NCBI RefSeq assembly: GCF_002884495.1
Contig: NZ_KZ614145.1
Coordinates: forward strand, 372,001-436,000
DNA length: 64,000 bases
From: Rummeliibacillus pycnus
Lineage (GTDB): Bacteria; Bacillota; Bacilli; Bacillales_A; Planococcaceae
Direction of reading: 5' to 3'
In this document: piece by piece, positions 1 to 64,000 of the stretch
Numbering within the stretch: the first letter of the stretch is position 1
Layout of the letters: each line of letters starts with the position of its first letter
The notes under the pieces: model-generated
Database searches by the model: none
The model's input: the letters and a program-made list of their open reading frames with translations, nothing else
Told to the model about the DNA's origin: nothing
Position numbers and translations under genes: made by a program

Positions 1-1254
1 GATCCTGAAGCTCCACTACAAGCGCTAATCTTTGACTCTGTTTATGATGCTTATCGTGGTGTTATTACTTCTATTCGAATTGTTGAAGGTACTGTGAAAC
101 CTGGGGATAAAATTCGAATGATGGCAACAGGAGCAGAATTTGAAGTGATCGAAGTAGGTGTACATACACCGAAAATTACGCCCACTGATTATTTGACAGT
201 AGGTGATGTAGGGTATTTAACAGCATCTATCAAAAATGTTGGAGATACTCGTGTAGGGGATACGATTACATTTGCTCATAATCCTGCACCTGAAGCGTTA
301 CCGGGTTATCGTAAGTTAAATCCAATGGTATATTGCGGTTTATACCCAATTGATACAGCAAGATACAATGACTTACGCGAAGCACTTGAAAAACTTGAAC
401 TAAATGACTCTGCATTGCAATATGAGCCAGAGACATCACAAGCTCTTGGTTTTGGTTTCCGATGTGGGTTCTTAGGTTTACTTCATATGGAAATTATTCA
501 AGAACGTATTGAACGTGAATTCAATATTGACTTAATTACGACTGCACCAAGTGTTATCTATCATGTACACATGACAGATGGTGAAGAAGTAAGAGTGGAC
601 AACCCATCTATGATGCCTGAGCCTCAAAAAATAGATCGTATTGAGGAACCGTATGTAAAAGCAAATATTATGGTGCCGAATGATTATGTTGGAGCCGTAA
701 TGGAAATTTGCCAACGTAAACGTGGTAACTTTTTAACAATGGACTATATTGATACGACTCGTGTTAATATTTTTTATGAAATTCCACTTTCAGAAATTGT
801 CTACGACTTTTTTGACCAACTAAAGTCAAGCACAAAAGGATATGCGTCATTTGACTATGAACTAATTGGATACAAACCATCGAAACTCGTTAAGATGGAT
901 ATTCTGTTAAACGCAGAGCAAGTGGATGCATTAAGCTTTATCGTACACAAAGACTTTGCTTATGAACGCGGTAAGGTAATTGTTGAAAAACTAAAAGAAT
1001 TAATCCCACGTCAACAATTTGAAGTACCTGTACAAGCTGCTATAGGTCAAAAGATTGTTGCACGTTCTACCATCAAAGCAATGCGCAAAAACGTCCTTGC
1101 AAAATGTTATGGTGGGGATATCTCTCGTAAACGTAAACTTCTTGAAAAACAAAAAGAAGGTAAAAAACGAATGAAACAAGTAGGTTCTGTTGAGGTGCCA
1201 CAAGAAGCGTTCATGGCGGTATTGAAAATGGATGACGATCAATCGAAGAAATAA
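1..1254 (+). CDS. lepA: Elongation factor 4 (LepA), C-terminal part
   Basis: Ribosome-associated translational GTPase that back-translocates or remodels stalled ribosomes. The reading frame is already open at base 1 ([20 protein letters not shown]), so the N-terminal GTPase domain lies outside the window. An internal GTG at 94 is not the true start. Visible parts are domain II (beta barrel after VKPGDKI), the EF-G-like domain III/IV region with [14 protein letters not shown], and the LepA-specific C-terminal domain ending in basic residues ([18 protein letters not shown]) that is known to contact the tRNA/ribosome. A strong terminator follows directly, so it ends its transcript here. Identity is secure; only the 5' end is missing. 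Confidence 0.97.
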
Positions 1255-1264
1255 AATTTCTATG

Positions 1265-1297
1265 AAAGAAGAGCTGAATGGCTCTTCTTTTTCTTTT
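1265..1297 (+). terminator. Intrinsic terminator of lepA
   Basis: Perfect 10-bp stem (AAAGAAGAGC / GCTCTTCTTT) with a 6-nt loop, followed by a T-rich tail. It begins 11 nt after the lepA stop codon. Confidence 0.9.
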
Positions 1298-1414
1298 GGA
1301 CAAAATCTAGACGAATATGGGTTTTATAGGTACAATAGCATTACACATTGTTTATATTAGTTCTAACATATTAGTGATTTATAATTATCTATAGTATTTT
1401 TTATATCGTTATTT

Positions 1415-1452
1415 TGTCGAAAATTGTAGAAATATTAATAAAAAAGTATAAT
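1415..1452 (+). promoter_or_regulatory. Candidate 0A box plus sigma-A promoter for the 49-aa gene
   Basis: A perfect 0A-box heptamer TGTCGAA (1415-1421) sits 2 bp before a -35-like TTGTAG (1424-1429), a 17-bp spacer and a consensus -10 TATAAT (1447-1452). The short gene begins at 1517 behind AAAGGAG. Motifs are read directly; Spo0A control is inferred from the heptamer only. Confidence 0.5.
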
Positions 1453-1516
1453 TTGTTTGCTATTTTAGTTTTTAATGATTAAAATAGCATTTATTAATTT
1501 ATAAAGGAGTGATAGT

Positions 1517-1666
1517 GTGTTTTTTAAAGAGGACATTGAATGCTTAGAACGATTGATGAAATCGATCGAAGATAAGCTTGGTGCTTTTGATGGCCATATC
1601 ACTCATATGCAAAATAAATTAGAGGAACTAAAAGAGAAAAAAATTCAATTTAAAAATGCTATATAG
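1517..1666 (+). CDS. Small coiled-coil protein of unknown function (49 aa)
   Basis: GTG start preceded at good spacing by AAAGGAG (1503-1509); 49 codons to TAG, then a strong terminator. The product is highly charged, mostly helical by composition, with heptad-like leucine and isoleucine spacing (IECLERLMKSIEDKL, MQNKLEELKEKK) and no cysteine pair, signal peptide or membrane segment. I do not recognise the family. Its own promoter, ribosome-binding site and terminator argue that it is a real gene and not chance. The adjoining 0A box suggests a post-exponential or sporulation role, which is inference. A small coiled-coil regulator or adaptor would fit the sequence. Confidence 0.6.
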   Translation: MFFKEDIECLERLMKSIEDKLGAFDGHITHMQNKLEELKEKKIQFKNAI

Positions 1667-1671
1667 GAGTA

Positions 1672-1710
1672 AAAAAGGAAGCGCTTTTTTAAAGCACTTC
1701 CTTTTTATTT
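1672..1710 (+). terminator. Intrinsic terminator after the 49-aa gene
   Basis: A-rich arm and GGAAG-C-GCTTT pair with AAAGC-A-CTTCC (one C/A mismatch), then a T run. It starts 6 nt after the TAG. Confidence 0.85.
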
Positions 1711-1913
1711 ATATCTTCTAAATATGAATCCAGATTTTTAAAAAGAATAGATAGTTAGCTTGGCGCGGTAGGACTTTCTATAAAGAACAACTAATGCAAA
1801 GTCTTTTACTAGAAAAATGCAATACTCAATTGTAACAATTTTTCCATAAATAAACACTTTATCTACTGTAATATCAATTTCAAATATGAAATAATAAATA
1901 TGGAGGCGATACC

Positions 1914-2144
1914 ATGAAAAATCTTGAAAAAATTAAAAATACGCATCATTGTTTTAATTGTGGGCATGAATTTGAATGGAAAGCTGTTTATTTTAATCCA
2001 CCAATTACACTGCATACAGCAAATGTGGCGCGAGAAATGGAAGGTAATGTAGCAAAACTTATATTTACAGCTAACGGTATAATGGAAGTTGAAGTAGCAT
2101 GTGATAAATGTTTTAATGTAAATCGGTTTACATATTCGAAATAA
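1914..2144 (+). CDS. Small protein with two CxxC pairs (zinc-ribbon-like), unknown function
   Basis: 76 aa, ATG behind GGAGGCGAT. Cys13/Cys16 (CFNCGHEF) and Cys63/Cys66 (CDKC) bracket a roughly 45-residue beta-rich middle, an arrangement suggesting a single zinc ribbon or rubredoxin-like knuckle. No membrane segment or signal peptide. It stands alone between terminators. I do not recognise the family; nucleic-acid binding or a structural zinc site are both possible, and zinc binding itself is inferred only from the cysteines. Confidence 0.65.
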   Translation: MKNLEKIKNTHHCFNCGHEFEWKAVYFNPPITLHTANVAREMEGNVAKLIFTANGIMEVEVACDKCFNVNRFTYSK

Positions 2145-2156
2145 TAATATCCAGAG

Positions 2157-2184
2157 CCGTATGCCAAAAGCATATGGTTTTTTT
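2157..2184 (+). terminator. Intrinsic terminator after the CxxC protein
   Basis: 8-bp stem CCGTATGC / GCATATGG (one G-U pair), 5-nt loop, then seven T. The following stretch to 2434 carries only a 12-bp inverted repeat (TTCTTTTAGTAT 2211-2222 / ATACTAAAAGAA 2232-2243) of unknown role. Confidence 0.85.
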
Positions 2185-2434
2185 GTAGACGAAGGTTTAA
2201 TACCTATCCATTCTTTTAGTATATCTGTAGAATACTAAAAGAACCGATATCTACTTTTAATGATTGTAGAATTTAGCGTATGTTTAACAATAAAATAATT
2301 CATGACAGTTTGATAATAGACTGAAATACATTAAACTATATCTAATGTATATGAATTGATCCGGCATTAACGGTCAGTAAGATTCCATCCCATGATTAAG
2401 AGAGAAGAAAGCAAAGAAGAAAGAAGGTTATAGA

Positions 2435-3568
2435 TTGGCTAGAGGTATTTATCTCCATATTCCGTTTTGTCATCAGATCTGCAACTATTGCGACTTCAAC
2501 AAAGTATTTTTTAAAAATCAGCCAGTCGATGAGTATATAGAATCCTTAGGTGAAGAAATGCGCTTATGGAGTAAAGATCATGATTTTAAAAAAATTGAAA
2601 CCATTTTTTTAGGTGGCGGTACACCAACATCATTATCACCTAAACAATTGAATAGACTACTAGAGTTGATACGTAAGTATATACCTCTAGAACATGTCAC
2701 AGAATTTACATCAGAAGCAAATCCAGATGAATTAACAAAAGAGAAGTTGAAGGTACTACATGATGGAGGTGTCAATCGTTTAAGCTTGGGGGTACAAGCA
2801 TTTCAAGAAGAATTATTAAAAAAACTTGGTCGAACCCATTCAAATGAACATGTTTTCAAAACGATCGAAGATGCTAAGAAAATCGGATTTGAGAATATTA
2901 GTATTGACTTAATGTATGGATTGCCAGGTCAAACGATGCAACAATGGAAGAGAACGCTAGAAATTGCATTTTCACTGCAACTTCCACATTATTCTGCGTA
3001 TTCTTTAATTGTTGAACCAAAAACGATTTTCTATAATTTAATGGCAAAAAGAAAACTCCGATTACCAGGAGAAGATCTAGAAGCAGAAATGTATGACCTT
3101 CTGATGCAACAAATGGAACAACAGGGTCTTCATCAATATGAAATCAGTAATTTTAGTAAAAAAGGGTATTCATCAATTCACAATCAAATCTATTGGGATA
3201 ATGATGAATATGCAGGGTTTGGTGCAGGTGCACATGGTTATATTAATGGTGTAAGATATTCAAATCATGGCCCATTAAAAAAATATATGGCATCCATATC
3301 AAATGGGGAAAAGCCAATTCATGAAACACATATCGAAACGAAACAAGAAAAAATGGAAGAAGAACTCTTTTTAGGTTTACGGAAAACAGCAGGAGTAAGT
3401 AAAAAACATTTCTTTGAAAAATTTAACTGTTCTATAGAAAGTATTTATGAAAAACAATTACAAGATCTCCAACAAAAAGGGTTGATAGAGATTGGCAATG
3501 ATTTTATAAAACTATCTAGGAATGGGCGGTTTGTAGGAAATGAGGTATTTGAAGAATTTTTACTATAA
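2435..3568 (+). CDS. hemW: Radical SAM heme chaperone HemW
   Basis: 377 aa, TTG start (AAGAAGG upstream). Cys12, Cys16 and Cys19 form the radical SAM CxxxCxxC cluster (PFCHQICNYCDF). Phe follows Asp where true coproporphyrinogen dehydrogenase HemN has an extra Cys, which is the hallmark separating HemW (heme-binding chaperone for heme insertion) from HemN. GGGTPTSL and the C-terminal HemN_C-like region (EELFLGLRKTAGVS) are present. It precedes hrcA as in Bacillus, and its stop is only about 90 nt from the hrcA start. Older annotations call this family oxygen-independent coproporphyrinogen III oxidase. Confidence 0.95.
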   Translation: MARGIYLHIPFCHQICNYCDFNKVFFKNQPVDEYIESLGEEMRLWSKDHDFKKIETIFLGGGTPTSLSPKQLNRLLELIRKYIPLEHVTEFTSEANPDELTKEKLKVLHDGGVNRLSLGVQAFQEELLKKLGRTHSNEHVFKTIEDAKKIGFENISIDLMYGLPGQTMQQWKRTLEIAFSLQLPHYSAYSLIVEPKTIFYNLMAKRKLRLPGEDLEAEMYDLLMQQMEQQGLHQYEISNFSKKGYSSIHNQIYWDNDEYAGFGAGAHGYINGVRYSNHGPLKKYMASISNGEKPIHETHIETKQEKMEEELFLGLRKTAGVSKKHFFEKFNCSIESIYEKQLQDLQQKGLIEIGNDFIKLSRNGRFVGNEVFEEFLL

Positions 3569-3583
3569 ACCTGTGCATTTCCG

Positions 3584-3612
3584 TTGACATCATTATATAG
3601 AGGTGTTAAATT
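3584..3612 (+). promoter_or_regulatory. Sigma-A promoter of the hrcA operon
   Basis: Consensus -35 TTGACA (3584-3589), 17-bp spacer, -10-like TAAATT (3607-3612). The CIRCE operator begins 11 bp downstream, where it would cover the transcription start. Confidence 0.75.
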
Positions 3613-3622
3613 AATAATTGTA

Positions 3623-3649
3623 TTAGCACTCCTCGATGGTGAGTGCTAA
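3623..3649 (+). promoter_or_regulatory. CIRCE operator (HrcA binding site)
   Basis: Perfect TTAGCACTC-N9-GAGTGCTAA inverted repeat, the established HrcA target. Placed between the promoter and hrcA, it makes the hrcA-grpE-dnaK transcript autoregulated and heat inducible. Confidence 0.98.
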
Positions 3650-3667
3650 CAACGAGAGGTGATGATC

Positions 3668-4690
3668 ATGCTAACAAATCGACAGTTGCAAATATTGCAA
3701 GTAATTATAGATGACTTTATAGCGACAGCACAACCTGTTGGATCTCGCCAAATCGCAAAGAAGGAAGGCATGACCTTTAGTGCAGCCACTATACGAAATG
3801 AAATGGCTGATTTAGAGGAGCTAGGTTTTTTAGAGAAAACACATACTTCTTCTGGACGAGTTCCTTCGGAAAAAGGCTATAGATTTTACGTTGATCATTT
3901 GTTAAAGCCTCAAGTTATTACTACTCAAGATATCAAAACCATCCAATCCTTATTCCAAGATCGGATGCTGGAAACGGAACAGGTTATTCGTAAATCTGCT
4001 GATATTCTATCAGATTTGACGACTTACACTTCCATTATTTTGGGTCCAGATGTTCAGCTTCATAAGGTAAAGCAATTTTCAATTGTTCCTTTGACAGCTG
4101 ACTCAGCCGTGGCTATTATCGTAACGGATAATGGTCATGTTGAAAACCGCCTAATCTCGGTTCCGAAAAGTTATTCCCCGTCGGATATTGAGAAAGTCGT
4201 TAACATATTAAATGAGCGACTTGTCGGTGTTCCGCTTGAGCAGCTTCAATATAAGCTTGAGCAAGAGGCGGCGGCAGTGATTAAACAGCATTTAGGCACT
4301 TATGATGGCTTGCTATCGTCAATCTTTGATATTAACAAATATCAAGGTGAAGGTAAAATATACTACGGTGGAAAGACGAAGATGCTCAATCAACCAGAAT
4401 TCCATGACTTAAATAAAGTCCGAATGCTAATGGAATTAATGGAGAAAACGAGTCAAATACAATCGATTTTCCCATTAAATGAAACCGGTATTCATATCCG
4501 AATAGGCTCAGAGAACCACCATTTAGCTATGGAAGATTGTAGTGTTATTACTGCGTCTTATTCGGTTGGTGAAGAGCTAAAAGGATCTATTGCTATCATC
4601 GGTCCTACTCGTATGGATTATAAACGAGTAGTTTCAATTCTAGATTTTATGAGCAGTGGTTTATCAAGCCAATTTAAAAGAAAAATCTAG
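3668..4690 (+). CDS. hrcA: Heat-inducible transcription repressor HrcA
   Basis: About 341 aa repressor of class I heat-shock genes, binding CIRCE as a dimer and needing GroEL for activity. The winged-helix N-terminus (LTNRQLQILQVIIDDFI ... FSAATIRNEMADLEELGFLEK ... SGRVPSEKGYRFYVDHL) is classical. I start at the ATG giving MLTNRQ, which has GAGAGGTG at correct spacing; in-frame GTG 3659 and ATG 3662 overlap that site. It is the first gene of the operon with grpE (28 nt downstream) and dnaK, directly behind its own CIRCE. Confidence 0.97.
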   Translation: MLTNRQLQILQVIIDDFIATAQPVGSRQIAKKEGMTFSAATIRNEMADLEELGFLEKTHTSSGRVPSEKGYRFYVDHLLKPQVITTQDIKTIQSLFQDRMLETEQVIRKSADILSDLTTYTSIILGPDVQLHKVKQFSIVPLTADSAVAIIVTDNGHVENRLISVPKSYSPSDIEKVVNILNERLVGVPLEQLQYKLEQEAAAVIKQHLGTYDGLLSSIFDINKYQGEGKIYYGGKTKMLNQPEFHDLNKVRMLMELMEKTSQIQSIFPLNETGIHIRIGSENHHLAMEDCSVITASYSVGEELKGSIAIIGPTRMDYKRVVSILDFMSSGLSSQFKRKI

Positions 4691-4718
4691 TAAGATCGAC
4701 ATTAGAGGAGGATGACAA

Positions 4719-5309
4719 GTGTCTCAATCAAACAATGAAAAAGAACAGTTAGTAGAAAACGAAGAAACAACTGTAGAAACACCAGCAGAAGAATCAACTG
4801 TGGAAACTGAAAATGAAACGGTTGAAGAAACAGTTCAAAACAATGAAAAAGAAGATGAACTAGACGAACTAGCGCTACTAAAAGAAAAGCTAGAAAAAGA
4901 AGAAGAGCGTTATTTACGTCTAAGAGCTGATTTCGACAATTTAAAACGTCGTAATCAAATTGACCGCGTAGCACAAGAAAAGTACCGTGCACAAAATCTA
5001 CTTACAGATTTATTGCCTGTATTAGATAATTTTGAACGTGCACTACAAGTTGAAGCGACAACGGAAGATGCCCAATCGATGAAACAAGGAATCGAAATGG
5101 TGTACCGTTCATTGATAGAAGCTACAAAAAAAGAAGGCTTAGAACCAATTGCTACAGAAGATGCTCCGTTTGATCCGACTATTCATCATGCAGTTATGCA
5201 AGAGAAAGATGATACGAAAGAATCAGGAGTTGTCTTACAAGAATTACAAAAAGGTTATATGCTTAAAGATCGTGTACTACGACCAGCAATGGTTAAAGTG
5301 AATGAATAA
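4719..5309 (+). CDS. grpE: Nucleotide exchange factor GrpE
   Basis: 196 aa, GTG start behind GAGGAGGATG. Promotes ADP release from DnaK. The first ~45 residues are extremely acidic and low in complexity (Glu/Thr/Val), followed by the long dimeric coiled coil ([20 protein letters not shown]) with the signature FDNLKRR and the beta-wing ending [16 protein letters not shown]. Acidic N-termini of this kind are usual in Bacillales GrpE. It sits between hrcA and dnaK (44 nt gap). Confidence 0.97.
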
Positions 5310-5341
5310 TACACATCATAATTTGATGAAAAGAAATTTAG

Positions 5342-7183
<1,842 letters not shown>

Positions 7184-7189
7184 TAGTGC

Positions 7190-7387
7190 TGAACGGGTGA
7201 GTTTAATAAAATAGTCTATAGCTGATACGTTTTTTGCGGCTAGGGCTATCCCACCTGTTTCCTCGACAATCGTTGCAAGGTTTGGACCAAATACATCTTT
7301 TTTGCTTTTACCAAGCAGATAGATGTTACAAGTAAGATAGCTAAGATACCAAGTACTATGTCAAGGGCATCTATGGAGTACAAACTA
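7190..7387 (-). pseudogene. Decayed coding fragment between dnaK and dnaJ, family unknown
   Basis: The complement of this interval keeps two open stretches in different frames that join into one plausible protein. One is a hydrophobic part containing LDIVLGILAILLVTSI (from about 7385 to 7315). After a shift near 7315-7320 comes an open part containing FGPNLATIVEETGGIAL, running on to about 7190. Neither has a start codon with a ribosome-binding site, and the piece is only ~60 residues. I read it as the remnant of a membrane protein gene inserted here and then lost. I do not recognise the family, and chance open frames are not excluded. Confidence 0.4.
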
Positions 7388-7444
7388 TGACCATTAAGAG
7401 GCGGGCGTGTAAAGCCGAATATTCATCGTTTATAAAGTAATATG

Positions 7445-7480
7445 AAAAGCCAAAGACCGCTCTCGGGCTTTGGCTTTTTT
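7445..7480 (+). terminator. Intrinsic terminator of the hrcA-grpE-dnaK transcript
   Basis: 11-bp stem AAAAGCCAAAG / CTTTGGCTTTT with an inner CCG/CGG hairpin and six T. It ends the heat-shock transcript before dnaJ. Confidence 0.9.
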
Positions 7481-7537
7481 AATTGAGTACTGAAACTAAT
7501 TTAACTTTTAAGTACAAGTAAAGTTGTAATATTGCTT

Positions 7538-7565
7538 TTGCCATTTTATCGATACATGGTACAAT
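7538..7565 (+). promoter_or_regulatory. Sigma-A-like promoter of dnaJ-prmA-rsmE-mtaB
   Basis: TTGCCA (7538-7543), 16-bp spacer, TACAAT (7560-7565), 32 bp before the dnaJ ATG. No CIRCE lies next to it, so dnaJ appears uncoupled from direct HrcA control unless dnaK readthrough occurs. Confidence 0.65.
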
Positions 7566-7597
7566 AATAATTATGTGAAAAGAGCGGAGTGTGAAAG

Positions 7598-8725
7598 ATG
7601 GAGAAACGTGATTATTACGAAGTTTTAGGCATTCAAAAAAATGCCTCTAAAGACGAGATAAAAAAAGCATATCGTAAATTATCAAAACAATACCATCCTG
7701 ACTTAAACAAAGAACCAGGGGCAGAAGAAAAATTTAAAGAAATTGCTGAAGCATACGAAGTGTTAAGTGACGATCAAAAACGTGCTCGTTACGACCAATT
7801 TGGCCATCAAGATCCAAACCAAGGCTTTGGAGGATTTGGAGGATTTGGTGGTGCAGAAGGCTTTGGTGGATTTGAAGATATCTTTAGCTCATTCTTTGGT
7901 GGCGGTAGAACTCGACGTGATCCAAATGCACCACGCAAAGGTGATGATCTTCAATACCGAATGACAATTAGTTTTGAAGAAGCCGTATTCGGTAAAGAAA
8001 AAGAAATCGAAATTCCACGTGAAGAAACTTGTGATACATGTCATGGTACAGGTGCAAAACCAGGTACATCAAAAGAAACATGTTCTTACTGTAATGGTTC
8101 CGGTCAAACTTCAGAAACAGTCAACACACCATTTGGTCAAATGGTTAACCGTCGTACATGTAGCCATTGCCAAGGTACTGGTCAAATTATTAAAGAAAAA
8201 TGTTCAACATGTCATGGAGCAGGTACGATTAAAAGACGTAAAAAAATCAAAGTTAATATTCCAGCAGGTGTGGATGATGGACAACAATTACGTTTAAGTG
8301 GTCAAGGTGAAGCAGGTGTAAACGGAGGCCCAGCAGGGGATTTATACATTGTATTCCATGTTCGTGCAAGCGACAAATTTGAACGTGATGGTGATGATAT
8401 CTATTTAGAATTGCCAATTACATTCCCACAAGCTGCACTTGGAGATGAAATCGAAGTACCAACAATTCATGGTAAAGTAAAAATGAAAATCCCTGCAGGT
8501 ACTCAATCAGGTGATCGTTTCCGCTTAAAAGGTAAAGGGGTTAAAAACGTTCATGGCTATGGAAATGGTGACCAACATGTCATTGTCCAAATCATTACAC
8601 CAAAGAAATTAACTGAAAAACAAAAAGAATTATTAAGAGAATTTGCTAGTATTTCTGGCGATATCCCAGAAGAACAAAGTAGTTCTTTAATCGACAAAAT
8701 AAAGAAAAAATTTAAAGGTGAATAA
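7598..8725 (+). CDS. dnaJ: Co-chaperone DnaJ (Hsp40)
   Basis: 375 aa. Stimulates DnaK ATPase and delivers unfolded substrate. Domain order: J domain with the HPD tripeptide at residues 33-35, Gly/Phe-rich linker ([17 protein letters not shown]), four CxxCxGxG zinc motifs ([32 protein letters not shown]), then the C-terminal beta domains and dimerisation tail. A complete type I Hsp40. ATG chosen with AGCGGAGTG upstream. First gene of a unit with prmA (18-nt gap), rsmE and mtaB. Confidence 0.98.
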
Positions 8726-8743
8726 TTAGAGGAGTGATTGCAA

Positions 8744-9682
8744 GTGAAATGGTCGGAGTTATCCATCCATACAACCAACGAAGCTGTTGAACCAATCTCA
8801 AATATCCTGCATGAAGCAGGTGCTAGCGGTGTCGTTATTGAAGATTCAGAAGACTTAAGCAAAATTCGTGAAAATGAATTTGGAGAAATATACGAATTAA
8901 ATCCATCTGATTTCCCAGTGGATGGTGTGATTATAAAAGCTTATTTACCGGTCACAAGCTTTTTAGGAGAAACAGTAGAAGAAATTAAACTTGCAATCAC
9001 AAACCTTATTAATTTTGATATTAATATTGGTGCTAATGAAGTTTCAATTAGTGAAGTAAACGAAGAAGAATGGGCGACTGCATGGAAAAAATATTATCAT
9101 CCAGTAAAGATTTCAAATCGTTTTACAATCGTTCCAACTTGGGAAATTTATGAACCAGTTGAAAGTGATGAGTTAATAATAGAATTAGATCCTGGTATGG
9201 CATTTGGGACAGGGACACACCCAACAACAGTGATGAGTTTACAAGCATTAGAAAAGCATGTGACAAAAGATTCAACCGTTATTGATGTAGGCACTGGTTC
9301 CGGAGTTTTAGCAATTGGTGCAGCAATGCTTGGTGCAAAACATGTTCATGCACTAGATCTTGATGAAGTGGCTGTCCAATCTGCAAAACTAAATGTCAAA
9401 CTAAACAAAGTTCAAGATCATATTGAAGTAGTTCAAGGAAACTTACTAGATACTGTGAAAGAGCCAGCTGAAATAGTGGTAGCGAATATTTTAGCGGAAA
9501 TTATTATGACTTTTACTGATGATGCTTATACTGTTGTTAAACCAGGTGGTTATTTCATCACTTCAGGAATCATTGAAGCGAAAAAAGAAGATGTTAAGGA
9601 ATCGCTTGAGAAAGCTGGGTTCATCATTGACGAAGTAATGATGATGGAAGACTGGGTTACAATTATTTCTCGTAAATCCTAA
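8744..9682 (+). CDS. prmA: Ribosomal protein L11 methyltransferase PrmA
   Basis: Trimethylates L11 with S-adenosylmethionine. About 312 aa from the GTG giving MKWSEL; AGAGGAG lies 9 nt upstream, whereas the in-frame TTG at 8738 is too close to it. N-terminal L11-recognition domain, then the Rossmann methyltransferase domain with [15 protein letters not shown], the acidic ALDLDE and [10 protein letters not shown] in motif IV position. The order dnaJ-prmA-rsmE-mtaB is conserved in Bacillales. Confidence 0.96.
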
Positions 9683-9699
9683 ATTTTTGGAGTGTACTT

Positions 9700-10437
9700 A
9701 TGCAACGATATTTTATCAATGAATCATTTGACAATGAATTGGCAATCATCAGCGGGGATGATGCTCACCATATTTCAAAAGTTATGCGTATGCGTGTTGG
9801 GGACGAGATAATCGTCGTTCATAATGGGGAAGCTACAATATGTGAAATCGCAGATCTAAAAGAAGATGGAGTACGTGTGCAAAAAACACATCGTACGTTA
9901 CCATCACCAGAACTTCCTATCAATGTGACAATCGCTTGTGGATTACCAAAAGGCGACAAATTAGATTTAATCGTGCAAAAATCAACTGAATTGGGAATGT
10001 ACGCTTTGATTCCATTTGAAGCTGAACGTTCAATTGTCAAATGGGACTATAAAAAAGGAAAAAAGAAACAAGAACGATTGCAAAAAATAGCAAAAGAAGC
10101 TGCTGAACAATCCCATCGTACCCATATACCAATAATTCAAGAACCTATTAGTTTTAAAAAGCTTTTACAAGAAGTAGGAAATTATGATGTCGTCTTCCTA
10201 GCAGATGAAGAAGATGCTAAACAAGTTGTGCGTACGAGATTTGCCGAACAGCTAAAAAAGGTGTATGATTATAAATCAATGCTTGTCATCTTCGGTCCAG
10301 AAGGCGGAATTGATCGAGGGGAAGCACAAGCTCTAAAACAATTAGGATGTCAGTGTATATCACTAGGACCTAGAATATTACGAGCGGAAACTGCACCTTT
10401 CTATGTGCTTTCTGCTATTTCTTATGAATTTGAATGA
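9700..10437 (+). CDS. rsmE: 16S rRNA (uracil(1498)-N3)-methyltransferase RsmE
   Basis: 245 aa SPOUT-class methyltransferase modifying U1498 in helix 44 of 16S rRNA. N-terminal PUA-like domain (DDAHHISKVMRMRVGDEI) and the C-terminal knot with VIFGPEGGID and LGPRILRAETAP, the AdoMet-binding and knot motifs of this family. It begins 17 nt after prmA and ends 15 nt before mtaB, consistent with one transcript. Confidence 0.96.
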   Translation: MQRYFINESFDNELAIISGDDAHHISKVMRMRVGDEIIVVHNGEATICEIADLKEDGVRVQKTHRTLPSPELPINVTIACGLPKGDKLDLIVQKSTELGMYALIPFEAERSIVKWDYKKGKKKQERLQKIAKEAAEQSHRTHIPIIQEPISFKKLLQEVGNYDVVFLADEEDAKQVVRTRFAEQLKKVYDYKSMLVIFGPEGGIDRGEAQALKQLGCQCISLGPRILRAETAPFYVLSAISYEFE

Positions 10438-10452
10438 AAGAGGTGAGCAGCC

Positions 10453-11787
10453 TTGTCTTCAGTGGCTTTTCACACACTTGGATGTAAAGTGAATCACTAT
10501 GAAACAGAAGCAATTTGGCAACTGTTTAAAGATGAAGGTTATGAACGGAAAGAATTTGATCATCAAGCGGATGTATATGTCATAAATACATGTACTGTTA
10601 CGAATACAGGGGACAAAAAAAGTCGTCAAGTGATTCGCCGTGCGATTCGTCAAAATCCAGATGCAGTAATTTGCGTAACAGGATGCTATGCCCAAACTTC
10701 TCCAGCTGAGATTATGGCAATTCCTGGCGTTGATATAGTTGTAGGTACGCAAGATCGTATGAAAATGCTTGGATATATTGAACAATATAAACAAGAACGT
10801 CAACCTATTAATGCAGTAAAAAATATTATGAAAAATAGAGTATATGAAGAATTGGATGTACCTTATTTCACAGACCGTACACGTGCTTCATTGAAAATTC
10901 AAGAAGGCTGTAATAATTTCTGTACTTTTTGTATCATCCCATGGGCTCGCGGTCTAATGCGTTCTCGTGATCCAAAAGAGGTTGTACGTCAAGCACAACA
11001 ATTAGTCGAAGCTGGTTATTTAGAAATTGTTTTAACTGGTATTCATACAGGCGGTTATGGACAAGACTTAAAAGATTATAACTTAGCACAACTTCTTCGT
11101 GATATTGAAGCTAATGTAAAAGGTTTAAAACGTTTACGTATCAGTTCAATCGAAGCAAGTCAACTAACAGATGAAGTAATCGAAGTATTACGTGATTCTA
11201 AAATTGTTGTAAATCACTTACACATTCCAATTCAATCTGGATCTGATACTGTTTTAAAACGTATGCGCCGTAAGTATACAATGGAATTCTTCGGAGAACG
11301 TTTAGATCGATTACGTGAAGTATTACCGGATCTTGCAGTTACATCTGATGTAATCGTTGGATTCCCAGGTGAAACAGAAGAAGAATTTATGGAAACTTAT
11401 AACTTTATTGCAAAACATAAATTTGCAGAATTACATGTTTTCCCATTCTCAAAACGTACGGGTACTCCTGCAGCTCGTATGGAAGATCAAGTAGACGAAG
11501 AAGTGAAAAATGAACGTGTTCATCGTTTATTAACCTTAAATGATCAACTCGCGAAAGAGTATGCTTCGAAGTTTGAAAATCAAGTACTTGAAGTAATACC
11601 AGAAGAAGTAATTAAAGAAGGCGAAGAAGCAGGATTGCTTACAGGTTATACTAGTAACTATTTGAAAATTGTATTTGAAGGTACTGAAGATATGATTGGT
11701 AAACTAGTGAAAGTCAAAATTGACAAGGCAGGATATCCACATTCACATGCTCAATTCGTTCGCGTTATTGATACCGTTAATGCATAA
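10453..11787 (+). CDS. mtaB: tRNA t6A37 C2-methylthiotransferase MtaB
   Basis: 444 aa radical SAM methylthiotransferase converting t6A37 to ms2t6A37 in tRNAs decoding ANN codons. N-terminal UPF0004 domain with cluster cysteines Cys11 (LGCKVN), Cys47 (NTCTVT) and Cys78 (TGCYA); the radical SAM cluster is Cys153/157/160 (EGCNNFCTFC); the C-terminal TRAM domain follows. Both [4Fe-4S] clusters are therefore intact. TTG start behind AGAGGTGAG. Last gene of the dnaJ unit, closed by a terminator. Confidence 0.96.
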   Translation: MSSVAFHTLGCKVNHYETEAIWQLFKDEGYERKEFDHQADVYVINTCTVTNTGDKKSRQVIRRAIRQNPDAVICVTGCYAQTSPAEIMAIPGVDIVVGTQDRMKMLGYIEQYKQERQPINAVKNIMKNRVYEELDVPYFTDRTRASLKIQEGCNNFCTFCIIPWARGLMRSRDPKEVVRQAQQLVEAGYLEIVLTGIHTGGYGQDLKDYNLAQLLRDIEANVKGLKRLRISSIEASQLTDEVIEVLRDSKIVVNHLHIPIQSGSDTVLKRMRRKYTMEFFGERLDRLREVLPDLAVTSDVIVGFPGETEEEFMETYNFIAKHKFAELHVFPFSKRTGTPAARMEDQVDEEVKNERVHRLLTLNDQLAKEYASKFENQVLEVIPEEVIKEGEEAGLLTGYTSNYLKIVFEGTEDMIGKLVKVKIDKAGYPHSHAQFVRVIDTVNA

Positions 11788-11801
11788 TTTTAGAATATGT
11801 C

Positions 11802-11833
11802 AAAAAGCCTAGCGACCAAAGCTAGGCTTTTTT
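11802..11833 (+). terminator. Intrinsic terminator after mtaB
   Basis: 12-bp perfect stem AAAAAGCCTAGC / GCTAGGCTTTTT, 7-nt loop, T run. Confidence 0.93.
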
Positions 11834-11871
11834 GTTATAGTAATAGATAACAACGAATTGAGGCGATGAAG

Positions 11872-12750
11872 TTGAAAAAATTAACCATCTCATTAATCAT
11901 TATGACGCTCGTTGTCTCAAGCGTTATATTGATTGTCAATCATCAAACCAAACAAGGATTACTGAATAATAGTAAAAACAATCATTTGAATAGTCATTAT
12001 GCTACTAGTAAACTAGAAAATCATCAGAATAAACCTACAAAGAAAGTATTAGAATCTGAGCAGAAAACTACCAATAAACAAGTTAGCAAAAAAGCTGCTG
12101 CTCATTCCAAAAAGGTAAAAAAAGTAGTCATTACAATTGACCCTGGCCATCAAAAACGTGCAAATATTGCTCCTGAGCCTGTTGCACCTGGTTCTGTTGA
12201 AACAAAGTATAAAGCAACAGTGGGTTCAATGGGGATTGTTACAAGGAAACCGGAATACGCAATCACACTAGAAGCTTCAAAAATGCTAGAAAAAAAACTT
12301 AAGCAAAAAGGTTATCAAGTAATATTAACTCGTACATCAAATGATGTTGATTTATCGAATCGTGATCGAGCTCAAATAGCAAACAAACATAAATCATCCT
12401 TATTCATAAGGATGCATGCAGATGGAGCTGAAAATTCAAATGCAAAAGGATTTTCAATTATTGCTCCAACGAAAGATAATCCATATACAAAAAAAGTATT
12501 TAAAGAAAGCCGTAAAGCCTCTAAATCAATTGTTGAGGAGGTAGGAAAAGAATTTTCACTTTATCAGAATGGCGTTAATTATCGAGCGGGTTTATCAGGA
12601 TTTAACTGGTCACGGGTGCCTGTCATATTAATAGAATTAGGTTACGTTACTAATCCTGAGGAAGATCGTAATCTCTCTAATAAAAAATACTTAGAAAAAC
12701 TAACCACTTACATTACCAAAGGTGTAGATCAGTATTTTCATAATCTTTAG
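11872..12750 (+). CDS. N-acetylmuramoyl-L-alanine amidase (Amidase_3), membrane-anchored
   Basis: About 292 aa. Cleaves the amide between N-acetylmuramic acid and L-Ala in peptidoglycan. An N-terminal hydrophobic segment (LTISLIIMTLVVSSVILIV) acts as signal or anchor, then a Lys/Asn-rich linker and the Zn-dependent catalytic domain: TIDPGHQ (first His), EYAITLEASKML (Glu), FIRMHADGA (second His), VILIELGYVTNPEED (catalytic Glu). It has no SH3, LysM or SPOR repeat, unlike many autolysins. GAGG lies 8 nt before TTG 11872 but only 2 nt before ATG 11866, so I favour TTG. Resembles CwlD/LytC-type enzymes; the exact paralogue is uncertain. Confidence 0.88.
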   Translation: MKKLTISLIIMTLVVSSVILIVNHQTKQGLLNNSKNNHLNSHYATSKLENHQNKPTKKVLESEQKTTNKQVSKKAAAHSKKVKKVVITIDPGHQKRANIAPEPVAPGSVETKYKATVGSMGIVTRKPEYAITLEASKMLEKKLKQKGYQVILTRTSNDVDLSNRDRAQIANKHKSSLFIRMHADGAENSNAKGFSIIAPTKDNPYTKKVFKESRKASKSIVEEVGKEFSLYQNGVNYRAGLSGFNWSRVPVILIELGYVTNPEEDRNLSNKKYLEKLTTYITKGVDQYFHNL

Positions 12751-12832
12751 TTTAGTGATTTTAACTTGATAGACATTTCTTCAATTGAGAAATAAAACAT
12801 GCTTAAAAAATTGGATATATAGTTGTATCAGA

Positions 12833-12870
12833 AGATTTTACCGGAAAACTTTAAGGTGAAATCTTTTTTT
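12833..12870 (+). terminator. Intrinsic terminator after the amidase gene
   Basis: Stem AGATTTTACC / GGTGAAATCT (one wobble) with a 12-nt loop and seven T. Confidence 0.8.
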
Positions 12871-12924
12871 GATGGTTTTTATTTTAATATCTAATATTTA
12901 GATGTTAAAATATATTTAATGATA

Positions 12925-12944
12925 ATAAGAAGTATTCTTCTTAT
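12925..12944 (+). promoter_or_regulatory. Inverted repeat upstream of the SDR gene, candidate operator
   Basis: Perfect 8-bp palindrome arms ATAAGAAG-TATT-CTTCTTAT ending just before the AAAGGAGG ribosome-binding site. A second palindrome, ATCTAA-TAT-TTAGAT, lies at 12889-12903. Either could be an operator or an mRNA hairpin affecting translation; no regulator gene adjoins. Confidence 0.4.
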
Positions 12945-12964
12945 CAAAAAAGGAGGAAATTTAA

Positions 12965-13771
12965 ATGGGACGTGTAGAAGGTAAAATCGCATTAGTAACA
13001 GGTGCTGCATCAGGAATTGGGTTAGCATCAGCTCAATTATTAGCGAAAGAAGGCGCTAAAGTTGTTTTAGCTGACTTCAATATCGAAGGTGCAAAAAAAG
13101 AAGCAAAATCCCTACAAGAAAAGGGTTACGAAGTATTAGCAGTATTCCTTGATGCAGGTGACCAAGCTTCTATAAAGGCTGCTGTAGAGTTCACAGTAAA
13201 CACTTACGGTACAATAAATGTTCTTTATAATAATGTTGGTATTACCAACTTACGCAAAGACTTAGATGTCGTCAATATGGACTTAGATGAATGGGATCGT
13301 TTGATGAATGTCAACTTAAAATCGGTCCTACTTGGTGCTCGTTATGCCATACCTTATATGCAAAAAGCTGGTGGCGGTTCAATCATAAATACGACTTCAA
13401 TGGCTGCATTTGCTTCTGACTCAATTCGTTCAGCTTATGGTGCATCAAAAGCAGGGGTAGCACATTTAACAAAATATATTGCTACACAATATGGCAAAGA
13501 TAAAATTCGTTGTAATGCTATAGCACCTGGGTTAATCCTAACGCCAGCTGCAAAAAATAATTTACCTCAAAAAATGCTTGAAATTTTTACGAAATACAAC
13601 GCACTTCCATACAATGGCGAAGCAGAAGATATCGGTTATGCAGTTGTGTATTTAGCTTCTGATGAATCTAAATTTATGACAGGTCAAGTAATGCAAATTG
13701 AAGGTGGTCACTATATTGGTAACCCAACAATTGCAGACCTTGATGCATGGATGGCTGAACAACAAAAATAA
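12965..13771 (+). CDS. Short-chain dehydrogenase/reductase, substrate unknown
   Basis: 268 aa classical SDR, NAD(P)-dependent. TGAASGIG is the cofactor-binding TGxxxGxG near the N-terminus; Asp in VVLADFN at the end of beta2 favours NAD(H). NNVG replaces the usual NNAG. Ser-Tyr-Lys catalysis is seen in NTTSMAA and YGASKAG. Start behind AAAGGAGGAAA. It is monocistronic; its probable terminator lies more than 500 bp downstream because a ~490-bp repeat occupies the gap. Substrate cannot be told from sequence; FabG-like or alcohol dehydrogenase activities are possible. Confidence 0.85.
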   Translation: MGRVEGKIALVTGAASGIGLASAQLLAKEGAKVVLADFNIEGAKKEAKSLQEKGYEVLAVFLDAGDQASIKAAVEFTVNTYGTINVLYNNVGITNLRKDLDVVNMDLDEWDRLMNVNLKSVLLGARYAIPYMQKAGGGSIINTTSMAAFASDSIRSAYGASKAGVAHLTKYIATQYGKDKIRCNAIAPGLILTPAAKNNLPQKMLEIFTKYNALPYNGEAEDIGYAVVYLASDESKFMTGQVMQIEGGHYIGNPTIADLDAWMAEQQK

Positions 13772-13786
13772 ATCCTTGATATAAAT

Positions 13787-14274
13787 GAGTAAATTTCATA
13801 ATTCAAAGTTTTAATATAAAACACGAACATCTATTCAAGGAAGCTAATTCAATGTCCTGTGGGAAAGTGAGATAGGTGAGATCCCACAGTGAACGAAGTT
13901 AGGATATTGAAAAAGTAATAAATAGCAAGATTTTTATGATAAAAATCTTGTATTACAATCTTAATTGAAAGTGGAATTAGCGTAGACTCCTGTGGGAAAA
14001 CGGACTAGACGAGACCCCGCAGGAACGAGGAGGCTCGTCAGTTCGTCCACGGAAAGCGGAGCTAATTCCACTATCGTTCAACAGCGGATATATGCTATAA
14101 ATTTTTGTGTTACTCCCCTTTTTCAATGGCCTCAACGCTCACTTAGCACGAAAGCGCCATCTGGAGCGGATATTAAGCAAATAGTATATTACATATATAA
14201 TCCCAGTTATTGGATTGTATATGTTAGATAACATTCGCGTTTTTCGGCTAAAAAAGTATTTATGAAATTGAGTG
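13787..14274. mobile_element. ~490-bp non-coding element with terminal inverted repeats, copy A
   Basis: Bounded by GAGTAAATTTCATAA (13787-13801) and its inverted partner TTATGAAATTGAGT (14260-14273). It contains two palindromic modules: 13841 to about 13905, with core TGTGGGA/TCCCACA, and 13971-14071. The same layout recurs at 35153-35643 with near-equal length. No transposase or credible gene is inside: a 79-codon open frame at 13992 crosses the palindrome and lacks a ribosome-binding site. It is best described as a MITE-like or composite intergenic repeat. It lies between the SDR stop and a terminator, as if inserted there. Confidence 0.65.
13971..14071. repeat. 101-bp palindromic repeat module inside copy A
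   Basis: Ends are perfect inverted repeats GTGGAATTAGC (13971-13981) and GCTAATTCCAC (14061-14071). Inside, CCTGTGGG and CCCCGCAGG also pair. The module recurs from 35439, with a degenerate trace at 29247-29272. I recall related CCTGCGGG...CCCCGCAGG repeats as common in Bacillaceae and Planococcaceae genomes. Confidence 0.75.
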
Positions 14275-14291
14275 AAATAAGTAAAATAAAT

Positions 14292-14327
14292 AAACTCGTA
14301 TGGTGTTTAAAATCATACGGGTTTTTT
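14292..14327 (+). terminator. Intrinsic terminator, probably of the SDR transcript
   Basis: 11-bp stem AAACTCGTATG / CATACGGGTTT (one wobble), then a T run, 18 nt after the end of repeat copy A. Confidence 0.85.
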
Positions 14328-14481
14328 ATTAAGGTATATTTGAAATAAGTATCGATCAAAATCCTTTGAAATCAATTATAATGGTTGGAAATTTAGTTTT
14401 ACGTTTTAGTGGAAAAAATATTATGAGTCATGATAGACTTGAGAGGTACGTACATCTCTAAAATTAAAGGAGTTTTCCAAG

Positions 14482-15150
14482 ATGGCTAAAAACTATGCTT
14501 CATATATTGATCATACTTTATTAAAACCAGAAGCAACAGAAGAACAAATTATAAAATTATGTGAAGAAGCTAAAGAATTTAATTTTGCTTCAGTTTGTGT
14601 TAACCCTGTATGGGTAAGTGTTGCTGCTGCTGAATTAAAAGAAGCAACATCAAAAGTTTGTACAGTAATCGGTTTCCCATTAGGGGCATCTACTAGTGCT
14701 ACAAAAGCGTTTGAAACAAAAGATGCAATTGCTAATGGTGCTGATGAAATTGATATGGTGATTAATATTGGTGCTTTAAAAGGTGGACAATATGATTTAG
14801 TTGAGAATGATATTAAAGCAGTAGTAGAAGCAGCAAACGGTACTTTAGTAAAAGTTATTATTGAAACTTGCTTGCTTTCAGAAGAAGAAAAAGTAAAAGC
14901 ATGTGAATTATCTGTTACAGCTGGAGCAGATTTTGTGAAAACTTCAACGGGTTTTTCAACAGGTGGAGCCACAGCAGAAGACGTAGCATTAATGCGTAAA
15001 ACTGTTGGATCTGAAATCGGAGTTAAGGCATCTGGCGGTGTCAGAAGCTTAGAAGATTTAGAAGGAATGGTAGCAGCAGGCGCAACTCGTATTGGTGCAA
15101 GTTCTGGTGTTAAAATTATGAAAGGCCAAAAATCAAAAACAGACTATTAA
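14482..15150 (+). CDS. deoC: Deoxyribose-phosphate aldolase DeoC
   Basis: 222 aa class I aldolase cleaving 2-deoxyribose 5-phosphate to glyceraldehyde 3-phosphate and acetaldehyde in deoxynucleoside catabolism. [10 protein letters not shown] at the N-terminus, Schiff-base lysine in [14 protein letters not shown] (about residue 153) and the second lysine in [11 protein letters not shown] behind AAAGGAG. A short hairpin (AGAG...TCTCT) lies in its leader. It functionally partners cdd, further along the window, in pyrimidine salvage. Confidence 0.96.
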
Positions 15151-15164
15151 TTCGCCCAATAGTA

Positions 15165-15193
15165 TTGACCAAATGTTAGTAATAAGTTATAAT
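15165..15193 (+). promoter_or_regulatory. Strong sigma-A promoter of rpsU
   Basis: TTGACC (15165-15170), 17-bp spacer, consensus TATAAT (15188-15193). Confidence 0.85.
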
Positions 15194-15202
15194 TCTTTAG
15201 TA

Positions 15203-15236
15203 CACAACGTTATTCATATTATTACATAATGTTGTG
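15203..15236 (+). promoter_or_regulatory. Hairpin in the rpsU 5' leader
   Basis: 11-bp stem CACAACGTTAT / ATAATGTTGTG (one wobble) with a 12-nt loop, about 10 nt after the expected transcription start and 15 nt before the ribosome-binding site. No T run follows, so it is not a terminator. It may stabilise the mRNA or serve in S21 feedback (inference). Confidence 0.45.
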
Positions 15237-15269
15237 CTTTGACGTGTGTTCGGAGGGAGGGAAAGAGAG

Positions 15270-15443
15270 ATGTCAAAAACTGTCGTTAGAAAAAACGAAT
15301 CGCTTGAAGATGCTCTTCGCCGCTTCAAACGTACTGTTTCTAAAAGTGGTACAATTCAAGAGGTAAGAAAACGCGAATTTTATGAAAAACCTAGCGTAAA
15401 ACGCAAAAAGAAATCAGAAGCTGCACGTAAACGTAAGTGGTAA
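15270..15443 (+). CDS. rpsU: 30S ribosomal protein S21
   Basis: 57 aa, highly basic small-subunit protein ([20 protein letters not shown] ... [12 protein letters not shown]). ATG 15270 is chosen because GGAGGGAGG lies 9 nt upstream; upstream in-frame starts would add residues foreign to S21. In B. subtilis yqeY follows rpsU, but here a terminator follows and yqeY is absent. Confidence 0.97.
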
Positions 15444-15512
15444 TTTAAATTCCTAGACAATCCCTACGTTCTAAACACGCACTATCATGATTTATTAAAC
15501 TCGCAAATAATC

Positions 15513-15556
15513 TAAGCCGAGAAATCTTAATTGATTTCTTGGCTTATTTATTTTCT
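15513..15556 (+). terminator. Intrinsic terminator after rpsU
   Basis: 14-bp stem TAAGCCGAGAAATC / GATTTCTTGGCTTA (one wobble), then a T-rich tail. Confidence 0.88.
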
Positions 15557-15634
15557 TTAATGTTCTAACAAGCATTACCAAGTAGTTTGTGTTTTAATAT
15601 AAATATAGAAAAACATAACTTTGAAGGTGATTCC

Positions 15635-17626
15635 ATGCATTATCTATGGACAGCTTTACAACTAATTGGAATAGGGATTTTGAATTATTTTGTGAGTGGA
15701 CGTCTTATAGGAACTAAGCTTAATTTTACTAAGAAAGTACTGTCGGCTACTTTAAGTGTAGTATTCACTACTTTTGTTTATTGGTATTCCTATTTAAGAC
15801 ATACTAACTTTCCAAAAGAAGACATGATTTATGAAGTTACCAATATTGGCACCCTTGTGTGGATTGGAAGTATGTTATTAATTACGATGCTGTTTTATTT
15901 AATATTGGAACTATTTGATCCTATTAAATTAGGAGAACGTGGTGAGAGACTAACTGGCAATCGGAATATTATCATGAGGGTACGTGGTACTTGGAAACGA
16001 CAAAGACGACTCACTCAAGTTTTTAGAATAGCTTTTAAACAAGGTGTTGGACGTACTTTAAAGTACAAAAGAACCTATGAAAATGACCGTTTCCTTGCAA
16101 CTACACTACGCAACACATTAGAAGAATGTGGTGGCATTTTTATTAAATTTGGACAAGTATTGTCCACGAGAAAAGATATATTACCGCAAGCTTTTATAGA
16201 AGAACTATCAAAACTACAACAAAATGTCAAACCAATGACAGCTGAACAATTACATACCCAGTTATCGATAGGACTTCAAAAACCACTACAAGAGGTATTT
16301 AAGTATTTTGATGATCAACCACTGGCAGCAGGTTCAATTGGACAAGTACATAAAGCAGTATTAAGAGAAACTGGAGAAGAAGTAATTGTCAAACTTTTAA
16401 GGTCAAATGTAACTTCAGTGATTAATCAGGATTTAGATATTCTCTTGCACTTTTCAGAATGGCTTGTTGAAGAATCTTCATGGGCAGAAAACTTAGGCAT
16501 ACACCAATTAGCTACAGGGTTTGCAAACAGTCTGAGAGAAGAAATAAATTTTGAAATAGAAGCAAGAAATATGGAACAATTGACAAATGCTTTACGAAAA
16601 GATAAAAAAAGCGTCAAAATTCCTAAGGTTTATAAGCAATATAGTAATCGAATGATTTTAGTGATTGAATACATTCATGGAGTAAGTATTCGAGATAGTG
16701 CAATCTTATTAAGAAAGCATGGTATAAAAGAAAACGATTTAATGCGCTCAATTTATGATACATTTTTACAGCAATTACTTGTAACTGGGGTTTTTCATGC
16801 AGATCCTCATCCAGGCAATATTTTTGTATTAGAAAAAACAGGTCAAGCATGCTTTTTAGATTTTGGAGCAGTAGGAAGAATTGGTCCATTACAACAACAA
16901 GGCCTGCGAACATTGTTCATTGGTATTGAACGGAATGATCCACGAATCGTATTGGAAGGACTAAAATATTTAATCCAAGACGGAGAAATTCATGAAGAGG
17001 ATAATTTAATACAATCGCTTAGTCAATTACTTATTCAGCTATCTTATTTGGATAAAATATCTGTTGAAGAATTAGTGCAAAATCTATTTACAATCATTCA
17101 AAAATTTGAATTGCGTCTTTATCCAATGGTAGGGGTTGCTTTACGTGCACTTATAACATTAGAAGGATCGTTAAATATTCTTGATACGAATTATAACCTC
17201 TTCACTGAAGCTAAGCGTTTTACTTCTAGAAATAAAAAAGACTTTTTGCCAGTATCCAATTTTAGAGATGCTAAGGAAATGTTAGAGCAAGAACTAGTTA
17301 TGCTTTTACCGACTTTGCAAGATTTACCTCGACGTTTTGAAAATATGGCAGAAACGATTGAAAAAGGAAAAGTGACGGTTAAATTAGACGTATTTTCAGA
17401 AAGAGCTAGTAGCTCATTTGTCAATCAATGGTTATCCTTATTTATGTTATTGTTAGTGGGAATTACTTTTGGAATTATTTCCGTGTCATTATTAGCGATT
17501 TCACAATTCATCCACTCTGTATCTGCCATCTATTTAAATACAGCATCGTTTTTAGGACTATTCCTAAGCGGAGTAATTCTTGTTCGTCTCTCCATTCATG
17601 CAATACGAAGTTCGAAAAAAGCATAA
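15635..17626 (+). CDS. ABC1/AarF/UbiB family atypical kinase
   Basis: About 663 aa from the ATG behind GAAGGTGAT. Protein-kinase-like fold with ABC1 hallmarks: IKFGQVLSTRKD (KxGQ motif), the Ala/Gly-rich nucleotide loop LAAGSIGQVHKA, Lys in VIVKLLR, NFEIEARNM, FHADPHPGNIFV (catalytic loop) and LDFGAVG (DFG). The N-terminus has about three membrane segments and the C-terminus two more (LFMLLLVGITFGIISVSLL and the last 40 residues), so the kinase domain is membrane tethered. UbiB relatives support isoprenoid-quinone metabolism; here menaquinone or another lipid is the likely link (inference). It occupies the place where yqeY stands in B. subtilis. Confidence 0.9.
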   Translation: MHYLWTALQLIGIGILNYFVSGRLIGTKLNFTKKVLSATLSVVFTTFVYWYSYLRHTNFPKEDMIYEVTNIGTLVWIGSMLLITMLFYLILELFDPIKLGERGERLTGNRNIIMRVRGTWKRQRRLTQVFRIAFKQGVGRTLKYKRTYENDRFLATTLRNTLEECGGIFIKFGQVLSTRKDILPQAFIEELSKLQQNVKPMTAEQLHTQLSIGLQKPLQEVFKYFDDQPLAAGSIGQVHKAVLRETGEEVIVKLLRSNVTSVINQDLDILLHFSEWLVEESSWAENLGIHQLATGFANSLREEINFEIEARNMEQLTNALRKDKKSVKIPKVYKQYSNRMILVIEYIHGVSIRDSAILLRKHGIKENDLMRSIYDTFLQQLLVTGVFHADPHPGNIFVLEKTGQACFLDFGAVGRIGPLQQQGLRTLFIGIERNDPRIVLEGLKYLIQDGEIHEEDNLIQSLSQLLIQLSYLDKISVEELVQNLFTIIQKFELRLYPMVGVALRALITLEGSLNILDTNYNLFTEAKRFTSRNKKDFLPVSNFRDAKEMLEQELVMLLPTLQDLPRRFENMAETIEKGKVTVKLDVFSERASSSFVNQWLSLFMLLLVGITFGIISVSLLAISQFIHSVSAIYLNTASFLGLFLSGVILVRLSIHAIRSSKKA

Positions 17627-17714
17627 TTGAAATTAGATGAAACTTATAGCCTAATCATTCGTATGTTATATGGATAAGATTGTATAAGTGAGAGGAGGGG
17701 AGAAGTTTTAGCTG

Positions 17715-18467
17715 ATGCCAAAAACCACTATTTTAATAGTTGCCATATTGACCGTATTAATTGCTATTCCACTTCATGCAATCACTGTATATGCTGCTGA
17801 TGTAGAATCTCAGCAAGTAAATGGATGGCTTTTGTGGATGACACAACCGATTGTTGTAACACTTTTACTTTGTATCGCTAGTATGGGAGTTGTATTACAA
17901 GCTTTTTCACCCCATTTTGGTTTTGGTGGAATTTTAAGTATTTTAGCATTATTGTTCTTTTACGTGATTCATATGATTGCTGGGTATGCAACTTGGCAAA
18001 GTATTTTTTTATTAGTATTGGGCGTTATTTTATTACTTTTAGAGGTGATTGTACCTGGTGGTATTGTAGGAAGTTTGGGCTTTGCAACAATTATAATAAG
18101 TCTTTTAAGCTCAGGGACCGATACGATGCATATGGCTTATGCAATTTTGACAGCCTTAATCGTGTTAGTCTTAGGAATGGTGATTATGATGAAATTTTTT
18201 GGTAAGAAATTAAATCTCTTTAACAAAATGGTTTTAAACGATTCAACCGATACGGAGAAAGGCTATGTATCAAATAAGAATCGAATTGATTTATTAGGGC
18301 AGGAAGCGATTACAACTACTCCTCTCCGTCCTTCTGGTACGGCAATGCTAGGGGAAGAACGAATTGATGTCGTATCAGAAGGTGGCTATATCGATGCTCA
18401 TAAAAAAGTCACAATCATTAAAGTAGAAGGCGTTCGTATTGTTGTACGAGAGTCTCATAAAGATTAG
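17715..18467 (+). CDS. NfeD family membrane protein (short form)
   Basis: 250 aa. Signal-like N-terminus ([20 protein letters not shown]), about four membrane segments, then a C-terminal OB-fold of about 75 residues ([20 protein letters not shown] ... GVRIVVRE) typical of NfeD. The ClpP-like protease domain of long NfeD/YqeZ proteins is absent. It precedes floA by 13 nt; NfeD proteins work with flotillins or stomatins in membrane microdomains. AGGAGGGG lies 14 nt before ATG 17715; the in-frame CTG at 17712 gives better spacing but is an unusual start. Confidence 0.88.
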
Positions 18468-18480
18468 GAGGATAAAATCA

Positions 18481-19491
18481 ATGGCTTTAACAGGTAGTTT
18501 ACTAGCTACAATTATTGCAATTGTAGTAGTATTTTTAGCGCTAGTTGTACTATTCACATTTGTACCTGTAGCATTATGGATTTCAGCACTTGCAGCAGGA
18601 GTAAAAGTAAGTATTTTCACACTAATAGGGATGCGTTTACGTCGAGTAATTCCTTCGCGGATCGTTAATCCTTTGATCAAAGCACATAAAGCAGGTCTTC
18701 CTGTAACGATTAATCAATTGGAAAGTCACTATCTTGCCGGCGGGAATGTTGATCGTGTTGTAAACGCATTAATCGCTGCTCATCGTGCTAATATATCGTT
18801 AACATTTGAACGTTGCGCTGCTATTGATTTGGCTGGTCGTGATGTGCTAGAAGCAGTTCAAATGTCAGTTAACCCAAAAGTTATTGAAACACCGTTTATT
18901 GCAGGTGTTGCGATGAATGGGATTGAAGTCAAAGCGAAAGCGCGTATTACTGTTCGTGCCAATATTGATCGCTTAGTCGGTGGTGCTGGTGAAGAAACCA
19001 TTGTAGCACGTGTTGGTGAAGGGATTGTCAGTACAATAGGTAGTTCACAAAGTCATACAGATGTTCTTGAAAACCCAGATTCAATCTCACAAACAGTATT
19101 ATCTAAGGGTTTAGACTCAGGTACTGCATTTGAAATTCTGTCTATCGATATCGCAGATGTTGATGTCGGCAAGAACATTGGCGCGGAATTACAAATCGAG
19201 CAAGCACAAGCAGATAAAAACATTGCTCAGGCGAAAGCTGAAGAACGACGTGCAATGGCAGTTGCTTCTGAACAAGAGATGATTGCTAAAGTACAAGAGA
19301 TGAAAGCAAAAGTAGTTGAAGCTGAAGCAGAAGTACCAATGGCAATGGCTGAGGCATTACGCTCAGGAAATATCGGAATTATGGATTATATGAATTACAA
19401 AAACATTCAAGCAGATACAGGTATGCGTGATTCCATTGGTAAAATGAATCAAAATGGGCATGACGCAAATAAAACTTCCGATGATCAATAA
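18481..19491 (+). CDS. floA: Flotillin-like protein FloA
   Basis: 336 aa. Scaffold protein of functional membrane microdomains. N-terminal hydrophobic hairpin ([19 protein letters not shown]), SPFH/PHB-like domain ([20 protein letters not shown] onward), and the EA-repeat C-terminus ([20 protein letters not shown] ... [19 protein letters not shown]) responsible for oligomerisation. ATG 18481 is directly behind AGGAGG; an upstream TTG in frame overlaps nfeD and is not used. Co-transcribed with the NfeD partner. Confidence 0.96.
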
Positions 19492-19532
19492 TATAACAAA
19501 TCATATGTACATGAAGATAGGGGGCTAAATTT

Positions 19533-19997
19533 ATGGAAGCGATTATTATCTTAATTATCACTTCATTAATTGGCTATTTCTTCAAAGATAAAAATGAAAA
19601 GAATACAAAAACACCTCCTCCCATTAATCGTCCAATCCCACAATTTGGGTCAAAGAAATTAGATCAAAAAATGCATAAAGTGGAGGAGTATACAAAGAAT
19701 GTTCTACAGGATATTGAACATAAAATACCTGAAATAGATGAAAAGAAAAAACAAATTACGCGTATAGATCAAAAAGTGGAGCGACTCCTTAAAAAGGAAG
19801 TCGGTGAACGAATTGATCGAACAACAAATGAGCGTTCAGAGCGTTCAACAATCATACAAAAATCCAATCCTATGGAAGTTTCTAAAAAAGAAAAAACTTC
19901 CTCTAGTTCTGGGTTTACTTTTCCGAAGAATTCAAATGATTTAGCGCAAGCATTTTTAATGGCTGAAATATTAGGACCACCCAAATCGAAAAGATAA
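19533..19997 (+). CDS. Uncharacterised single-pass membrane protein downstream of floA
   Basis: 154 aa. One N-terminal transmembrane segment (EAIIILIITSLIGYFF), then a long hydrophilic and strongly charged region likely to be helical (EEYTKNVLQDIEHKIPEIDEKKK) and a conserved-looking tail (FTFPKNSNDLAQAFLMAEIL). The tail pattern, short helix plus PPKSKR end, looks like a docking motif. It holds the position of B. subtilis yqfB but I cannot establish homology. Location between floA and yqfC suggests a membrane-organisation or sporulation role, by context only. Confidence 0.6.
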   Translation: MEAIIILIITSLIGYFFKDKNEKNTKTPPPINRPIPQFGSKKLDQKMHKVEEYTKNVLQDIEHKIPEIDEKKKQITRIDQKVERLLKKEVGERIDRTTNERSERSTIIQKSNPMEVSKKEKTSSSSGFTFPKNSNDLAQAFLMAEILGPPKSKR

Positions 19998-20004
19998 CAC
20001 ATGC

Positions 20005-20047
20005 CCTCCTCTCTTGTAGCATATGCTAAAAAGAGAGGGGGTTTTTT
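20005..20047 (+). terminator. Terminator hairpin whose 3' arm carries the yqfC ribosome-binding site
   Basis: Outer stem CCTCCTCTCTT / AAGAGAGGGGG (one wobble), inner palindrome TAGCATATGCTA, six T, then the yqfC ATG at 20048. The GAGAGGGGG of the 3' arm is the only Shine-Dalgarno sequence for yqfC, 6 nt before ATG. Folding would both stop transcription and hide the site. Confidence 0.75.
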
Positions 20048-20287
20048 ATGTCGAAAAGGCTATTACAAGTGATGCCTCTGATCGAAATTGAAAACTTCCA
20101 GCAAATTAGAATCAGAGGAGATTTAATGCTTGAAACGATTGCAGATCACCACATGACTTTTTTGCATGAAGATTACCGTATACAAATTGAAGCTGAATCC
20201 TTTCATGTAAAACTTCTTCGAGATGAATTGTTAGCACTTGACATGAAAAACTTAAAAAAAATTGAGCTCACCAGAATAGAGGATTAG
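20048..20287 (+). CDS. yqfC: Sporulation protein YqfC
   Basis: 79 aa, YabP/YqfC family. The family is required for efficient sporulation in the mother cell and in B. subtilis is transcribed with yqfD. Short beta-rich protein (EIENFQQIRIRGDLMLETIA, ITEFHV-like middle) with no membrane segment. Its start follows a terminator hairpin with no gap, and yqfD begins 5 nt after its stop. Confidence 0.9.
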   Translation: MSKRLLQVMPLIEIENFQQIRIRGDLMLETIADHHMTFLHEDYRIQIEAESFHVKLLRDELLALDMKNLKKIELTRIED

Positions 20288-20292
20288 GATGT

Positions 20293-21411
20293 ATGAAAAA
20301 AAGTCGAGAATATCGTATTGTTCGAATTCGTATTAAAAGAACGAAAAGACTCCCAGCTTTTTTAAACGCACTAACAAAATCCAAAATCGTATTGCGTCAC
20401 CTTACAACAACAGAAGATGAAGTGTCATTCCACACTGTACGAAAACATCTTCCCACTATTCGGAAATTACGTTATCAATATGGCATTACTTTTCGAATAG
20501 AGTCATTAGATGACGATCAAGTATTACGTAAAGAGTGGATTGTTTACACTGGATTAGTTCTCTTGCTTGCCATTCCTTTCTTATTTTCTCAATGGATTTG
20601 GCAAGTGTCTATTGAAAATGCAACACCAGAGCAAACAGAAGAATTGTCCACAACCTTAAATGAAATGCACTTAGCAGGACCTTTTATGAAGAAGAATAAA
20701 CCAGATGATTCAATGATTAGACAATTTATATTATCGAAACATCGAGACCTTTCTTGGATTCATATTCATCGAAGAGGAAGTAAGTTGATTTTTGAGCCAT
20801 TAGCAGCCCCAGTGATTGAAAACGAAGTCACAAATGACTCTGTAAAGGGCAATTTAATAGCAAATAAAAGTGGTGTTATTACACACTTTAACTTACAAAA
20901 AGGTGAACGAGTAGTAGAAGAAAATGATGCTGTAAAAAACGGTGATTTACTGGTATCAGGTGTATTAAAACGTGGTGAAGAAGATATCGTTTATGGAGCA
21001 GAGGGAGAAGTGTATGCAGATTACTGGATAGAATCTGACTTTTCAATACCAAAAAGGATTTCTTATAAGACTATGGGAGAAAAAACGTATCATTTCCGTT
21101 GGGCAAATGAGAAAAAGAATGAAAATGCATGGAAAGTCGTAAAATTACCTAAGTGGTTTTCAGCGATTGGTGAAGTATACTTACAGCAAGAATTAATTGA
21201 AAAAAAAGTTACGCTTGACGAAAATTCAATTGAAAATATGATAATCCCCCTTTTGCATCAAAAATATGTAAAAGAATTACCACCAAAAACCGTTGTAAAG
21301 CGTGAAAAACTTTTGAATGTTACAATTGATAATGATACAGTAAGAGGGAAAGTATTGTTTTTAGTAAATGAAAATATTGCAGTTAAACAAGCGATTAACC
21401 AAGGAGATTGA
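20293..21411 (+). CDS. yqfD: Sporulation protein YqfD
   Basis: 372 aa (slightly shorter than typical ~395). Stage IV-type sporulation protein with one transmembrane segment near residue 95 (WIVYTGLVLLLAIPFLFSQW), a cytoplasmic N-terminal domain and a large outer domain containing the conserved GVITHFNLQKGERVVEENDAV-type beta-hammerhead region (SGV...V..GD.LVSG). Likely acts in the mother-cell or outer forespore membrane; the molecular function is not known. Coupled to yqfC and followed 2 nt later by phoH. Confidence 0.92.
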   Translation: MKKSREYRIVRIRIKRTKRLPAFLNALTKSKIVLRHLTTTEDEVSFHTVRKHLPTIRKLRYQYGITFRIESLDDDQVLRKEWIVYTGLVLLLAIPFLFSQWIWQVSIENATPEQTEELSTTLNEMHLAGPFMKKNKPDDSMIRQFILSKHRDLSWIHIHRRGSKLIFEPLAAPVIENEVTNDSVKGNLIANKSGVITHFNLQKGERVVEENDAVKNGDLLVSGVLKRGEEDIVYGAEGEVYADYWIESDFSIPKRISYKTMGEKTYHFRWANEKKNENAWKVVKLPKWFSAIGEVYLQQELIEKKVTLDENSIENMIIPLLHQKYVKELPPKTVVKREKLLNVTIDNDTVRGKVLFLVNENIAVKQAINQGD

Positions 21412-21413
21412 GC

Positions 21414-22370
21414 ATGACAGAACAACAACCAATTCAATTACAAATGCAAGATCCAAATGAAGCAGTCATGCTTCTAGGTATTTCTGATGTCAATTTAAAA
21501 TTAATCGAAGAAGCTTTCCGTATTCAAATGATTACCCGTGGTGATTCAATAGTCATTGTGGGTGAAGAAGACAATAAACAACAAGCTAGTCTTTTAGTAC
21601 AACAATTATTGAAAGTCATAAGAAAAGGCATTAACATCAATCAGCGTGATGTTGTGTCAGCACTAGAAATGTCTAAAAACGGGACGATTGAATATTTTTC
21701 TGAGCTTTATGATGAAGTAATTGCACGAAATACAAAAGGCAAAATAATTCGTGCAAAAACAATTGGGCAAAGACAATATATTCAAGCAATCCGTCATAAA
21801 GATTTGGTTTTTTGTATTGGACCTGCTGGAACAGGGAAAACGTATTTGGCTGTAGTCATGGCTACACAAGCATTGAAAAATGGTCATGTAAAAAGAATTA
21901 TTTTAACAAGACCAGCAGTTGAAGCTGGTGAAAGCCTAGGTTTCTTACCGGGAGATTTAAAAGAAAAAGTTGACCCATATTTAAGACCATTATACGATGC
22001 TTTAAATGATGTCCTAGGGGCAGAACAAACAGCTCGAATGATTGAACGGGGAACAATTGAAATTGCCCCGCTAGCTTATATGCGTGGTCGTACATTAGAT
22101 GATGCATTTGTTATATTAGATGAGGCTCAAAATACAACAGAGGCTCAGATGAAAATGTTTTTAACTCGTTTAGGATTTGGCTCAAAAATGGTCATTACAG
22201 GTGATAAAACACAAATTGATTTACCGAATGGTGCAAAATCAGGTCTTATTAGTGCAGAAAATACATTGCGAAATGTAAAAGAACTTGAATTTAGATTTTT
22301 AGAACAAGCAGACGTTGTCAGACATCCACTCGTTGCTAAAATTATTCAAGCTTATGAAGAACAAAAATAA
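21414..22370 (+). CDS. phoH: PhoH-like ATPase
   Basis: 318 aa, ATG behind AAGGAG. P-loop NTPase of the PhoH family (often paired with YbeY, implicated in RNA metabolism). An N-terminal KH-like region is followed by Walker A GPAGTGKTYLAV, Walker B VILDEAQNTTEAQMK and arginine-finger region RLGFGSKMVITGDKTQ. The order yqfC-yqfD-phoH-pgpH-ybeY is the conserved Bacillales arrangement. Confidence 0.95.
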   Translation: MTEQQPIQLQMQDPNEAVMLLGISDVNLKLIEEAFRIQMITRGDSIVIVGEEDNKQQASLLVQQLLKVIRKGININQRDVVSALEMSKNGTIEYFSELYDEVIARNTKGKIIRAKTIGQRQYIQAIRHKDLVFCIGPAGTGKTYLAVVMATQALKNGHVKRIILTRPAVEAGESLGFLPGDLKEKVDPYLRPLYDALNDVLGAEQTARMIERGTIEIAPLAYMRGRTLDDAFVILDEAQNTTEAQMKMFLTRLGFGSKMVITGDKTQIDLPNGAKSGLISAENTLRNVKELEFRFLEQADVVRHPLVAKIIQAYEEQK

Positions 22371-22382
22371 TATAGAAAAAGT

Positions 22383-22417
22383 AAAATCAGAGGGAAATTT
22401 GCTCCTCTGATTTTTTG
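22383..22417 (+). terminator. Intrinsic terminator after phoH
   Basis: 11-bp perfect stem AAAATCAGAGG / CCTCTGATTTT, 10-nt loop, T run. Confidence 0.92.
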
Positions 22418-22648
22418 ATGCAACAAGTTGAAACAGTTAATCGATTGAGTGGTCCTTTTGTAAAAATATCTATAGCACGTCTATAAGAATAGTAAATAGA
22501 ACCAATCCAAATCTAGTCAATTACCAATTAAACCAGCTTCGAAATTTACCTAATTTATGTAAAAAAAATAAAATTACTAATTGCTACTAAATAATGATGG
22601 CAAATCTCCAGACGCTTGGTATGATAAAAGAAGGTAGGAGGTGGCCAG

Positions 22649-24778
22649 ATGATTAATTTTATGAAAACAATACACCAATTTGTACGTTTTCCATTACTTT
22701 TAGCAAGTTTACTAGCAATTACTGCTATTATACAATTTTTCATTATGATAAGTGATATAGAAGGTGAACACTATGATATTAAGTTATTTCAATTATCACC
22801 TGCAACAATTCGTTCTGTAAAAACCGTAGAAGATACTGAAAAAACGCAGCAAGAAAGAGACAGAGTTGCTAGTGAGGTGAATCCTGTTTATTCGTTTTCA
22901 CCTGATATCGGAAAAAATCAGTCAGCCATCATTAAAGCAACATTCGACTACATAATTGAGGTTAAAGAAACAATCGGAAATGAAAAGAAAAAATTAACGA
23001 AAGATCGTATATTAGAACAACAGATTAAGAGTTTACGTGAGAAACTTGATGAGATTGATACAAATGGACAAACCATTAGATTTACGGATCAAGAACTTTC
23101 AACATTATTGTCACAAGATGAGCAAGATCTTATTTCAACTCGTGATGAATTAATATCAATAGTTTCTAAAAAGTTAACTGAGCCAATTCGCCAAGAACAA
23201 GTTTCAGATGCAAAAGTAAGTGTAGAAAAATCCGTTAGAAATAGTTTTTCAATTCCGGAAAATTTACGCTCAATTGCTATTACAATAGCGAGAACATCTA
23301 TCGTAGAAAATGACAAAAAAGACGATAAGCTAACGAAAGAGAGAATAGAGCAGGAAAAGGCAAATGTCGATCCAATTAGAATATTACAAGGTCAAATAAT
23401 TGTACAAGAGGGGCAATTAATTGATCGAGATGTCTATCATCAACTTGAAATTTTGGGTATGTTATCTAACAAACAATCGTATAAGCCAATTCTGGGATTA
23501 GGCTTGTTTATACTATTACAAATGGCTTTTTTTTATGCAACGTTTTATAATTGGAAAGCTGATACAAAACTAAAAACAAGAAATTTAGTCATTACCATTA
23601 GTATTTATCTGGCATCTATTGTAGCTATGAAATTATTAAATTTAGTGTCAAGTGAATTTGATGTTATGATTGGCTTCATATTCCCAGCAGCTGTTATACC
23701 TATGCTTATACGAAAATTAGTGAATGAGCGAATTGCACTATTAACAACTATTATGACTGCAGCAGTTGGTGGAATTGTATTTCAAGAAGGGTATTCTTCT
23801 GTTATTCAAATGGAAGTCTCTTTGTATATAATATTTAGTGGTTTTGCAAGTATCTATTTAATGAGAAATGTAAAGAGAAAATCCAGTGTGATGACAACTA
23901 GTTTGAATGTTTCTGCTGTTAATATCGCATTTATCGCTTTTTACTTGCTTCTCTCACAATCAAATTACGGTCCAAAAGAATTGGTTTATTATTTAACTGC
24001 TGCAATTGTTTCAGCTATATTATCGGGAGCATTAACTTTAGGATTAGTGCCTTTTATCGAATCTGCATTTGGTTTGCTATCAACAGATCGTTTAATTGAA
24101 TTATCAAATCCGAATCATCCATTATTAAAGAAAATTTTAGTGGAGACGCCTGGAACATACCATCATAGTGTCATGGTTGCTAATTTAGCGGATGCAGCTT
24201 GTGAAGCGATTGGTGCAGATGGTTTACTTGCACGAGTTGGTTGTTATTATCATGATATTGGGAAAACAAAAAGACCTGGCTTTTTTGTTGAAAACCAAAT
24301 GTCTGGGATTAATCCGCATGATCAATTACCGCCTAAGACAAGCAGAGATATTATTATTGCACATACTGAAGATGGTGCTAAAATATTAGAGCAACATAAA
24401 ATTCCAAAAGAAATAGTCGATATAGCTAGACAACATCATGGCACAAGTTTAGTGAAGTTTTTTTACTATAAAGAGAAAGAAAATAACCCGGATGTTGACG
24501 AATTTGCCTTTCGTTATGCAGGTCCGAAGCCACAAACGAAAGAAATTGCTATAATAAGTATTGCAGATAGTGTTGAAGCCGCTGTACGCTCGATGAAAAA
24601 CCCAACATCAGAAGGAATACAGCAGCTTGTTCACAATATCATACAAGACAAATTACAGGATGGACAGTTTGATGAATGTGATGTTTCTATCCGAGAACTA
24701 AAAACAGCAGAGAATGTTTTTTGTGAAACTTTAAATGGAATTTTCCATTCACGTATCGAATATCCGAAGCCTAAATAA
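22649..24778 (+). CDS. pgpH: Cyclic-di-AMP phosphodiesterase PgpH (7TM-HD)
   Basis: 709 aa, the normal length (B. subtilis YqfF is close to this). Hydrolyses c-di-AMP to pApA. One N-terminal membrane segment, a large extracellular 7TMR-HDED domain (about residues 45-270), seven transmembrane helices (about 275-480), then the cytosolic HD domain with [28 protein letters not shown] and [16 protein letters not shown] as metal ligands. RBS AGGAGGTGG. First gene of the pgpH-ybeY-dgkA-cdd-era-recO run. Confidence 0.95.
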
Positions 24779-24794
24779 GCCTGGGAGGCATATA

Positions 24795-25269
24795 ATGAGT
24801 TTGAATATTGATTTTTTAGATGAAACAGGAAAAGTAAAGGAATCTGATATTGCACTAGTGGAAAATCTTTTGCAACATGCAGCAAAAGTAGAGAATATCG
24901 AAGATGGTACTGAAATTTCAATTACCTTCGTAACAAATGATGCCATTCATGAGATTAATCGTGAATATCGCCATAAGGATGCACCTACAGATGTTATTTC
25001 TTTTGCACTAGAAGAAGTAGGAGAAGGGGAAACACCGATTATTGCTGAAGGTATGCCACGTATATTAGGAGATATTATCATTTCAATCGATCGTACAAGA
25101 GAACAAGCAGAAGAATATGGTCATTCATTTGAACGTGAATTAGGATTTCTTGCTGTTCATGGTTTTCTTCATGTCCTTGGTTATGATCATATGGTTCCTG
25201 AAGATGAAAAAATTATGTTTGGTAAGCAAGATGAGATTTTAGAATCTTACGGCTTAACACGTGAAAACA

Positions 25270-25283
<14 letters not shown>
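24795..25283 (+). CDS. ybeY: Endoribonuclease YbeY
   Basis: 162 aa from the ATG behind GGGAGG; the open frame extends upstream inside pgpH but without a ribosome-binding site. Zn-dependent RNase for 16S rRNA 3' maturation and 70S quality control. The UPF0054 metal motif is complete: [11 protein letters not shown]. Upstream [10 protein letters not shown] is also characteristic. The 3' end overlaps dgkA by 14 nt. Confidence 0.96.
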
Positions 25284-26948
<1,665 letters not shown>

Positions 26949-26968
26949 AACGTAGGAAGTGAAGACAA

Positions 26969-27787
26969 TTGCTGAATAAATGGGAAGGCATTGTCTTAAA
27001 AACACGACCATATGGTGAGACAAACAAAGTTGTAACACTTATGACAAGAGAAGTTGGCAAAATTGCAACAATGGCTAGAGGTGCAAAAAAACCTTCTAGT
27101 CGCTTAGCTGCGATTAGCCAACCCTTTGTACATGGAATATTTATGATCCAGCAAGGTCGTGGCATGGGGACATTGCAGCAAGGAGAACCTATAGAATCCA
27201 TGCGACATGTTCAAGAAGATATTGTTGCAACTGCTTATGCTAGTTATATTGTTGAAATTGTTGACCGTTTAGTAGAATCAGATAAACCAGAACCTTACGC
27301 ATTTGATGTATTATCACAAGCACTTCATGCAATTGAAGAAGGCTATGATGCAGAAGCAATTGCCATGTTCGTAGAGTGGAAGATGTTACCGTACACAGGT
27401 GTCCAACCAATTTTACATGCATGTGCAAGCTGTGGTGCAGTTGAAGGGGAATTCGCCTTTTCATTTACACAAGGTGGTTTTTTATGCCATCGTTGTTTCC
27501 ATCGAGATCCCTATCTTATTCGCTTAACACCAACTCAGCTGAAACTAATTCGCATGTTTTATAATGTACCAATCGATCAAATCGGCAAACTTACATTAAA
27601 AAAAGAGACCAAAGGCTTTATTCGTAAAATTGTCACGACAATCTATGAAGAACAAACTGGTATGCGATTTAAGAGTCGATCTTTTATCGAGCAACTAGAG
27701 AGAACACCATTGCTTTTTAATGCTCATTTTAATAATCTACCCCATGAGGATAAGGAAGAAGAAACCCAAGCAAACGAAGATAGTTGA
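26969..27787 (+). CDS. recO: DNA repair protein RecO
   Basis: 272 aa. Loads RecA onto SSB-coated ssDNA with RecR. N-terminal OB fold (LLNKWEGIVLKTRPYGETNK), helical C-terminal domain and a four-Cys zinc site (CASCGAVEG ... GGFLCHRC). TTG start behind GGAAGTGAAG. The terminator stem starts inside its last codons. It ends the conserved backbone segment; in B. subtilis the glycyl-tRNA synthetase genes follow, while here ~13 kb of accessory DNA intervenes. Confidence 0.96.
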   Translation: MLNKWEGIVLKTRPYGETNKVVTLMTREVGKIATMARGAKKPSSRLAAISQPFVHGIFMIQQGRGMGTLQQGEPIESMRHVQEDIVATAYASYIVEIVDRLVESDKPEPYAFDVLSQALHAIEEGYDAEAIAMFVEWKMLPYTGVQPILHACASCGAVEGEFAFSFTQGGFLCHRCFHRDPYLIRLTPTQLKLIRMFYNVPIDQIGKLTLKKETKGFIRKIVTTIYEEQTGMRFKSRSFIEQLERTPLLFNAHFNNLPHEDKEEETQANEDS

Positions 27788-27805
27788 TTTGCTTGGGTTT
27801 CTTTT
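27760..27805 (+). terminator. Intrinsic terminator overlapping the recO 3' end
   Basis: 15-bp perfect stem AGAAACCCAAGCAAA (27760-27774) / TTTGCTTGGGTTTCT (27788-27802), then T-rich. The 5' arm is recO coding sequence. Confidence 0.9.
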
Positions 27806-27847
27806 CGCCTATTAATAAAAAGTAGTTGAACATTTTATACATTAGCT

Positions 27848-27877
27848 TTGACATTATTGAAATAGCAAACATATAAT
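27848..27877 (+). promoter_or_regulatory. Consensus sigma-A promoter of czrA-czcD
   Basis: TTGACA (27848-27853), 18-bp spacer, TATAAT (27872-27877). Both hexamers are perfect, as expected for a promoter held off by a repressor. Confidence 0.85.
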
Positions 27878-27881
27878 ATGT

Positions 27882-27905
27882 ATATATGAATAGATAATCA
27901 TATAT
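27882..27905 (+). promoter_or_regulatory. Operator for the ArsR/CzrA-type zinc repressor
   Basis: Perfect inverted repeat ATATATGA-N8-TCATATAT directly after the -10, resembling known CzrA/ZntR-class operators (ATATGAA...TTCATAT). Confidence 0.8.
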
Positions 27906-27946
27906 TGAAATATATAGATAGAATAAGGTTGAAAGGAGTAGTAGTT

Positions 27947-28267
27947 TTGAGTGAAGAAAAAATTCCATTTGAAGCGGAAGATTTAAATGAAGAAATATTA
28001 TTTTTAGTTGCACAAACATTTAAAGCAATTAGTGATCCTACGCGTATTCGTATTTTAAATTTGTTGTGTAAAAAAGAGCATTCTGTAAATGAGATTGGAG
28101 AAAAATTGAATTTAAAACAATCAACTGTATCTCATCAATTGAGCTTTTTAAAAAATTTGAGATTGGTGAAATTTCGCCGCGAAGGAACAACACTTTATTA
28201 TTCGCAAGATGATGAGCATGTCATGGCTATTCTTCAGCAAACCATTGATCATGCAAAACATAATTAG
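27947..28267 (+). CDS. czrA: ArsR family zinc-sensing repressor, CzrA-like
   Basis: 106 aa from TTG 27947 with GAAAGGAG upstream; an in-frame TTG at 27905 would overlap the operator. Winged helix-turn-helix ([20 protein letters not shown]). The alpha-5 metal site has Asp89, His91, His102 and His105, exactly the D-x-H-x10-H-x2-H spacing of S. aureus CzrA, so Zn(II)/Co(II) sensing is well supported. It precedes the czcD exporter by 14 nt and has a matching operator at its promoter, so it should repress its own operon and release on zinc excess. Confidence 0.92.
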
Positions 28268-28281
28268 GGGTGAAAAAGACA

Positions 28282-29235
28282 ATGGGACATTCACATGATG
28301 GGCATAGCCATGATCATACACATGGTGCAAATAAAAAGACGTTATTGTTAGCTTTTAGTATGATTACAATCTATATGATTGTAGAGGTTGTGGGAGGATA
28401 TATTACGAATAGTTTAGCGTTATTATCCGATGCTGGACATATGTTGAGTGATGCTATTTCTCTCGGGGTAGGTGTATTAGCATTTACATTTAGCGAAAAA
28501 GTTGCGAACAATCGTAATACTTACGGCTATAAACGATTTGAAATTTTAGCAGCAGTTTTTAATGGTGTCACGTTAATCCTAATAGCAGTTTTTATCTGTG
28601 TAGAAGCGATAAAACGTTTTTCAAACCCTCCAGAAGTCTCTTCAAGTGGAATGTTAATCATTGCATTTATAGGATTATTAGTAAATGTATTAGTCGCATG
28701 GATATTAATGCGCGGTGGTGATACACATGACAATTTGAATATGCGAGCGGCATTCTTACATGTTATAAGTGATATGCTTGGTTCAATTGGAGCTATTATA
28801 GCGGCTATTTTAATTATGTTCTTTGGTTGGGAATGGGCTGATCCAGTAGCGAGTATTATTGTTGCATTACTCGTGTTAACAAGTGGTTGGCGTGTTACGA
28901 GAGATTCTGTCCATGTTCTTATGGAAGGTACACCTTCAAATATAGAATTAGATGAGATTATAAGTACAATTCGTGAATCAAAAGAGGTCATTGATTTACA
29001 TGATTTACACATATGGACAATTACAAGTGGACAAAATGCACTTTCTTGCCATATTGTCGTTGATGGGGCATTAACCATTAAAGAAGGACAAAATTTTCTT
29101 CAAACTTTAGAACATAAATTACACCATTTGGGAATTGGTCATATGACTGTTCAGTTAGAGATGGATTCACACAAACATGAAAATACAATTTTATGTAATT
29201 TAGATTCAAACCAAGATCATCATCATAAACATTAA
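28282..29235 (+). CDS. czcD: Cation diffusion facilitator, zinc/cadmium exporter CzcD
   Basis: 317 aa. Proton-coupled zinc efflux across the cytoplasmic membrane. His-rich N-terminus (HSHDGHSHDHTHG), six transmembrane helices, site A ligands in LLSDAGHMLSDA and HVISDMLGS, and the C-terminal cytosolic domain with LHDLHIWTITSGQNALSCH. ATG 28282 is preceded by AGGGGTGA; the GTG at 28270 is inside that site. Operon with czrA. Confidence 0.95.
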   Translation: MGHSHDGHSHDHTHGANKKTLLLAFSMITIYMIVEVVGGYITNSLALLSDAGHMLSDAISLGVGVLAFTFSEKVANNRNTYGYKRFEILAAVFNGVTLILIAVFICVEAIKRFSNPPEVSSSGMLIIAFIGLLVNVLVAWILMRGGDTHDNLNMRAAFLHVISDMLGSIGAIIAAILIMFFGWEWADPVASIIVALLVLTSGWRVTRDSVHVLMEGTPSNIELDEIISTIRESKEVIDLHDLHIWTITSGQNALSCHIVVDGALTIKEGQNFLQTLEHKLHHLGIGHMTVQLEMDSHKHENTILCNLDSNQDHHHKH

Positions 29236-29246
29236 ACGAAAATTTT

Positions 29247-29272
29247 AAGCGTGGACTCCTGGGAAAACGAGC
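29247..29272 (+). repeat. Remnant of the palindromic repeat after czcD
   Basis: AAGCGTGGACTCCTGGGAAA and the following ACGAG match the left part of the 101-bp module (TAGCGTAGACTCCTGTGGGA...), with one base changed and one or two lost. A decayed partial copy. Confidence 0.55.
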
Positions 29273-29293
29273 TATAAGTTAAATAATCTAGTC

Positions 29294-29337
29294 AAAAAGA
29301 ATTCATTTGGGGGAAATCCCAAATGAATTCTTTTTTT
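29294..29337 (+). terminator. Intrinsic terminator after czcD
   Basis: Up to 18-bp stem AAAAAGAATTCATTTGGG / CCCAAATGAATTCTTTTT, 6-nt loop, T run. Confidence 0.93.
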
Positions 29338-29448
29338 GACACTCTATAAAAAATACAAATTATTTTAACAACCAACTTTTTAAAAGGTTTAAAGCCTATC
29401 GAGATAGATAGGAGATCTGCATACCATAATAGGAGGAGGCGATTATTA

Positions 29449-30156
29449 ATGTTTAATGACTATTTGAATCTGTTGGCTAATTTTGGAATAGGAGGTGCAC
29501 ACCCAGGAGGTTTTCCGTTAACATTAGCTATTTTTGAAAAGGAAAAAATACAGCCTAATCACCATGTACTCGATCTAGGATGTGGTACCGGACAAACAGC
29601 AGCTTTTTTAGGGGAAAACTTTGGGTGTAAAGTGACCGCAATAGATATTCATCCAATGATGATTGAAAAAGCCAAAAAAAGATTTGCCAATGAAGAACTT
29701 GATATAAACACTATTTTAGGTGATGTACAAAATATGGATTTTGATGATCATTCTTTTGACTTTATTCTTTCTGAATCGGTTATTTCCTTTACAAATATTC
29801 AAAAGACTTTAAATGAAATAGTTAGAGTGTTAAAAGAAGATGGTTGTGTGCTGATGATTGAAATGGTAGCAGAACAATCTTTATCTGATGATATAAAAGA
29901 GCAGATTACTAAGCTTTATGGTATCGATGAAGTATTAACAGAAAAAGAATGGTGTGCATATTTAAAGCAAGCTGGATTTACAAAAATAATCGAAATTCGT
30001 ACGCCTTCTTTGCTGATTCCAAGTGATATCGATGATATGGATCACTCTGAGAATATTTCTATGGCGCTTTATGATAAATGGGATGAGCACAATCAATTTA
30101 TCGAGCAAAATGGTCATCATTTAGGCTATCGTGCATTTAAATGTTATTTAAGATAA
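29449..30156 (+). CDS. Class I SAM-dependent methyltransferase, substrate unknown
   Basis: 235 aa, AGGAGGAGG upstream. Rossmann methyltransferase: motif I VLDLGCGTGQTAAFLG, acidic residue in VTAIDIHPMM, DFILSESVISF (motif IV) and a GCVLMIEM strand. N-terminus NFGIGGAHPGGFPLT suggests the UbiE/arsenite-MT-like subgroup acting on small molecules. Monocistronic by position, after the czcD terminator and convergent with the minus-strand protease gene. Substrate not predictable. Confidence 0.82.
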   Translation: MFNDYLNLLANFGIGGAHPGGFPLTLAIFEKEKIQPNHHVLDLGCGTGQTAAFLGENFGCKVTAIDIHPMMIEKAKKRFANEELDINTILGDVQNMDFDDHSFDFILSESVISFTNIQKTLNEIVRVLKEDGCVLMIEMVAEQSLSDDIKEQITKLYGIDEVLTEKEWCAYLKQAGFTKIIEIRTPSLLIPSDIDDMDHSENISMALYDKWDEHNQFIEQNGHHLGYRAFKCYLR

Positions 30157-30177
30157 TCATTTTTGGAGGTATATAAA

Positions 30178-31029
30178 TTAGTTATTTGTTGGAAATTTAG
30201 AACCTTTTAAAATCGTATCGGTAGATTTTTTGTATAATTCGTTATTTTTGAAAGGACCATTCTTTTCTTGATAACTATTAACAATTTGATAACCAATAGA
30301 ATACCCAATCCATTTAGGTAAGGGGCTACCTTTTTGACCATATAAATAAGGGTAATGATTTTTTAATCCTTTAAGATTTAGAGAGGGAAGAAAGTGTCTT
30401 TTCCAAAGATCAACAGCTTGATCAAATGAATAAAGATTTGTCCAAGGAGCTAATAATTTTTCTCCGTGCAGATCCTTTACAGCATATTCGCCAAGTCCTT
30501 CAATAATTAGTGAATCCTTCAACGGAATTTTTTCGGGTGGTATATTAATCAAATTGATACGACAAACATGGTTATATTCATGGGCTAGCATGGCTTTCAC
30601 TTCTTCTATTGTTAAATCTGTTGAAAGAAAAAGAAATAATGCTTCTTTATAAGCAACACCATTTTTACGCATTCTACTCCCAAATCCTATCATTCCTTTT
30701 TTTATTGGGAAGATGTAAATAGGGATTTCGGGTCCATTCCATAAAGTTTTTAAGTTCTGGTATTCTTTTTCTACTACTTTCCAAATATTTTGTTTTTCCA
30801 ATTCATTTGTAATGGTTTCTATTTTAAACCATTCATAAGGCTCGAATAATCCATGATTAAACAGTTCATATTGCATAGCTTGAGGATTTACTTTTGGAAA
30901 TACCTTTTTTAAAGGAGTACAGAGAACTTCACGTTGTACAGAAGCTATATCCATAATGGACTTTTTTTTACATTGATCCACAAAGTCATAAAGCCATTTT
31001 TGAGTTTGAATAACTGACAAGTACCTCAT
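30178..31029 (-). CDS. DUF2268 putative Zn-dependent protease (YjaZ-like)
   Basis: 283 aa from the ATG giving MRYLSV, with AAAAGGG upstream; an in-frame ATG at 31071 adds 14 basic residues without a ribosome-binding site. The HEYNH motif (His150, Glu151, His154) and downstream LIIEGLGEYAV, supplying a probable third ligand Glu, match the gluzincin-like DUF2268 family with conserved HExxH. No signal peptide, so probably cytosolic. Biological target unknown. Convergent with the methyltransferase gene. Confidence 0.82.
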   Translation of the reverse strand: MRYLSVIQTQKWLYDFVDQCKKKSIMDIASVQREVLCTPLKKVFPKVNPQAMQYELFNHGLFEPYEWFKIETITNELEKQNIWKVVEKEYQNLKTLWNGPEIPIYIFPIKKGMIGFGSRMRKNGVAYKEALFLFLSTDLTIEEVKAMLAHEYNHVCRINLINIPPEKIPLKDSLIIEGLGEYAVKDLHGEKLLAPWTNLYSFDQAVDLWKRHFLPSLNLKGLKNHYPYLYGQKGSPLPKWIGYSIGYQIVNSYQEKNGPFKNNELYKKSTDTILKGSKFPTNN

Positions 31030-31195
31030 CCTTTTTGCCCTTTTATTTTTATCATATGTAGCAGTCAGCACTTTGCTTTCAAAATAAAAAAGATTAACAA
31101 TAAGCTTTTAGACCTTTGTCCATTTTACTCACGCCCGCTCTTCATATAATAGCATGGCATACATGTATGTAAAAATTTATAAAGGAGGGAGAAAA

Positions 31196-31483
31196 TTGAA
31201 TCCGTCTAATGCATATAATTTATGTTGTCGATATCATGGCAAAACGGTTAGAATCAGCTGTAATGATGGTAATGTTCATGTGGGAGAGATTACACGTGTT
31301 AATCGCAATATGGTATGGATTCGTCCACAAGGTAACATGGGAGGATATGGTTTAGGTTACGGCTTTTATGGACCATTACGTTACCCTAGACCTTATTTTG
31401 GTTATCCTAGACCAGGATTTGGTATTGGTATAGCAATTGGGACAATTGTTGGAATCGGTCTAGCTTCAGCATTTTTATGGTAA
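31196..31483 (+). CDS. Small Gly/Tyr/Pro-rich protein with C-terminal membrane segment
   Basis: 95 aa from TTG 31196 behind AAAGGAGGG. The N-terminal ~45 residues (YHGKTVRISCNDGNVHVGEI) look like a small Sm-like beta barrel. The middle has repeated aromatic/Pro turns (GPLRYPRPYFGYPRPGFG), and a glycine-zipper-like hydrophobic end (GIGIAIGTIVGIGLASAFLW) should enter the membrane. I do not recognise the family; the composition recalls spore-coat or spore-membrane proteins, which is only a suggestion. It has its own terminator. Confidence 0.65.
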   Translation: MNPSNAYNLCCRYHGKTVRISCNDGNVHVGEITRVNRNMVWIRPQGNMGGYGLGYGFYGPLRYPRPYFGYPRPGFGIGIAIGTIVGIGLASAFLW

Positions 31484-31564
31484 ACAAATTACGTCCAACT
31501 TAGAAGACATTTTGGTTGGAGAAGATTTAAAATAACAATTGCAGCCTAAGCAGCGTCTGAATGT

Positions 31565-31602
31565 AAAAGCCTAATAAGTTCGTGGACTTATTAGGCTTTT
31601 TT
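31565..31602 (+). terminator. Intrinsic terminator after the 95-aa gene
   Basis: 15-bp perfect stem AAAAGCCTAATAAGT / ACTTATTAGGCTTTT, 6-nt loop, T run. Confidence 0.94.
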
Positions 31603-31726
31603 GTTGTGTCTATAGATAACTATGATCAGTATAATGAATCATTTCCATATTTCAATGGTTTAATAAAATCACGAATATATAACGAGGAACTGTTAAAGCA
31701 GTATCTATCAGGATCGTCTCTATGAA

Positions 31727-31785
31727 GCAGAAGATGGAAACATTCGAAAATGTATTCGAATTTCGTTCGTGCAATGTTCATACAA
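31727..31785. repeat. Divergent relic of a module shared with repeat copy B
   Basis: CAGAAGATGG...TTCGAAAATGTATTCG...TTCGTGC...TG matches the stretch at about 35250-35305 (GTAGAAGATGG...CTCGAAAATGCATTCG...TTCGTGC...TG) over about 55 bp with substitutions. The rest of 31603-32040 shows no gene; it is very AT-rich. Confidence 0.5.
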
Positions 31786-32044
31786 TGTGCTTCAAAAAAG
31801 GGGAAATATCTTTTAAGGAAAATATGGTTTATTTTAGCTGTCCTTCACGGGACATAATAGTTAGTTAATAAAATTTTTTATTATTATAGTATATTGCTTT
31901 TGTATCAAGTACCAATTACTTTCGTACATATTTATTAAAATAATTTAATAGATACAAATATTAATATTTTCTCTGAATAATTTTATTTGAATTTTCTGAA
32001 TAAATATATTGTTGATTATTCAAATATTTGTTAATATACGCATA

Positions 32045-32072
32045 TATAATAATTGTTACCGTATAACGGTAA
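32045..32072 (+). promoter_or_regulatory. -10 and palindromic operator before the acyl-CoA dehydrogenase operon
   Basis: TATAAT (32045-32050) followed by the perfect palindrome TTACCGTATAACGGTAA (32056-32072), which directly abuts the AAAGGAGG ribosome-binding site. Position over the transcription start suits repression. A matching -35 at proper distance is not obvious. The cognate regulator might be the IclR protein of the same cluster or an unlinked TetR. Confidence 0.55.
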
Positions 32073-32084
32073 AGGAGGAGGAAA

Positions 32085-33233
32085 ATGATGAAGTTACCGA
32101 CAGTGCGATTTACGGAAGAACAAGAGCGATTTCGTTTAGAAGTACGTTCCTTTCTACAAAAGGAACTTGAAAAAGGAACATATGAGACAAAATGCGATTC
32201 TTGGTTGAGTGGTAGTAATCCGTCTTTTTCAAAACTTATTGGGGAACAAGGATGGATCGGTTTGACATGGCCAAAACAATATGGTGGTCAGGAACGTAGC
32301 TCCATTGATCGTTATATTCTAACGGAAGAGTTTTTAGCAATTGGTGCACCGGTAGCAGCACATTGGATAGCAGACAGACAAACTGGACCACTTCTTTTGC
32401 GATATGGTACTGAGGAGCAGAAATCCTATTTTTTACCGAAAATTGCAAAAGGTGAATGTTATTTTGCTATTGGCTTAAGTGAACCTAATAGTGGTTCAGA
32501 TTTAGCTTCTGTAAGTACGAGAGCAGAAAAAGTAGAGGGTGGATGGATTGTCAATGGCTCGAAGACTTGGACAAGTAATGCACATGATGCCCATTTTATG
32601 ATTACCCTTGTAAGAACAGAACCTTTCGATGGGGTAAAGAAACATAATGGTTTAAGTCAACTGATTATTGACTTGCATGCTGAAGGCGTAAGTATTGTGC
32701 CGATTAAATATTTAACAGGTGAGGCCCATTTTAACGAGGTATTTTTCGAAAACGTTTTCGTTCCTGATAATAGAGTTGTTGGAACACTCGGTAACGGTTG
32801 GAAACAAGGTCTTGCTGAGTTAGCGTTTGAACGTAGTGGTCCTGAAAGAATATTAAGTACATTTCCACTCTTAGAAGAGTTAATGGCTGAATTAAGACGC
32901 CAAAGTGATATTGATGGGTTAACTCAAGTATCAAAACTTGTTGCTCAATTATGGAGTTTAAGAAATTTATCAATTGGTGTTGCAAAAGTACTTGAAGAAG
33001 GTGGAGAAGTTGCCATTCCTGCTGCATTAGTAAAGGCAGTTGGTACAAAATTTGAGCAAAGTATCCCAGAAATTGCACGCTTATTAGTATCAACTTATCC
33101 TCGAAAAGACGCGGATCGTAAATTGGATCGATTATTAGCAGAATCAATTCTACATTCTCCTGGCTTTACAATTAGGGGCGGGACAACAGAGATACTATAT
33201 GGAATTATTGCGAAAGGGGTTGTAGCTGGATGA
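32085..33233 (+). CDS. Acyl-CoA dehydrogenase, large subunit of a probable heteromeric pair
   Basis: 382 aa FAD enzyme oxidising acyl-CoA at alpha-beta. N-terminal helical domain, beta domain with FAIGLSEPNSGSDLASVSTR (FAD/substrate strand) and W-x-SNAHDAHF, then the C-terminal helices ending FTIRGGTTEILYGIIAKGV. In this protein FERSGPERI occupies the region where the catalytic base is often found. RBS AAAGGAGGAGG. Overlaps the next gene by 4 nt (ATGA); the second half-like dehydrogenase suggests an alpha2-beta2 enzyme like those of steroid side-chain catabolism. Substrate unknown. Confidence 0.88.
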   Translation: MMKLPTVRFTEEQERFRLEVRSFLQKELEKGTYETKCDSWLSGSNPSFSKLIGEQGWIGLTWPKQYGGQERSSIDRYILTEEFLAIGAPVAAHWIADRQTGPLLLRYGTEEQKSYFLPKIAKGECYFAIGLSEPNSGSDLASVSTRAEKVEGGWIVNGSKTWTSNAHDAHFMITLVRTEPFDGVKKHNGLSQLIIDLHAEGVSIVPIKYLTGEAHFNEVFFENVFVPDNRVVGTLGNGWKQGLAELAFERSGPERILSTFPLLEELMAELRRQSDIDGLTQVSKLVAQLWSLRNLSIGVAKVLEEGGEVAIPAALVKAVGTKFEQSIPEIARLLVSTYPRKDADRKLDRLLAESILHSPGFTIRGGTTEILYGIIAKGVVAG

Positions 33234-34297
33234 GTGAAATTAAAGATATGCTAATCGATGTTGTTGAGAAAATTTTCAAAGACCGTGTGGAGAAAGAAAC
33301 AGTTGATCTAGTTGAAGAAGGGAAATGGGCAGAAAATGTTTGGTCAATTTTAGATGATAATGGCATGTTGGCTGTTGCAATCTCCGAAGAAGCAGGGGGT
33401 GCAGGGGGAGATTTAGAAGATCTATTAAATATTTATCGTTTAATTGGTAAATATGCAGTGCCAATTCCATTTGTTGAAAATACATTTGCAAATTATTTAT
33501 TGGAACTTGAACAGCTACCAGTAACAAACCATAAAATTACCTATGTAGTCAATCTGAACGAGACATTAAATTTAAATGATGATCAGAAAGTAAGTGGTGC
33601 ATTGTCAAATGTTCCTTGGGCTCGACATGCGGATGAACTTGTCGCAATTGCAAAAGGAAATGATGGAGATTACCTAGTGAAGGTTTCTCTAAAAGATGCA
33701 ATTGTGGAACCAAATATCAATTTAGCTTGTGAGCCTCGGGATACAGTCAAACTTGATCAAGTTAATGTTTTAAACAAAAGTACAAAAGCAATTACACCAG
33801 AGAAATTGCAAAGACTTGTAGAGGTTGAAACGGCTGCAAAGATTGCATTAATGGCAGGCGCAATTGAAAAAGTTAATGATTTAACGGTACAGTACACAAA
33901 AGAGCGTGAACAATTTGGGCGCCCTATTCATCGATTCCAACTTGTACAACAACATTTAGCATTATTAGCTGGTGAAACCGTAATTGTTAGAACAGCAGTT
34001 GATAATATGATCGCAGCGTTAGTAGAAAATCGCTATCAAGATGAGGTTTTACTTACAAGGATTCGTATTGATGAAGCAATCAAAATCGTTTCTACTTCAG
34101 CTCATCAAGTACATGGTGCAATCGGTGTGACGCATGAGCACAATTTACATCAATATACAAGACGCCTATGGTCTTACCGAGATGAAGGTGTGTCCCAATC
34201 TGATTGTAGTAAAATCTTCGCAAACAAACTACTTCAATCAAATGAAAATCTTTGGGAAAGTTTAACGACTGTAAAAAAACAATTTCAAACACATTAA
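33230..34297 (+). CDS. Acyl-CoA dehydrogenase, second subunit
   Basis: 355 aa, divergent member. N-terminal half weakly conserved; a clear ACAD C-terminal domain with YTKEREQFGRPIHRFQLVQQ (FAD contact) and HQVHGAIGVTHEHNLHQYTR. The GLSEPxSGSD-type FAD strand seen in the upstream protein is missing, which fits a partner subunit rather than an independent enzyme. Start overlaps the upstream stop (ATGA), ensuring stoichiometric translation. Separated by 13 nt from the enoyl-CoA hydratase. Confidence 0.87.
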   Translation: MSEIKDMLIDVVEKIFKDRVEKETVDLVEEGKWAENVWSILDDNGMLAVAISEEAGGAGGDLEDLLNIYRLIGKYAVPIPFVENTFANYLLELEQLPVTNHKITYVVNLNETLNLNDDQKVSGALSNVPWARHADELVAIAKGNDGDYLVKVSLKDAIVEPNINLACEPRDTVKLDQVNVLNKSTKAITPEKLQRLVEVETAAKIALMAGAIEKVNDLTVQYTKEREQFGRPIHRFQLVQQHLALLAGETVIVRTAVDNMIAALVENRYQDEVLLTRIRIDEAIKIVSTSAHQVHGAIGVTHEHNLHQYTRRLWSYRDEGVSQSDCSKIFANKLLQSNENLWESLTTVKKQFQTH

Positions 34298-34310
34298 GGG
34301 GGAACTATCG

Positions 34311-35120
34311 ATGGCTGACTTACTATTTGAAATCCAGGATCATATTGCAACAATTACCTTAAATCGTCCGAATAGCATGAATGCTTTTAGTGAGGAAATG
34401 ATATTAAGTTGGATTAAGGCATTAGAAACTGTTCGAGATTCAGATGATATTCGAGTGCTAATTGTAAAAGGAAACGGTAAATGCTTCTGTGCGGGTGGTG
34501 ATATAAAGGCTATGAATGCTGATAAAGGATTTTTTGAAAGTTCTGATGATGTCACATCAACAGCACTAGCGCGAAAAAATTCTTTATGGAAGAAAGTACA
34601 GCGTGTCCCTCTATTGCTAGAAGAAATTGATAAGCCTGTGATTGCACAAGTACATGGCTTTGCATTTGGCGCAGGTTTAGATATGGCATTAATGTGCGAT
34701 ATTCGTATCGTTGCAGAATCCACTAAATTATCAGAAAGCTATATCAACGTCGGTATTGTCCCTGGCGATGGAGGCGCATATTTTTTACCGAAACTTGTGG
34801 GAATTGATCAGGCTTTAGATATGCTATGGACTGCACGAGTGTTAACAGCTCAAGAGGCTAAAGAGAAGGGGTTAGTCACATTTGTTGTTCCTGACAATGA
34901 ACTTGAACAATTTACAGAAGAATATGCATCTAAATTAGCGAATGCTCCAACAACCGTTATTCAACTCACTAAACGAGCTGTGTATCAAAGTCAATCTATG
35001 AGTTTACGTTCATCATTAGACTATATTTCTTCAAAAATGGGTCTGGTAACAGAATTACCAGATTACAAAGAAGGAGTAAAAGCGATAGTTGAAAAAAGAA
35101 GAGCAGTTTTTAATAAGTAA
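34311..35120 (+). CDS. Enoyl-CoA hydratase/isomerase (crotonase family)
   Basis: 269 aa. Hydrates the enoyl-CoA made by the dehydrogenase pair. Crotonase fold with oxyanion-hole segments CFCAGGDIKAM (about residue 60) and GFAFGAGLDMALMCD, and an active-site region SESYINVGIVPGDGGAYFL, where one of the usual glutamates is replaced around V/P, so an isomerase or hydrolase role is possible. RBS GGGGGAAC. Last gene before repeat copy B. Confidence 0.9.
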   Translation: MADLLFEIQDHIATITLNRPNSMNAFSEEMILSWIKALETVRDSDDIRVLIVKGNGKCFCAGGDIKAMNADKGFFESSDDVTSTALARKNSLWKKVQRVPLLLEEIDKPVIAQVHGFAFGAGLDMALMCDIRIVAESTKLSESYINVGIVPGDGGAYFLPKLVGIDQALDMLWTARVLTAQEAKEKGLVTFVVPDNELEQFTEEYASKLANAPTTVIQLTKRAVYQSQSMSLRSSLDYISSKMGLVTELPDYKEGVKAIVEKRRAVFNK

Positions 35121-35152
35121 ACTATATTTCATAATTCAAAATTCATATAAAT

Positions 35153-35643
35153 GAGTCTATTTCATAATTCAAAGATTTGATTTAAAACACGTACATTAAT
35201 CGGAAAATTGTTAAATGCCCATCTATTATCAATATTTACCTAATAAGTAGAAGATGGCAAGTCCTCGAAAATGCATTCGCATTTTCTTCGTGCGGTGCGA
35301 ATTCTAGGAAGCTAATTCCTATGTCCTGCGGGAAAGCGAGACAGGTGAGACCCCGCTGGTAGGTAAGCATGGCCACTGAACAAGTAAAATTAGCAAAATT
35401 TTTATGATGAAAATCTTGTATTACAATCTTAGTTGAAAGTGGAATTAGCGTAGACTCATGTGGGAAAACAGACTAGACGAGACCCCGCAGGAACGAGGAG
35501 GCTTACCACCCACGGAAAGCTCTATCTGATGCTGCATACGAAGAAGTAAAATTAGAAATGAAATACGATCCGACTTATTGAATGATGAATTTAGACAATA
35601 TCGTATTTTTTAATACGAGTAAATGCATTTGTGAAATTGACTC
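35153..35643. mobile_element. ~490-bp non-coding element with terminal inverted repeats, copy B
   Basis: Left end GAGTCTATTTCATAA (35153-35167), right end TTTGTGAAATTGACTC (35628-35643): inverted with two mismatches over about 15 bp. Modules in order: TTCATAATTCAAAG flank, a stretch with the palindrome GAAAATGC-ATTC-GCATTTTC absent from copy A, the first CCTGCGGG/CCCCGC unit (from about 35306), the 101-bp-type unit (from 35439, right arm decayed), then a unique tail. A partial duplicate of the left end lies at 35125-35140. No gene inside. It separates the hydratase gene from the CoA-transferase gene. Confidence 0.65.
35439..35525. repeat. Palindromic repeat module inside copy B (right arm decayed)
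   Basis: Starts GTGGAATTAGC as in copy A and matches it closely through CCCCGCAGGAACGAGGAGGC, then diverges; the closing GCTAATTCCAC is lost. Confidence 0.7.
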
Positions 35644-35721
35644 AAATATACACCTTATTTAGTCCGGTGTGAGTTGTAATTGAATACCAAAACAAAAAAA
35701 TGATGAGCGTAGGTGATAATG

Positions 35722-36876
35722 ATGAAACAACCATTAGAAGGTATACGTATTCTAGATCTATCTCGTGTTTATGCTGCACCGGCAGGATCAATGATATTGG
35801 CGGACTTAGGTGCTGAAGTTACTCGTATAGAACATCCTAATGGTATGGATAGTACACGTGATTGGGGACCATATATCAATGGTCAAAGTACGTATTATCT
35901 TTGTGCCAATCGAAATAAAAAATCCATGATATTAAATTTAAAGGATGAAGCGGATCTTCAAATTCTTAAGGAACTTCTCGTTGATGCAGATGTCATAGTA
36001 GAAAATTTTAAAACAGGCGACATGGAAAAGATGGGCTTAGGATACGAGGAATGTAAGAAACTTAATCCGCGAATCATTTATTGTTCGGTTACTGGATTCG
36101 GTCATACAGGTCCGCTGGCAGCAGAACCTGGTTTTGATCCAGTCATTCAGGCAATGAGTGGATTAATGGATGTTACAGGTGCAATAGATGGGGAGCCGAC
36201 AAAAGTGGGTATCCCAATTGCCGATATTTTAACAGCTCATTATGTTGCCATTAGCATTTTAGCTGCTTTACGAATGCGCGATTTTACAAATGAGGGACAA
36301 AGTATTGATTTATCATTATTAGATGTACAAATTAGCAACTTGGCAAATGTGGCAAGTAGTTATTTAAATGGCGGAACCATTTCGAAAAGGTTAGGTAATA
36401 GTCATAATAATGTGGCGCCTTACCAAGTATTTCATTGTTCGGATGGTCCGTTAATGGTATGTGTTGGAAGTGATCGTCAATTTGAAAAGTTTTGTAAGAT
36501 GATTGATAGGGAAGAATGGGTTTTGGATGAACGGTATAAAACGAATACAAGACGTAAAGAAAATGAGGGAGAGCTTGTTGAGAAAATAGCGGAAATCCTC
36601 ATTCAAAAAACAAGAGATGAGTGGATCGAACAATTACAAAAATATAAAATTCCAGGCGGCCGCGTAAATACAATTGCCGAAGCTTTAGAACAGCCACAAA
36701 TCATTGCAAGGAATATGATTGGGGAGATCGAACATCCACAATATGGAAAAGTGAAATTTGTCAAGAATCCGATGCAATTTTCTGGATTAAACATTGATTA
36801 TAAATTAGCACCTCCGATTCTTGGTGAACATACCAATCAATTCTTACCATTAACTTCAGAGCGTAAAAATGGATAA
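35722..36876 (+). CDS. Family III CoA-transferase (CaiB/BaiF)
   Basis: About 384 aa. Transfers CoA between acyl-CoA and a free acid through an aspartyl-CoA intermediate. N-terminal PLEGIRILDLSRVYAAPAGSM, LADLGAEVTRIEHP, and GFDPVIQAMSGLMDVTGAIDGEP with the interlocked dimer fold signature. ATG 35722 fits TAGGTGATA; ATG 35719 and GTG 35713 are in frame upstream. Likely activates the acid substrate that the preceding dehydrogenases and hydratase then oxidise, and is followed by an IclR regulator. Confidence 0.9.
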   Translation: MKQPLEGIRILDLSRVYAAPAGSMILADLGAEVTRIEHPNGMDSTRDWGPYINGQSTYYLCANRNKKSMILNLKDEADLQILKELLVDADVIVENFKTGDMEKMGLGYEECKKLNPRIIYCSVTGFGHTGPLAAEPGFDPVIQAMSGLMDVTGAIDGEPTKVGIPIADILTAHYVAISILAALRMRDFTNEGQSIDLSLLDVQISNLANVASSYLNGGTISKRLGNSHNNVAPYQVFHCSDGPLMVCVGSDRQFEKFCKMIDREEWVLDERYKTNTRRKENEGELVEKIAEILIQKTRDEWIEQLQKYKIPGGRVNTIAEALEQPQIIARNMIGEIEHPQYGKVKFVKNPMQFSGLNIDYKLAPPILGEHTNQFLPLTSERKNG

Positions 36877-36952
36877 ACTTATATTATTTAACTAATCATC
36901 GATTAACTCTGATATAGTAAGAGAAGATAAAAGATAGAGAGCCGGTGGTTGG

Positions 36953-37726
36953 ATGAACAAAGAAAATAATAGCAATAACTACACCATGCAGTCAGTACAG
37001 AAAGCTATTAAAGTATTAAATGCTTTTAGTAAAGAAGAACCCCAGCTTTCATTGACCGAACTGCATAAAAAAACAGGAATTGCTATATCAAGTCTACAAC
37101 GTTTCGTTACTACACTGGTATGTGAAGGGTTTTTACATAAAGATGAACGAACGAAACAATATCAGTTAGGATTATCTTTGCTTTTCCTAGGTAGACTTGT
37201 AGAAGAAGAGTCTAGTTTGTTAACAGTAACAAAGCCAATATTAAGGAAGCTAAATGAGACAACAGGTGAAAGTGTTTCTCTTAATGTAATTGATGGTAAA
37301 GAGCGTAGGTGTATATTAAACTTTGAAAGTACTTTTACATTAAGTACCAAAACTTATGTAGGGGATTCATCTCCACTATATGCAGGTGCGTCTTCAAAGA
37401 GTTTACTTGCTTTTTTACCTAAAGATGAGTTGGAACATTATATAGATGAAATTGATTTAATTCCGATTACAGAAAATACGATTATCACGAAGGAACATTT
37501 AAGGGAAAGTTTAATGGAGATTCGACATCAAGGGTATGCGATTAGCAATAGTGAACGAGTAAAGGGGGCGTTTTCCGTTAGTGCCCCTATTCGATTGGCT
37601 GATGGTCGACCAGTAGCTTCCATTACGATTGTTATTCCAGTTGTAAGAATCGATGATTATGATCAAACAGAACTAATTGAAAGTGTACTTACGGCAACCA
37701 AAGCAATTGAAGCACAACTTTACTAG
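36953..37726 (+). CDS. IclR family transcriptional regulator
   Basis: 257 aa. N-terminal winged HTH (QSVQKAIKVLNAFSKEEPQL ... GIAISSLQRFVTTLVCEGFL) and C-terminal effector-binding IclR/GAF-like domain (PLYAGASSKSLLAF ... GYAISNSERVKGAFSVSAPI). Co-oriented and 76 nt after the CoA-transferase gene, so probably the local regulator of the acyl-CoA cassette, responding to a pathway acid. The ligand is unknown. Confidence 0.93.
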   Translation: MNKENNSNNYTMQSVQKAIKVLNAFSKEEPQLSLTELHKKTGIAISSLQRFVTTLVCEGFLHKDERTKQYQLGLSLLFLGRLVEEESSLLTVTKPILRKLNETTGESVSLNVIDGKERRCILNFESTFTLSTKTYVGDSSPLYAGASSKSLLAFLPKDELEHYIDEIDLIPITENTIITKEHLRESLMEIRHQGYAISNSERVKGAFSVSAPIRLADGRPVASITIVIPVVRIDDYDQTELIESVLTATKAIEAQLY

Positions 37727-37770
37727 TACCTAAATTTTTTCCGTTATTAATTTTATTTTCAAATCATTAG

Positions 37771-37802
37771 AAAAATCCCCTCTTCTGAAAAAGAGGGGAT
37801 TT
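37771..37802 (-). terminator. Terminator of the feo operon (possibly bidirectional)
   Basis: 12-bp perfect stem AAATCCCCTCTT / AAGAGGGGATTT with a 6-nt loop between convergent genes. The T run lies on the minus-strand side, so it chiefly serves feo; it may also stop the IclR transcript. Confidence 0.85.
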
Positions 37803-37815
37803 AAAGGTTAATTAG

Positions 37816-38004
37816 TTATTTATTCAATGATTGTATATGTTTTTTAGTATTAGAATGCATCGAAACTGTATCACAACTACATTTACAATTGCTTTTCAAT
37901 TCACAAGATCCACATTTACCTTCTTTACTTTTTTGAACATGTCGATAAATCGTCCAACCCGCATATCCAAAAATAAGAATTCCAATTATAATATTGGCGA
38001 TCAT
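37816..38004 (-). CDS. FeoB-associated Cys-rich membrane protein
   Basis: 62 aa. One N-terminal transmembrane helix (IANIIIGILIFGYAGWTIY), then a Cys-rich tail CGSCELKSNCKCSC with five cysteines. This matches the small FeoB-associated Cys-rich family (a FeoC-like position in Firmicutes). It lies 19 nt after feoB. The cysteines may bind Fe(II) or an Fe-S cluster (inference). Confidence 0.88.
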   Translation of the reverse strand: MIANIIIGILIFGYAGWTIYRHVQKSKEGKCGSCELKSNCKCSCDTVSMHSNTKKHIQSLNK

Positions 38005-38023
38005 GTATTCCGCTTCCTTTCAA

Positions 38024-40036
38024 TTAGAAACCTAATAGCTTACCACATTGATAAATGATAAATGAAACAATATATGCTAATATCAATGCGTAAATAACTG
38101 CAAAGTATGTCCATTTTGTAGAGCCTGTTTCCTTTTTAATTGTACCGACAGTAGCCAAACAAGGAACATACAGCAGGATAAATACAACAAAAGTAAGTGC
38201 AGAAAGTGGTGTATAGGCTTGTGTTAATAATCCTTGTAAGCTATCCATATTCGGAGCATGATAAATAATGTTCATACTTGATACAACCACTTCTTTTGCC
38301 AAAAATCCAGTTAATAGTGATGCACCTGCTTGCCAAGTGCCAAATCCTAATGGTGCAAGTATCGGTGCAAATAGACCACCAATTTTAGCAAGGAAACTAT
38401 CGTCCATTTCTACGCCAAATCCACCTGGACCAGCATAAGATAATAACCAAATAGCAACAGAACCACCGAATATAAAGGTACCAGCTTTACGGATAAAGCC
38501 TTTTCCTTTATCCCAAGTACTTAGTAGTAAAGTCTTTGTTTGTGGAATTCGATAAGGTGGTAATTCCACAACGAATATGGAAGTTTCTTTTTTAAGCAAA
38601 GTCTTAGAGAATAATTTAGCCATAAGAAGTGCTAACACAATCCCTAAAACATATAGAGAAAATACAATAATCGTTTGGTATTTTGCAAAAAAAGCACCTA
38701 CAAATAACGCATAAACTGGCAACCTGGCTGAACAAGACATCAAAGGGGTTAATAGAATCGTGATTAAACGTTCTTTTGGTTGTTCAATTGTTCGAGCTGC
38801 CATAACACCTGGTACATTACAACCAAAGCCAATAATCATTGGTATAAAGGCTTTACCATTCAAACCTACAGCTTCCATTAGCTTATCCATCACAAGTGCT
38901 GCTCGTGCCATATACCCTGAGTCTTCAAGAAAGGATATAAAGAGAAATAGAATGAAAATCTGAGGCACAAATACGATTACACCACCAACACCTGCTACAA
39001 TCCCATCGAGTATTAATGATTGAATAAACTTAGATGTTCCTAGAGCTTGAAGGAATGTAGTTAACCAATCCGTTAAAGAACCAGATATAAATTGATCAAT
39101 TAAATCTGAAAGGGGTGTCCCTAACCAGTCAAATGTTAATTTGAACATGAAAAACATACATAATAAGAAGATAGGAATGCCTAGAAATTTATTTGTAACG
39201 ACTGCATCAATGCGTTCCGTTAAAGGAATTTGATCTGATTTTTGTTTCTCTAAAGCCTGTTCTAAAATAGAAGAAATATAATCTTTTCTAACCTTATAAA
39301 TCCATTGAGACAGACTTTTAACTTTATAGGAAGTTTTTACTTGTTCTTCGACTTCTTTATAAACTTCATCTAATTTCTCATCGGTAGTAATTGTTTTTAA
39401 ATGATTTCGTACTGTTTGGTTTCCTTCAAAAAATTGAAGGGCAAGCCATCTTTGTGGAAGAGGTAGAACAGTCTTTGAAGGGATGAGTGAAAGTAGCTTT
39501 TTTATACCCGTTTCGACTATTTTCCCATAATCCAGTTCCAATGGTTTTTGATTTTCTGTCTCAATAGAAGAAAGTTTATCCATTATTAAGTTACAGCCTT
39601 TACCAGAACGTGCAACAATCGAAACAACTGGAGAATGTAAAGCTTTTGAAAGTTTTTCTTCATTTAAAGAAATACCTCTTTGTTTTGCAACATCTGACAT
39701 GTTCAACCCAATTACAATTGGTTTTCCATATTCAAGGAGTTGAATCGTTAATACTAAATTTCGTTCTAATTGAGAAGCATCCACTATATTTACAATGCCA
39801 TTAAAGGATTCTGAAATAAAATAATTTGACACAACACTTTCATCTTTTGATAAAGGGCTTAACGTATAAATACCAGGCAAATCAATGAGATGTCCGGTTT
39901 TATTTTTTAATGTGCCAACTTTCTTTTCAACTGTAACCCCACTCCAGTTGCCAACAAATTCATATGAACCCGTTAGATAATTAAATAATGAGGTTTTTCC
40001 TGTATTCGGGTTGCCAACTAATGCAATATTGATCAT
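38024..40036 (-). CDS. feoB: Ferrous iron transporter FeoB
   Basis: 670 aa. N-terminal GTPase with G1 GNPNTGKTSLFN, the conserved NWSGVTVEKK switch, DLPGIYTL and GLNMSD (G4), then the helical GDI domain and a C-terminal transporter core with two Gate/Nucleoside-recognition regions and FIPMIIGFGCNVPGVMAARTI carrying the conserved Cys. Imports Fe(II) across the membrane. Start codon overlaps the feoA stop (ATGA). Confidence 0.97.
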   Translation of the reverse strand: MINIALVGNPNTGKTSLFNYLTGSYEFVGNWSGVTVEKKVGTLKNKTGHLIDLPGIYTLSPLSKDESVVSNYFISESFNGIVNIVDASQLERNLVLTIQLLEYGKPIVIGLNMSDVAKQRGISLNEEKLSKALHSPVVSIVARSGKGCNLIMDKLSSIETENQKPLELDYGKIVETGIKKLLSLIPSKTVLPLPQRWLALQFFEGNQTVRNHLKTITTDEKLDEVYKEVEEQVKTSYKVKSLSQWIYKVRKDYISSILEQALEKQKSDQIPLTERIDAVVTNKFLGIPIFLLCMFFMFKLTFDWLGTPLSDLIDQFISGSLTDWLTTFLQALGTSKFIQSLILDGIVAGVGGVIVFVPQIFILFLFISFLEDSGYMARAALVMDKLMEAVGLNGKAFIPMIIGFGCNVPGVMAARTIEQPKERLITILLTPLMSCSARLPVYALFVGAFFAKYQTIIVFSLYVLGIVLALLMAKLFSKTLLKKETSIFVVELPPYRIPQTKTLLLSTWDKGKGFIRKAGTFIFGGSVAIWLLSYAGPGGFGVEMDDSFLAKIGGLFAPILAPLGFGTWQAGASLLTGFLAKEVVVSSMNIIYHAPNMDSLQGLLTQAYTPLSALTFVVFILLYVPCLATVGTIKKETGSTKWTYFAVIYALILAYIVSFIIYQCGKLLGF

Positions 40037-40260
40037 GATTGTTCAATCTCAATTAATGTTGCTTCTTTATAGCGAATCCCTAAAATTTGTCCATTATGTT
40101 CAAGCATAAATGGACCATGAAATGGCATACGATTCTTTAACATTATTTCTTCACCTTCTAAAATTCCAAGATCTAACAATCTTCTTTTTACATATCTATT
40201 TAAATTTGATAGGTTTTTAATTACTGCTTTTTCTCCAAGTTTTAACTCATTAAGAGACAC
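40033..40260 (-). CDS. feoA: Ferrous iron transport protein FeoA
   Basis: 75 aa SH3-like protein that interacts with FeoB. GTG 40260 is chosen because GGAGGG lies 6 nt upstream; the longer frame to 40281 includes that ribosome-binding site. Core LSNLNRYVKRRLLDLGILEGEEI is typical FeoA. First gene of feoA-feoB-Cys-rich. Confidence 0.95.
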   Translation of the reverse strand: MSLNELKLGEKAVIKNLSNLNRYVKRRLLDLGILEGEEIMLKNRMPFHGPFMLEHNGQILGIRYKEATLIEIEQS

Positions 40261-40303
40261 TAGAATCCCTCCAACAGGCAAGGCTATTACTTTTCGTCTC
40301 TTA

Positions 40304-40318
40304 TGATAACATTTCTCA
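40304..40318 (-). promoter_or_regulatory. Candidate Fur box over the feoA promoter
   Basis: Read on the minus strand, TGAGAAATGTTATCA matches the 7-1-7 Fur consensus TGATAAT-N-ATTATCA at 11 of 14 defined positions. It overlaps a -10-like TATCAT that follows TCGACT by 17 bp. Iron repression of feo through Fur is established in Bacillus; the site itself is inferred. Confidence 0.6.
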
Positions 40319-40510
40319 ATTAGATAGTCGAGATGAAAGAGAGAAATTTTTTATTAATTTGATGGTATAGGTGGATGTAGTGAATTTTACTATACAAAAA
40401 TTAACTGATTTCAATTCAATGTAAAATCGTTCTAAGACATTAGTTAACATAAACATCCTTATTAATAGAAAGCCATATGAGATATCAATAGTCTGTACGA
40501 TATATCTTAT

Positions 40511-40559
40511 AAAAAAGACTATAAACAAACGACGAATTGGTCGAGTTTGTTTATAGTCT
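40511..40559 (-). terminator. Minus-strand terminator, probably of glyS
   Basis: 15-bp perfect stem AGACTATAAACAAAC / GTTTGTTTATAGTCT with an inner GAC/GTC, and a T run on the minus-strand side. It lies ~180 nt after the glyS stop; between them (40560-40741) I see no gene, only a small CTGCGA/TCGCAG hairpin at 40696-40714. Confidence 0.8.
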
Positions 40560-40741
40560 AAAATTTGTATGTAATGATAAAGGGCTGACCATTTATTGGA
40601 AAGCCCCTTATATGTTGTTGGTTTTGACTCATCTAGTGTAAGCGGAAAATGGGTCTGTTAACATTAGTTATAGGCATACAAAAGCATTTTTGCTCCTGCG
40701 ATTACTAGTCGCAGAACACGCCTTACTAATGAAGAAATACA

Positions 40742-42124
40742 TTAGAATGCTAAATGCTTTTCAATATAGGCTTTAACCTCAACAATCGGCATACGTGTTT
40801 GTTCCATTGAGTCGCGGTGGCGAACGGTTACTTGACCGTCTTCAATTGAATCAAAATCGAATGTGATACAGAATGGTGTACCGATTTCGTCTTGACGACG
40901 GTAGCGTTTACCAATTGATTGTGATTCATCATAATCGACTGGGAATGCTTTACGTAATTCTGCCCATACTTCTGTAGCTTGTTCTGATAATTTTTTAGAA
41001 AGTGGCAATACAGCTGCTTTAAATGGTGCTAATGCAGGGTGTAAGTGAAGTACAGTACGTGTATCTCCGCCTTCCAATTCTTCTTCATCATATGCATCAC
41101 ATAAGAATGCTAAAGTAACACGGTCAGCACCAAGAGAAGGTTCGATACAATATGGTACATAACGTTCGTTTGAAATTGGGTCAATATAAGTGAAATCTTC
41201 ACCTGAATGTTCCATATGGCGTTTTAAGTCGAAATCTGTACGAGAAGCGACACCCCATAGTTCGCCCCAACCGAATGGGAATTTAAATTCGATATCAGTT
41301 GTAGCATTTGAATAGTGAGAAAGTTCTTCCTCTTCGTGATCGCGAAGACGCATAGAATCTTCATTCATGCTTAAATTTAATAACCAGTTTTTACAGAATT
41401 CTTTCCAGTAGGCATGCCATTCAAGTTCTGTACCTGGTTTGCAGAAGAATTCAAGTTCCATTTGTTCAAATTCACGTGTACGGAAAGTAAAGTTACCAGG
41501 AGTAATTTCGTTACGGAATGATTTACCGATTTGAGCAATACCAAATGGAGTACGTTTACGCATAGAACGTTGAACGTTTTTAAAGTTAACGAAAATACCT
41601 TGTGCAGTTTCTGGGCGTAAGAAAATTTCGTTTGTTGATTCTTCTGTAACACCTTGGAATGTTTTGAACATAAGGTTAAATTGACGGATTTCAGTAAAAT
41701 CTTGTTCACCACAATCAGGACAGTGAACATCATATTGTTTTAACACTTCTGCCATTTTGTCAAAAGGCATACCATCTACGATAATTTCTTCACCTTTAGC
41801 AAGAGCAGCTTCCTCGATTAATTTATCTGCACGGTGACGAGATTTACAATGTTTACAATCAATCATAGGGTCGTTGAAGTTACCAACGTGACCTGATGCT
41901 ACCCAAGTTTTTGGATTCATTAAAATTGCTGCATCAAGACCTACATTATATTGTGATTCTTGTACGAATTTTTGCCACCATGCTTTTTTTACATTGTTTT
42001 TAAGTTCAACACCTAGAGGACCGTAATCCCAAGTGTTTGCTAAACCTCCATAAATTTCTGAACCAGGGAAGACAAAGCCACGATGTTTGGCTAAGCTTAC
42101 GATGTTTTCCATTGTTTTTACCAT
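40742..42124 (-). CDS. glyS: Glycyl-tRNA synthetase, single-chain alpha2 type
   Basis: 460 aa class II synthetase (eukaryote/archaea-like GRS1 form), unlike the split GlyQ/GlyS of B. subtilis. The ATG giving MVKTMENIV has GGAGGG upstream; the open frame to 42211 runs through the T-box terminator and is not coding. N-terminal [20 protein letters not shown], paired CxxC zinc-type cysteines ([15 protein letters not shown]), motif 2 [20 protein letters not shown] and motif 3 [14 protein letters not shown]-terminal anticodon-binding domain [15 protein letters not shown]. Controlled by an upstream T-box. Confidence 0.97.
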
Positions 42125-42137
42125 AGATAATCCCTCC

Positions 42138-42350
42138 AATAAATAATAAAGCACCCGTCTCCGGGCACAAATTTGTACCCGGGGACGAGTGCTATTGACC
42201 CGCGGTTCCACCCCGATTGATTACTAAAGTAATCCACTTTCAAAAAATTAGCTCCAGGTTGCCTTTTTCTGATTTCGCGTAGACTTTCACCATCTCTACT
42301 CGCTTTAAGATGAAATCATACTTATTGACCGTTCATCGCCTATATGTTTT
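42138..42350 (-). promoter_or_regulatory. T-box riboswitch of glyS
   Basis: The minus-strand leader contains the invariant T-box sequence GGGTGGAACCGCGGG (within 42197-42214), preceded by stem I material including AGAGATGGTGAAAGTCTAC, and followed by a terminator. Uncharged tRNA-Gly should pair with the T-box and let transcription read through. A GGC at 42261-42263 (complement) is a candidate glycine specifier codon, but I could not fold stem I with certainty. Confidence 0.93.
42150..42193 (-). terminator. Regulated terminator of the glyS T-box
   Basis: Stem AGCACTCGTCCCCGGG / CCCGGAGACGGGTGCT (minus strand, two wobble or mismatch positions), then a T-rich tail just before the glyS ribosome-binding site. 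Confidence 0.9.
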
Positions 42351-42356
42351 GTTGCC

Positions 42357-42385
42357 ATTGTAACATGCGATTCTTTTCTTCGCAA
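42357..42385 (-). promoter_or_regulatory. glyS promoter
   Basis: On the minus strand TTGCGA (42385-42380), 17-bp spacer, TACAAT (42362-42357). It lies back to back with the ccpN -10 TATAAT at 42403-42408 on the plus strand. Confidence 0.75.
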
Positions 42386-42417
42386 TATATTCGAAAATAG
42401 TATATAATTATTGGGGA

Positions 42418-43080
42418 ATGAGTATAACACTTTTTGAGGCGGTGAGTCCAATAGAACTCAACAAACGTCAGGAAGAGATCTTAGAAATTGTCAAGGATAA
42501 TGGCCCTATAACAGGGGAACAAATAGCTGAGCGTCTTTCACTGACTAGAGCGACACTTAGACCAGATTTAGCCATTTTAACAATGGCAGGTTTTTTGGAT
42601 GCTAGACCGCGTGTTGGTTATTTTTACTCTGGTAAAAAGACAAACCAAGCTGTTGTCGATAGCATGACGAACATGAAAGTGAAAGACTTCCAATCGATTC
42701 CGGTTGTAGTTTCTGAGAATGTTTCTGTATATGATGCCATTTGTCAAATGTTTTTAGAAGATGTGGGTACATTATTTGTTGTAGATCATAATTCTTATTT
42801 GACTGGTGTGCTTTCAAGAAAAGATTTACTTCGAACAAGTATAGGCAGTCAGGATTTAAATCATATTCCCGTACATATAATCATGACGAGGATGCCGAAT
42901 ATTGCGTTTTGTTTTAAATCAGATGGTTTAATACAGGCGGCACATAAGCTCATTGAAAGGCAAATAGATGCATTACCTGTCGTAATCGAACATCCAGATG
43001 GCTTAGAGGTCATAGGTCGTTTGACAAAAACAAATATTACACGAGCGTTTTTATCGCTTGCTGAAAATCATGATTTGTGA
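42418..43080 (+). CDS. ccpN: Transcriptional repressor CcpN (HTH plus CBS pair)
   Basis: 220 aa. In B. subtilis CcpN represses gluconeogenic genes (gapB, pckA) on glycolytic carbon. N-terminal HTH (LNKRQEEILEIVKDNGPITG ... LSLTRATLRPDLAIL) and two CBS domains that sense ATP/ADP. The start is uncertain: ATG 42418 lies only about 10 nt after the TATAAT box, so its mRNA would be almost leaderless, while GTG 42442 (MSPIELNKRQ) fits the family N-terminus but has its GAGG only 2 nt away. Followed 12 nt later by ppsR. Confidence 0.93.
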   Translation: MSITLFEAVSPIELNKRQEEILEIVKDNGPITGEQIAERLSLTRATLRPDLAILTMAGFLDARPRVGYFYSGKKTNQAVVDSMTNMKVKDFQSIPVVVSENVSVYDAICQMFLEDVGTLFVVDHNSYLTGVLSRKDLLRTSIGSQDLNHIPVHIIMTRMPNIAFCFKSDGLIQAAHKLIERQIDALPVVIEHPDGLEVIGRLTKTNITRAFLSLAENHDL

Positions 43081-43092
43081 GGTGATGCTTCC

Positions 43093-43908
43093 ATGAATAA
43101 TATATCCGTTTTTATCATTTCAGATTCTGTGGGAGAAACTGGTGATCTAGTTGCAAAAGCAGCTATAAGTCAATTTAGACCAGGTATGCAGGATACTAAA
43201 ATTCAACGCTTTCCCCACGTAGAAAGTAAAGAACAATTAACCGAAATTGTTCATCTTGCAGTTGAACAGGATGCAATTATTGTTTACACATTAGTAAAAG
43301 AAGTAATGCGTGATTTTATACGCAATATATGCCTTGAAAAGGAAATCCCAGCAGTTGATTTAATGGGGCCAATTATGAGAATGCTTGGCGAAACGCTACA
43401 AGTTGAACCTTTGGAAGAACCAGGTTTGGTCCGTAAATTAGATGATGACTATTTCCAAAAAATAGAGGCAATAGAATTCGCAGTTAAATATGATGATGGT
43501 CGTGATCCAAGGGGATTACTAAAAGCAGATATCGTATTGATTGGTGTATCTCGTACTTCTAAAACGCCACTTTCACAATTTTTAGCGCATAAAAGATATA
43601 AGGTTGCAAATGTGCCGCTTGTTCCAGAAGTTGAGCCACCGGAAGAATTATTCCTAGTAGATCCAGCCAAATGTTTTGGTCTTGTGATCTCTCCTGAAAA
43701 ACTTAATAGCATAAGGAAAGAACGATTACTTGCGTTAGGTTTAGATGATGGAGCTAACTATGCGAAACTGGAGCGTATTAATGAGGAAATAATACATTTT
43801 AAAAGTGTAGTTGATCGAATCGGTTGTCAAGTTATTGATGTAACCAATAAGGCTGTTGAGGAAACGGCCAATGATATTATCCATCGTATTCAATCATCAC
43901 ATCAATGA
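43093..43908 (+). CDS. Pyruvate, phosphate dikinase / PEP synthase regulatory protein (DUF299, YqfL-type)
   Basis: 271 aa bifunctional Ser/Thr kinase-pyrophosphorylase family that switches PPDK or PEP synthase off with ADP and on with Pi. ISDSVGETG at the N-terminus, the P-loop-like [15 protein letters not shown] and [18 protein letters not shown] end are diagnostic. In B. subtilis YqfL modulates CcpN activity, consistent with adjacency here. RBS TGAGGTGATG overlaps the ccpN stop. Confidence 0.93.
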
Positions 43909-43919
43909 TATGAATAATA

Positions 43920-43947
43920 ACCCTCCTTCTCGGGGAGGTTTTTTTTC
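43920..43947 (+). terminator. Terminator after the DUF299 gene
   Basis: Short GC stem CCTCC / GGAGG with loop TTCTCGG region and eight T. Confidence 0.75.
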
Positions 43948-44066
43948 GTTTTATCAAAAAAATATCAAAAAAGAGATAGAATTTTCAGATGAAATGTTTT
44001 ATAATAAAAAATTGTGGTAAAAATAATTACAAGGATTTTGCCCATAATAACTTAAATAAAAATTTT

Positions 44067-44105
44067 TGTCGAAAAATGAAGGACTTTATAGTAATTATCT
44101 CGAAT
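44067..44105 (+). promoter_or_regulatory. Candidate sigma-H promoter with Spo0A box before dnaG-sigA
   Basis: 0A box TGTCGAA (44067-44073) in a TTTTTGTCGAAAAA context, then GAAGGACTT (44078-44086), 14 bp, CGAAT (44101-44105). This equals the sigma-H consensus RWAGGAxxT-N14-HGAAT at every defined position. The dnaG ATG is 32 bp downstream. B. subtilis also has a sigma-H promoter in its sigA operon, so the function is plausible; the assignment rests on motif match only. Confidence 0.7.
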
Positions 44106-44136
44106 TCAGTTATTAGCAAAAAAAGATGGTGATGGA

Positions 44137-45960
44137 ATGGCGCAAAAGATACCTGAAGAGATTATTGAACAAATACGTTCAAAAGCGGATATTGTTGACG
44201 TTGTCGGCGACTATGTGCAGTTGACAAAACGTGGAAGAAACTATTTTGGATTATGTCCGTTTCACGGGGAGCAAACGCCTTCTTTTTCTGTATCAACAGA
44301 TAAACAAATATTCCATTGCTTTGGCTGCGGTGCTGGAGGAAGTGCCATTACATTTTTAATGGACATTGAGAATATTTCTTTCCAAGAGGCTACGGCTAAA
44401 CTTGGTGAACGAGTAGGCATCCATGTCGAAGTTTCATCAACACCTGACCATCATACGCATACTGCTTCCCCCGAAGAAGGGCGTATGATAGATGCCCATG
44501 CTTTTGCTGCTGAATATTATCAGCATTTGCTATTAAATACTGAAGAAGGCGAGCAAGGGCTTAACTATTTGCTACAAAGAGGATTTACAAAAGAGGAAAT
44601 CGAAACTAATGGTATTGGGTATTCTTTACCTCATTGGGATTCGTTAACTCAACTTTTAACACGAAAAGGCTTTCGTTTAGAAGAAATGGAACAGTGCGGA
44701 TTAATTATAAAGCGAGAGGACGGTTCAGGTTATTTTGACCGTTTCAGAGGCCGTGTAATGTTTCCAATTCGTGATGAACAAGGCAGGATTATTGCGTTCT
44801 CTGGTCGTATTTTGGATAGTGGTGGTGAAGATGCTAAGTATTTGAACAGTCCAGAGTCTCAAATTTTCCATAAGGGGCAAGTTCTATATAACTTGGATCA
44901 AGCTAGACCTATTATACGAAAAGAACGTAATGTTGTGTTATTTGAAGGTTTTATGGATGTGCTCTCTGCAAAAAGAGCAGGTGTCTTTAACGGCGTTGCA
45001 ACAATGGGGACAGCCCTTACGATGCAACATATGACAAAGTTAAAGCGTCTTACTGATCATATAATTGTTTGCTATGATGGCGATAAAGCTGGATGGGAAG
45101 CTGCAAAAAAAGCTGCAGAAATTTTACATGCAGAAAGAATTAACGTTGAGGTTGCAGTGCTACCAACAGGTTTAGATCCAGATGAATATATACAGCAATT
45201 TGGTCCAGAAGCTTTTAAAGAGAAAGTAATAAGTGAACCTCAAAGCTACGTCGCATTTATGTTGATGTATGTGAGACGTAACAAGAACTTTCAATATCAA
45301 AACGATATATTGCAATATGTTGATGAAGCTTTGAGCTATTTAGTTGAAGGAATTTCACTCATTGAAAAAGAATTATATATCAAACAGATTTCAATGGATA
45401 CGAATATTTCTGAAGAAACTTTACAACTGCAATTACGTCAAAAGGAAGCACAGATCGCAAAAGGCTCAAAAAGAATTGAACAACAAGTGCTTCCAAAAAC
45501 TGAGCAACTTACTCTTCAAAAGAAAAAAATCACAGCGACTGATCGTGCAGAAAGATTACTCTTAGCACATATGTTACACAACATTGACGTTGTAGATAGA
45601 CTTCGCCAAGAAGAGAATGCAAATCCCTTTGTAAGGGATGATTATATGGCTATCTATATTCACCTTATTGGATTTTATGAAGATCATCAAAAGGCAGACT
45701 ATCAGCGTTTTGCTGAAGTCATTGGTGATAGAGAGCTACGTAAAACCGTTATGGAAGCTGCACTTGTAGAGCGTGATCCGAATCATGCTGAAGAAGAAAT
45801 TTCTGATTGCCTAAAACAATTGAAGAAATTTAGAATCGAACAACAAATACAAGACAAAAACCATGCATTAAAAGAAGCCGAAAAAATGCATGATTTGAGA
45901 AGTGCATTGCAGCTTTCTCAAGAAGTTATAGATTTAAGGAAATCATTATCAAAAGTGTAA
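44137..45960 (+). CDS. dnaG: DNA primase DnaG
   Basis: 607 aa. Synthesises RNA primers at the replication fork. Zinc-binding domain with Cys40, His43, Cys61, Cys64 (CPFHGEQTPSF ... FHCFGCG), RNA polymerase domain with TOPRIM motifs VVLFEGFMDVLSA and VCYDGDKAG, and the C-terminal helicase-interaction domain (from about residue 460). RBS GGTGATGG. In B. subtilis yqxD lies between yqfL and dnaG; here it is absent. sigA follows in the same transcript. Confidence 0.98.
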   Translation: MAQKIPEEIIEQIRSKADIVDVVGDYVQLTKRGRNYFGLCPFHGEQTPSFSVSTDKQIFHCFGCGAGGSAITFLMDIENISFQEATAKLGERVGIHVEVSSTPDHHTHTASPEEGRMIDAHAFAAEYYQHLLLNTEEGEQGLNYLLQRGFTKEEIETNGIGYSLPHWDSLTQLLTRKGFRLEEMEQCGLIIKREDGSGYFDRFRGRVMFPIRDEQGRIIAFSGRILDSGGEDAKYLNSPESQIFHKGQVLYNLDQARPIIRKERNVVLFEGFMDVLSAKRAGVFNGVATMGTALTMQHMTKLKRLTDHIIVCYDGDKAGWEAAKKAAEILHAERINVEVAVLPTGLDPDEYIQQFGPEAFKEKVISEPQSYVAFMLMYVRRNKNFQYQNDILQYVDEALSYLVEGISLIEKELYIKQISMDTNISEETLQLQLRQKEAQIAKGSKRIEQQVLPKTEQLTLQKKKITATDRAERLLLAHMLHNIDVVDRLRQEENANPFVRDDYMAIYIHLIGFYEDHQKADYQRFAEVIGDRELRKTVMEAALVERDPNHAEEEISDCLKQLKKFRIEQQIQDKNHALKEAEKMHDLRSALQLSQEVIDLRKSLSKV

Positions 45961-45993
45961 TTGGATAGTGATTGTTAGAAGGAGGAAACACCT

Positions 45994-47142
45994 GTGGCGG
46001 ACAAGTCTAAACGTTCAAACGATGAAATAGAAGTAAAAGAATTAGAACATGAGCACACTTTAGAAGAAACAAAAAAATTCTTACTTGAAACAGGTAAGAA
46101 AAACGGTGAATTATCATACGCTGAAATTGCTGATAAACTGCAAACCTATGAAATGGAAGCTGATGCAGTAGAAGAATTCATCGAAAAACTTGAAACAAAT
46201 GGTATCGAATTAGGTGGTAAAGATGGCGATGAAGAAAATTTAGATCGTCTACTTAAAGGTAAAGACCATGAAGAAACGTTTGACTTGAATGATTTAAGTG
46301 TTCCACCAGGCGTCAAAATCAATGACCCTGTTCGTATGTATCTAAAAGAAATTGGTCGAGTTGACTTATTAAGCGCACAAGAAGAAATCGCACTTGCTGA
46401 GCGTATTGAACAAGGTGATGATGAGGCTCGTAAACGATTAGCAGAAGCAAACTTACGTCTTGTAGTTAGTATCGCAAAACGCTACGTAGGTCGCGGTATG
46501 CTATTCCTCGATTTAATTCAAGAAGGTAATATGGGTCTAATTAAAGCAGTAGAAAAATTCGACTATCGAAAAGGGTTCAAATTCTCAACTTATGCAACTT
46601 GGTGGATTCGTCAGGCAATCACTCGTGCAATTGCTGACCAAGCTCGCACAATTCGTATACCGGTGCATATGGTTGAAACCATTAACAAATTAATTCGTGT
46701 TCAACGTCAATTACTTCAAGATTTAGGACGCGAACCATCACCTGAAGAAATTGGTGAAGAAATGGATTTAAGTCCAGAGAAAGTTCGCGAAATCTTAAAA
46801 ATTGCTCAAGAACCTGTATCATTGGAGACACCAATTGGTGAAGAAGATGACTCACATTTAGGAGATTTTATTGAAGACTCAGAAGCACAATCACCATCAG
46901 ATCACGCAGCTTACGAATTATTAAAAGAACAATTAGAAGATGTCTTAGATACACTTACGGATCGTGAAGAAAACGTTCTTCGCTTACGTTTCGGTTTAGA
47001 TGATGGCCGTACTCGTACTCTTGAAGAAGTGGGTAAAGTATTCGGTGTAACAAGAGAACGAATTCGTCAAATTGAAGCGAAGGCTCTGAGAAAATTGCGC
47101 CATCCTTCACGTAGTAAACGCTTAAAAGACTTTTTAGAATAG
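45994..47142 (+). CDS. sigA: RNA polymerase sigma factor SigA (RpoD)
   Basis: 382 aa primary sigma factor. GTG start behind AAGGAGG. Region 1.1 is retained ([20 protein letters not shown]), region 1.2/2 with [20 protein letters not shown] and [17 protein letters not shown], -10 recognition helix [14 protein letters not shown], region 3, and region 4 [23 protein letters not shown]. Complete and normal for Bacillales. Terminator follows at once. Confidence 0.99.
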
Positions 47143-47149
47143 GTCGAAG

Positions 47150-47176
47150 GACACTCCAAAAAGGGGTGTCTTTTTT
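47150..47176 (+). terminator. Intrinsic terminator after sigA
   Basis: 8-bp stem GACACTCC / GGGGTGTC (one wobble), AAAAA loop, six T. Confidence 0.9.
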
Positions 47177-47232
47177 ATTTGAATAAGGTAAAATTATGGA
47201 TGAAAATGGTTTCAAAAGCTGGAGGTATTTAA

Positions 47233-47799
47233 ATGAACAGTCAAAAGAAAGAAATCATCCTAAATGAAATCTTATTCTGGAAAAAAAATAAACTATTACC
47301 TGAACATTATTGTGATTTTTTAACAACATTATATTCTCAAGGTGAAGAAATAAAGGATTACACAAGTTTAGAGGTAAGCGCATCAAAGTCAATATTAGCA
47401 GATAGTTCAAAAAAGAATAAATTGAAAATAATCATTTCATCTATTGTTACAGCTGTTTTATTGATCACACTATTTATTTTGAAAGCACCATTTGTTTTTA
47501 TTCCTGTCGTTTTAAGTATTAGTGCCATTATTGGTCTACTATTCTTTCTTTTTAAATATACACCGAATAAAACAATTATAAATACCTTTGCTTATGCTAC
47601 TTTAGCATTATTAGTGTTAGGTGTCTCTATTAAACTAGTAAATCTATTTTCTGACAAAAATACTGTGCTACTTTATAGTGTTCTTCTAGGAAATTGTATA
47701 TTATGGTTGATTTCGGGTAACTTATTAAAGTTAATTTATTTTAAAATTTCGGGAATAATCGGTTTAATCATTATTATTATTTATATGCTATTTTATTAA
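47233..47799 (+). CDS. Uncharacterised multi-pass membrane protein
   Basis: 188 aa, GGAGG upstream. A ~60-residue cytosolic N-terminus with the motif EILFWKKNKLLPEHYCDFLT, which recalls the YWLxxxLIPxxxxxFL N-terminal helix pairs of DUF2157-type proteins, then about five transmembrane segments from residue 61 to the end. No catalytic motif visible. Monocistronic behind the sigA terminator. Function unknown. Confidence 0.7.
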   Translation: MNSQKKEIILNEILFWKKNKLLPEHYCDFLTTLYSQGEEIKDYTSLEVSASKSILADSSKKNKLKIIISSIVTAVLLITLFILKAPFVFIPVVLSISAIIGLLFFLFKYTPNKTIINTFAYATLALLVLGVSIKLVNLFSDKNTVLLYSVLLGNCILWLISGNLLKLIYFKISGIIGLIIIIIYMLFY

Positions 47800-47827
47800 G
47801 GTTTAAAAAAAAATACATAGAAGGAGT

Positions 47828-47971
47828 TTTTAAAAGAAATTTTTGAACAATTAATTAAAACAGGAATAATGATATTGCTTTTGAAGAAACTTAAGATAAA
47901 GCAGGTGAATTTTTAGTAAGGTAATATTGAAAAAAAGATTGAGTTACAAAAGGAGTTCATATACTAGGTCT
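47828..47971 (+). pseudogene. Decayed small gene resembling a phasin-like protein
   Basis: Behind an intact GAAGGAG (47821-47827) the frame reads FLKEIFEQLIKTGI with no start codon; after a frame change it continues as DIAFEET, a stop, then DKAGEFLV, and later EKKIELQKEF. The pattern recalls the short phasin-family proteins (MKEIF..LI.TGIG.A..T.DKAEEFV.EL.KKGEL). Loss of the start, at least one frameshift and in-frame stops indicate decay. Family assignment is tentative. The remaining sequence up to cccA holds only its promoter region. Confidence 0.4.
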
Positions 47972-48245
47972 GTTTCAATTGTGATACTGTAATTTGAAAG
48001 TGCTTACATTAGTATATTAAGTAAGCGATATGGGTTGATATAAATTGTTAAAAATACCTTATCATTAAAAATTGGTAATTTAAAGGCGAAATGTGTATTA
48101 TTATGTCGGATTTGTCAAATTTGTCACAAACATACGAAAACTTGTTTAGAAAGTCTTTTCGTTTTAGCGGTTATGAAGTACAATATTAAGTGTTGAACTG
48201 ATTCTATTTATAGGAATAGATTGAACTTATTAGGGAGGGTAATTG

Positions 48246-48623
48246 ATGAAAAAGAATCCGATTATTCCGTATATTCTAATTATGGCTTTTGGTCTAGGTT
48301 TAATTTTCTTCATGTCTATTGACGGAGCAGATAAAAAAGCCGAAATCGCAAAAGGCGGAAAAGAAGCGAAAACTGAACAAACTGCTGGTAAAGGCGAAAC
48401 AGCTGGTGCAGCAGATCCAGAAGCAATCGCTAAAACAAAATGTATCTCTTGTCATGGAGATAACCTAAAAGGAAATGTAGGTCCAAACTTACATGGTACA
48501 GGTTTATCAGAAGCAGAAGTAAAAGATATTCTTACAAAAGGTAAAGGTAGCGGTATGCCACCTGGACTTGTTACAGGTGCAGAACTAGACGCTATGGCTA
48601 AATACATCTCTGGATTAAAATAA
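48246..48623 (+). CDS. cccA: Membrane-anchored cytochrome c-550
   Basis: 125 aa. N-terminal transmembrane anchor (IIPYILIMAFGLGLIFF), a Gly/Ala/Thr-rich linker, and a small class I cytochrome c domain with heme motif CISCH (Cys66, Cys69, His70) and probable axial Met in GKGSGMPPGL. Electron carrier on the outer membrane face feeding cytochrome oxidase. ATG 48246 has GGGAGGG at good spacing (TTG 48243 is in frame). Position after sigA is conserved in Bacillus. Confidence 0.95.
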   Translation: MKKNPIIPYILIMAFGLGLIFFMSIDGADKKAEIAKGGKEAKTEQTAGKGETAGAADPEAIAKTKCISCHGDNLKGNVGPNLHGTGLSEAEVKDILTKGKGSGMPPGLVTGAELDAMAKYISGLK

Positions 48624-48645
48624 TTTAATTCTTAAATATTCTCCT

Positions 48646-48677
48646 AACCCTTATCCTCTAGTGGATAAGGGTTTTTT
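48646..48677 (+). terminator. Intrinsic terminator after cccA
   Basis: 11-bp perfect stem AACCCTTATCC / GGATAAGGGTT, 6-nt loop, T run. Confidence 0.94.
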
Positions 48678-48752
48678 ATGTCTGAAACTTATCACTTTCC
48701 TATGAAAAGGAGCAATTTTCCGTTACAATACTACAAGAAGGAGGGCTATTAC

Positions 48753-49445
48753 TTGAATGCTCAAAAATTATCAAAACGACTTGAAAAAGTAGCTTCATTT
48801 GTACCACAAAATGCAATTGTTGCTGATATCGGAAGTGATCACGCGTATTTACCATGTTATTTAGTTTTAAACAACCTTGTCACAAGTGCAATTGCTGGTG
48901 AAGTTGTAAAAGGCCCTTATGAATCAGCATGTCATGAAGTACAAAAAGAAGGTTTACAAGAGAAAATTACAGTACGTCTAGCGGATGGTTTACAAGCAAT
49001 AGAACAAGACGATCATGTAACAGCAATAACAATTGCAGGAATGGGCGGACCTTTAATAGCATCTATTTTGGAAAAAGACGTCGATCGATTAATAAGTGTC
49101 AAACGACTAATTCTTCAACCGAATATACATGCCGTTGCCATTCGAGAATGGGCTGTACGTCGCAATTGGAAAATCATTGAAGAAGAAATAGTAAAAGAAG
49201 ATGACAAAATCTATGAGATATTAGTTCTTGAAAAGGGAGAAGAGTCACTTTCGGAACAACAGCTTCTACTTGGTCCAGTTTTAATGCAACAACAAAATGC
49301 AGTCTTCAAAGAAAAGTGGAATCGAGAAATCCAACAATGGCAACATGTATTAACGGCGCTAGAAAAAGCGGAACAAACGGATGACATTATCAAAAAAACA
49401 CAAGAGCTGCAACAACGTATTGAAATGGTGAAGGAGGTCTTATAA
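48753..49445 (+). CDS. trmK: tRNA (adenine(22)-N1)-methyltransferase TrmK
   Basis: 230 aa from TTG 48753 with AAGGAGGG upstream; the frame is open to 48678 but that start abuts the cccA terminator. Rossmann methyltransferase with VADIGSDHAYLPCYLV (motif I) and ITIAGMGGPLIASIL (motif IV region), and a helical C-terminal coiled coil (LTALEKAEQTDDIIKKTQEL). Forms m1A22 in tRNA-Ser/Tyr. Two nucleotides before the Nif3-like gene. Confidence 0.95.
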   Translation: MNAQKLSKRLEKVASFVPQNAIVADIGSDHAYLPCYLVLNNLVTSAIAGEVVKGPYESACHEVQKEGLQEKITVRLADGLQAIEQDDHVTAITIAGMGGPLIASILEKDVDRLISVKRLILQPNIHAVAIREWAVRRNWKIIEEEIVKEDDKIYEILVLEKGEESLSEQQLLLGPVLMQQQNAVFKEKWNREIQQWQHVLTALEKAEQTDDIIKKTQELQQRIEMVKEVL

Positions 49446-49447
49446 CG

Positions 49448-50566
49448 ATGAAGCAAACAAATGGACAACAAATTATTCAGATTTTTGAGTCCTGGTCTCC
49501 AAAGAAAATTGCAGCAAAGGATGGGGATCCTATTGGTTTAGCAATTGGCACATTAAATAAACCTGTTTCAAACGTTTTAGTCACTTTAGATGTAAATGAA
49601 GCCGTTGTGGATGAAGCAATAGAAAATGGCTGCGAATTAATTATTGCTCATCATCCCCCAATCTTTAGAAAATTAGCGAATATACGTACAGACCTACCAA
49701 AGGGAAAACTCATCGAAAAATGTATAAAAAATGATATCGCTGTTTATGCAGCACATACAAATCTAGACGTTGCAGAGGGGGGAGTAAATGACCTTCTAGC
49801 GGATGCATTGCAACTAAAAAATTGCGAAGTACTTGTACCTACATTTGCAGAGAAAATGTATAAACTTGCCGTTTATGTTCCTGTAGATCATGCAGAAATG
49901 TTACGCCAAGCATTGGCCGGTGCTGGTGCTGGTCAAATAGGAGACTATGATTCATGCAGTTATACCGTTACTGGAGAAGGAAGATATAGAGCTTTAGATG
50001 GAGCACATCCTTTTTTGGGCGAAGTTGGAAAACTACATACAGAGCCTGAAGTGAAAATAGAAGTGGTTGTTGCTGAATCAAGCAAAAACAAAGTCTTACG
50101 TGCAATGTTAAATCATCATCCATATGAAGAACCTGCATACGATTTATTTGTTTTAGAAACCCCTGCAAAAGAAATGGGATTAGGAAGAATCGGTACAGTG
50201 GCTACAATGTCTCTAAAAGAATTTGCTGAACATGTGAAGAAGACATTAAATGTACCAAAAGTAAGAGTTGTTGGGGATTTGAATTCAATGATTAAAAAAG
50301 TTGCAGTTCTTGGTGGTGATGGGAACAAATATATCTATGATGCAAAAAGAGCAGGCGCTGATGTATTTGTAACAGGAGATATGTATTTCCATGTGGCCCA
50401 AGATGCTGAAAGCTTAGGATTACATATAGTAGATCCAGGTCATCATGTTGAAAGTGTGATGAAAGTAGGTGTCGTAGAGAAAATGACTAAACTTTGTGCA
50501 CATCATAAAGTGGAATGTGTATTTATTCCTTCGAAACTTTCAACAGAACCATTCCAATTCATTTGA
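49448..50566 (+). CDS. Nif3-like dinuclear metal center hexameric protein (DUF34)
   Basis: 372 aa, the long Firmicutes form (B. subtilis YqfO). Metal ligands in IAHHPPIF, AAHTNLDVAEGG and GHHVES near the C-terminus; the middle ~100 residues (YKLAVYVPVDHAEMLRQALA onward) are the inserted PII-like domain. Often labelled GTP cyclohydrolase I type 2, but the activity is unsettled; a role with the adjacent trmK is suggested by conserved pairing. RBS AAGGAGGT. Confidence 0.93.
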   Translation: MKQTNGQQIIQIFESWSPKKIAAKDGDPIGLAIGTLNKPVSNVLVTLDVNEAVVDEAIENGCELIIAHHPPIFRKLANIRTDLPKGKLIEKCIKNDIAVYAAHTNLDVAEGGVNDLLADALQLKNCEVLVPTFAEKMYKLAVYVPVDHAEMLRQALAGAGAGQIGDYDSCSYTVTGEGRYRALDGAHPFLGEVGKLHTEPEVKIEVVVAESSKNKVLRAMLNHHPYEEPAYDLFVLETPAKEMGLGRIGTVATMSLKEFAEHVKKTLNVPKVRVVGDLNSMIKKVAVLGGDGNKYIYDAKRAGADVFVTGDMYFHVAQDAESLGLHIVDPGHHVESVMKVGVVEKMTKLCAHHKVECVFIPSKLSTEPFQFI

Positions 50567-50599
50567 TATTCTTTATATGCTGCCATAAAGATGTCAGAA

Positions 50600-50645
50600 A
50601 AAAGAGCTTCTATTGAGTCCAAAATAACTTAATAGAAGCTCTTTT
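50600..50645. terminator. Bidirectional terminator between nif3-like gene and ispH
   Basis: 15-bp perfect stem AAAAGAGCTTCTATT / AATAGAAGCTCTTTT between convergent genes, A-rich before and T-rich after. Confidence 0.9.
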
Positions 50646-50698
50646 CTGCCACCAAAATAATCATCTTCTTAGCAGATTAAGAAGATGTAAGGAACTTA

Positions 50699-51682
50699 TT
50701 ATTTTTGGGATATATTATAAGGTAAGATTTTCTCAACAGGTGCAGGTTGCTTTATCTTAGGTAAAATTTTATCTAAAGTTACTGTACGAGATAAATCATG
50801 AGTTGCTGGATCATTTGGATCATATTGTTCTAAGAATTTGATAACCTCTTTTACAATTGGAGTTGGAGTAGAAGCACCGGCAGTTACACCTACTTTTTTA
50901 ACTCCCTCAAGCCATTCTAATTTAAGTTCGGATAAATCTGCAATACGATAAGACTTCGTATGGGCAATCTCTTCAGATACTTGTGTTAAACGATTAGAGT
51001 TATTACTTTTGGGATCACCAACAACAATCAGTAAATCTGCATCACCCGCTTGTTTTGCAACGGCTTCTTGACGAACTTGAGTGGCTAAGCAAATTTCTTT
51101 ATGAACTTCAATATTTGGGTATTTTTCTTTTAAACGATCCATTAAATGAGCAACGTCCCATTGGCTCATCGTTGTTTGATTGGTCACAAGAATTTTATCT
51201 CGTTCTAATTGTAATTGATCGATATCTTCAACACTTTGAACTAAAAAAACATGACCTGGAGCAACACCAATAGCACCTTCTGGTTCAGGATGCCCTTTTT
51301 TTCCGATATAAATAATATCGTAGCCATGGGCTGATTTTTCTTTTATTAAGTCATGAGTAACTGTTACATCAGGACATGTTGCGTCGATAGCAATCAATCC
51401 TTTTTTTCGTGCTAATTCTCGAACTTCGGGAGAAACACCATGAGCAGTGAAAATGACTGTACCTTTATCTACTTTATCTAAAATTTCTAAGCGGTTTTTT
51501 CCGTCTAATGTGATGATGCCATCTTGTTCGAATGCATCGGTTACGTGTTTATTGTGAACAATCATACCAAGAATATAAATTGGTCTTGGTAGTGTTTTGT
51601 CTAAGGCTGCATTACGTGCGATGACCATAGCATCAACAACGCCATAGCAGTAACCTCGTGGTGTGATTTTAATGACTTCCAT
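50699..51682 (-). CDS. ispH: 4-hydroxy-3-methylbut-2-enyl diphosphate reductase IspH
   Basis: 327 aa from the ATG giving MEVIKI; AAAGGAG lies upstream within the longer frame. Last step of the MEP isoprenoid pathway, producing IPP and DMAPP. The three [4Fe-4S] cysteines are in [11 protein letters not shown] (Cys12), DATCPDVT and [20 protein letters not shown] and [10 protein letters not shown] hold the substrate histidine/glutamate. Supplies undecaprenyl and menaquinone precursors used by DgkA-type and quinone enzymes of the cell. Confidence 0.96.
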
Positions 51683-51761
51683 GATTCGAACTCCTTTCAA
51701 TGCTCGCTACGTATTATTATAACGGACTCAGGTTTTGAATACAAAACAATCGTTTAGATCG

Positions 51762-52520
51762 TTATAGTGGAGGTTGGAAAATACGAGGTTTAGATGGGCG
51801 ACTTTGTTGTGTAAATTGAGGTTGTTGCTGCTGTTGTTGTTGCATAGTCTGTCTATTTCTACCAAATTTAAATTTTATAGGTCCTCTAGGTGAACCTTCA
51901 TTATTTGAAACGGGACCAGCAGGATCTCCCGCTGTATTAGCATTTGGTATTGATTGGAATCCTTTATACAGTCTATATAAAGCAGGGAGATTTTGGAACA
52001 TCGGTGAAATTTGCTTCACCATGGGAGTGAATTTTTGTGCAGTATTAAATAACTGATCAGCTGTATTTAAGTATTGTTCTAATTTTGCAAATCCACCAAG
52101 TGAGTTTGCAGCACCTGCTGCAGTATTTGCAGCTCCTGCAGCATTTGCTACACCTGCAGCATTACCAGCTGCTTGTGCTGCTCTTGCAGCACCACCAAAA
52201 CCTGCATCTCTTGCCAGCGCTCTTGCCGAATTTGCTGCGTTTCCTGCAGCACCTGCAACTCTTCCTGCATTGTTAAAATTATTTACACCTCTTGCAAATG
52301 CTTGAGCAACGCCTCCAAAATTGCCTGGGTTTCTAGGAATAGCTTGAGCACCACCTGCAAAATTGCCAATCCCTCTAGGGAAAGGTTGGGGACTACCAGG
52401 AAAATTGCCAAATCCCCCTGGTGAAGGGAATGGCATGGGTCTCATCATTTGTTGCATAGGATATGGATTGAAATTTCTTTGAAAAGAATTACCATATGGG
52501 AAATAGGATGGGTAAACCAT
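51762..52520 (-). CDS. yqfQ: YqfQ/VrrA-like repeat protein
   Basis: 252 aa low-complexity protein. N-terminus rich in Pro/Phe/Met; residues 36-91 are tandem 14-residue repeats of pattern GxGNFxGxxQAxxR; residues 85-145 are Ala/Asn/Gly-rich repeats (AAGNAAGVANAAGAANTAAG); then a more ordered segment LEQYLNTADQLFNTAQKF and a Gln run (QQQQQQQQ) before a basic tail. The locus matches B. subtilis yqfQ and B. anthracis vrrA, a known variable-number repeat gene. Function unknown, possibly spore surface. Confidence 0.82.
   Translation of the reverse strand: MVYPSYFPYGNSFQRNFNPYPMQQMMRPMPFPSPGGFGNFPGSPQPFPRGIGNFAGGAQAIPRNPGNFGGVAQAFARGVNNFNNAGRVAGAAGNAANSARALARDAGFGGAARAAQAAGNAAGVANAAGAANTAAGAANSLGGFAKLEQYLNTADQLFNTAQKFTPMVKQISPMFQNLPALYRLYKGFQSIPNANTAGDPAGPVSNNEGSPRGPIKFKFGRNRQTMQQQQQQQPQFTQQSRPSKPRIFQPPL
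52248..52415 (-). repeat. 42-bp coding tandem repeat in yqfQ
   Basis: Four consecutive 14-codon units beginning at residues 36, 50, 64 and 78, the last degenerate. The repeat unit is a multiple of three, so copy-number changes would keep the frame. Confidence 0.7.
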
Positions 52521-52680
52521 AAAATTCTCCTTTCATTTTGTAAAGATCAACCAATAAAACAAAATGGAAAAATCGCCACAGCAATTGACGAATGTTCTAT
52601 TAATAGATATCATATGCAAATGGTCTACTTAATGTACGAATCGTGATACAATGATTGAAGTAAGTTAGGAGGGACAATTT

Positions 52681-53979
52681 ATGTCCAAATATACAGATTA
52701 TAATTTTCAGCCTTTTTTACGAGAGGCTATCCAAAATTTAGGTTTTACAGAACCAACCCCAATTCAAAAGGAAATGATTCCACTTATATTGAAAGGGAAA
52801 AGTGCAATTGGTCAAGCGCATACCGGAACAGGGAAGACACATAGTTTTTTAATTCCAATTGTTGAGCGTATTCGCCAAGACAAACAAGAGGTACAAGCTG
52901 TAATCACTGCACCAACTCGTGAATTAGCGACACAAATTAATGCTGAGCTACACAAATTAATCGATGAAACAGAAATCCAAGCAAAATTATTTATCGGAGG
53001 TACGGATAAAAAGCGCTCTATCGAGAAACTAAAAACACAACCTCAAATTGTCGTTGGTACACCTGGTCGAATTCGTGATTTAGTGAACGAACAAGCGTTA
53101 CTTGTGCACACTGCTACAATACTAGTTATTGATGAAGCAGATCTTGCCTTCGATATGGGCTTTATTGAAGATATCGATCAATTTGCATCTCAAATGCCAG
53201 ATACACTCGAAATGTATGTTTTCTCTGCAACAGTACCAGAAAGCTTACAACCTTTCTTGAAAAAATACATGGAATCACCTGTTCATATTCATATGGATGA
53301 TAAGAAACCAGTTGCAGAAAACTTAGATTTTTATTTAATTCCGACTCGTAGTAAATCGAAAAATAGTAAGCTGTTAGAAGTAATGGATGCCATTAATCCA
53401 TATTTAGCGATCATCTTTACGAATACTCGTAAACAGGCAGAATATGTAGCAAATTTTCTTGCTAATAATGGACATCGAGTAGGGCAAATTCATGGGGATT
53501 TATCTCCTCGTGATCGTAAGAAAATGATGAAACAAATTCGTGACCTTGAATTTCAATATATTGTCGCTACTGATTTAGCTGCTCGAGGAATCGATATACC
53601 AGGCGTTAGTCATGTTATTAACTATGAATTACCTCAGGATTTAGAATTCTTTATCCACCGTGTTGGTCGAACAGCACGTGCAGGGAACAAAGGACTTGCC
53701 ATTACTATATTCGAACCATCTGATGAAGATGCAATCGCACGCGTTGAAAAAATGGGCATTCCATTTGTTCAAAAGGATATCAAAAATGGCGAAATTGTCG
53801 AAATGAAAGAACGTCATGCACGACAAAATCGTGAGAAAAAAGTAGATGAAATTGACCAAATCGCAAAGGCTCGTGTTCGTAAACCGAAAAAAGTAAAACC
53901 TGGCTATAAACGAAACATGCGCTGGGAAATGGACAAGATTAAGAAAAAAGAAAGACGTAAACGTAATCGTCAACGCTAG
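52681..53979 (+). CDS. cshB: DEAD-box RNA helicase CshB
   Basis: 432 aa. ATP-dependent RNA unwinding, cold-shock and RNA-decay related. Q motif [13 protein letters not shown], motif [10 protein letters not shown], Ia [19 protein letters not shown] (DEAD), [40 protein letters not shown]. The basic C-terminal tail ([20 protein letters not shown]) is typical of CshB. RBS TAGGAGG. A TACAAT -10 lies at 52647-52652. Seventeen nt before nfo. Confidence 0.95.
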
Positions 53980-53996
53980 AAAGGGGATTTACGAAC

Positions 53997-54887
53997 ATGT
54001 TAATAGGTTCTCATGTATCTATGAGTGGGAAAAAAATGCTGCTTGCTTCAAGTGAAGAAGCAGCTTCCTATGGTGCCTCCACATTTATGATCTATACAGG
54101 TGCTCCTCAAAATACCCGTCGAAAACCGATTGAAGATTTGAATATAGAAGCTGGTTTAGCACATATGAAAGAGCATGGTTTATCGAATATCGTTGTGCAT
54201 GCTCCCTATATCATAAACATTGCCAATACAACAAAACCTGAAGTTTTCGCTCTTGGAGTAGATTTCTTACAAAAAGAAATTGAAAGAACAGCTGCAATTG
54301 GTGCGACACAAATCGTATTACATCCAGGTGCCCATGTTGGTGCTGGTGCGGATGTAGGGATTGCGAAAATTATTGAAGGGTTAAATGAAGTCTTATCTGC
54401 TGATTACCCAGTTCAAATCGCTTTAGAAACAATGGCAGGTAAAGGATCAGAATGTGGTCGTACATTCGAAGAGTTAGCTAAAATTATAGATGGTGTTACA
54501 AATAATGATCGCCTATCTGTATGTTATGATACTTGCCATACACATGATGCTGGTTATGATATTATCCATGATTTTGATGGAGTTTTAGAGCATTTTGATA
54601 AAGTTATTGGTGTTGAACGTATTAAAGTACTACATATCAATGATAGTAAAAATGTATGTGGAGCAGCAAAAGACCGTCACGAAAATATTGGCTTTGGTCA
54701 TATTGGTTTTGAGGCTCTAAATCGAATCGTACATCATGAAGCTTTTACAGGAATTCCGAAAATCCTTGAAACACCATGGGTTGGAACAGATGCAAAAAAC
54801 AAAAAAGCACCATATGCATACGAAATTGAAATGTTCCGTTCTGAGAAATTTATGCCTGAAAAAATCGAAGCATTACGGGGAGAATAA
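53997..54887 (+). CDS. nfo: Endonuclease IV (AP endonuclease)
   Basis: 296 aa TIM-barrel enzyme with three Zn ions that incises abasic sites. Ligand motifs [44 protein letters not shown] and [10 protein letters not shown] are all present; ILETPW ends the core. Cotranscribed with cshB and closed by a long terminator, ending the conserved backbone of the window. Confidence 0.97.
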
Positions 54888-54901
54888 GAATTATTTGATA
54901 T

Positions 54902-54948
54902 GCCCATCTCATTTACTCATAAAGAGTAAATGAGATGGGCTATTTTTC
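54902..54948 (+). terminator. Intrinsic terminator after nfo
   Basis: 17-bp perfect stem GCCCATCTCATTTACTC / GAGTAAATGAGATGGGC, 5-nt loop, T-rich tail. Confidence 0.95.
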
Positions 54949-55127
54949 TCTTTTAGAGATAACAACAGAAGGATAAATTTTGATAGTATAAACGCAAAGA
55001 TGCTTGAATATTCATTCTTTTTTACGAAAATAAAATTGTATATTTAAGGATATAATGACATAATTGACGAAATAAGCTTCATCATTTCGACTGGAATTTG
55101 AGGGGGATAAATGGGGTGTATGGATCA

Positions 55128-56714
55128 ATGAAAAAGCTTTGGTATGGTGGAACAATTTATACAATGGAACAAGAAAATGAAACGGTTGAGGCCGTTCTCG
55201 TAGAAGATGAAAAAATCATTGCAATTGGACACTATGACGAATTAATAAGACAAGCAGACGAGCAAATCAATTTACATGGTGCGACAATGTATCCAGGATT
55301 TGTGGATAGTCATCTCCATATGATTTTTCAAGGGGAAAAATTGATTTGGCTTGATTTATCAACAGCAAATTCTGCTGAAGAAATGCTAGAAATGGTAAAT
55401 GAAGCATCGAAGTCAATACCAAATGATCAATGGTTATTTGCTGATGGGTGGAATGAAAATAACTTTGCGGATAAACGAATTCCTACTGTGGCCGAGCTTG
55501 ATGCCATTCGTAAGGAACCAATTTTATTGAAAAGAGTGTGTCATCATGTTGTGTTGTGTAATACAGCTGCCCTAGAAGCAGGTGGAATATCTGAAAAAAG
55601 TGAATCACCAGCAGGGGGAGAAATTGGAAGAGGGAAAGACGGTAAATTAAATGGTCTGTTATATGATAATGCAGCTGACCTTGTTACCGCAGCTATCCAA
55701 AGAGAAGGAGAAGCATATATTGATACGCTTACAGCTGAACTTAATAGTGCTGTCAATCAAATGTTGTCACTAGGATTAACAGGTGGTCACACTGAGGATA
55801 TGCATTATTTTGGAGAATATATCAATCCTCTGACGGCCTTTCGACGTGTAATTGGCGAAAATCATCATTTTAGAGTGAATTTATTGCGTCATCATGCTGT
55901 TTTCAAAGATATGATGGAGGCAAATGTTGAGTTCGATGAGCCCTTTATTGAACCTGGCGCAATGAAAATTTTTACGGATGGTTCATTAGGTGGTTCTACA
56001 GCGGCACTTTCAAAACCCTATGCAGATAATCTTAAGAAGTACGGTCTGTTTATTCATACAGATGAAGAAATGGAAAATCTTGTAAAACTTGCGCGTAAAT
56101 TCAATGAAGTCATTGCTGTACATATGATTGGTGATGCAGGAGCAGCACAAATCTTGCAGGTTATCGAAAAATATCCAGCACCAAGAGGTAAGAGAGATCG
56201 CTTAATCCACGCGTCAGTTTTACGTGAAGATTTGATTGAAAGGATCGTAAAATTACCTGTTGTTGTAGATGCCCAACCAGCATTTGTATCATCAGATTTT
56301 CCATGGATTATAGAGCGTCTCGGTGAGGATCGATTAGACTATGTCTATCCTTGGAAAACACTATTAAATTGTAATGTTATGTGTGCAGCGGGAACGGATG
56401 CACCAATTGAAAACATCAACCCACTCTCCACAATTTACGCAGCAGTAGAACGTAAAAAGCCACATACAACAGGAGAAGGTTATGTACCAGAACAAAAAGT
56501 GACTCGTTATGAAGCCATTCGAATGTATACAGTTGGAAGTGCACAAGCAATTGGGAAAGAACACGAGCGTGGCTTGATCAAGCCAGGATATGATGCAGAC
56601 TTTTCAATTTTTGACCGAGATCTTTTTAAAGGGTCATCAGAAGATATGCTTAAAGCAAAGGCAGTAAAAACGGTTGTAGCAGGACGCGTAGTATTTGAAC
56701 GTGCGAATGTTTAA
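55128..56714 (+). CDS. Amidohydrolase family 3 (YtcJ-like)
   Basis: About 528 aa metal-dependent hydrolase. Composite beta-sandwich plus TIM barrel; His62-x-His64 in FVDSHLHM, Lys/carbamate region, HMIGDAGA, and AGTDAPIENINPL supplying the final Asp. YtcJ-type members hydrolyse amide or ester bonds of small molecules; no substrate can be read here. ATG 55128 has GGGGTG 9 nt upstream, but GTG 55116 behind AGGGGG is also possible (adds 4 residues). Monocistronic. Confidence 0.88.
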   Translation: MKKLWYGGTIYTMEQENETVEAVLVEDEKIIAIGHYDELIRQADEQINLHGATMYPGFVDSHLHMIFQGEKLIWLDLSTANSAEEMLEMVNEASKSIPNDQWLFADGWNENNFADKRIPTVAELDAIRKEPILLKRVCHHVVLCNTAALEAGGISEKSESPAGGEIGRGKDGKLNGLLYDNAADLVTAAIQREGEAYIDTLTAELNSAVNQMLSLGLTGGHTEDMHYFGEYINPLTAFRRVIGENHHFRVNLLRHHAVFKDMMEANVEFDEPFIEPGAMKIFTDGSLGGSTAALSKPYADNLKKYGLFIHTDEEMENLVKLARKFNEVIAVHMIGDAGAAQILQVIEKYPAPRGKRDRLIHASVLREDLIERIVKLPVVVDAQPAFVSSDFPWIIERLGEDRLDYVYPWKTLLNCNVMCAAGTDAPIENINPLSTIYAAVERKKPHTTGEGYVPEQKVTRYEAIRMYTVGSAQAIGKEHERGLIKPGYDADFSIFDRDLFKGSSEDMLKAKAVKTVVAGRVVFERANV

Positions 56715-56733
56715 CTAAACATAAATAGGATAG

Positions 56734-56772
56734 AAAAGACTTAGTAGACAAAAGTTTGCTAAGTCTTTTTTA
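56734..56772 (+). terminator. Intrinsic terminator after the amidohydrolase gene
   Basis: 11-bp stem AAAAGACTTAG / CTAAGTCTTTT, 14-nt loop, T run. Confidence 0.9.
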
Positions 56773-56926
56773 TTAAAACGAGGATATTTATTAGATAGTT
56801 TTTGTTGGAATTTAACACAAGAAATAGACAATAACCTTTGTAATTAAGAAAGAAAATCTTCGTTAATATTTAATTAAACATTCAAAATAGTACAGATTAA
56901 AATATTAAAAAACGGGGGCATGAGAT

Positions 56927-58441
56927 ATGTATAATGGTAAAGAGTATTTAGAAAGTTTGAATGATGGACGAGTTATCTATTTAAATGGCGAAAAAATCAA
57001 AAACGTAGTGGAACATCCAGCATATAGAAATTCAGCACGCTCAATTTCAAGACTCTATGATGCACTTCATGACCCAGAAAAATCGAATATATTAACGGTT
57101 GACTCCGAATTTGGATTTCGTACCCATAAGTTTTTTAAAGCTTCAAGGAGTATAGAAGAATTACTGGGTGCACGTGATGCGATGGCAGAATGGGCAAGAT
57201 TAAGCTATGGTTTTATGGGAAGAACACCTGATTATAAAGCAGCTTTTACAGGTTCACTCGGACCATTTGCAGATTTTTATGAAGGATTTGAAGACAATGC
57301 TCGTAGATGGTATCGTAAAGCGCAAGAAGAATTACCATTCTGTAACCATACGATCGTCAATCCACAATTAGATCGCCACAAACCTTTACATGAAAACAAA
57401 GAAGTATTTGTTCGAGCAGTTGCAGAAAAAGATAATGGGATTATTGTAAGCGGTGCTAAAATGGTCGGTACTTCAGCAGCTTTAACACATTATAATTTTG
57501 TTGCAAATTATTCACCACAAGATTTAGGAAATGGTGATAAAAGTCACGCATTGATATTCTTTGTACCGATGAATGCGCCTGGTTTAAAAGTGATTAGTCG
57601 ACAATCTTACGAAGAAATGGCAGTAAAATCAGGTACACCATTCGATTACCCTTTATCAAGTCGATTTGATGAAAATGATGCAGTTATAGTGCTTGATAAC
57701 GTATTTATTCCATGGGAAGATGTATTGGCGTATAAAAATGTTGAAATCGCAAATGGTTTTCGTCCAAAAACAGGTTGGGTAAACAGATATACATTCCAAG
57801 GTTGTACACGATTTGCGGTAAAACTTGATTTTATGGTGGGATTGTTATTAAAAGCAACTGAATTAGCTGGTACAGATACGTTCCGTGGCGTTCAAGCTAG
57901 TATTGGTGAAGTAATTTCTTACAGGAATATGTTCTGGGCCATTTCAACTGCAATGGCAACACAACCTGAACAGGCTCCAAATGGATATTTACTTCCAAAT
58001 TCAACTTATGCAACAGCGTATCGTACATTTGCACCTATTGTATGGCCTAAAATTAAGCAAATTTTCGAGCAAGTAGTAGCAGGAGGACTTATTCAGCTAC
58101 CTTCAAGTTCAAAAGATTTTTTAAATCCAGAACTTCGCCCGTATTTAGACCAATATTATAAAGGATCAGGTGGTGCAAGTGCTGAAGAACGTGTCAAAGT
58201 TTTAAAATTAGTTTGGGATGCGATAGGAACTGAGTTTGGTGGCAGAAATGAATTATACGAAATTAACTACGCTGGTAACCAAGATGGAATCAGATTAGAT
58301 GCGTTGAAAATGGCTGACGTATCCGGTCAAACTGCAGCATATAAACGTTTTGTTGATCAAGCATTAAGTGATTATGATTTAGAAGGATGGACAAATAACA
58401 CTTGGATCAATAATTATTCTGTTGAAAAATTGCCACTATAA
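56927..58441 (+). CDS. HpaB-family flavin-dependent aromatic hydroxylase
   Basis: 504 aa. The 4-hydroxyphenylacetate 3-monooxygenase (HpaB)/4-hydroxybutyryl-CoA dehydratase superfamily uses an acyl-CoA-dehydrogenase fold and free FADH2 to ortho-hydroxylate phenols. N-terminal RYGF-like HpaB_N (YLESLNDGRVIYLNGEKI ... HDPEKSNILT), middle GAKMVGTSAALTHYNFVANY and C-terminal helical domain ending near YDLEGWTNNTW. No flavin reductase (HpaC) gene is adjacent. The following gene encodes a phenol-sensor-type regulator, which supports an aromatic substrate. Confidence 0.88.
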   Translation: MYNGKEYLESLNDGRVIYLNGEKIKNVVEHPAYRNSARSISRLYDALHDPEKSNILTVDSEFGFRTHKFFKASRSIEELLGARDAMAEWARLSYGFMGRTPDYKAAFTGSLGPFADFYEGFEDNARRWYRKAQEELPFCNHTIVNPQLDRHKPLHENKEVFVRAVAEKDNGIIVSGAKMVGTSAALTHYNFVANYSPQDLGNGDKSHALIFFVPMNAPGLKVISRQSYEEMAVKSGTPFDYPLSSRFDENDAVIVLDNVFIPWEDVLAYKNVEIANGFRPKTGWVNRYTFQGCTRFAVKLDFMVGLLLKATELAGTDTFRGVQASIGEVISYRNMFWAISTAMATQPEQAPNGYLLPNSTYATAYRTFAPIVWPKIKQIFEQVVAGGLIQLPSSSKDFLNPELRPYLDQYYKGSGGASAEERVKVLKLVWDAIGTEFGGRNELYEINYAGNQDGIRLDALKMADVSGQTAAYKRFVDQALSDYDLEGWTNNTWINNYSVEKLPL

Positions 58442-58481
58442 ATAAATTAATAGTAAGTTTAAACAAACATCAACATTATGT

Positions 58482-58523
58482 AAAAAAGCCCGATTAGTTT
58501 CTATTAACTTTTCGGGTTTTTTT
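58482..58523 (+). terminator. Intrinsic terminator after the hpaB-like gene
   Basis: CCCGA / TCGGG outer stem with an inner AGTT/AACT stem and a seven-T tail. Confidence 0.8.
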
Positions 58524-58585
58524 GTTCTTATTGTTAAATATGGTAAAATACTATTAGAAAATTCTGTATTTAAGGAGTTGACTTA

Positions 58586-60448
58586 ATGAGTAGTTCATTT
58601 TCATGGTTAAAAGAATTTTCGGATGAAGAAGGACGAATTATTTTAGAGGATGAACGAATGATTGTGACATCATCCATTATTTTTGGCATCTTAAGAAAAG
58701 ATTTAATCGAAAATATCTCAAAAGAACGTATGAAAGGATTTCTGACTCGTTATGGATGGAATCTGGGGAAAAGCGATGCAAAAAAAGCGATGAGAAAGCA
58801 ATATACTACTCTTGAAGAATTACTAAGTCAAGGACCTCAAATGCACTTGTTAAGAGGCTTTACACGAGCGCAACGCACGAAGCTAAACATTGGCTATTCA
58901 AATGATTTTAATGTAGAAACAATTCATGTAGAAGGAAGATGGATCGCTTCTTATGAAGCGGAAGAACATGTAACACAGTTTGGTCTAGCAGATTTACCTG
59001 TTTGCTATACATTAATTGGATATGCAAGTGGTTATTATTCTACTATTTGTAACAAAAAGGTTTTATTTAAAGAGGTTAATTGTATAGCAAAAGGCGACCG
59101 TGAATGCACCTATATAGGCAAAACATTGGAGCAGTGGGGAGACGCAATTTTGAACGAGCTTCCATATTTCGAAGAGGAAACAATTGTTCAAGAGTTACAT
59201 TCCACCTACGATCAACTATTAGATGAGCGTAATTATTTATCAAAAGCGATTTCAATACATAATCGGTTAACAAATGAATTGGTTATAGAAGGGGAATTAC
59301 AGTCTATTGCCAATATTGTTTATGAAGAACTGAATTTACCAATGATCATCGAAGATAATTTTGGCAATATTTTAAAAACAGCTGGTGTTTCTACTACTTT
59401 TATGAAATCTGACTATTTGGAGATTTCCAAGGATTTACACGAAAGACAAAGTCGATTTGGATTATCTAATCAGGTAATTAAAGTTAAAGGGGAATTTTTC
59501 TACTGTCTTTGTATTCCCATTATTATTAAACAACAGTCTTATGGTAATTGCCTATTAATATATGAAAATGGACAAGACATTTCCAAAATTGATCAAATGA
59601 TCTTAGAAAATGCTGCTACAGTTTGTTCCATCTATTTACTGAACGAAAAAAATACATTTGAAGCAAGTGAACGCGTAAAGGGATATTTTCTCAATCAAAT
59701 TCTAGATTGCAACTATTCGAATGAGCATGAAATTATTCAAAAAGGTAATTTTATTCAAATGAATTTAAAACTTCCTTATTACATTATTGTTCTTTCTTTT
59801 AGAAGTAAGCAATATGACATTGAGGAGGAACTTATTCTAACTGAGCAAATTTTAGAAGAAGTGATTCAATTTACAAAGGCAATAAATAATATTTTAATCG
59901 GGAAAAGAGAAGACAAAATCGTATTATTCATACAAGAAAATCCAATTACTGTTTTGAAATCTCAGTGTAATAAGCTTTTAAACTATTTGACTAAACATTT
60001 TAGTAATCATTATTTTTTTATGGGTATTAGTTCTAAAGGAGTTAACCTGGATAGAGCATATATTCATCTTGATGAAGCGATGTTATCATCACAAATAACA
60101 AATTTGAATGAACCTCTTGTCCTTTTCGATGAACTTGGGATTGTCGGTTTAATGCTTCATAGTAATAATAAGGATATGATTAAAATCAAAGCAAAGCAGA
60201 TGCTAGGACAACTAGTACATAAAAATAAATTGAAAAGTGAGCTCTTATATACTTTGTATATATTTCTACAAAATGGTGGAAATTTAGAAAATACAAGGAT
60301 GCAATTATCATTGTCAATGAGTGGTTTACGTTATCGATTGGAGAAAATAGAATTATTAGTTGGACATGATATACGAGATCCCAATATAAATTATCAACTG
60401 TTATTAAGTCTGCAAGTATTAATGGCAAGTGGAGATCTTTCAATATAG
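58586..60448 (+). CDS. Chimeric XylR_N / V4R sensor with PucR-type HTH output
   Basis: 620 aa. Residues ~10-100 resemble the XylR N-terminal (activator-of-aromatic-catabolism) domain; ~120-180 form a V4R domain with conserved Cys155, Cys166 and Cys174 (YYSTICNKKVLFKEVNC ... GDRECTYIG), which in XylR/DmpR binds zinc next to the phenolic ligand. A coiled linker and GAF-like stretch follow, then a CdaR-type GGDEF-like domain (~395-520) and a PucR C-terminal HTH (NTRMQLSLSMSGLRYRLEKI). The sigma-54 AAA+ module (GAFTGA) of XylR is absent. Probably a sigma-A-dependent activator of the adjacent hydroxylase gene, sensing a phenol (inference). Confidence 0.85.
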   Translation: MSSSFSWLKEFSDEEGRIILEDERMIVTSSIIFGILRKDLIENISKERMKGFLTRYGWNLGKSDAKKAMRKQYTTLEELLSQGPQMHLLRGFTRAQRTKLNIGYSNDFNVETIHVEGRWIASYEAEEHVTQFGLADLPVCYTLIGYASGYYSTICNKKVLFKEVNCIAKGDRECTYIGKTLEQWGDAILNELPYFEEETIVQELHSTYDQLLDERNYLSKAISIHNRLTNELVIEGELQSIANIVYEELNLPMIIEDNFGNILKTAGVSTTFMKSDYLEISKDLHERQSRFGLSNQVIKVKGEFFYCLCIPIIIKQQSYGNCLLIYENGQDISKIDQMILENAATVCSIYLLNEKNTFEASERVKGYFLNQILDCNYSNEHEIIQKGNFIQMNLKLPYYIIVLSFRSKQYDIEEELILTEQILEEVIQFTKAINNILIGKREDKIVLFIQENPITVLKSQCNKLLNYLTKHFSNHYFFMGISSKGVNLDRAYIHLDEAMLSSQITNLNEPLVLFDELGIVGLMLHSNNKDMIKIKAKQMLGQLVHKNKLKSELLYTLYIFLQNGGNLENTRMQLSLSMSGLRYRLEKIELLVGHDIRDPNINYQLLLSLQVLMASGDLSI

Positions 60449-60490
60449 AAAGGTATTTTCTAAATTTTAGTTGAAAGTAGGGGTAACTGA

Positions 60491-60958
60491 ATGGAACTAA
60501 ACTTTTATACAAATCAATGTCAACATTTAATTGAAAATTATGAATTAACAGAAGAACAATTAAGATTTACAGGAATACCAAGAGAGTGTATTAAATTATG
60601 TGAGAAAGATCCCGATCGTTTCTCTATTTTAGCGATTGATAATGATCAACTCGTAACATTTTTTAATCTTCATAGAAATGAGGGTGTCAAACCATATAGT
60701 CAAAATGGACATGCCATCCTATTACGTGCATTTTCAACGGATGCTAGACATCAAGGTAAAGGGTATGCCAAAAGGGCTTTGAAGCTGTTGCCTCAGTTTG
60801 TAAATAAGGAATTTCCATATGTAGATGAAATTGTACTAGCTGTGAATATTGCCAATAGTGCAGCACAATCTTTATACAAGAAGTGCGGATATATGGATAA
60901 GGGAGTACGAAAGATGGGCGAAAAAGGTGAATTGATTGTGATGAGTCATTATTTATAA
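60491..60958 (+). CDS. GNAT family N-acetyltransferase
   Basis: 155 aa. Acetyl-CoA binding motif A RHQGKGYAKRALKLLPQFV and motif B NIANSAAQSLYKKCGYMDKG are clear. The N-terminal acceptor region is variable (FYTNQCQHLIENYELTEEQL). Starts 42 nt after the regulator gene. Substrate unknown; RimI-like or antibiotic/metabolite acetylation are all possible. Confidence 0.88.
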   Translation: MELNFYTNQCQHLIENYELTEEQLRFTGIPRECIKLCEKDPDRFSILAIDNDQLVTFFNLHRNEGVKPYSQNGHAILLRAFSTDARHQGKGYAKRALKLLPQFVNKEFPYVDEIVLAVNIANSAAQSLYKKCGYMDKGVRKMGEKGELIVMSHYL

Positions 60959-60964
60959 ATTCAT

Positions 60965-61125
60965 ATGGAGATTAAGAATATAAAACAAATTATAGCATTA
61001 GGTAGTAGTGAATTTTCAACGAACGGATAATCCAATATATCTATTTCTTATTAGAACAGGAAAGGAAGACATATCCTCAAATGTTTTTGCACCAAATTAC
61101 TAGTTTTATAGAGCGAGTGGAGGAG
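60965..61125 (+). pseudogene. Fragment of a peptidase E (family S51)
   Basis: From the ATG at 60965 the frame reads KQIIALGSSEFSTNG then stops; in another frame DNPIYLFLIRTGKEDIS continues, and FYRASG appears after a further stop. Order and spacing match the N-terminal ~65 residues of the YgaJ/PepE family (RQIIALGGGGFSME.DNPLLD.YIL.QTGK.. ... YI.RFYRAF). Only the first third remains and it is frame-broken; the catalytic Ser region is gone. Confidence 0.55.
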
Positions 61126-61144
61126 AGAAGGTGAGGTATTTAGG

Positions 61145-61672
61145 ATGAAAACAATAACTGTTGATTGGGATGGTCAAAAAGTAAAGTTAACCTGGTTGCC
61201 TCAATATCCATTGCAACATCAAGACATCATCACAAGTGTCCATGCAATTTGTTTTCAAAATGATAAAGTATTACTCTCTAAAATTAAAAAAAGGGGGTTT
61301 AACTATCCTGGTGGTCATATTGAAAAAGGTGAATCACCAGAAGAAGCACTTCATCGTGAAGTCTATGAAGAAGCATATGTCAAAGGGGAGATTACTTATT
61401 TAGGGGTACTAGAAGTTAATCATAAAGAAAATCATTTTTTTAATACCCGTGGAAAATATCCGATTATGAGTTATCAAGTGTTTTATAGAATGGATATCAA
61501 TACCTGTGATTCATTTTTAAGAGAAAACGAGTCAGTAGCACGTATTTGGGTCGAACCATCAGAAATACCGTATGTAATAGATGATCATGAAATTTCGTTA
61601 ATTATACTTGAAGAGGCGCTTTCCAATAAAAAAGAACAACAAAAATTGAATGGACTAAAAAAGATATTATGA
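61145..61672 (+). CDS. NUDIX hydrolase
   Basis: 175 aa. Nudix box at residues 57-79: GHIEKGE-x7-REVYEEAYV, complete for catalysis (R71, E72, E75, E76) except that the usual Gly before the last hydrophobic residue is Tyr78. Hydrolyses a nucleoside diphosphate linked to another moiety; specificity not predictable. Its stop overlaps the start of the following decayed methyltransferase (ATGA), implying a former two-gene operon. Confidence 0.88.
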   Translation: MKTITVDWDGQKVKLTWLPQYPLQHQDIITSVHAICFQNDKVLLSKIKKRGFNYPGGHIEKGESPEEALHREVYEEAYVKGEITYLGVLEVNHKENHFFNTRGKYPIMSYQVFYRMDINTCDSFLRENESVARIWVEPSEIPYVIDDHEISLIILEEALSNKKEQQKLNGLKKIL

Positions 61673-62290
61673 ATTATGAAGATTTAAAACAGAGGTTAGA
61701 TGTTTATCTACATGATTCTGAAACATTTTGGAATGAATTTTATTCTAACTGTGAAAGAAACATCCTTTTTTTGAAAATAAACCAGATGAAAATTTAGTTA
61801 ATTATGTTAAACTAGGATTTTTAAATGCAGGGAAAGCTTTAGAATTAGGATGTGGCACTGGGCGAAATGCGATTTTTCTAGCTGAAAATGGATATAAAGT
61901 GGATGCAGTTGATCTATCTGAACAATCCATAAAATGGGCAAATGAAAGAGCGACAGAAAGAAATCTGGAAATCAATTTTATCAATCAAAATATTTTTGAA
62001 CTAAATGTTGAACACGCCAAATATGATTTGATATATGATTCAGGATGTTTCCAACATATTGCTCCACATAGAAGAGTGGACTAAATTCAACTGATAAAAA
62101 AATCTCTAAAACCAGGTGAGTCTATCGAGTAAAAAGTCTTCAAGGGGGTTTAGGATTTACTGAAGATAAATTAAAACGAATATTTCAAGATTTCAAGTGT
62201 ATTGAAATTCGAAAAATGCGGAAAGCAAATGAAAATGAACCTGTTTTTGGTGTTGAGGGATTGCTAACGGCGATTTTTCAAAAAAGGTAG
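61669..62290 (+). pseudogene. Frameshifted class I SAM methyltransferase
   Basis: From ATG 61669: MNYEDLKQRLDVYLHDSETF is in frame until about 61765, where a C seems lost before a T run (expected [13 protein letters not shown]). The frame then continues with [20 protein letters not shown] (motif I), [13 protein letters not shown] and [19 protein letters not shown], but TAA at 62082-62084 replaces an expected Tyr. After LIKKSLKPG, sequence is missing near 62115-62145, and the C-terminal part (FTEDKLKRIFQDF ... VFGVEGLLTAIFQKR) ends at 62290. At least three lesions: a recent pseudogene of a family common in Bacillales. Confidence 0.85.
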
Positions 62291-62295
62291 AAATC

Positions 62296-62332
62296 AAAAG
62301 CAAAATCAAAATTTTATTGATCTTGCTTTTTT
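62296..62332 (+). terminator. Intrinsic terminator after the methyltransferase pseudogene
   Basis: Stem AAAAGCAA-A-ATCAA / TTGAT-C-TTGCTTTT with one mismatch, then T run. Confidence 0.8.
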
Positions 62333-62420
62333 GTTAAAAAGGTGATGTCCCTATCCAATTATAGGAAGTATTTTAAACAATGAGAATACTTAAATGGGGA
62401 TAGAAATGGAGATGTAAAAG

Positions 62421-62888
62421 ATGGAATCGAAAGCAAGAATCATTCAACATTATAAACAGTCCATTCAATTTGTTGAAGGATTAAGAGGTCTATCTAATGA
62501 TCAATGGTTTACGCCAATTGCAGAGGGAAAGTGGTCTACTTGTGAAATCATAGGACATTTAATTCCTTGGGATCGGTTTCTTTTAGAACAAAGGTTACCA
62601 TCATTGAATGCAAAGATAAAACCGGAAAGTCCGAAAGTGCAAGATGTAAATACGAATGCCGCTTTAGATAGTAAAGAAAAAAAGAAAGAGGATCTTATTC
62701 AAGAATTTATCGAAGTAAGATGGAAATTATTACGAAGACTTCATGAACTTTCACAAGAAGTATTTGAGCAAACTTTCGTAATCGGTAAAAGTAATTTGAC
62801 ATTAGTAGGGTATTTTGATGGTTTGATCAAACATGACTTGCATCATTTTCAGCAAATTACAAATTTCTTAAAAACTTCTGGGAATTAG
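62421..62888 (+). CDS. DinB-like (YfiT/DUF1569-type) four-helix protein
   Basis: 155 aa. DinB superfamily four-helix bundle with putative metal-ligand histidines in CEIIGHLIPWDRF and in KHDLHHFQQI near the C-terminus. Such proteins include thiol-dependent transferases (bacillithiol S-transferases) and stress-induced proteins; specific activity unknown. ATG behind GGAGATG. 22 nt before the racemase-like gene. Confidence 0.8.
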   Translation: MESKARIIQHYKQSIQFVEGLRGLSNDQWFTPIAEGKWSTCEIIGHLIPWDRFLLEQRLPSLNAKIKPESPKVQDVNTNAALDSKEKKKEDLIQEFIEVRWKLLRRLHELSQEVFEQTFVIGKSNLTLVGYFDGLIKHDLHHFQQITNFLKTSGN

Positions 62889-62910
62889 TGGTGATAATTA
62901 GGGGGGAATA

Positions 62911-63576
62911 ATGAAAATAGTAGGATGTTTGCACGCACATTATTCAAATATTAACTATCTTGAAAAAGCACTTTCGCAATATCCGATTACGCTACATCAT
63001 TTTGTAGATCCAGCATTAATCATACGTATTTCTACAGATCCTTCATTCACAACTGAAGAAGCAAAGAAGAAGGTCATGGAAAAGATTGAGTGGATTTCTG
63101 CTATCGGGGTGGATGCAATTGTGATTACATGTACAAATTATAGTGCAATTTTAGATGATACAAATAAGTGGAAAATACCGATTATTAAAATTGATGAACC
63201 ATTTTTTAAAAGGTTTTCACAATTACCTTCTCCTAAAAAGCTAATTTTTACAAACCCTGAAACGGTGAAAGGGACAACTAAAAGGCTTAACGATTTTTTA
63301 CGACAAAAAAAGAAAACCATACATTACAGCATAGAAATTATACCTAGCGCGTTTGAATATTTAATGGATGGAAATACAAAAGCACATAATGAAATTGTTT
63401 TTAAGCAATTAAGCCAGATCATCAACCATGCTTCGGATAATTTGGCAGTTGCACAGTTGTCAATGGCTGAAGTCGTAAACAATATAAATGCAAGAATCTT
63501 AAATCCACTGGACCCTTTGATAGACGCAATTCTATTGCTACTTCATATAGATAAAGTTGATGATAAGATACATTAA
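62911..63576 (+). CDS. Asp/Glu/hydantoin racemase family protein
   Basis: 221 aa. Two-domain racemase fold with first catalytic Cys74 in IVITCTNYSAI. At the position of the second catalytic cysteine (usually xxCTE) the sequence is AVAQLSMAEVV, as in hydantoin-racemase-like members where the second acid/base differs, so racemase activity is uncertain. AGGGGGGAAT upstream. Followed by a strong terminator. Confidence 0.8.
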   Translation: MKIVGCLHAHYSNINYLEKALSQYPITLHHFVDPALIIRISTDPSFTTEEAKKKVMEKIEWISAIGVDAIVITCTNYSAILDDTNKWKIPIIKIDEPFFKRFSQLPSPKKLIFTNPETVKGTTKRLNDFLRQKKKTIHYSIEIIPSAFEYLMDGNTKAHNEIVFKQLSQIINHASDNLAVAQLSMAEVVNNINARILNPLDPLIDAILLLLHIDKVDDKIH

Positions 63577-63607
63577 ATAGTTTATGAAGCAAACACAAAA
63601 CGAATAG

Positions 63608-63657
63608 AAAGACAAGCAACTGATTGTTAAAAAGCAACAGTTGCTTGTCTTTTTCTT
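63608..63657 (+). terminator. Intrinsic terminator after the racemase-like gene
   Basis: 15-bp perfect stem AAAGACAAGCAACTG / CAGTTGCTTGTCTTT, then T-rich. The remaining 63660-64000 is AT-rich; a 26-residue open stretch (YEPVYLFNAYEWSKI at about 63801) may be coding debris, but I see no supportable gene. Confidence 0.93.
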
Positions 63658-64000
63658 TTGCATCTCCAACTCTACTGATCGATCAATGGACGTATATTGC
63701 AAAATAATCTATTATTAAATATTTTTATATAAAAAATTCATAAAAAGGTTCTTTCATACATAAAATAAAAGGTAAATGTATTTTCATTTCATGACTTAAT
63801 GTATGAACCCGTTTATCTTTTTAATGCATATGAATGGAGTAAAATACGTCAGTTTTTGTTTCTAAGTGTCGATCTTTAGCAAAACGGATGAAATATTAAT
63901 AGAATCGTTAAATAGATATAACTTAAAAATACAAAAAGTAGAATATTATGCATTTTTATAGAATAATAAATACAAGTTATAGACATTATAGAAAGTTGGT

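Follow-up and report, generated by a model that had tools for sequence, protein, structure and literature searches.

A probable IS1182-linked MITE, with a second MITE nested in it, between an SDR gene and deoC of Rummeliibacillus pycnus

How did a 488-bp stretch with inverted ends and no evident gene come to lie between an SDR-family oxidoreductase gene and deoC in Rummeliibacillus pycnus, and is it a mobile element or an inherited part of the locus? The window analysed here is a stretch of 64,000 nucleotides (G000:C1:372001-436000) from a genome of 3.85 Mb (G000). A sequence-only reading of it had proposed a non-autonomous element or recombining repeat cassette present in two copies, A and B. 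The evidence presented below leads us to regard copy A as a MITE, i.e. a non-autonomous DNA transposon lacking its own enzyme, with high confidence. We refer to its family as MITE-1, and to the second element found within it as MITE-2 (Table 1).

Table 1. Positions of the features of copies A and B and of the neighbouring genes in the window
Feature	Position	Strand	Remarks
SDR-family oxidoreductase gene, upstream	12965..13771	+	name from the sequence-only reading, not from a family search
Target-site duplication AAAT, copy A left	13783..13786	no strand	4-bp duplications in 12/22 pairs of the genome
Copy A, MITE-1 shell with nested MITE-2	13787..14274	+	488 bp
MITE-1 left terminal inverted repeat, GAGTAAATTTCATAA	13787..13801	+	same end in IS1182-like elements
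MITE-1 core repeat, left part, interrupted by MITE-2	13833..13899	+	
Nested MITE-2, 234 bp	13900..14133	+	ends TAGGATATTGAAAAAGT and (reverse complement) GAGGCCATTGAAAAAGG
MITE-1 core repeat, right part	14134..14167	+	
MITE-1 right terminal inverted repeat	14260..14274	-	2 mismatches to GARTCAATTTCATAA
Target-site duplication AAAT, copy A right	14275..14278	no strand	
Terminator-like hairpin, parted from the SDR stop by copy A	14292..14324	+	
deoC, downstream	14482..15150	+	name from the sequence-only reading
Target-site duplication AAAT, copy B left	35149..35152	no strand	
Copy B, a 491-bp MITE-1 in which the left part of MITE-2 is present	35153..35643	+	
MITE-2 left part in copy B, continuous with the shared core	35369..35520	+	right end missing
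Target-site duplication AAAT, copy B right	35644..35647	no strand	

Copy A and its empty site

The two ends lie in inverted orientation exactly where the sequence-only reading had placed them, with TTATGAAATTGAGT located at 14260-14273 of the window sequence. As that reading also held, there is no convincing gene inside: the single open reading frame of at least 60 aa listed for copy A is a 79-codon GTG frame at 13992-14231. Thus, copy A is short, has no transposase gene and is bounded by terminal inverted repeats, all of which are properties of a MITE.

Comparison of orthologous SDR-deoC loci, suggested by the same reading as a check, revealed empty sites in R. stabekisii and in two species of Viridibacillus. 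The SDR gene of R. stabekisii (L105; 83%) has a hairpin and deoC (85%) directly behind it, with 151 nt including the stop codon, versus 713 nt for the SDR-deoC interval of the window. The corresponding 151-nt stretch in another genome of the genus (G002, L210) is identical to that of L105, and because of this identity the two probably represent one species. In the two Viridibacillus species the SDR gene and deoC are also adjacent, with 272 and 273 nt between them; deoC was found to adjoin the SDR gene at L105, L109 and L110. A search for the MITE-1 end with 3 mismatches found none in the four SDR-deoC intervals (L105, L210 and the two from Viridibacillus). Because the hairpin comes directly after the stop in R. 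stabekisii and after the element in the window, the insertion point of copy A lies between the SDR stop codon (13769-13771) and the terminator of that gene, in line with the placement originally proposed. The two outcomes named beforehand as speaking against mobility, i.e. a lack of further copies or conservation at the same place in distant species, were both absent from our results.

Copies, ends and transposase partners of MITE-1

Comparison of copy A with the whole genome yielded 76 matching pieces. Its outer part (query positions 1-44, 47-103 and 364-485) recurs in the same order at about a dozen places in the genome, while the inner part (about 115-345) recurs elsewhere without the outer one; the segment 47-103 matches other MITE-1 copies at about 88-91%. 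The aligned copies have a common left end, GAGTCAATTTCATAATTCAAAG, and a common right end, TTTATGAAATTGA(T/C)TC. MITE-1 therefore comprises multiple dispersed copies with a shared inside.

Pairs of ends were counted if 80-700 bp separated them and neither end had more than 2 mismatches, in stretches of G000 chosen by similarity to copy A or by the end motif; the resulting 22 pairs are thus no census of the genome, and they include a few (e.g. L014, L034, L048) that are probably chance pairings. Exact 4-bp duplications flank 12 of these pairs (shuffled right flanks: mean 1.50, with 0 of 20,000 shuffles reaching 12), and in 17 pairs at least 3 of the 4 bases match, including 5 of the 10 pairs that lack an exact duplication. 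For the same 22 pairs, duplications of 2 and 3 bp were found once each and those of 5 to 10 bp never, i.e. the target-site duplication has a fixed length of 4 bp. The 12 pairs with exact duplications are 203-491 bp long and, because of this span, the near-equal length of copies A and B is a coincidence, which contradicts the proposal that constant length is a sign of the element. The modules missing from the shorter copies look by eye like deletions between short direct repeats. Among 17 joined sites, 14 lie outside and only 3 (L005, L007, L039) inside a mechanical frame of at least 90 codons.

The search for further copies in the genome and in Planococcaceae, also suggested by the sequence-only reading, did find them. 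The end 16-mer GARTCAATTTCATAAT occurs 7+9 times in G000 and is present in 44 of the 151 family genomes and in 11 of the 19 genera, with 0 matches to the reversed control pattern across all 151 genomes. The 15-mer GAGTCAATTTCATAA with up to 3 mismatches gave 221+223 matches vs 101+114 for its control; hence roughly half of the loose matches, taken by themselves, are noise. Short end pairs with different insides occur in other genera, and exact duplications flank 7 of 9 of them (mean in shuffles 2.44; 7 is reached in 19 of 20,000). In G003, a genome of the same genus, exact duplications flank 11 of 15 end pairs, and pairwise comparison of 14 aligned MITE-1 copies gave a median identity of 95% over about 388 bp. 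This homogeneous set of ~388-bp elements (L215-L221, L227-L234; 51 exact end 16-mers genome-wide) probably reflects a recent burst, for which no partner was detected.

An autonomous relative with the same ends, another of the suggested checks, was found outside the genus, as ~1.55-kb IS1182-like insertion sequences in other genera of the family. At L049, for instance, the ends are 1563 bp apart and enclose a 475-codon transposase (P0001) that matches the Pfam family DDE_Tnp_1. The NCBIfam model NF033551 (IS1182 family) is by far the best family for the P0001 group, with scores of 231.1-250.5 bits (E 3e-68 to 3e-74) for the five proteins tested, including 250.5 bits (E 3e-74) for P0001 itself; because these scores fall under the cut-off of 270, we use the label "IS1182-like". 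A relative 81% identical to P0001 is named "IS1182 family transposase" by NCBI. Relatives of P0001, counted at E 1e-30 or better, are present in 29 of the 151 family genomes and in 13 of the 19 genera. Of the 14 loci with near full-length transposases, 13 have the ends on both sides with at most 1 mismatch and the remaining one (L075) has one end only, while 9 of 18 IS-sized pairs are flanked by exact 4-bp duplications (shuffled mean 1.16; 0 of 20,000). The insertion sequences and most MITEs also have a common left/right asymmetry, with the left end followed by TTC and the right end by ATC or ATA, and their homology is limited to about 17-20 end bases. From these shared ends we infer that MITE-1 would be mobilised in trans by an IS1182-like DDE transposase, which would recognise the ends GA(G/A)TCAATTTCATAA and make 4-bp staggered cuts. 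Two insertion sequences of this kind are plasmid-borne, L213 in Sporosarcina psychrophila (NZ_CP146247.1) and L214 in Priestia megaterium (NZ_CP069398.1), with duplications AACT and ACGT, respectively (by eye). Plasmids could thus carry the MITE-1 partner between genera.

In the genome that contains the window, P0001 and the IS1182 family model each find nothing at E 0.001. Two candidate pairs for an autonomous copy in G000, 3097586/3100131 (2.5 kb, L033) and L037, enclose ordinary genes and no transposase. No transposase with MITE-1 ends was detected in the four genomes of the genus, with two weak matches in G003 (E 2.4e-5 and 4.1e-4); yet it is G003 that possesses the nearly uniform copies described above. 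The transposases may have come and gone by loss or horizontal transfer. The locus provides a clean example of MITEs that outlive their transposase, dated by the empty site. Across the family, the 16-mer is present in 16 of the 29 transposase-bearing genomes vs 28 of the 122 others (odds ratio 4.1, p 0.0012, hand tally), which is no proof of an association, because the insertion sequence's own ends can match the motif.

MITEs linked to IS1182 have been published as a kind (PMC3852290, PMC11578231). The ISMac2 MITE of Methanosarcina acetivorans (160 bp, 14 copies, inverted repeats of 26 and direct repeats of 4; Table 4 in PMC3852290) resembles MITE-1, as far as descriptions can be compared, in being short and gene-less, with ends tied to IS1182 and a 4-bp duplication, but its host is an archaeon, and nesting or a shared core is not reported in the part of that source available to us. 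MITEPye1 from Paracoccus yeei (1-3 chromosomal copies per genome), which is thought to be moved in trans, is likewise similar by description, i.e. gene-less, with ends like those of an IS1182-family element (ISPye18), direct repeats and RNA-like folding, but it has 18-bp ends and an unrelated host (PMC11578231). The repeats bcr1-bcr18 of the Bacillus cereus group are also dispersed, 100-400 bp long, non-coding and mobile-looking, and occur in Bacilli; the source ties them to a TTTAT motif and to a site-specific-like mechanism, and IS1182 is not mentioned in the accessible part of that text (PMC6542083). We found no description of the MITE-1 family in the open-access literature searched; MITE-1 is, within this scope, a new family of a known kind.

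The nested MITE-2 and copy B

Analysis of the inside of copy A reveals a further inverted repeat (13901-13915 / 14118-14132), which marks MITE-2. The alignment of whole copy A with L001, L010 and L002 breaks into pieces, and after removal of 13900-14133 the remainder aligns with the same three copies in one piece (47-251, 76-78%). The "different tail" of copy A is therefore, to judge from these alignments, a second MITE with unrelated ends inserted in the first. Free copies of MITE-2 are present in G000 (L185, L186, L188, L201), with ends close to GAGGCCACTGAAAAAGT; L201 is flanked by an 8-bp duplication, CTGTTAAA. For the nested MITE-2 no intact duplication of its own was found, the flanks sharing AACG only. 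Four transposases of the IS1182 group (L101-L104, in G001 and G003) have MITE-2 ends on both sides with at most 2 mismatches, and three of them have duplications of 8, 8 and 9 bp (none in L102; by eye). These four loci of the genus exceed the NF033551 cut-off of 270 (367-374 bits), and their transposase group shows about 21% identity to P0001 over 212 residues. Insertion sequences related to IS1182 can accordingly be divided into a TIR1 group, which has MITE-1 ends and 4-bp duplications and, unlike the curated family, scores 231-250 bits, under 270, and a TIR2 group, which has MITE-2 ends and 8-9-bp duplications.

In the order of events that we infer for the nest, MITE-2 (ends GAGGCCACTGAAAAAGT, 8-9-bp duplications) would have inserted into the palindromic core of MITE-1. 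Copy B has the same left MITE-1/MITE-2 junction as copy A, at the same distance, and matches positions 47-249 of copy A at 86% over 203 bases with unchanged length, while the right end of MITE-2 is missing. Because the left junction is shared, the nest was probably formed once and the composite then copied, and copy B would later have lost the right part of MITE-2, possibly when recombination took place within the core common to both elements. At L039, another MITE-2 is enclosed in a MITE-1 shell. The sequence-only reading was thus right that copy B holds a module absent from copy A and that copy A has a different tail. Of its "exchangeable insides", the differing insides stand, while their cause is different from an exchange, namely the nested MITE-2, together with small stretches gained or lost within a core repeat also found without these ends.

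The relative of the copy B locus in R. stabekisii has a different gene downstream, and the empty-site evidence concerns copy A. Immediately upstream of copy B, at 35121-35152, lies a partial second MITE-1 left end (TATTTCATAATTCAAAA..ATATAAA), as though the insertion site of copy B were the end of an older MITE-1 copy.

Rival readings and the palindromic core

Three other readings of copy A were considered, each of which accounts for some of its features. It could be a vertically inherited 3' untranslated RNA element of the SDR gene, i.e. a regulatory RNA or processing signal: it sits in a transcribed 3' region, folds better than its shuffles (z -6.7; for copy L010 z -3.9, with 1 of 100 shuffles as good) and has at 13886-14094 a weak match to the S. 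aureus RNA tsr24 (Rfam RF02577; 21.5 bits, E 0.01). This score is however well under the gathering cut-off of 50, no Rfam family matches within the window at gathering scores, and copies occur at many unrelated places with duplications; the element is missing from this site in R. stabekisii and both Viridibacillus species, which rules out a conserved element and makes this reading as a whole very improbable. The tsr24-aligned part of the window is the palindromic core, and the S. aureus RNA may contain the same Bacilli-wide repeat. We attach equally little weight to a palindromic repeat of the REP/BOX/bcr type, dispersed through the action of a Y1 (RAYT) transposase or of some site-specific system rather than as a DDE-type MITE. 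Such a repeat would agree with the palindromic and modular inside and with core repeats that occur without MITE-1 ends, but the outer ends, which DDE transposons share, form true inverted repeats and are flanked by duplications, and the only Y1_Tnp match in G000 is a decayed fragment (G000:C1:3363724-3363816, L206; a 55-aa frame with one stop, E 3e-4), so that no intact Y1 (TnpA-REP) transposase was found in the genome. This evidence counts against the reading for the shell and leaves the core aside.

Finally, the copies might have decayed one by one from IS1182 elements, each through an internal deletion that removed the transposase gene, which would explain the ends shared with the insertion sequences. 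The copies, however, share long internal sequence that is absent from the insertion sequences and therefore points to copying of a short form; L001, L004 and L010 are all 367 bp long and 96-97% identical to the L010 element used as query, and the 95% median identity of the G003 copies has the same bearing. This origin is accordingly just as doubtful as the other two, and a non-autonomous element fits the inverted ends, 4-bp duplications, scattered copies, lack of a transposase inside, empty site and partner insertion sequences alike, as the sequence-only reading had anticipated. As a MITE in the SDR transcript, copy A would form a strong hairpin that may change the stability of the messenger; we see no reason to invoke a host function to account for the element.

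The GC-rich palindromic core is alike in MITE-1 and MITE-2 (76-83% over 83-147 bases) and it is not restricted to them. The same core repeat lies inside a third MITE-like family of G003 (L222-L226), which has the ends CAGGCGTGTTGATT and, by eye, an exact 9-bp duplication around 4 of its 5 copies, and the core occurs without MITE-1 or MITE-2 ends on plasmids of Bacillus and Priestia. Among 250 genomes sampled from the class, at least 20, in 7 families, have core matches; this is a lower bound, as scoring was limited to 3 candidates in each genome. At 11 distant core loci we searched within 260 bp for flanking inverted repeats (14 bases, at most 2 mismatches) with a duplication of at least 4 and found 0 of 11 (swapped-flank control, under a stricter counting rule: 0 of 57); these loci were therefore rejected as further MITEs.

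For one core in three coats, the ordinary answers would be that one element inserted into another and the outer ends were then lost, or that cores recombined with each other. A more speculative and rather less likely view is that the core is a unit of its own, which three or more unrelated transposition systems (4-, 8- and 9-bp duplications) have picked up between their ends within one genus, with sub-modules that come and go at fixed points; the core would then be the persistent, favoured cargo (as a hairpin, RNA or landing site) and the ends interchangeable coats. With one core present in three MITE families, it would be possible to test if a core of this kind is a passenger, a target or useful cargo. 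Two sub-modules are present or absent at the same core points in several of these families. One of ~60 nt (CGAAAATGCATTCGCATTTTCTTCGTGCG...) lies at the same TCCT core point in both MITE families, as seen by comparison of L188, L191, L193, L195 and L201 with L185 and L186, and of L001 with L003 and L007, while the other (AACGCCACGTCCTGTGGCAACG...) is found at another core point in L189, L190, L194 and L196.
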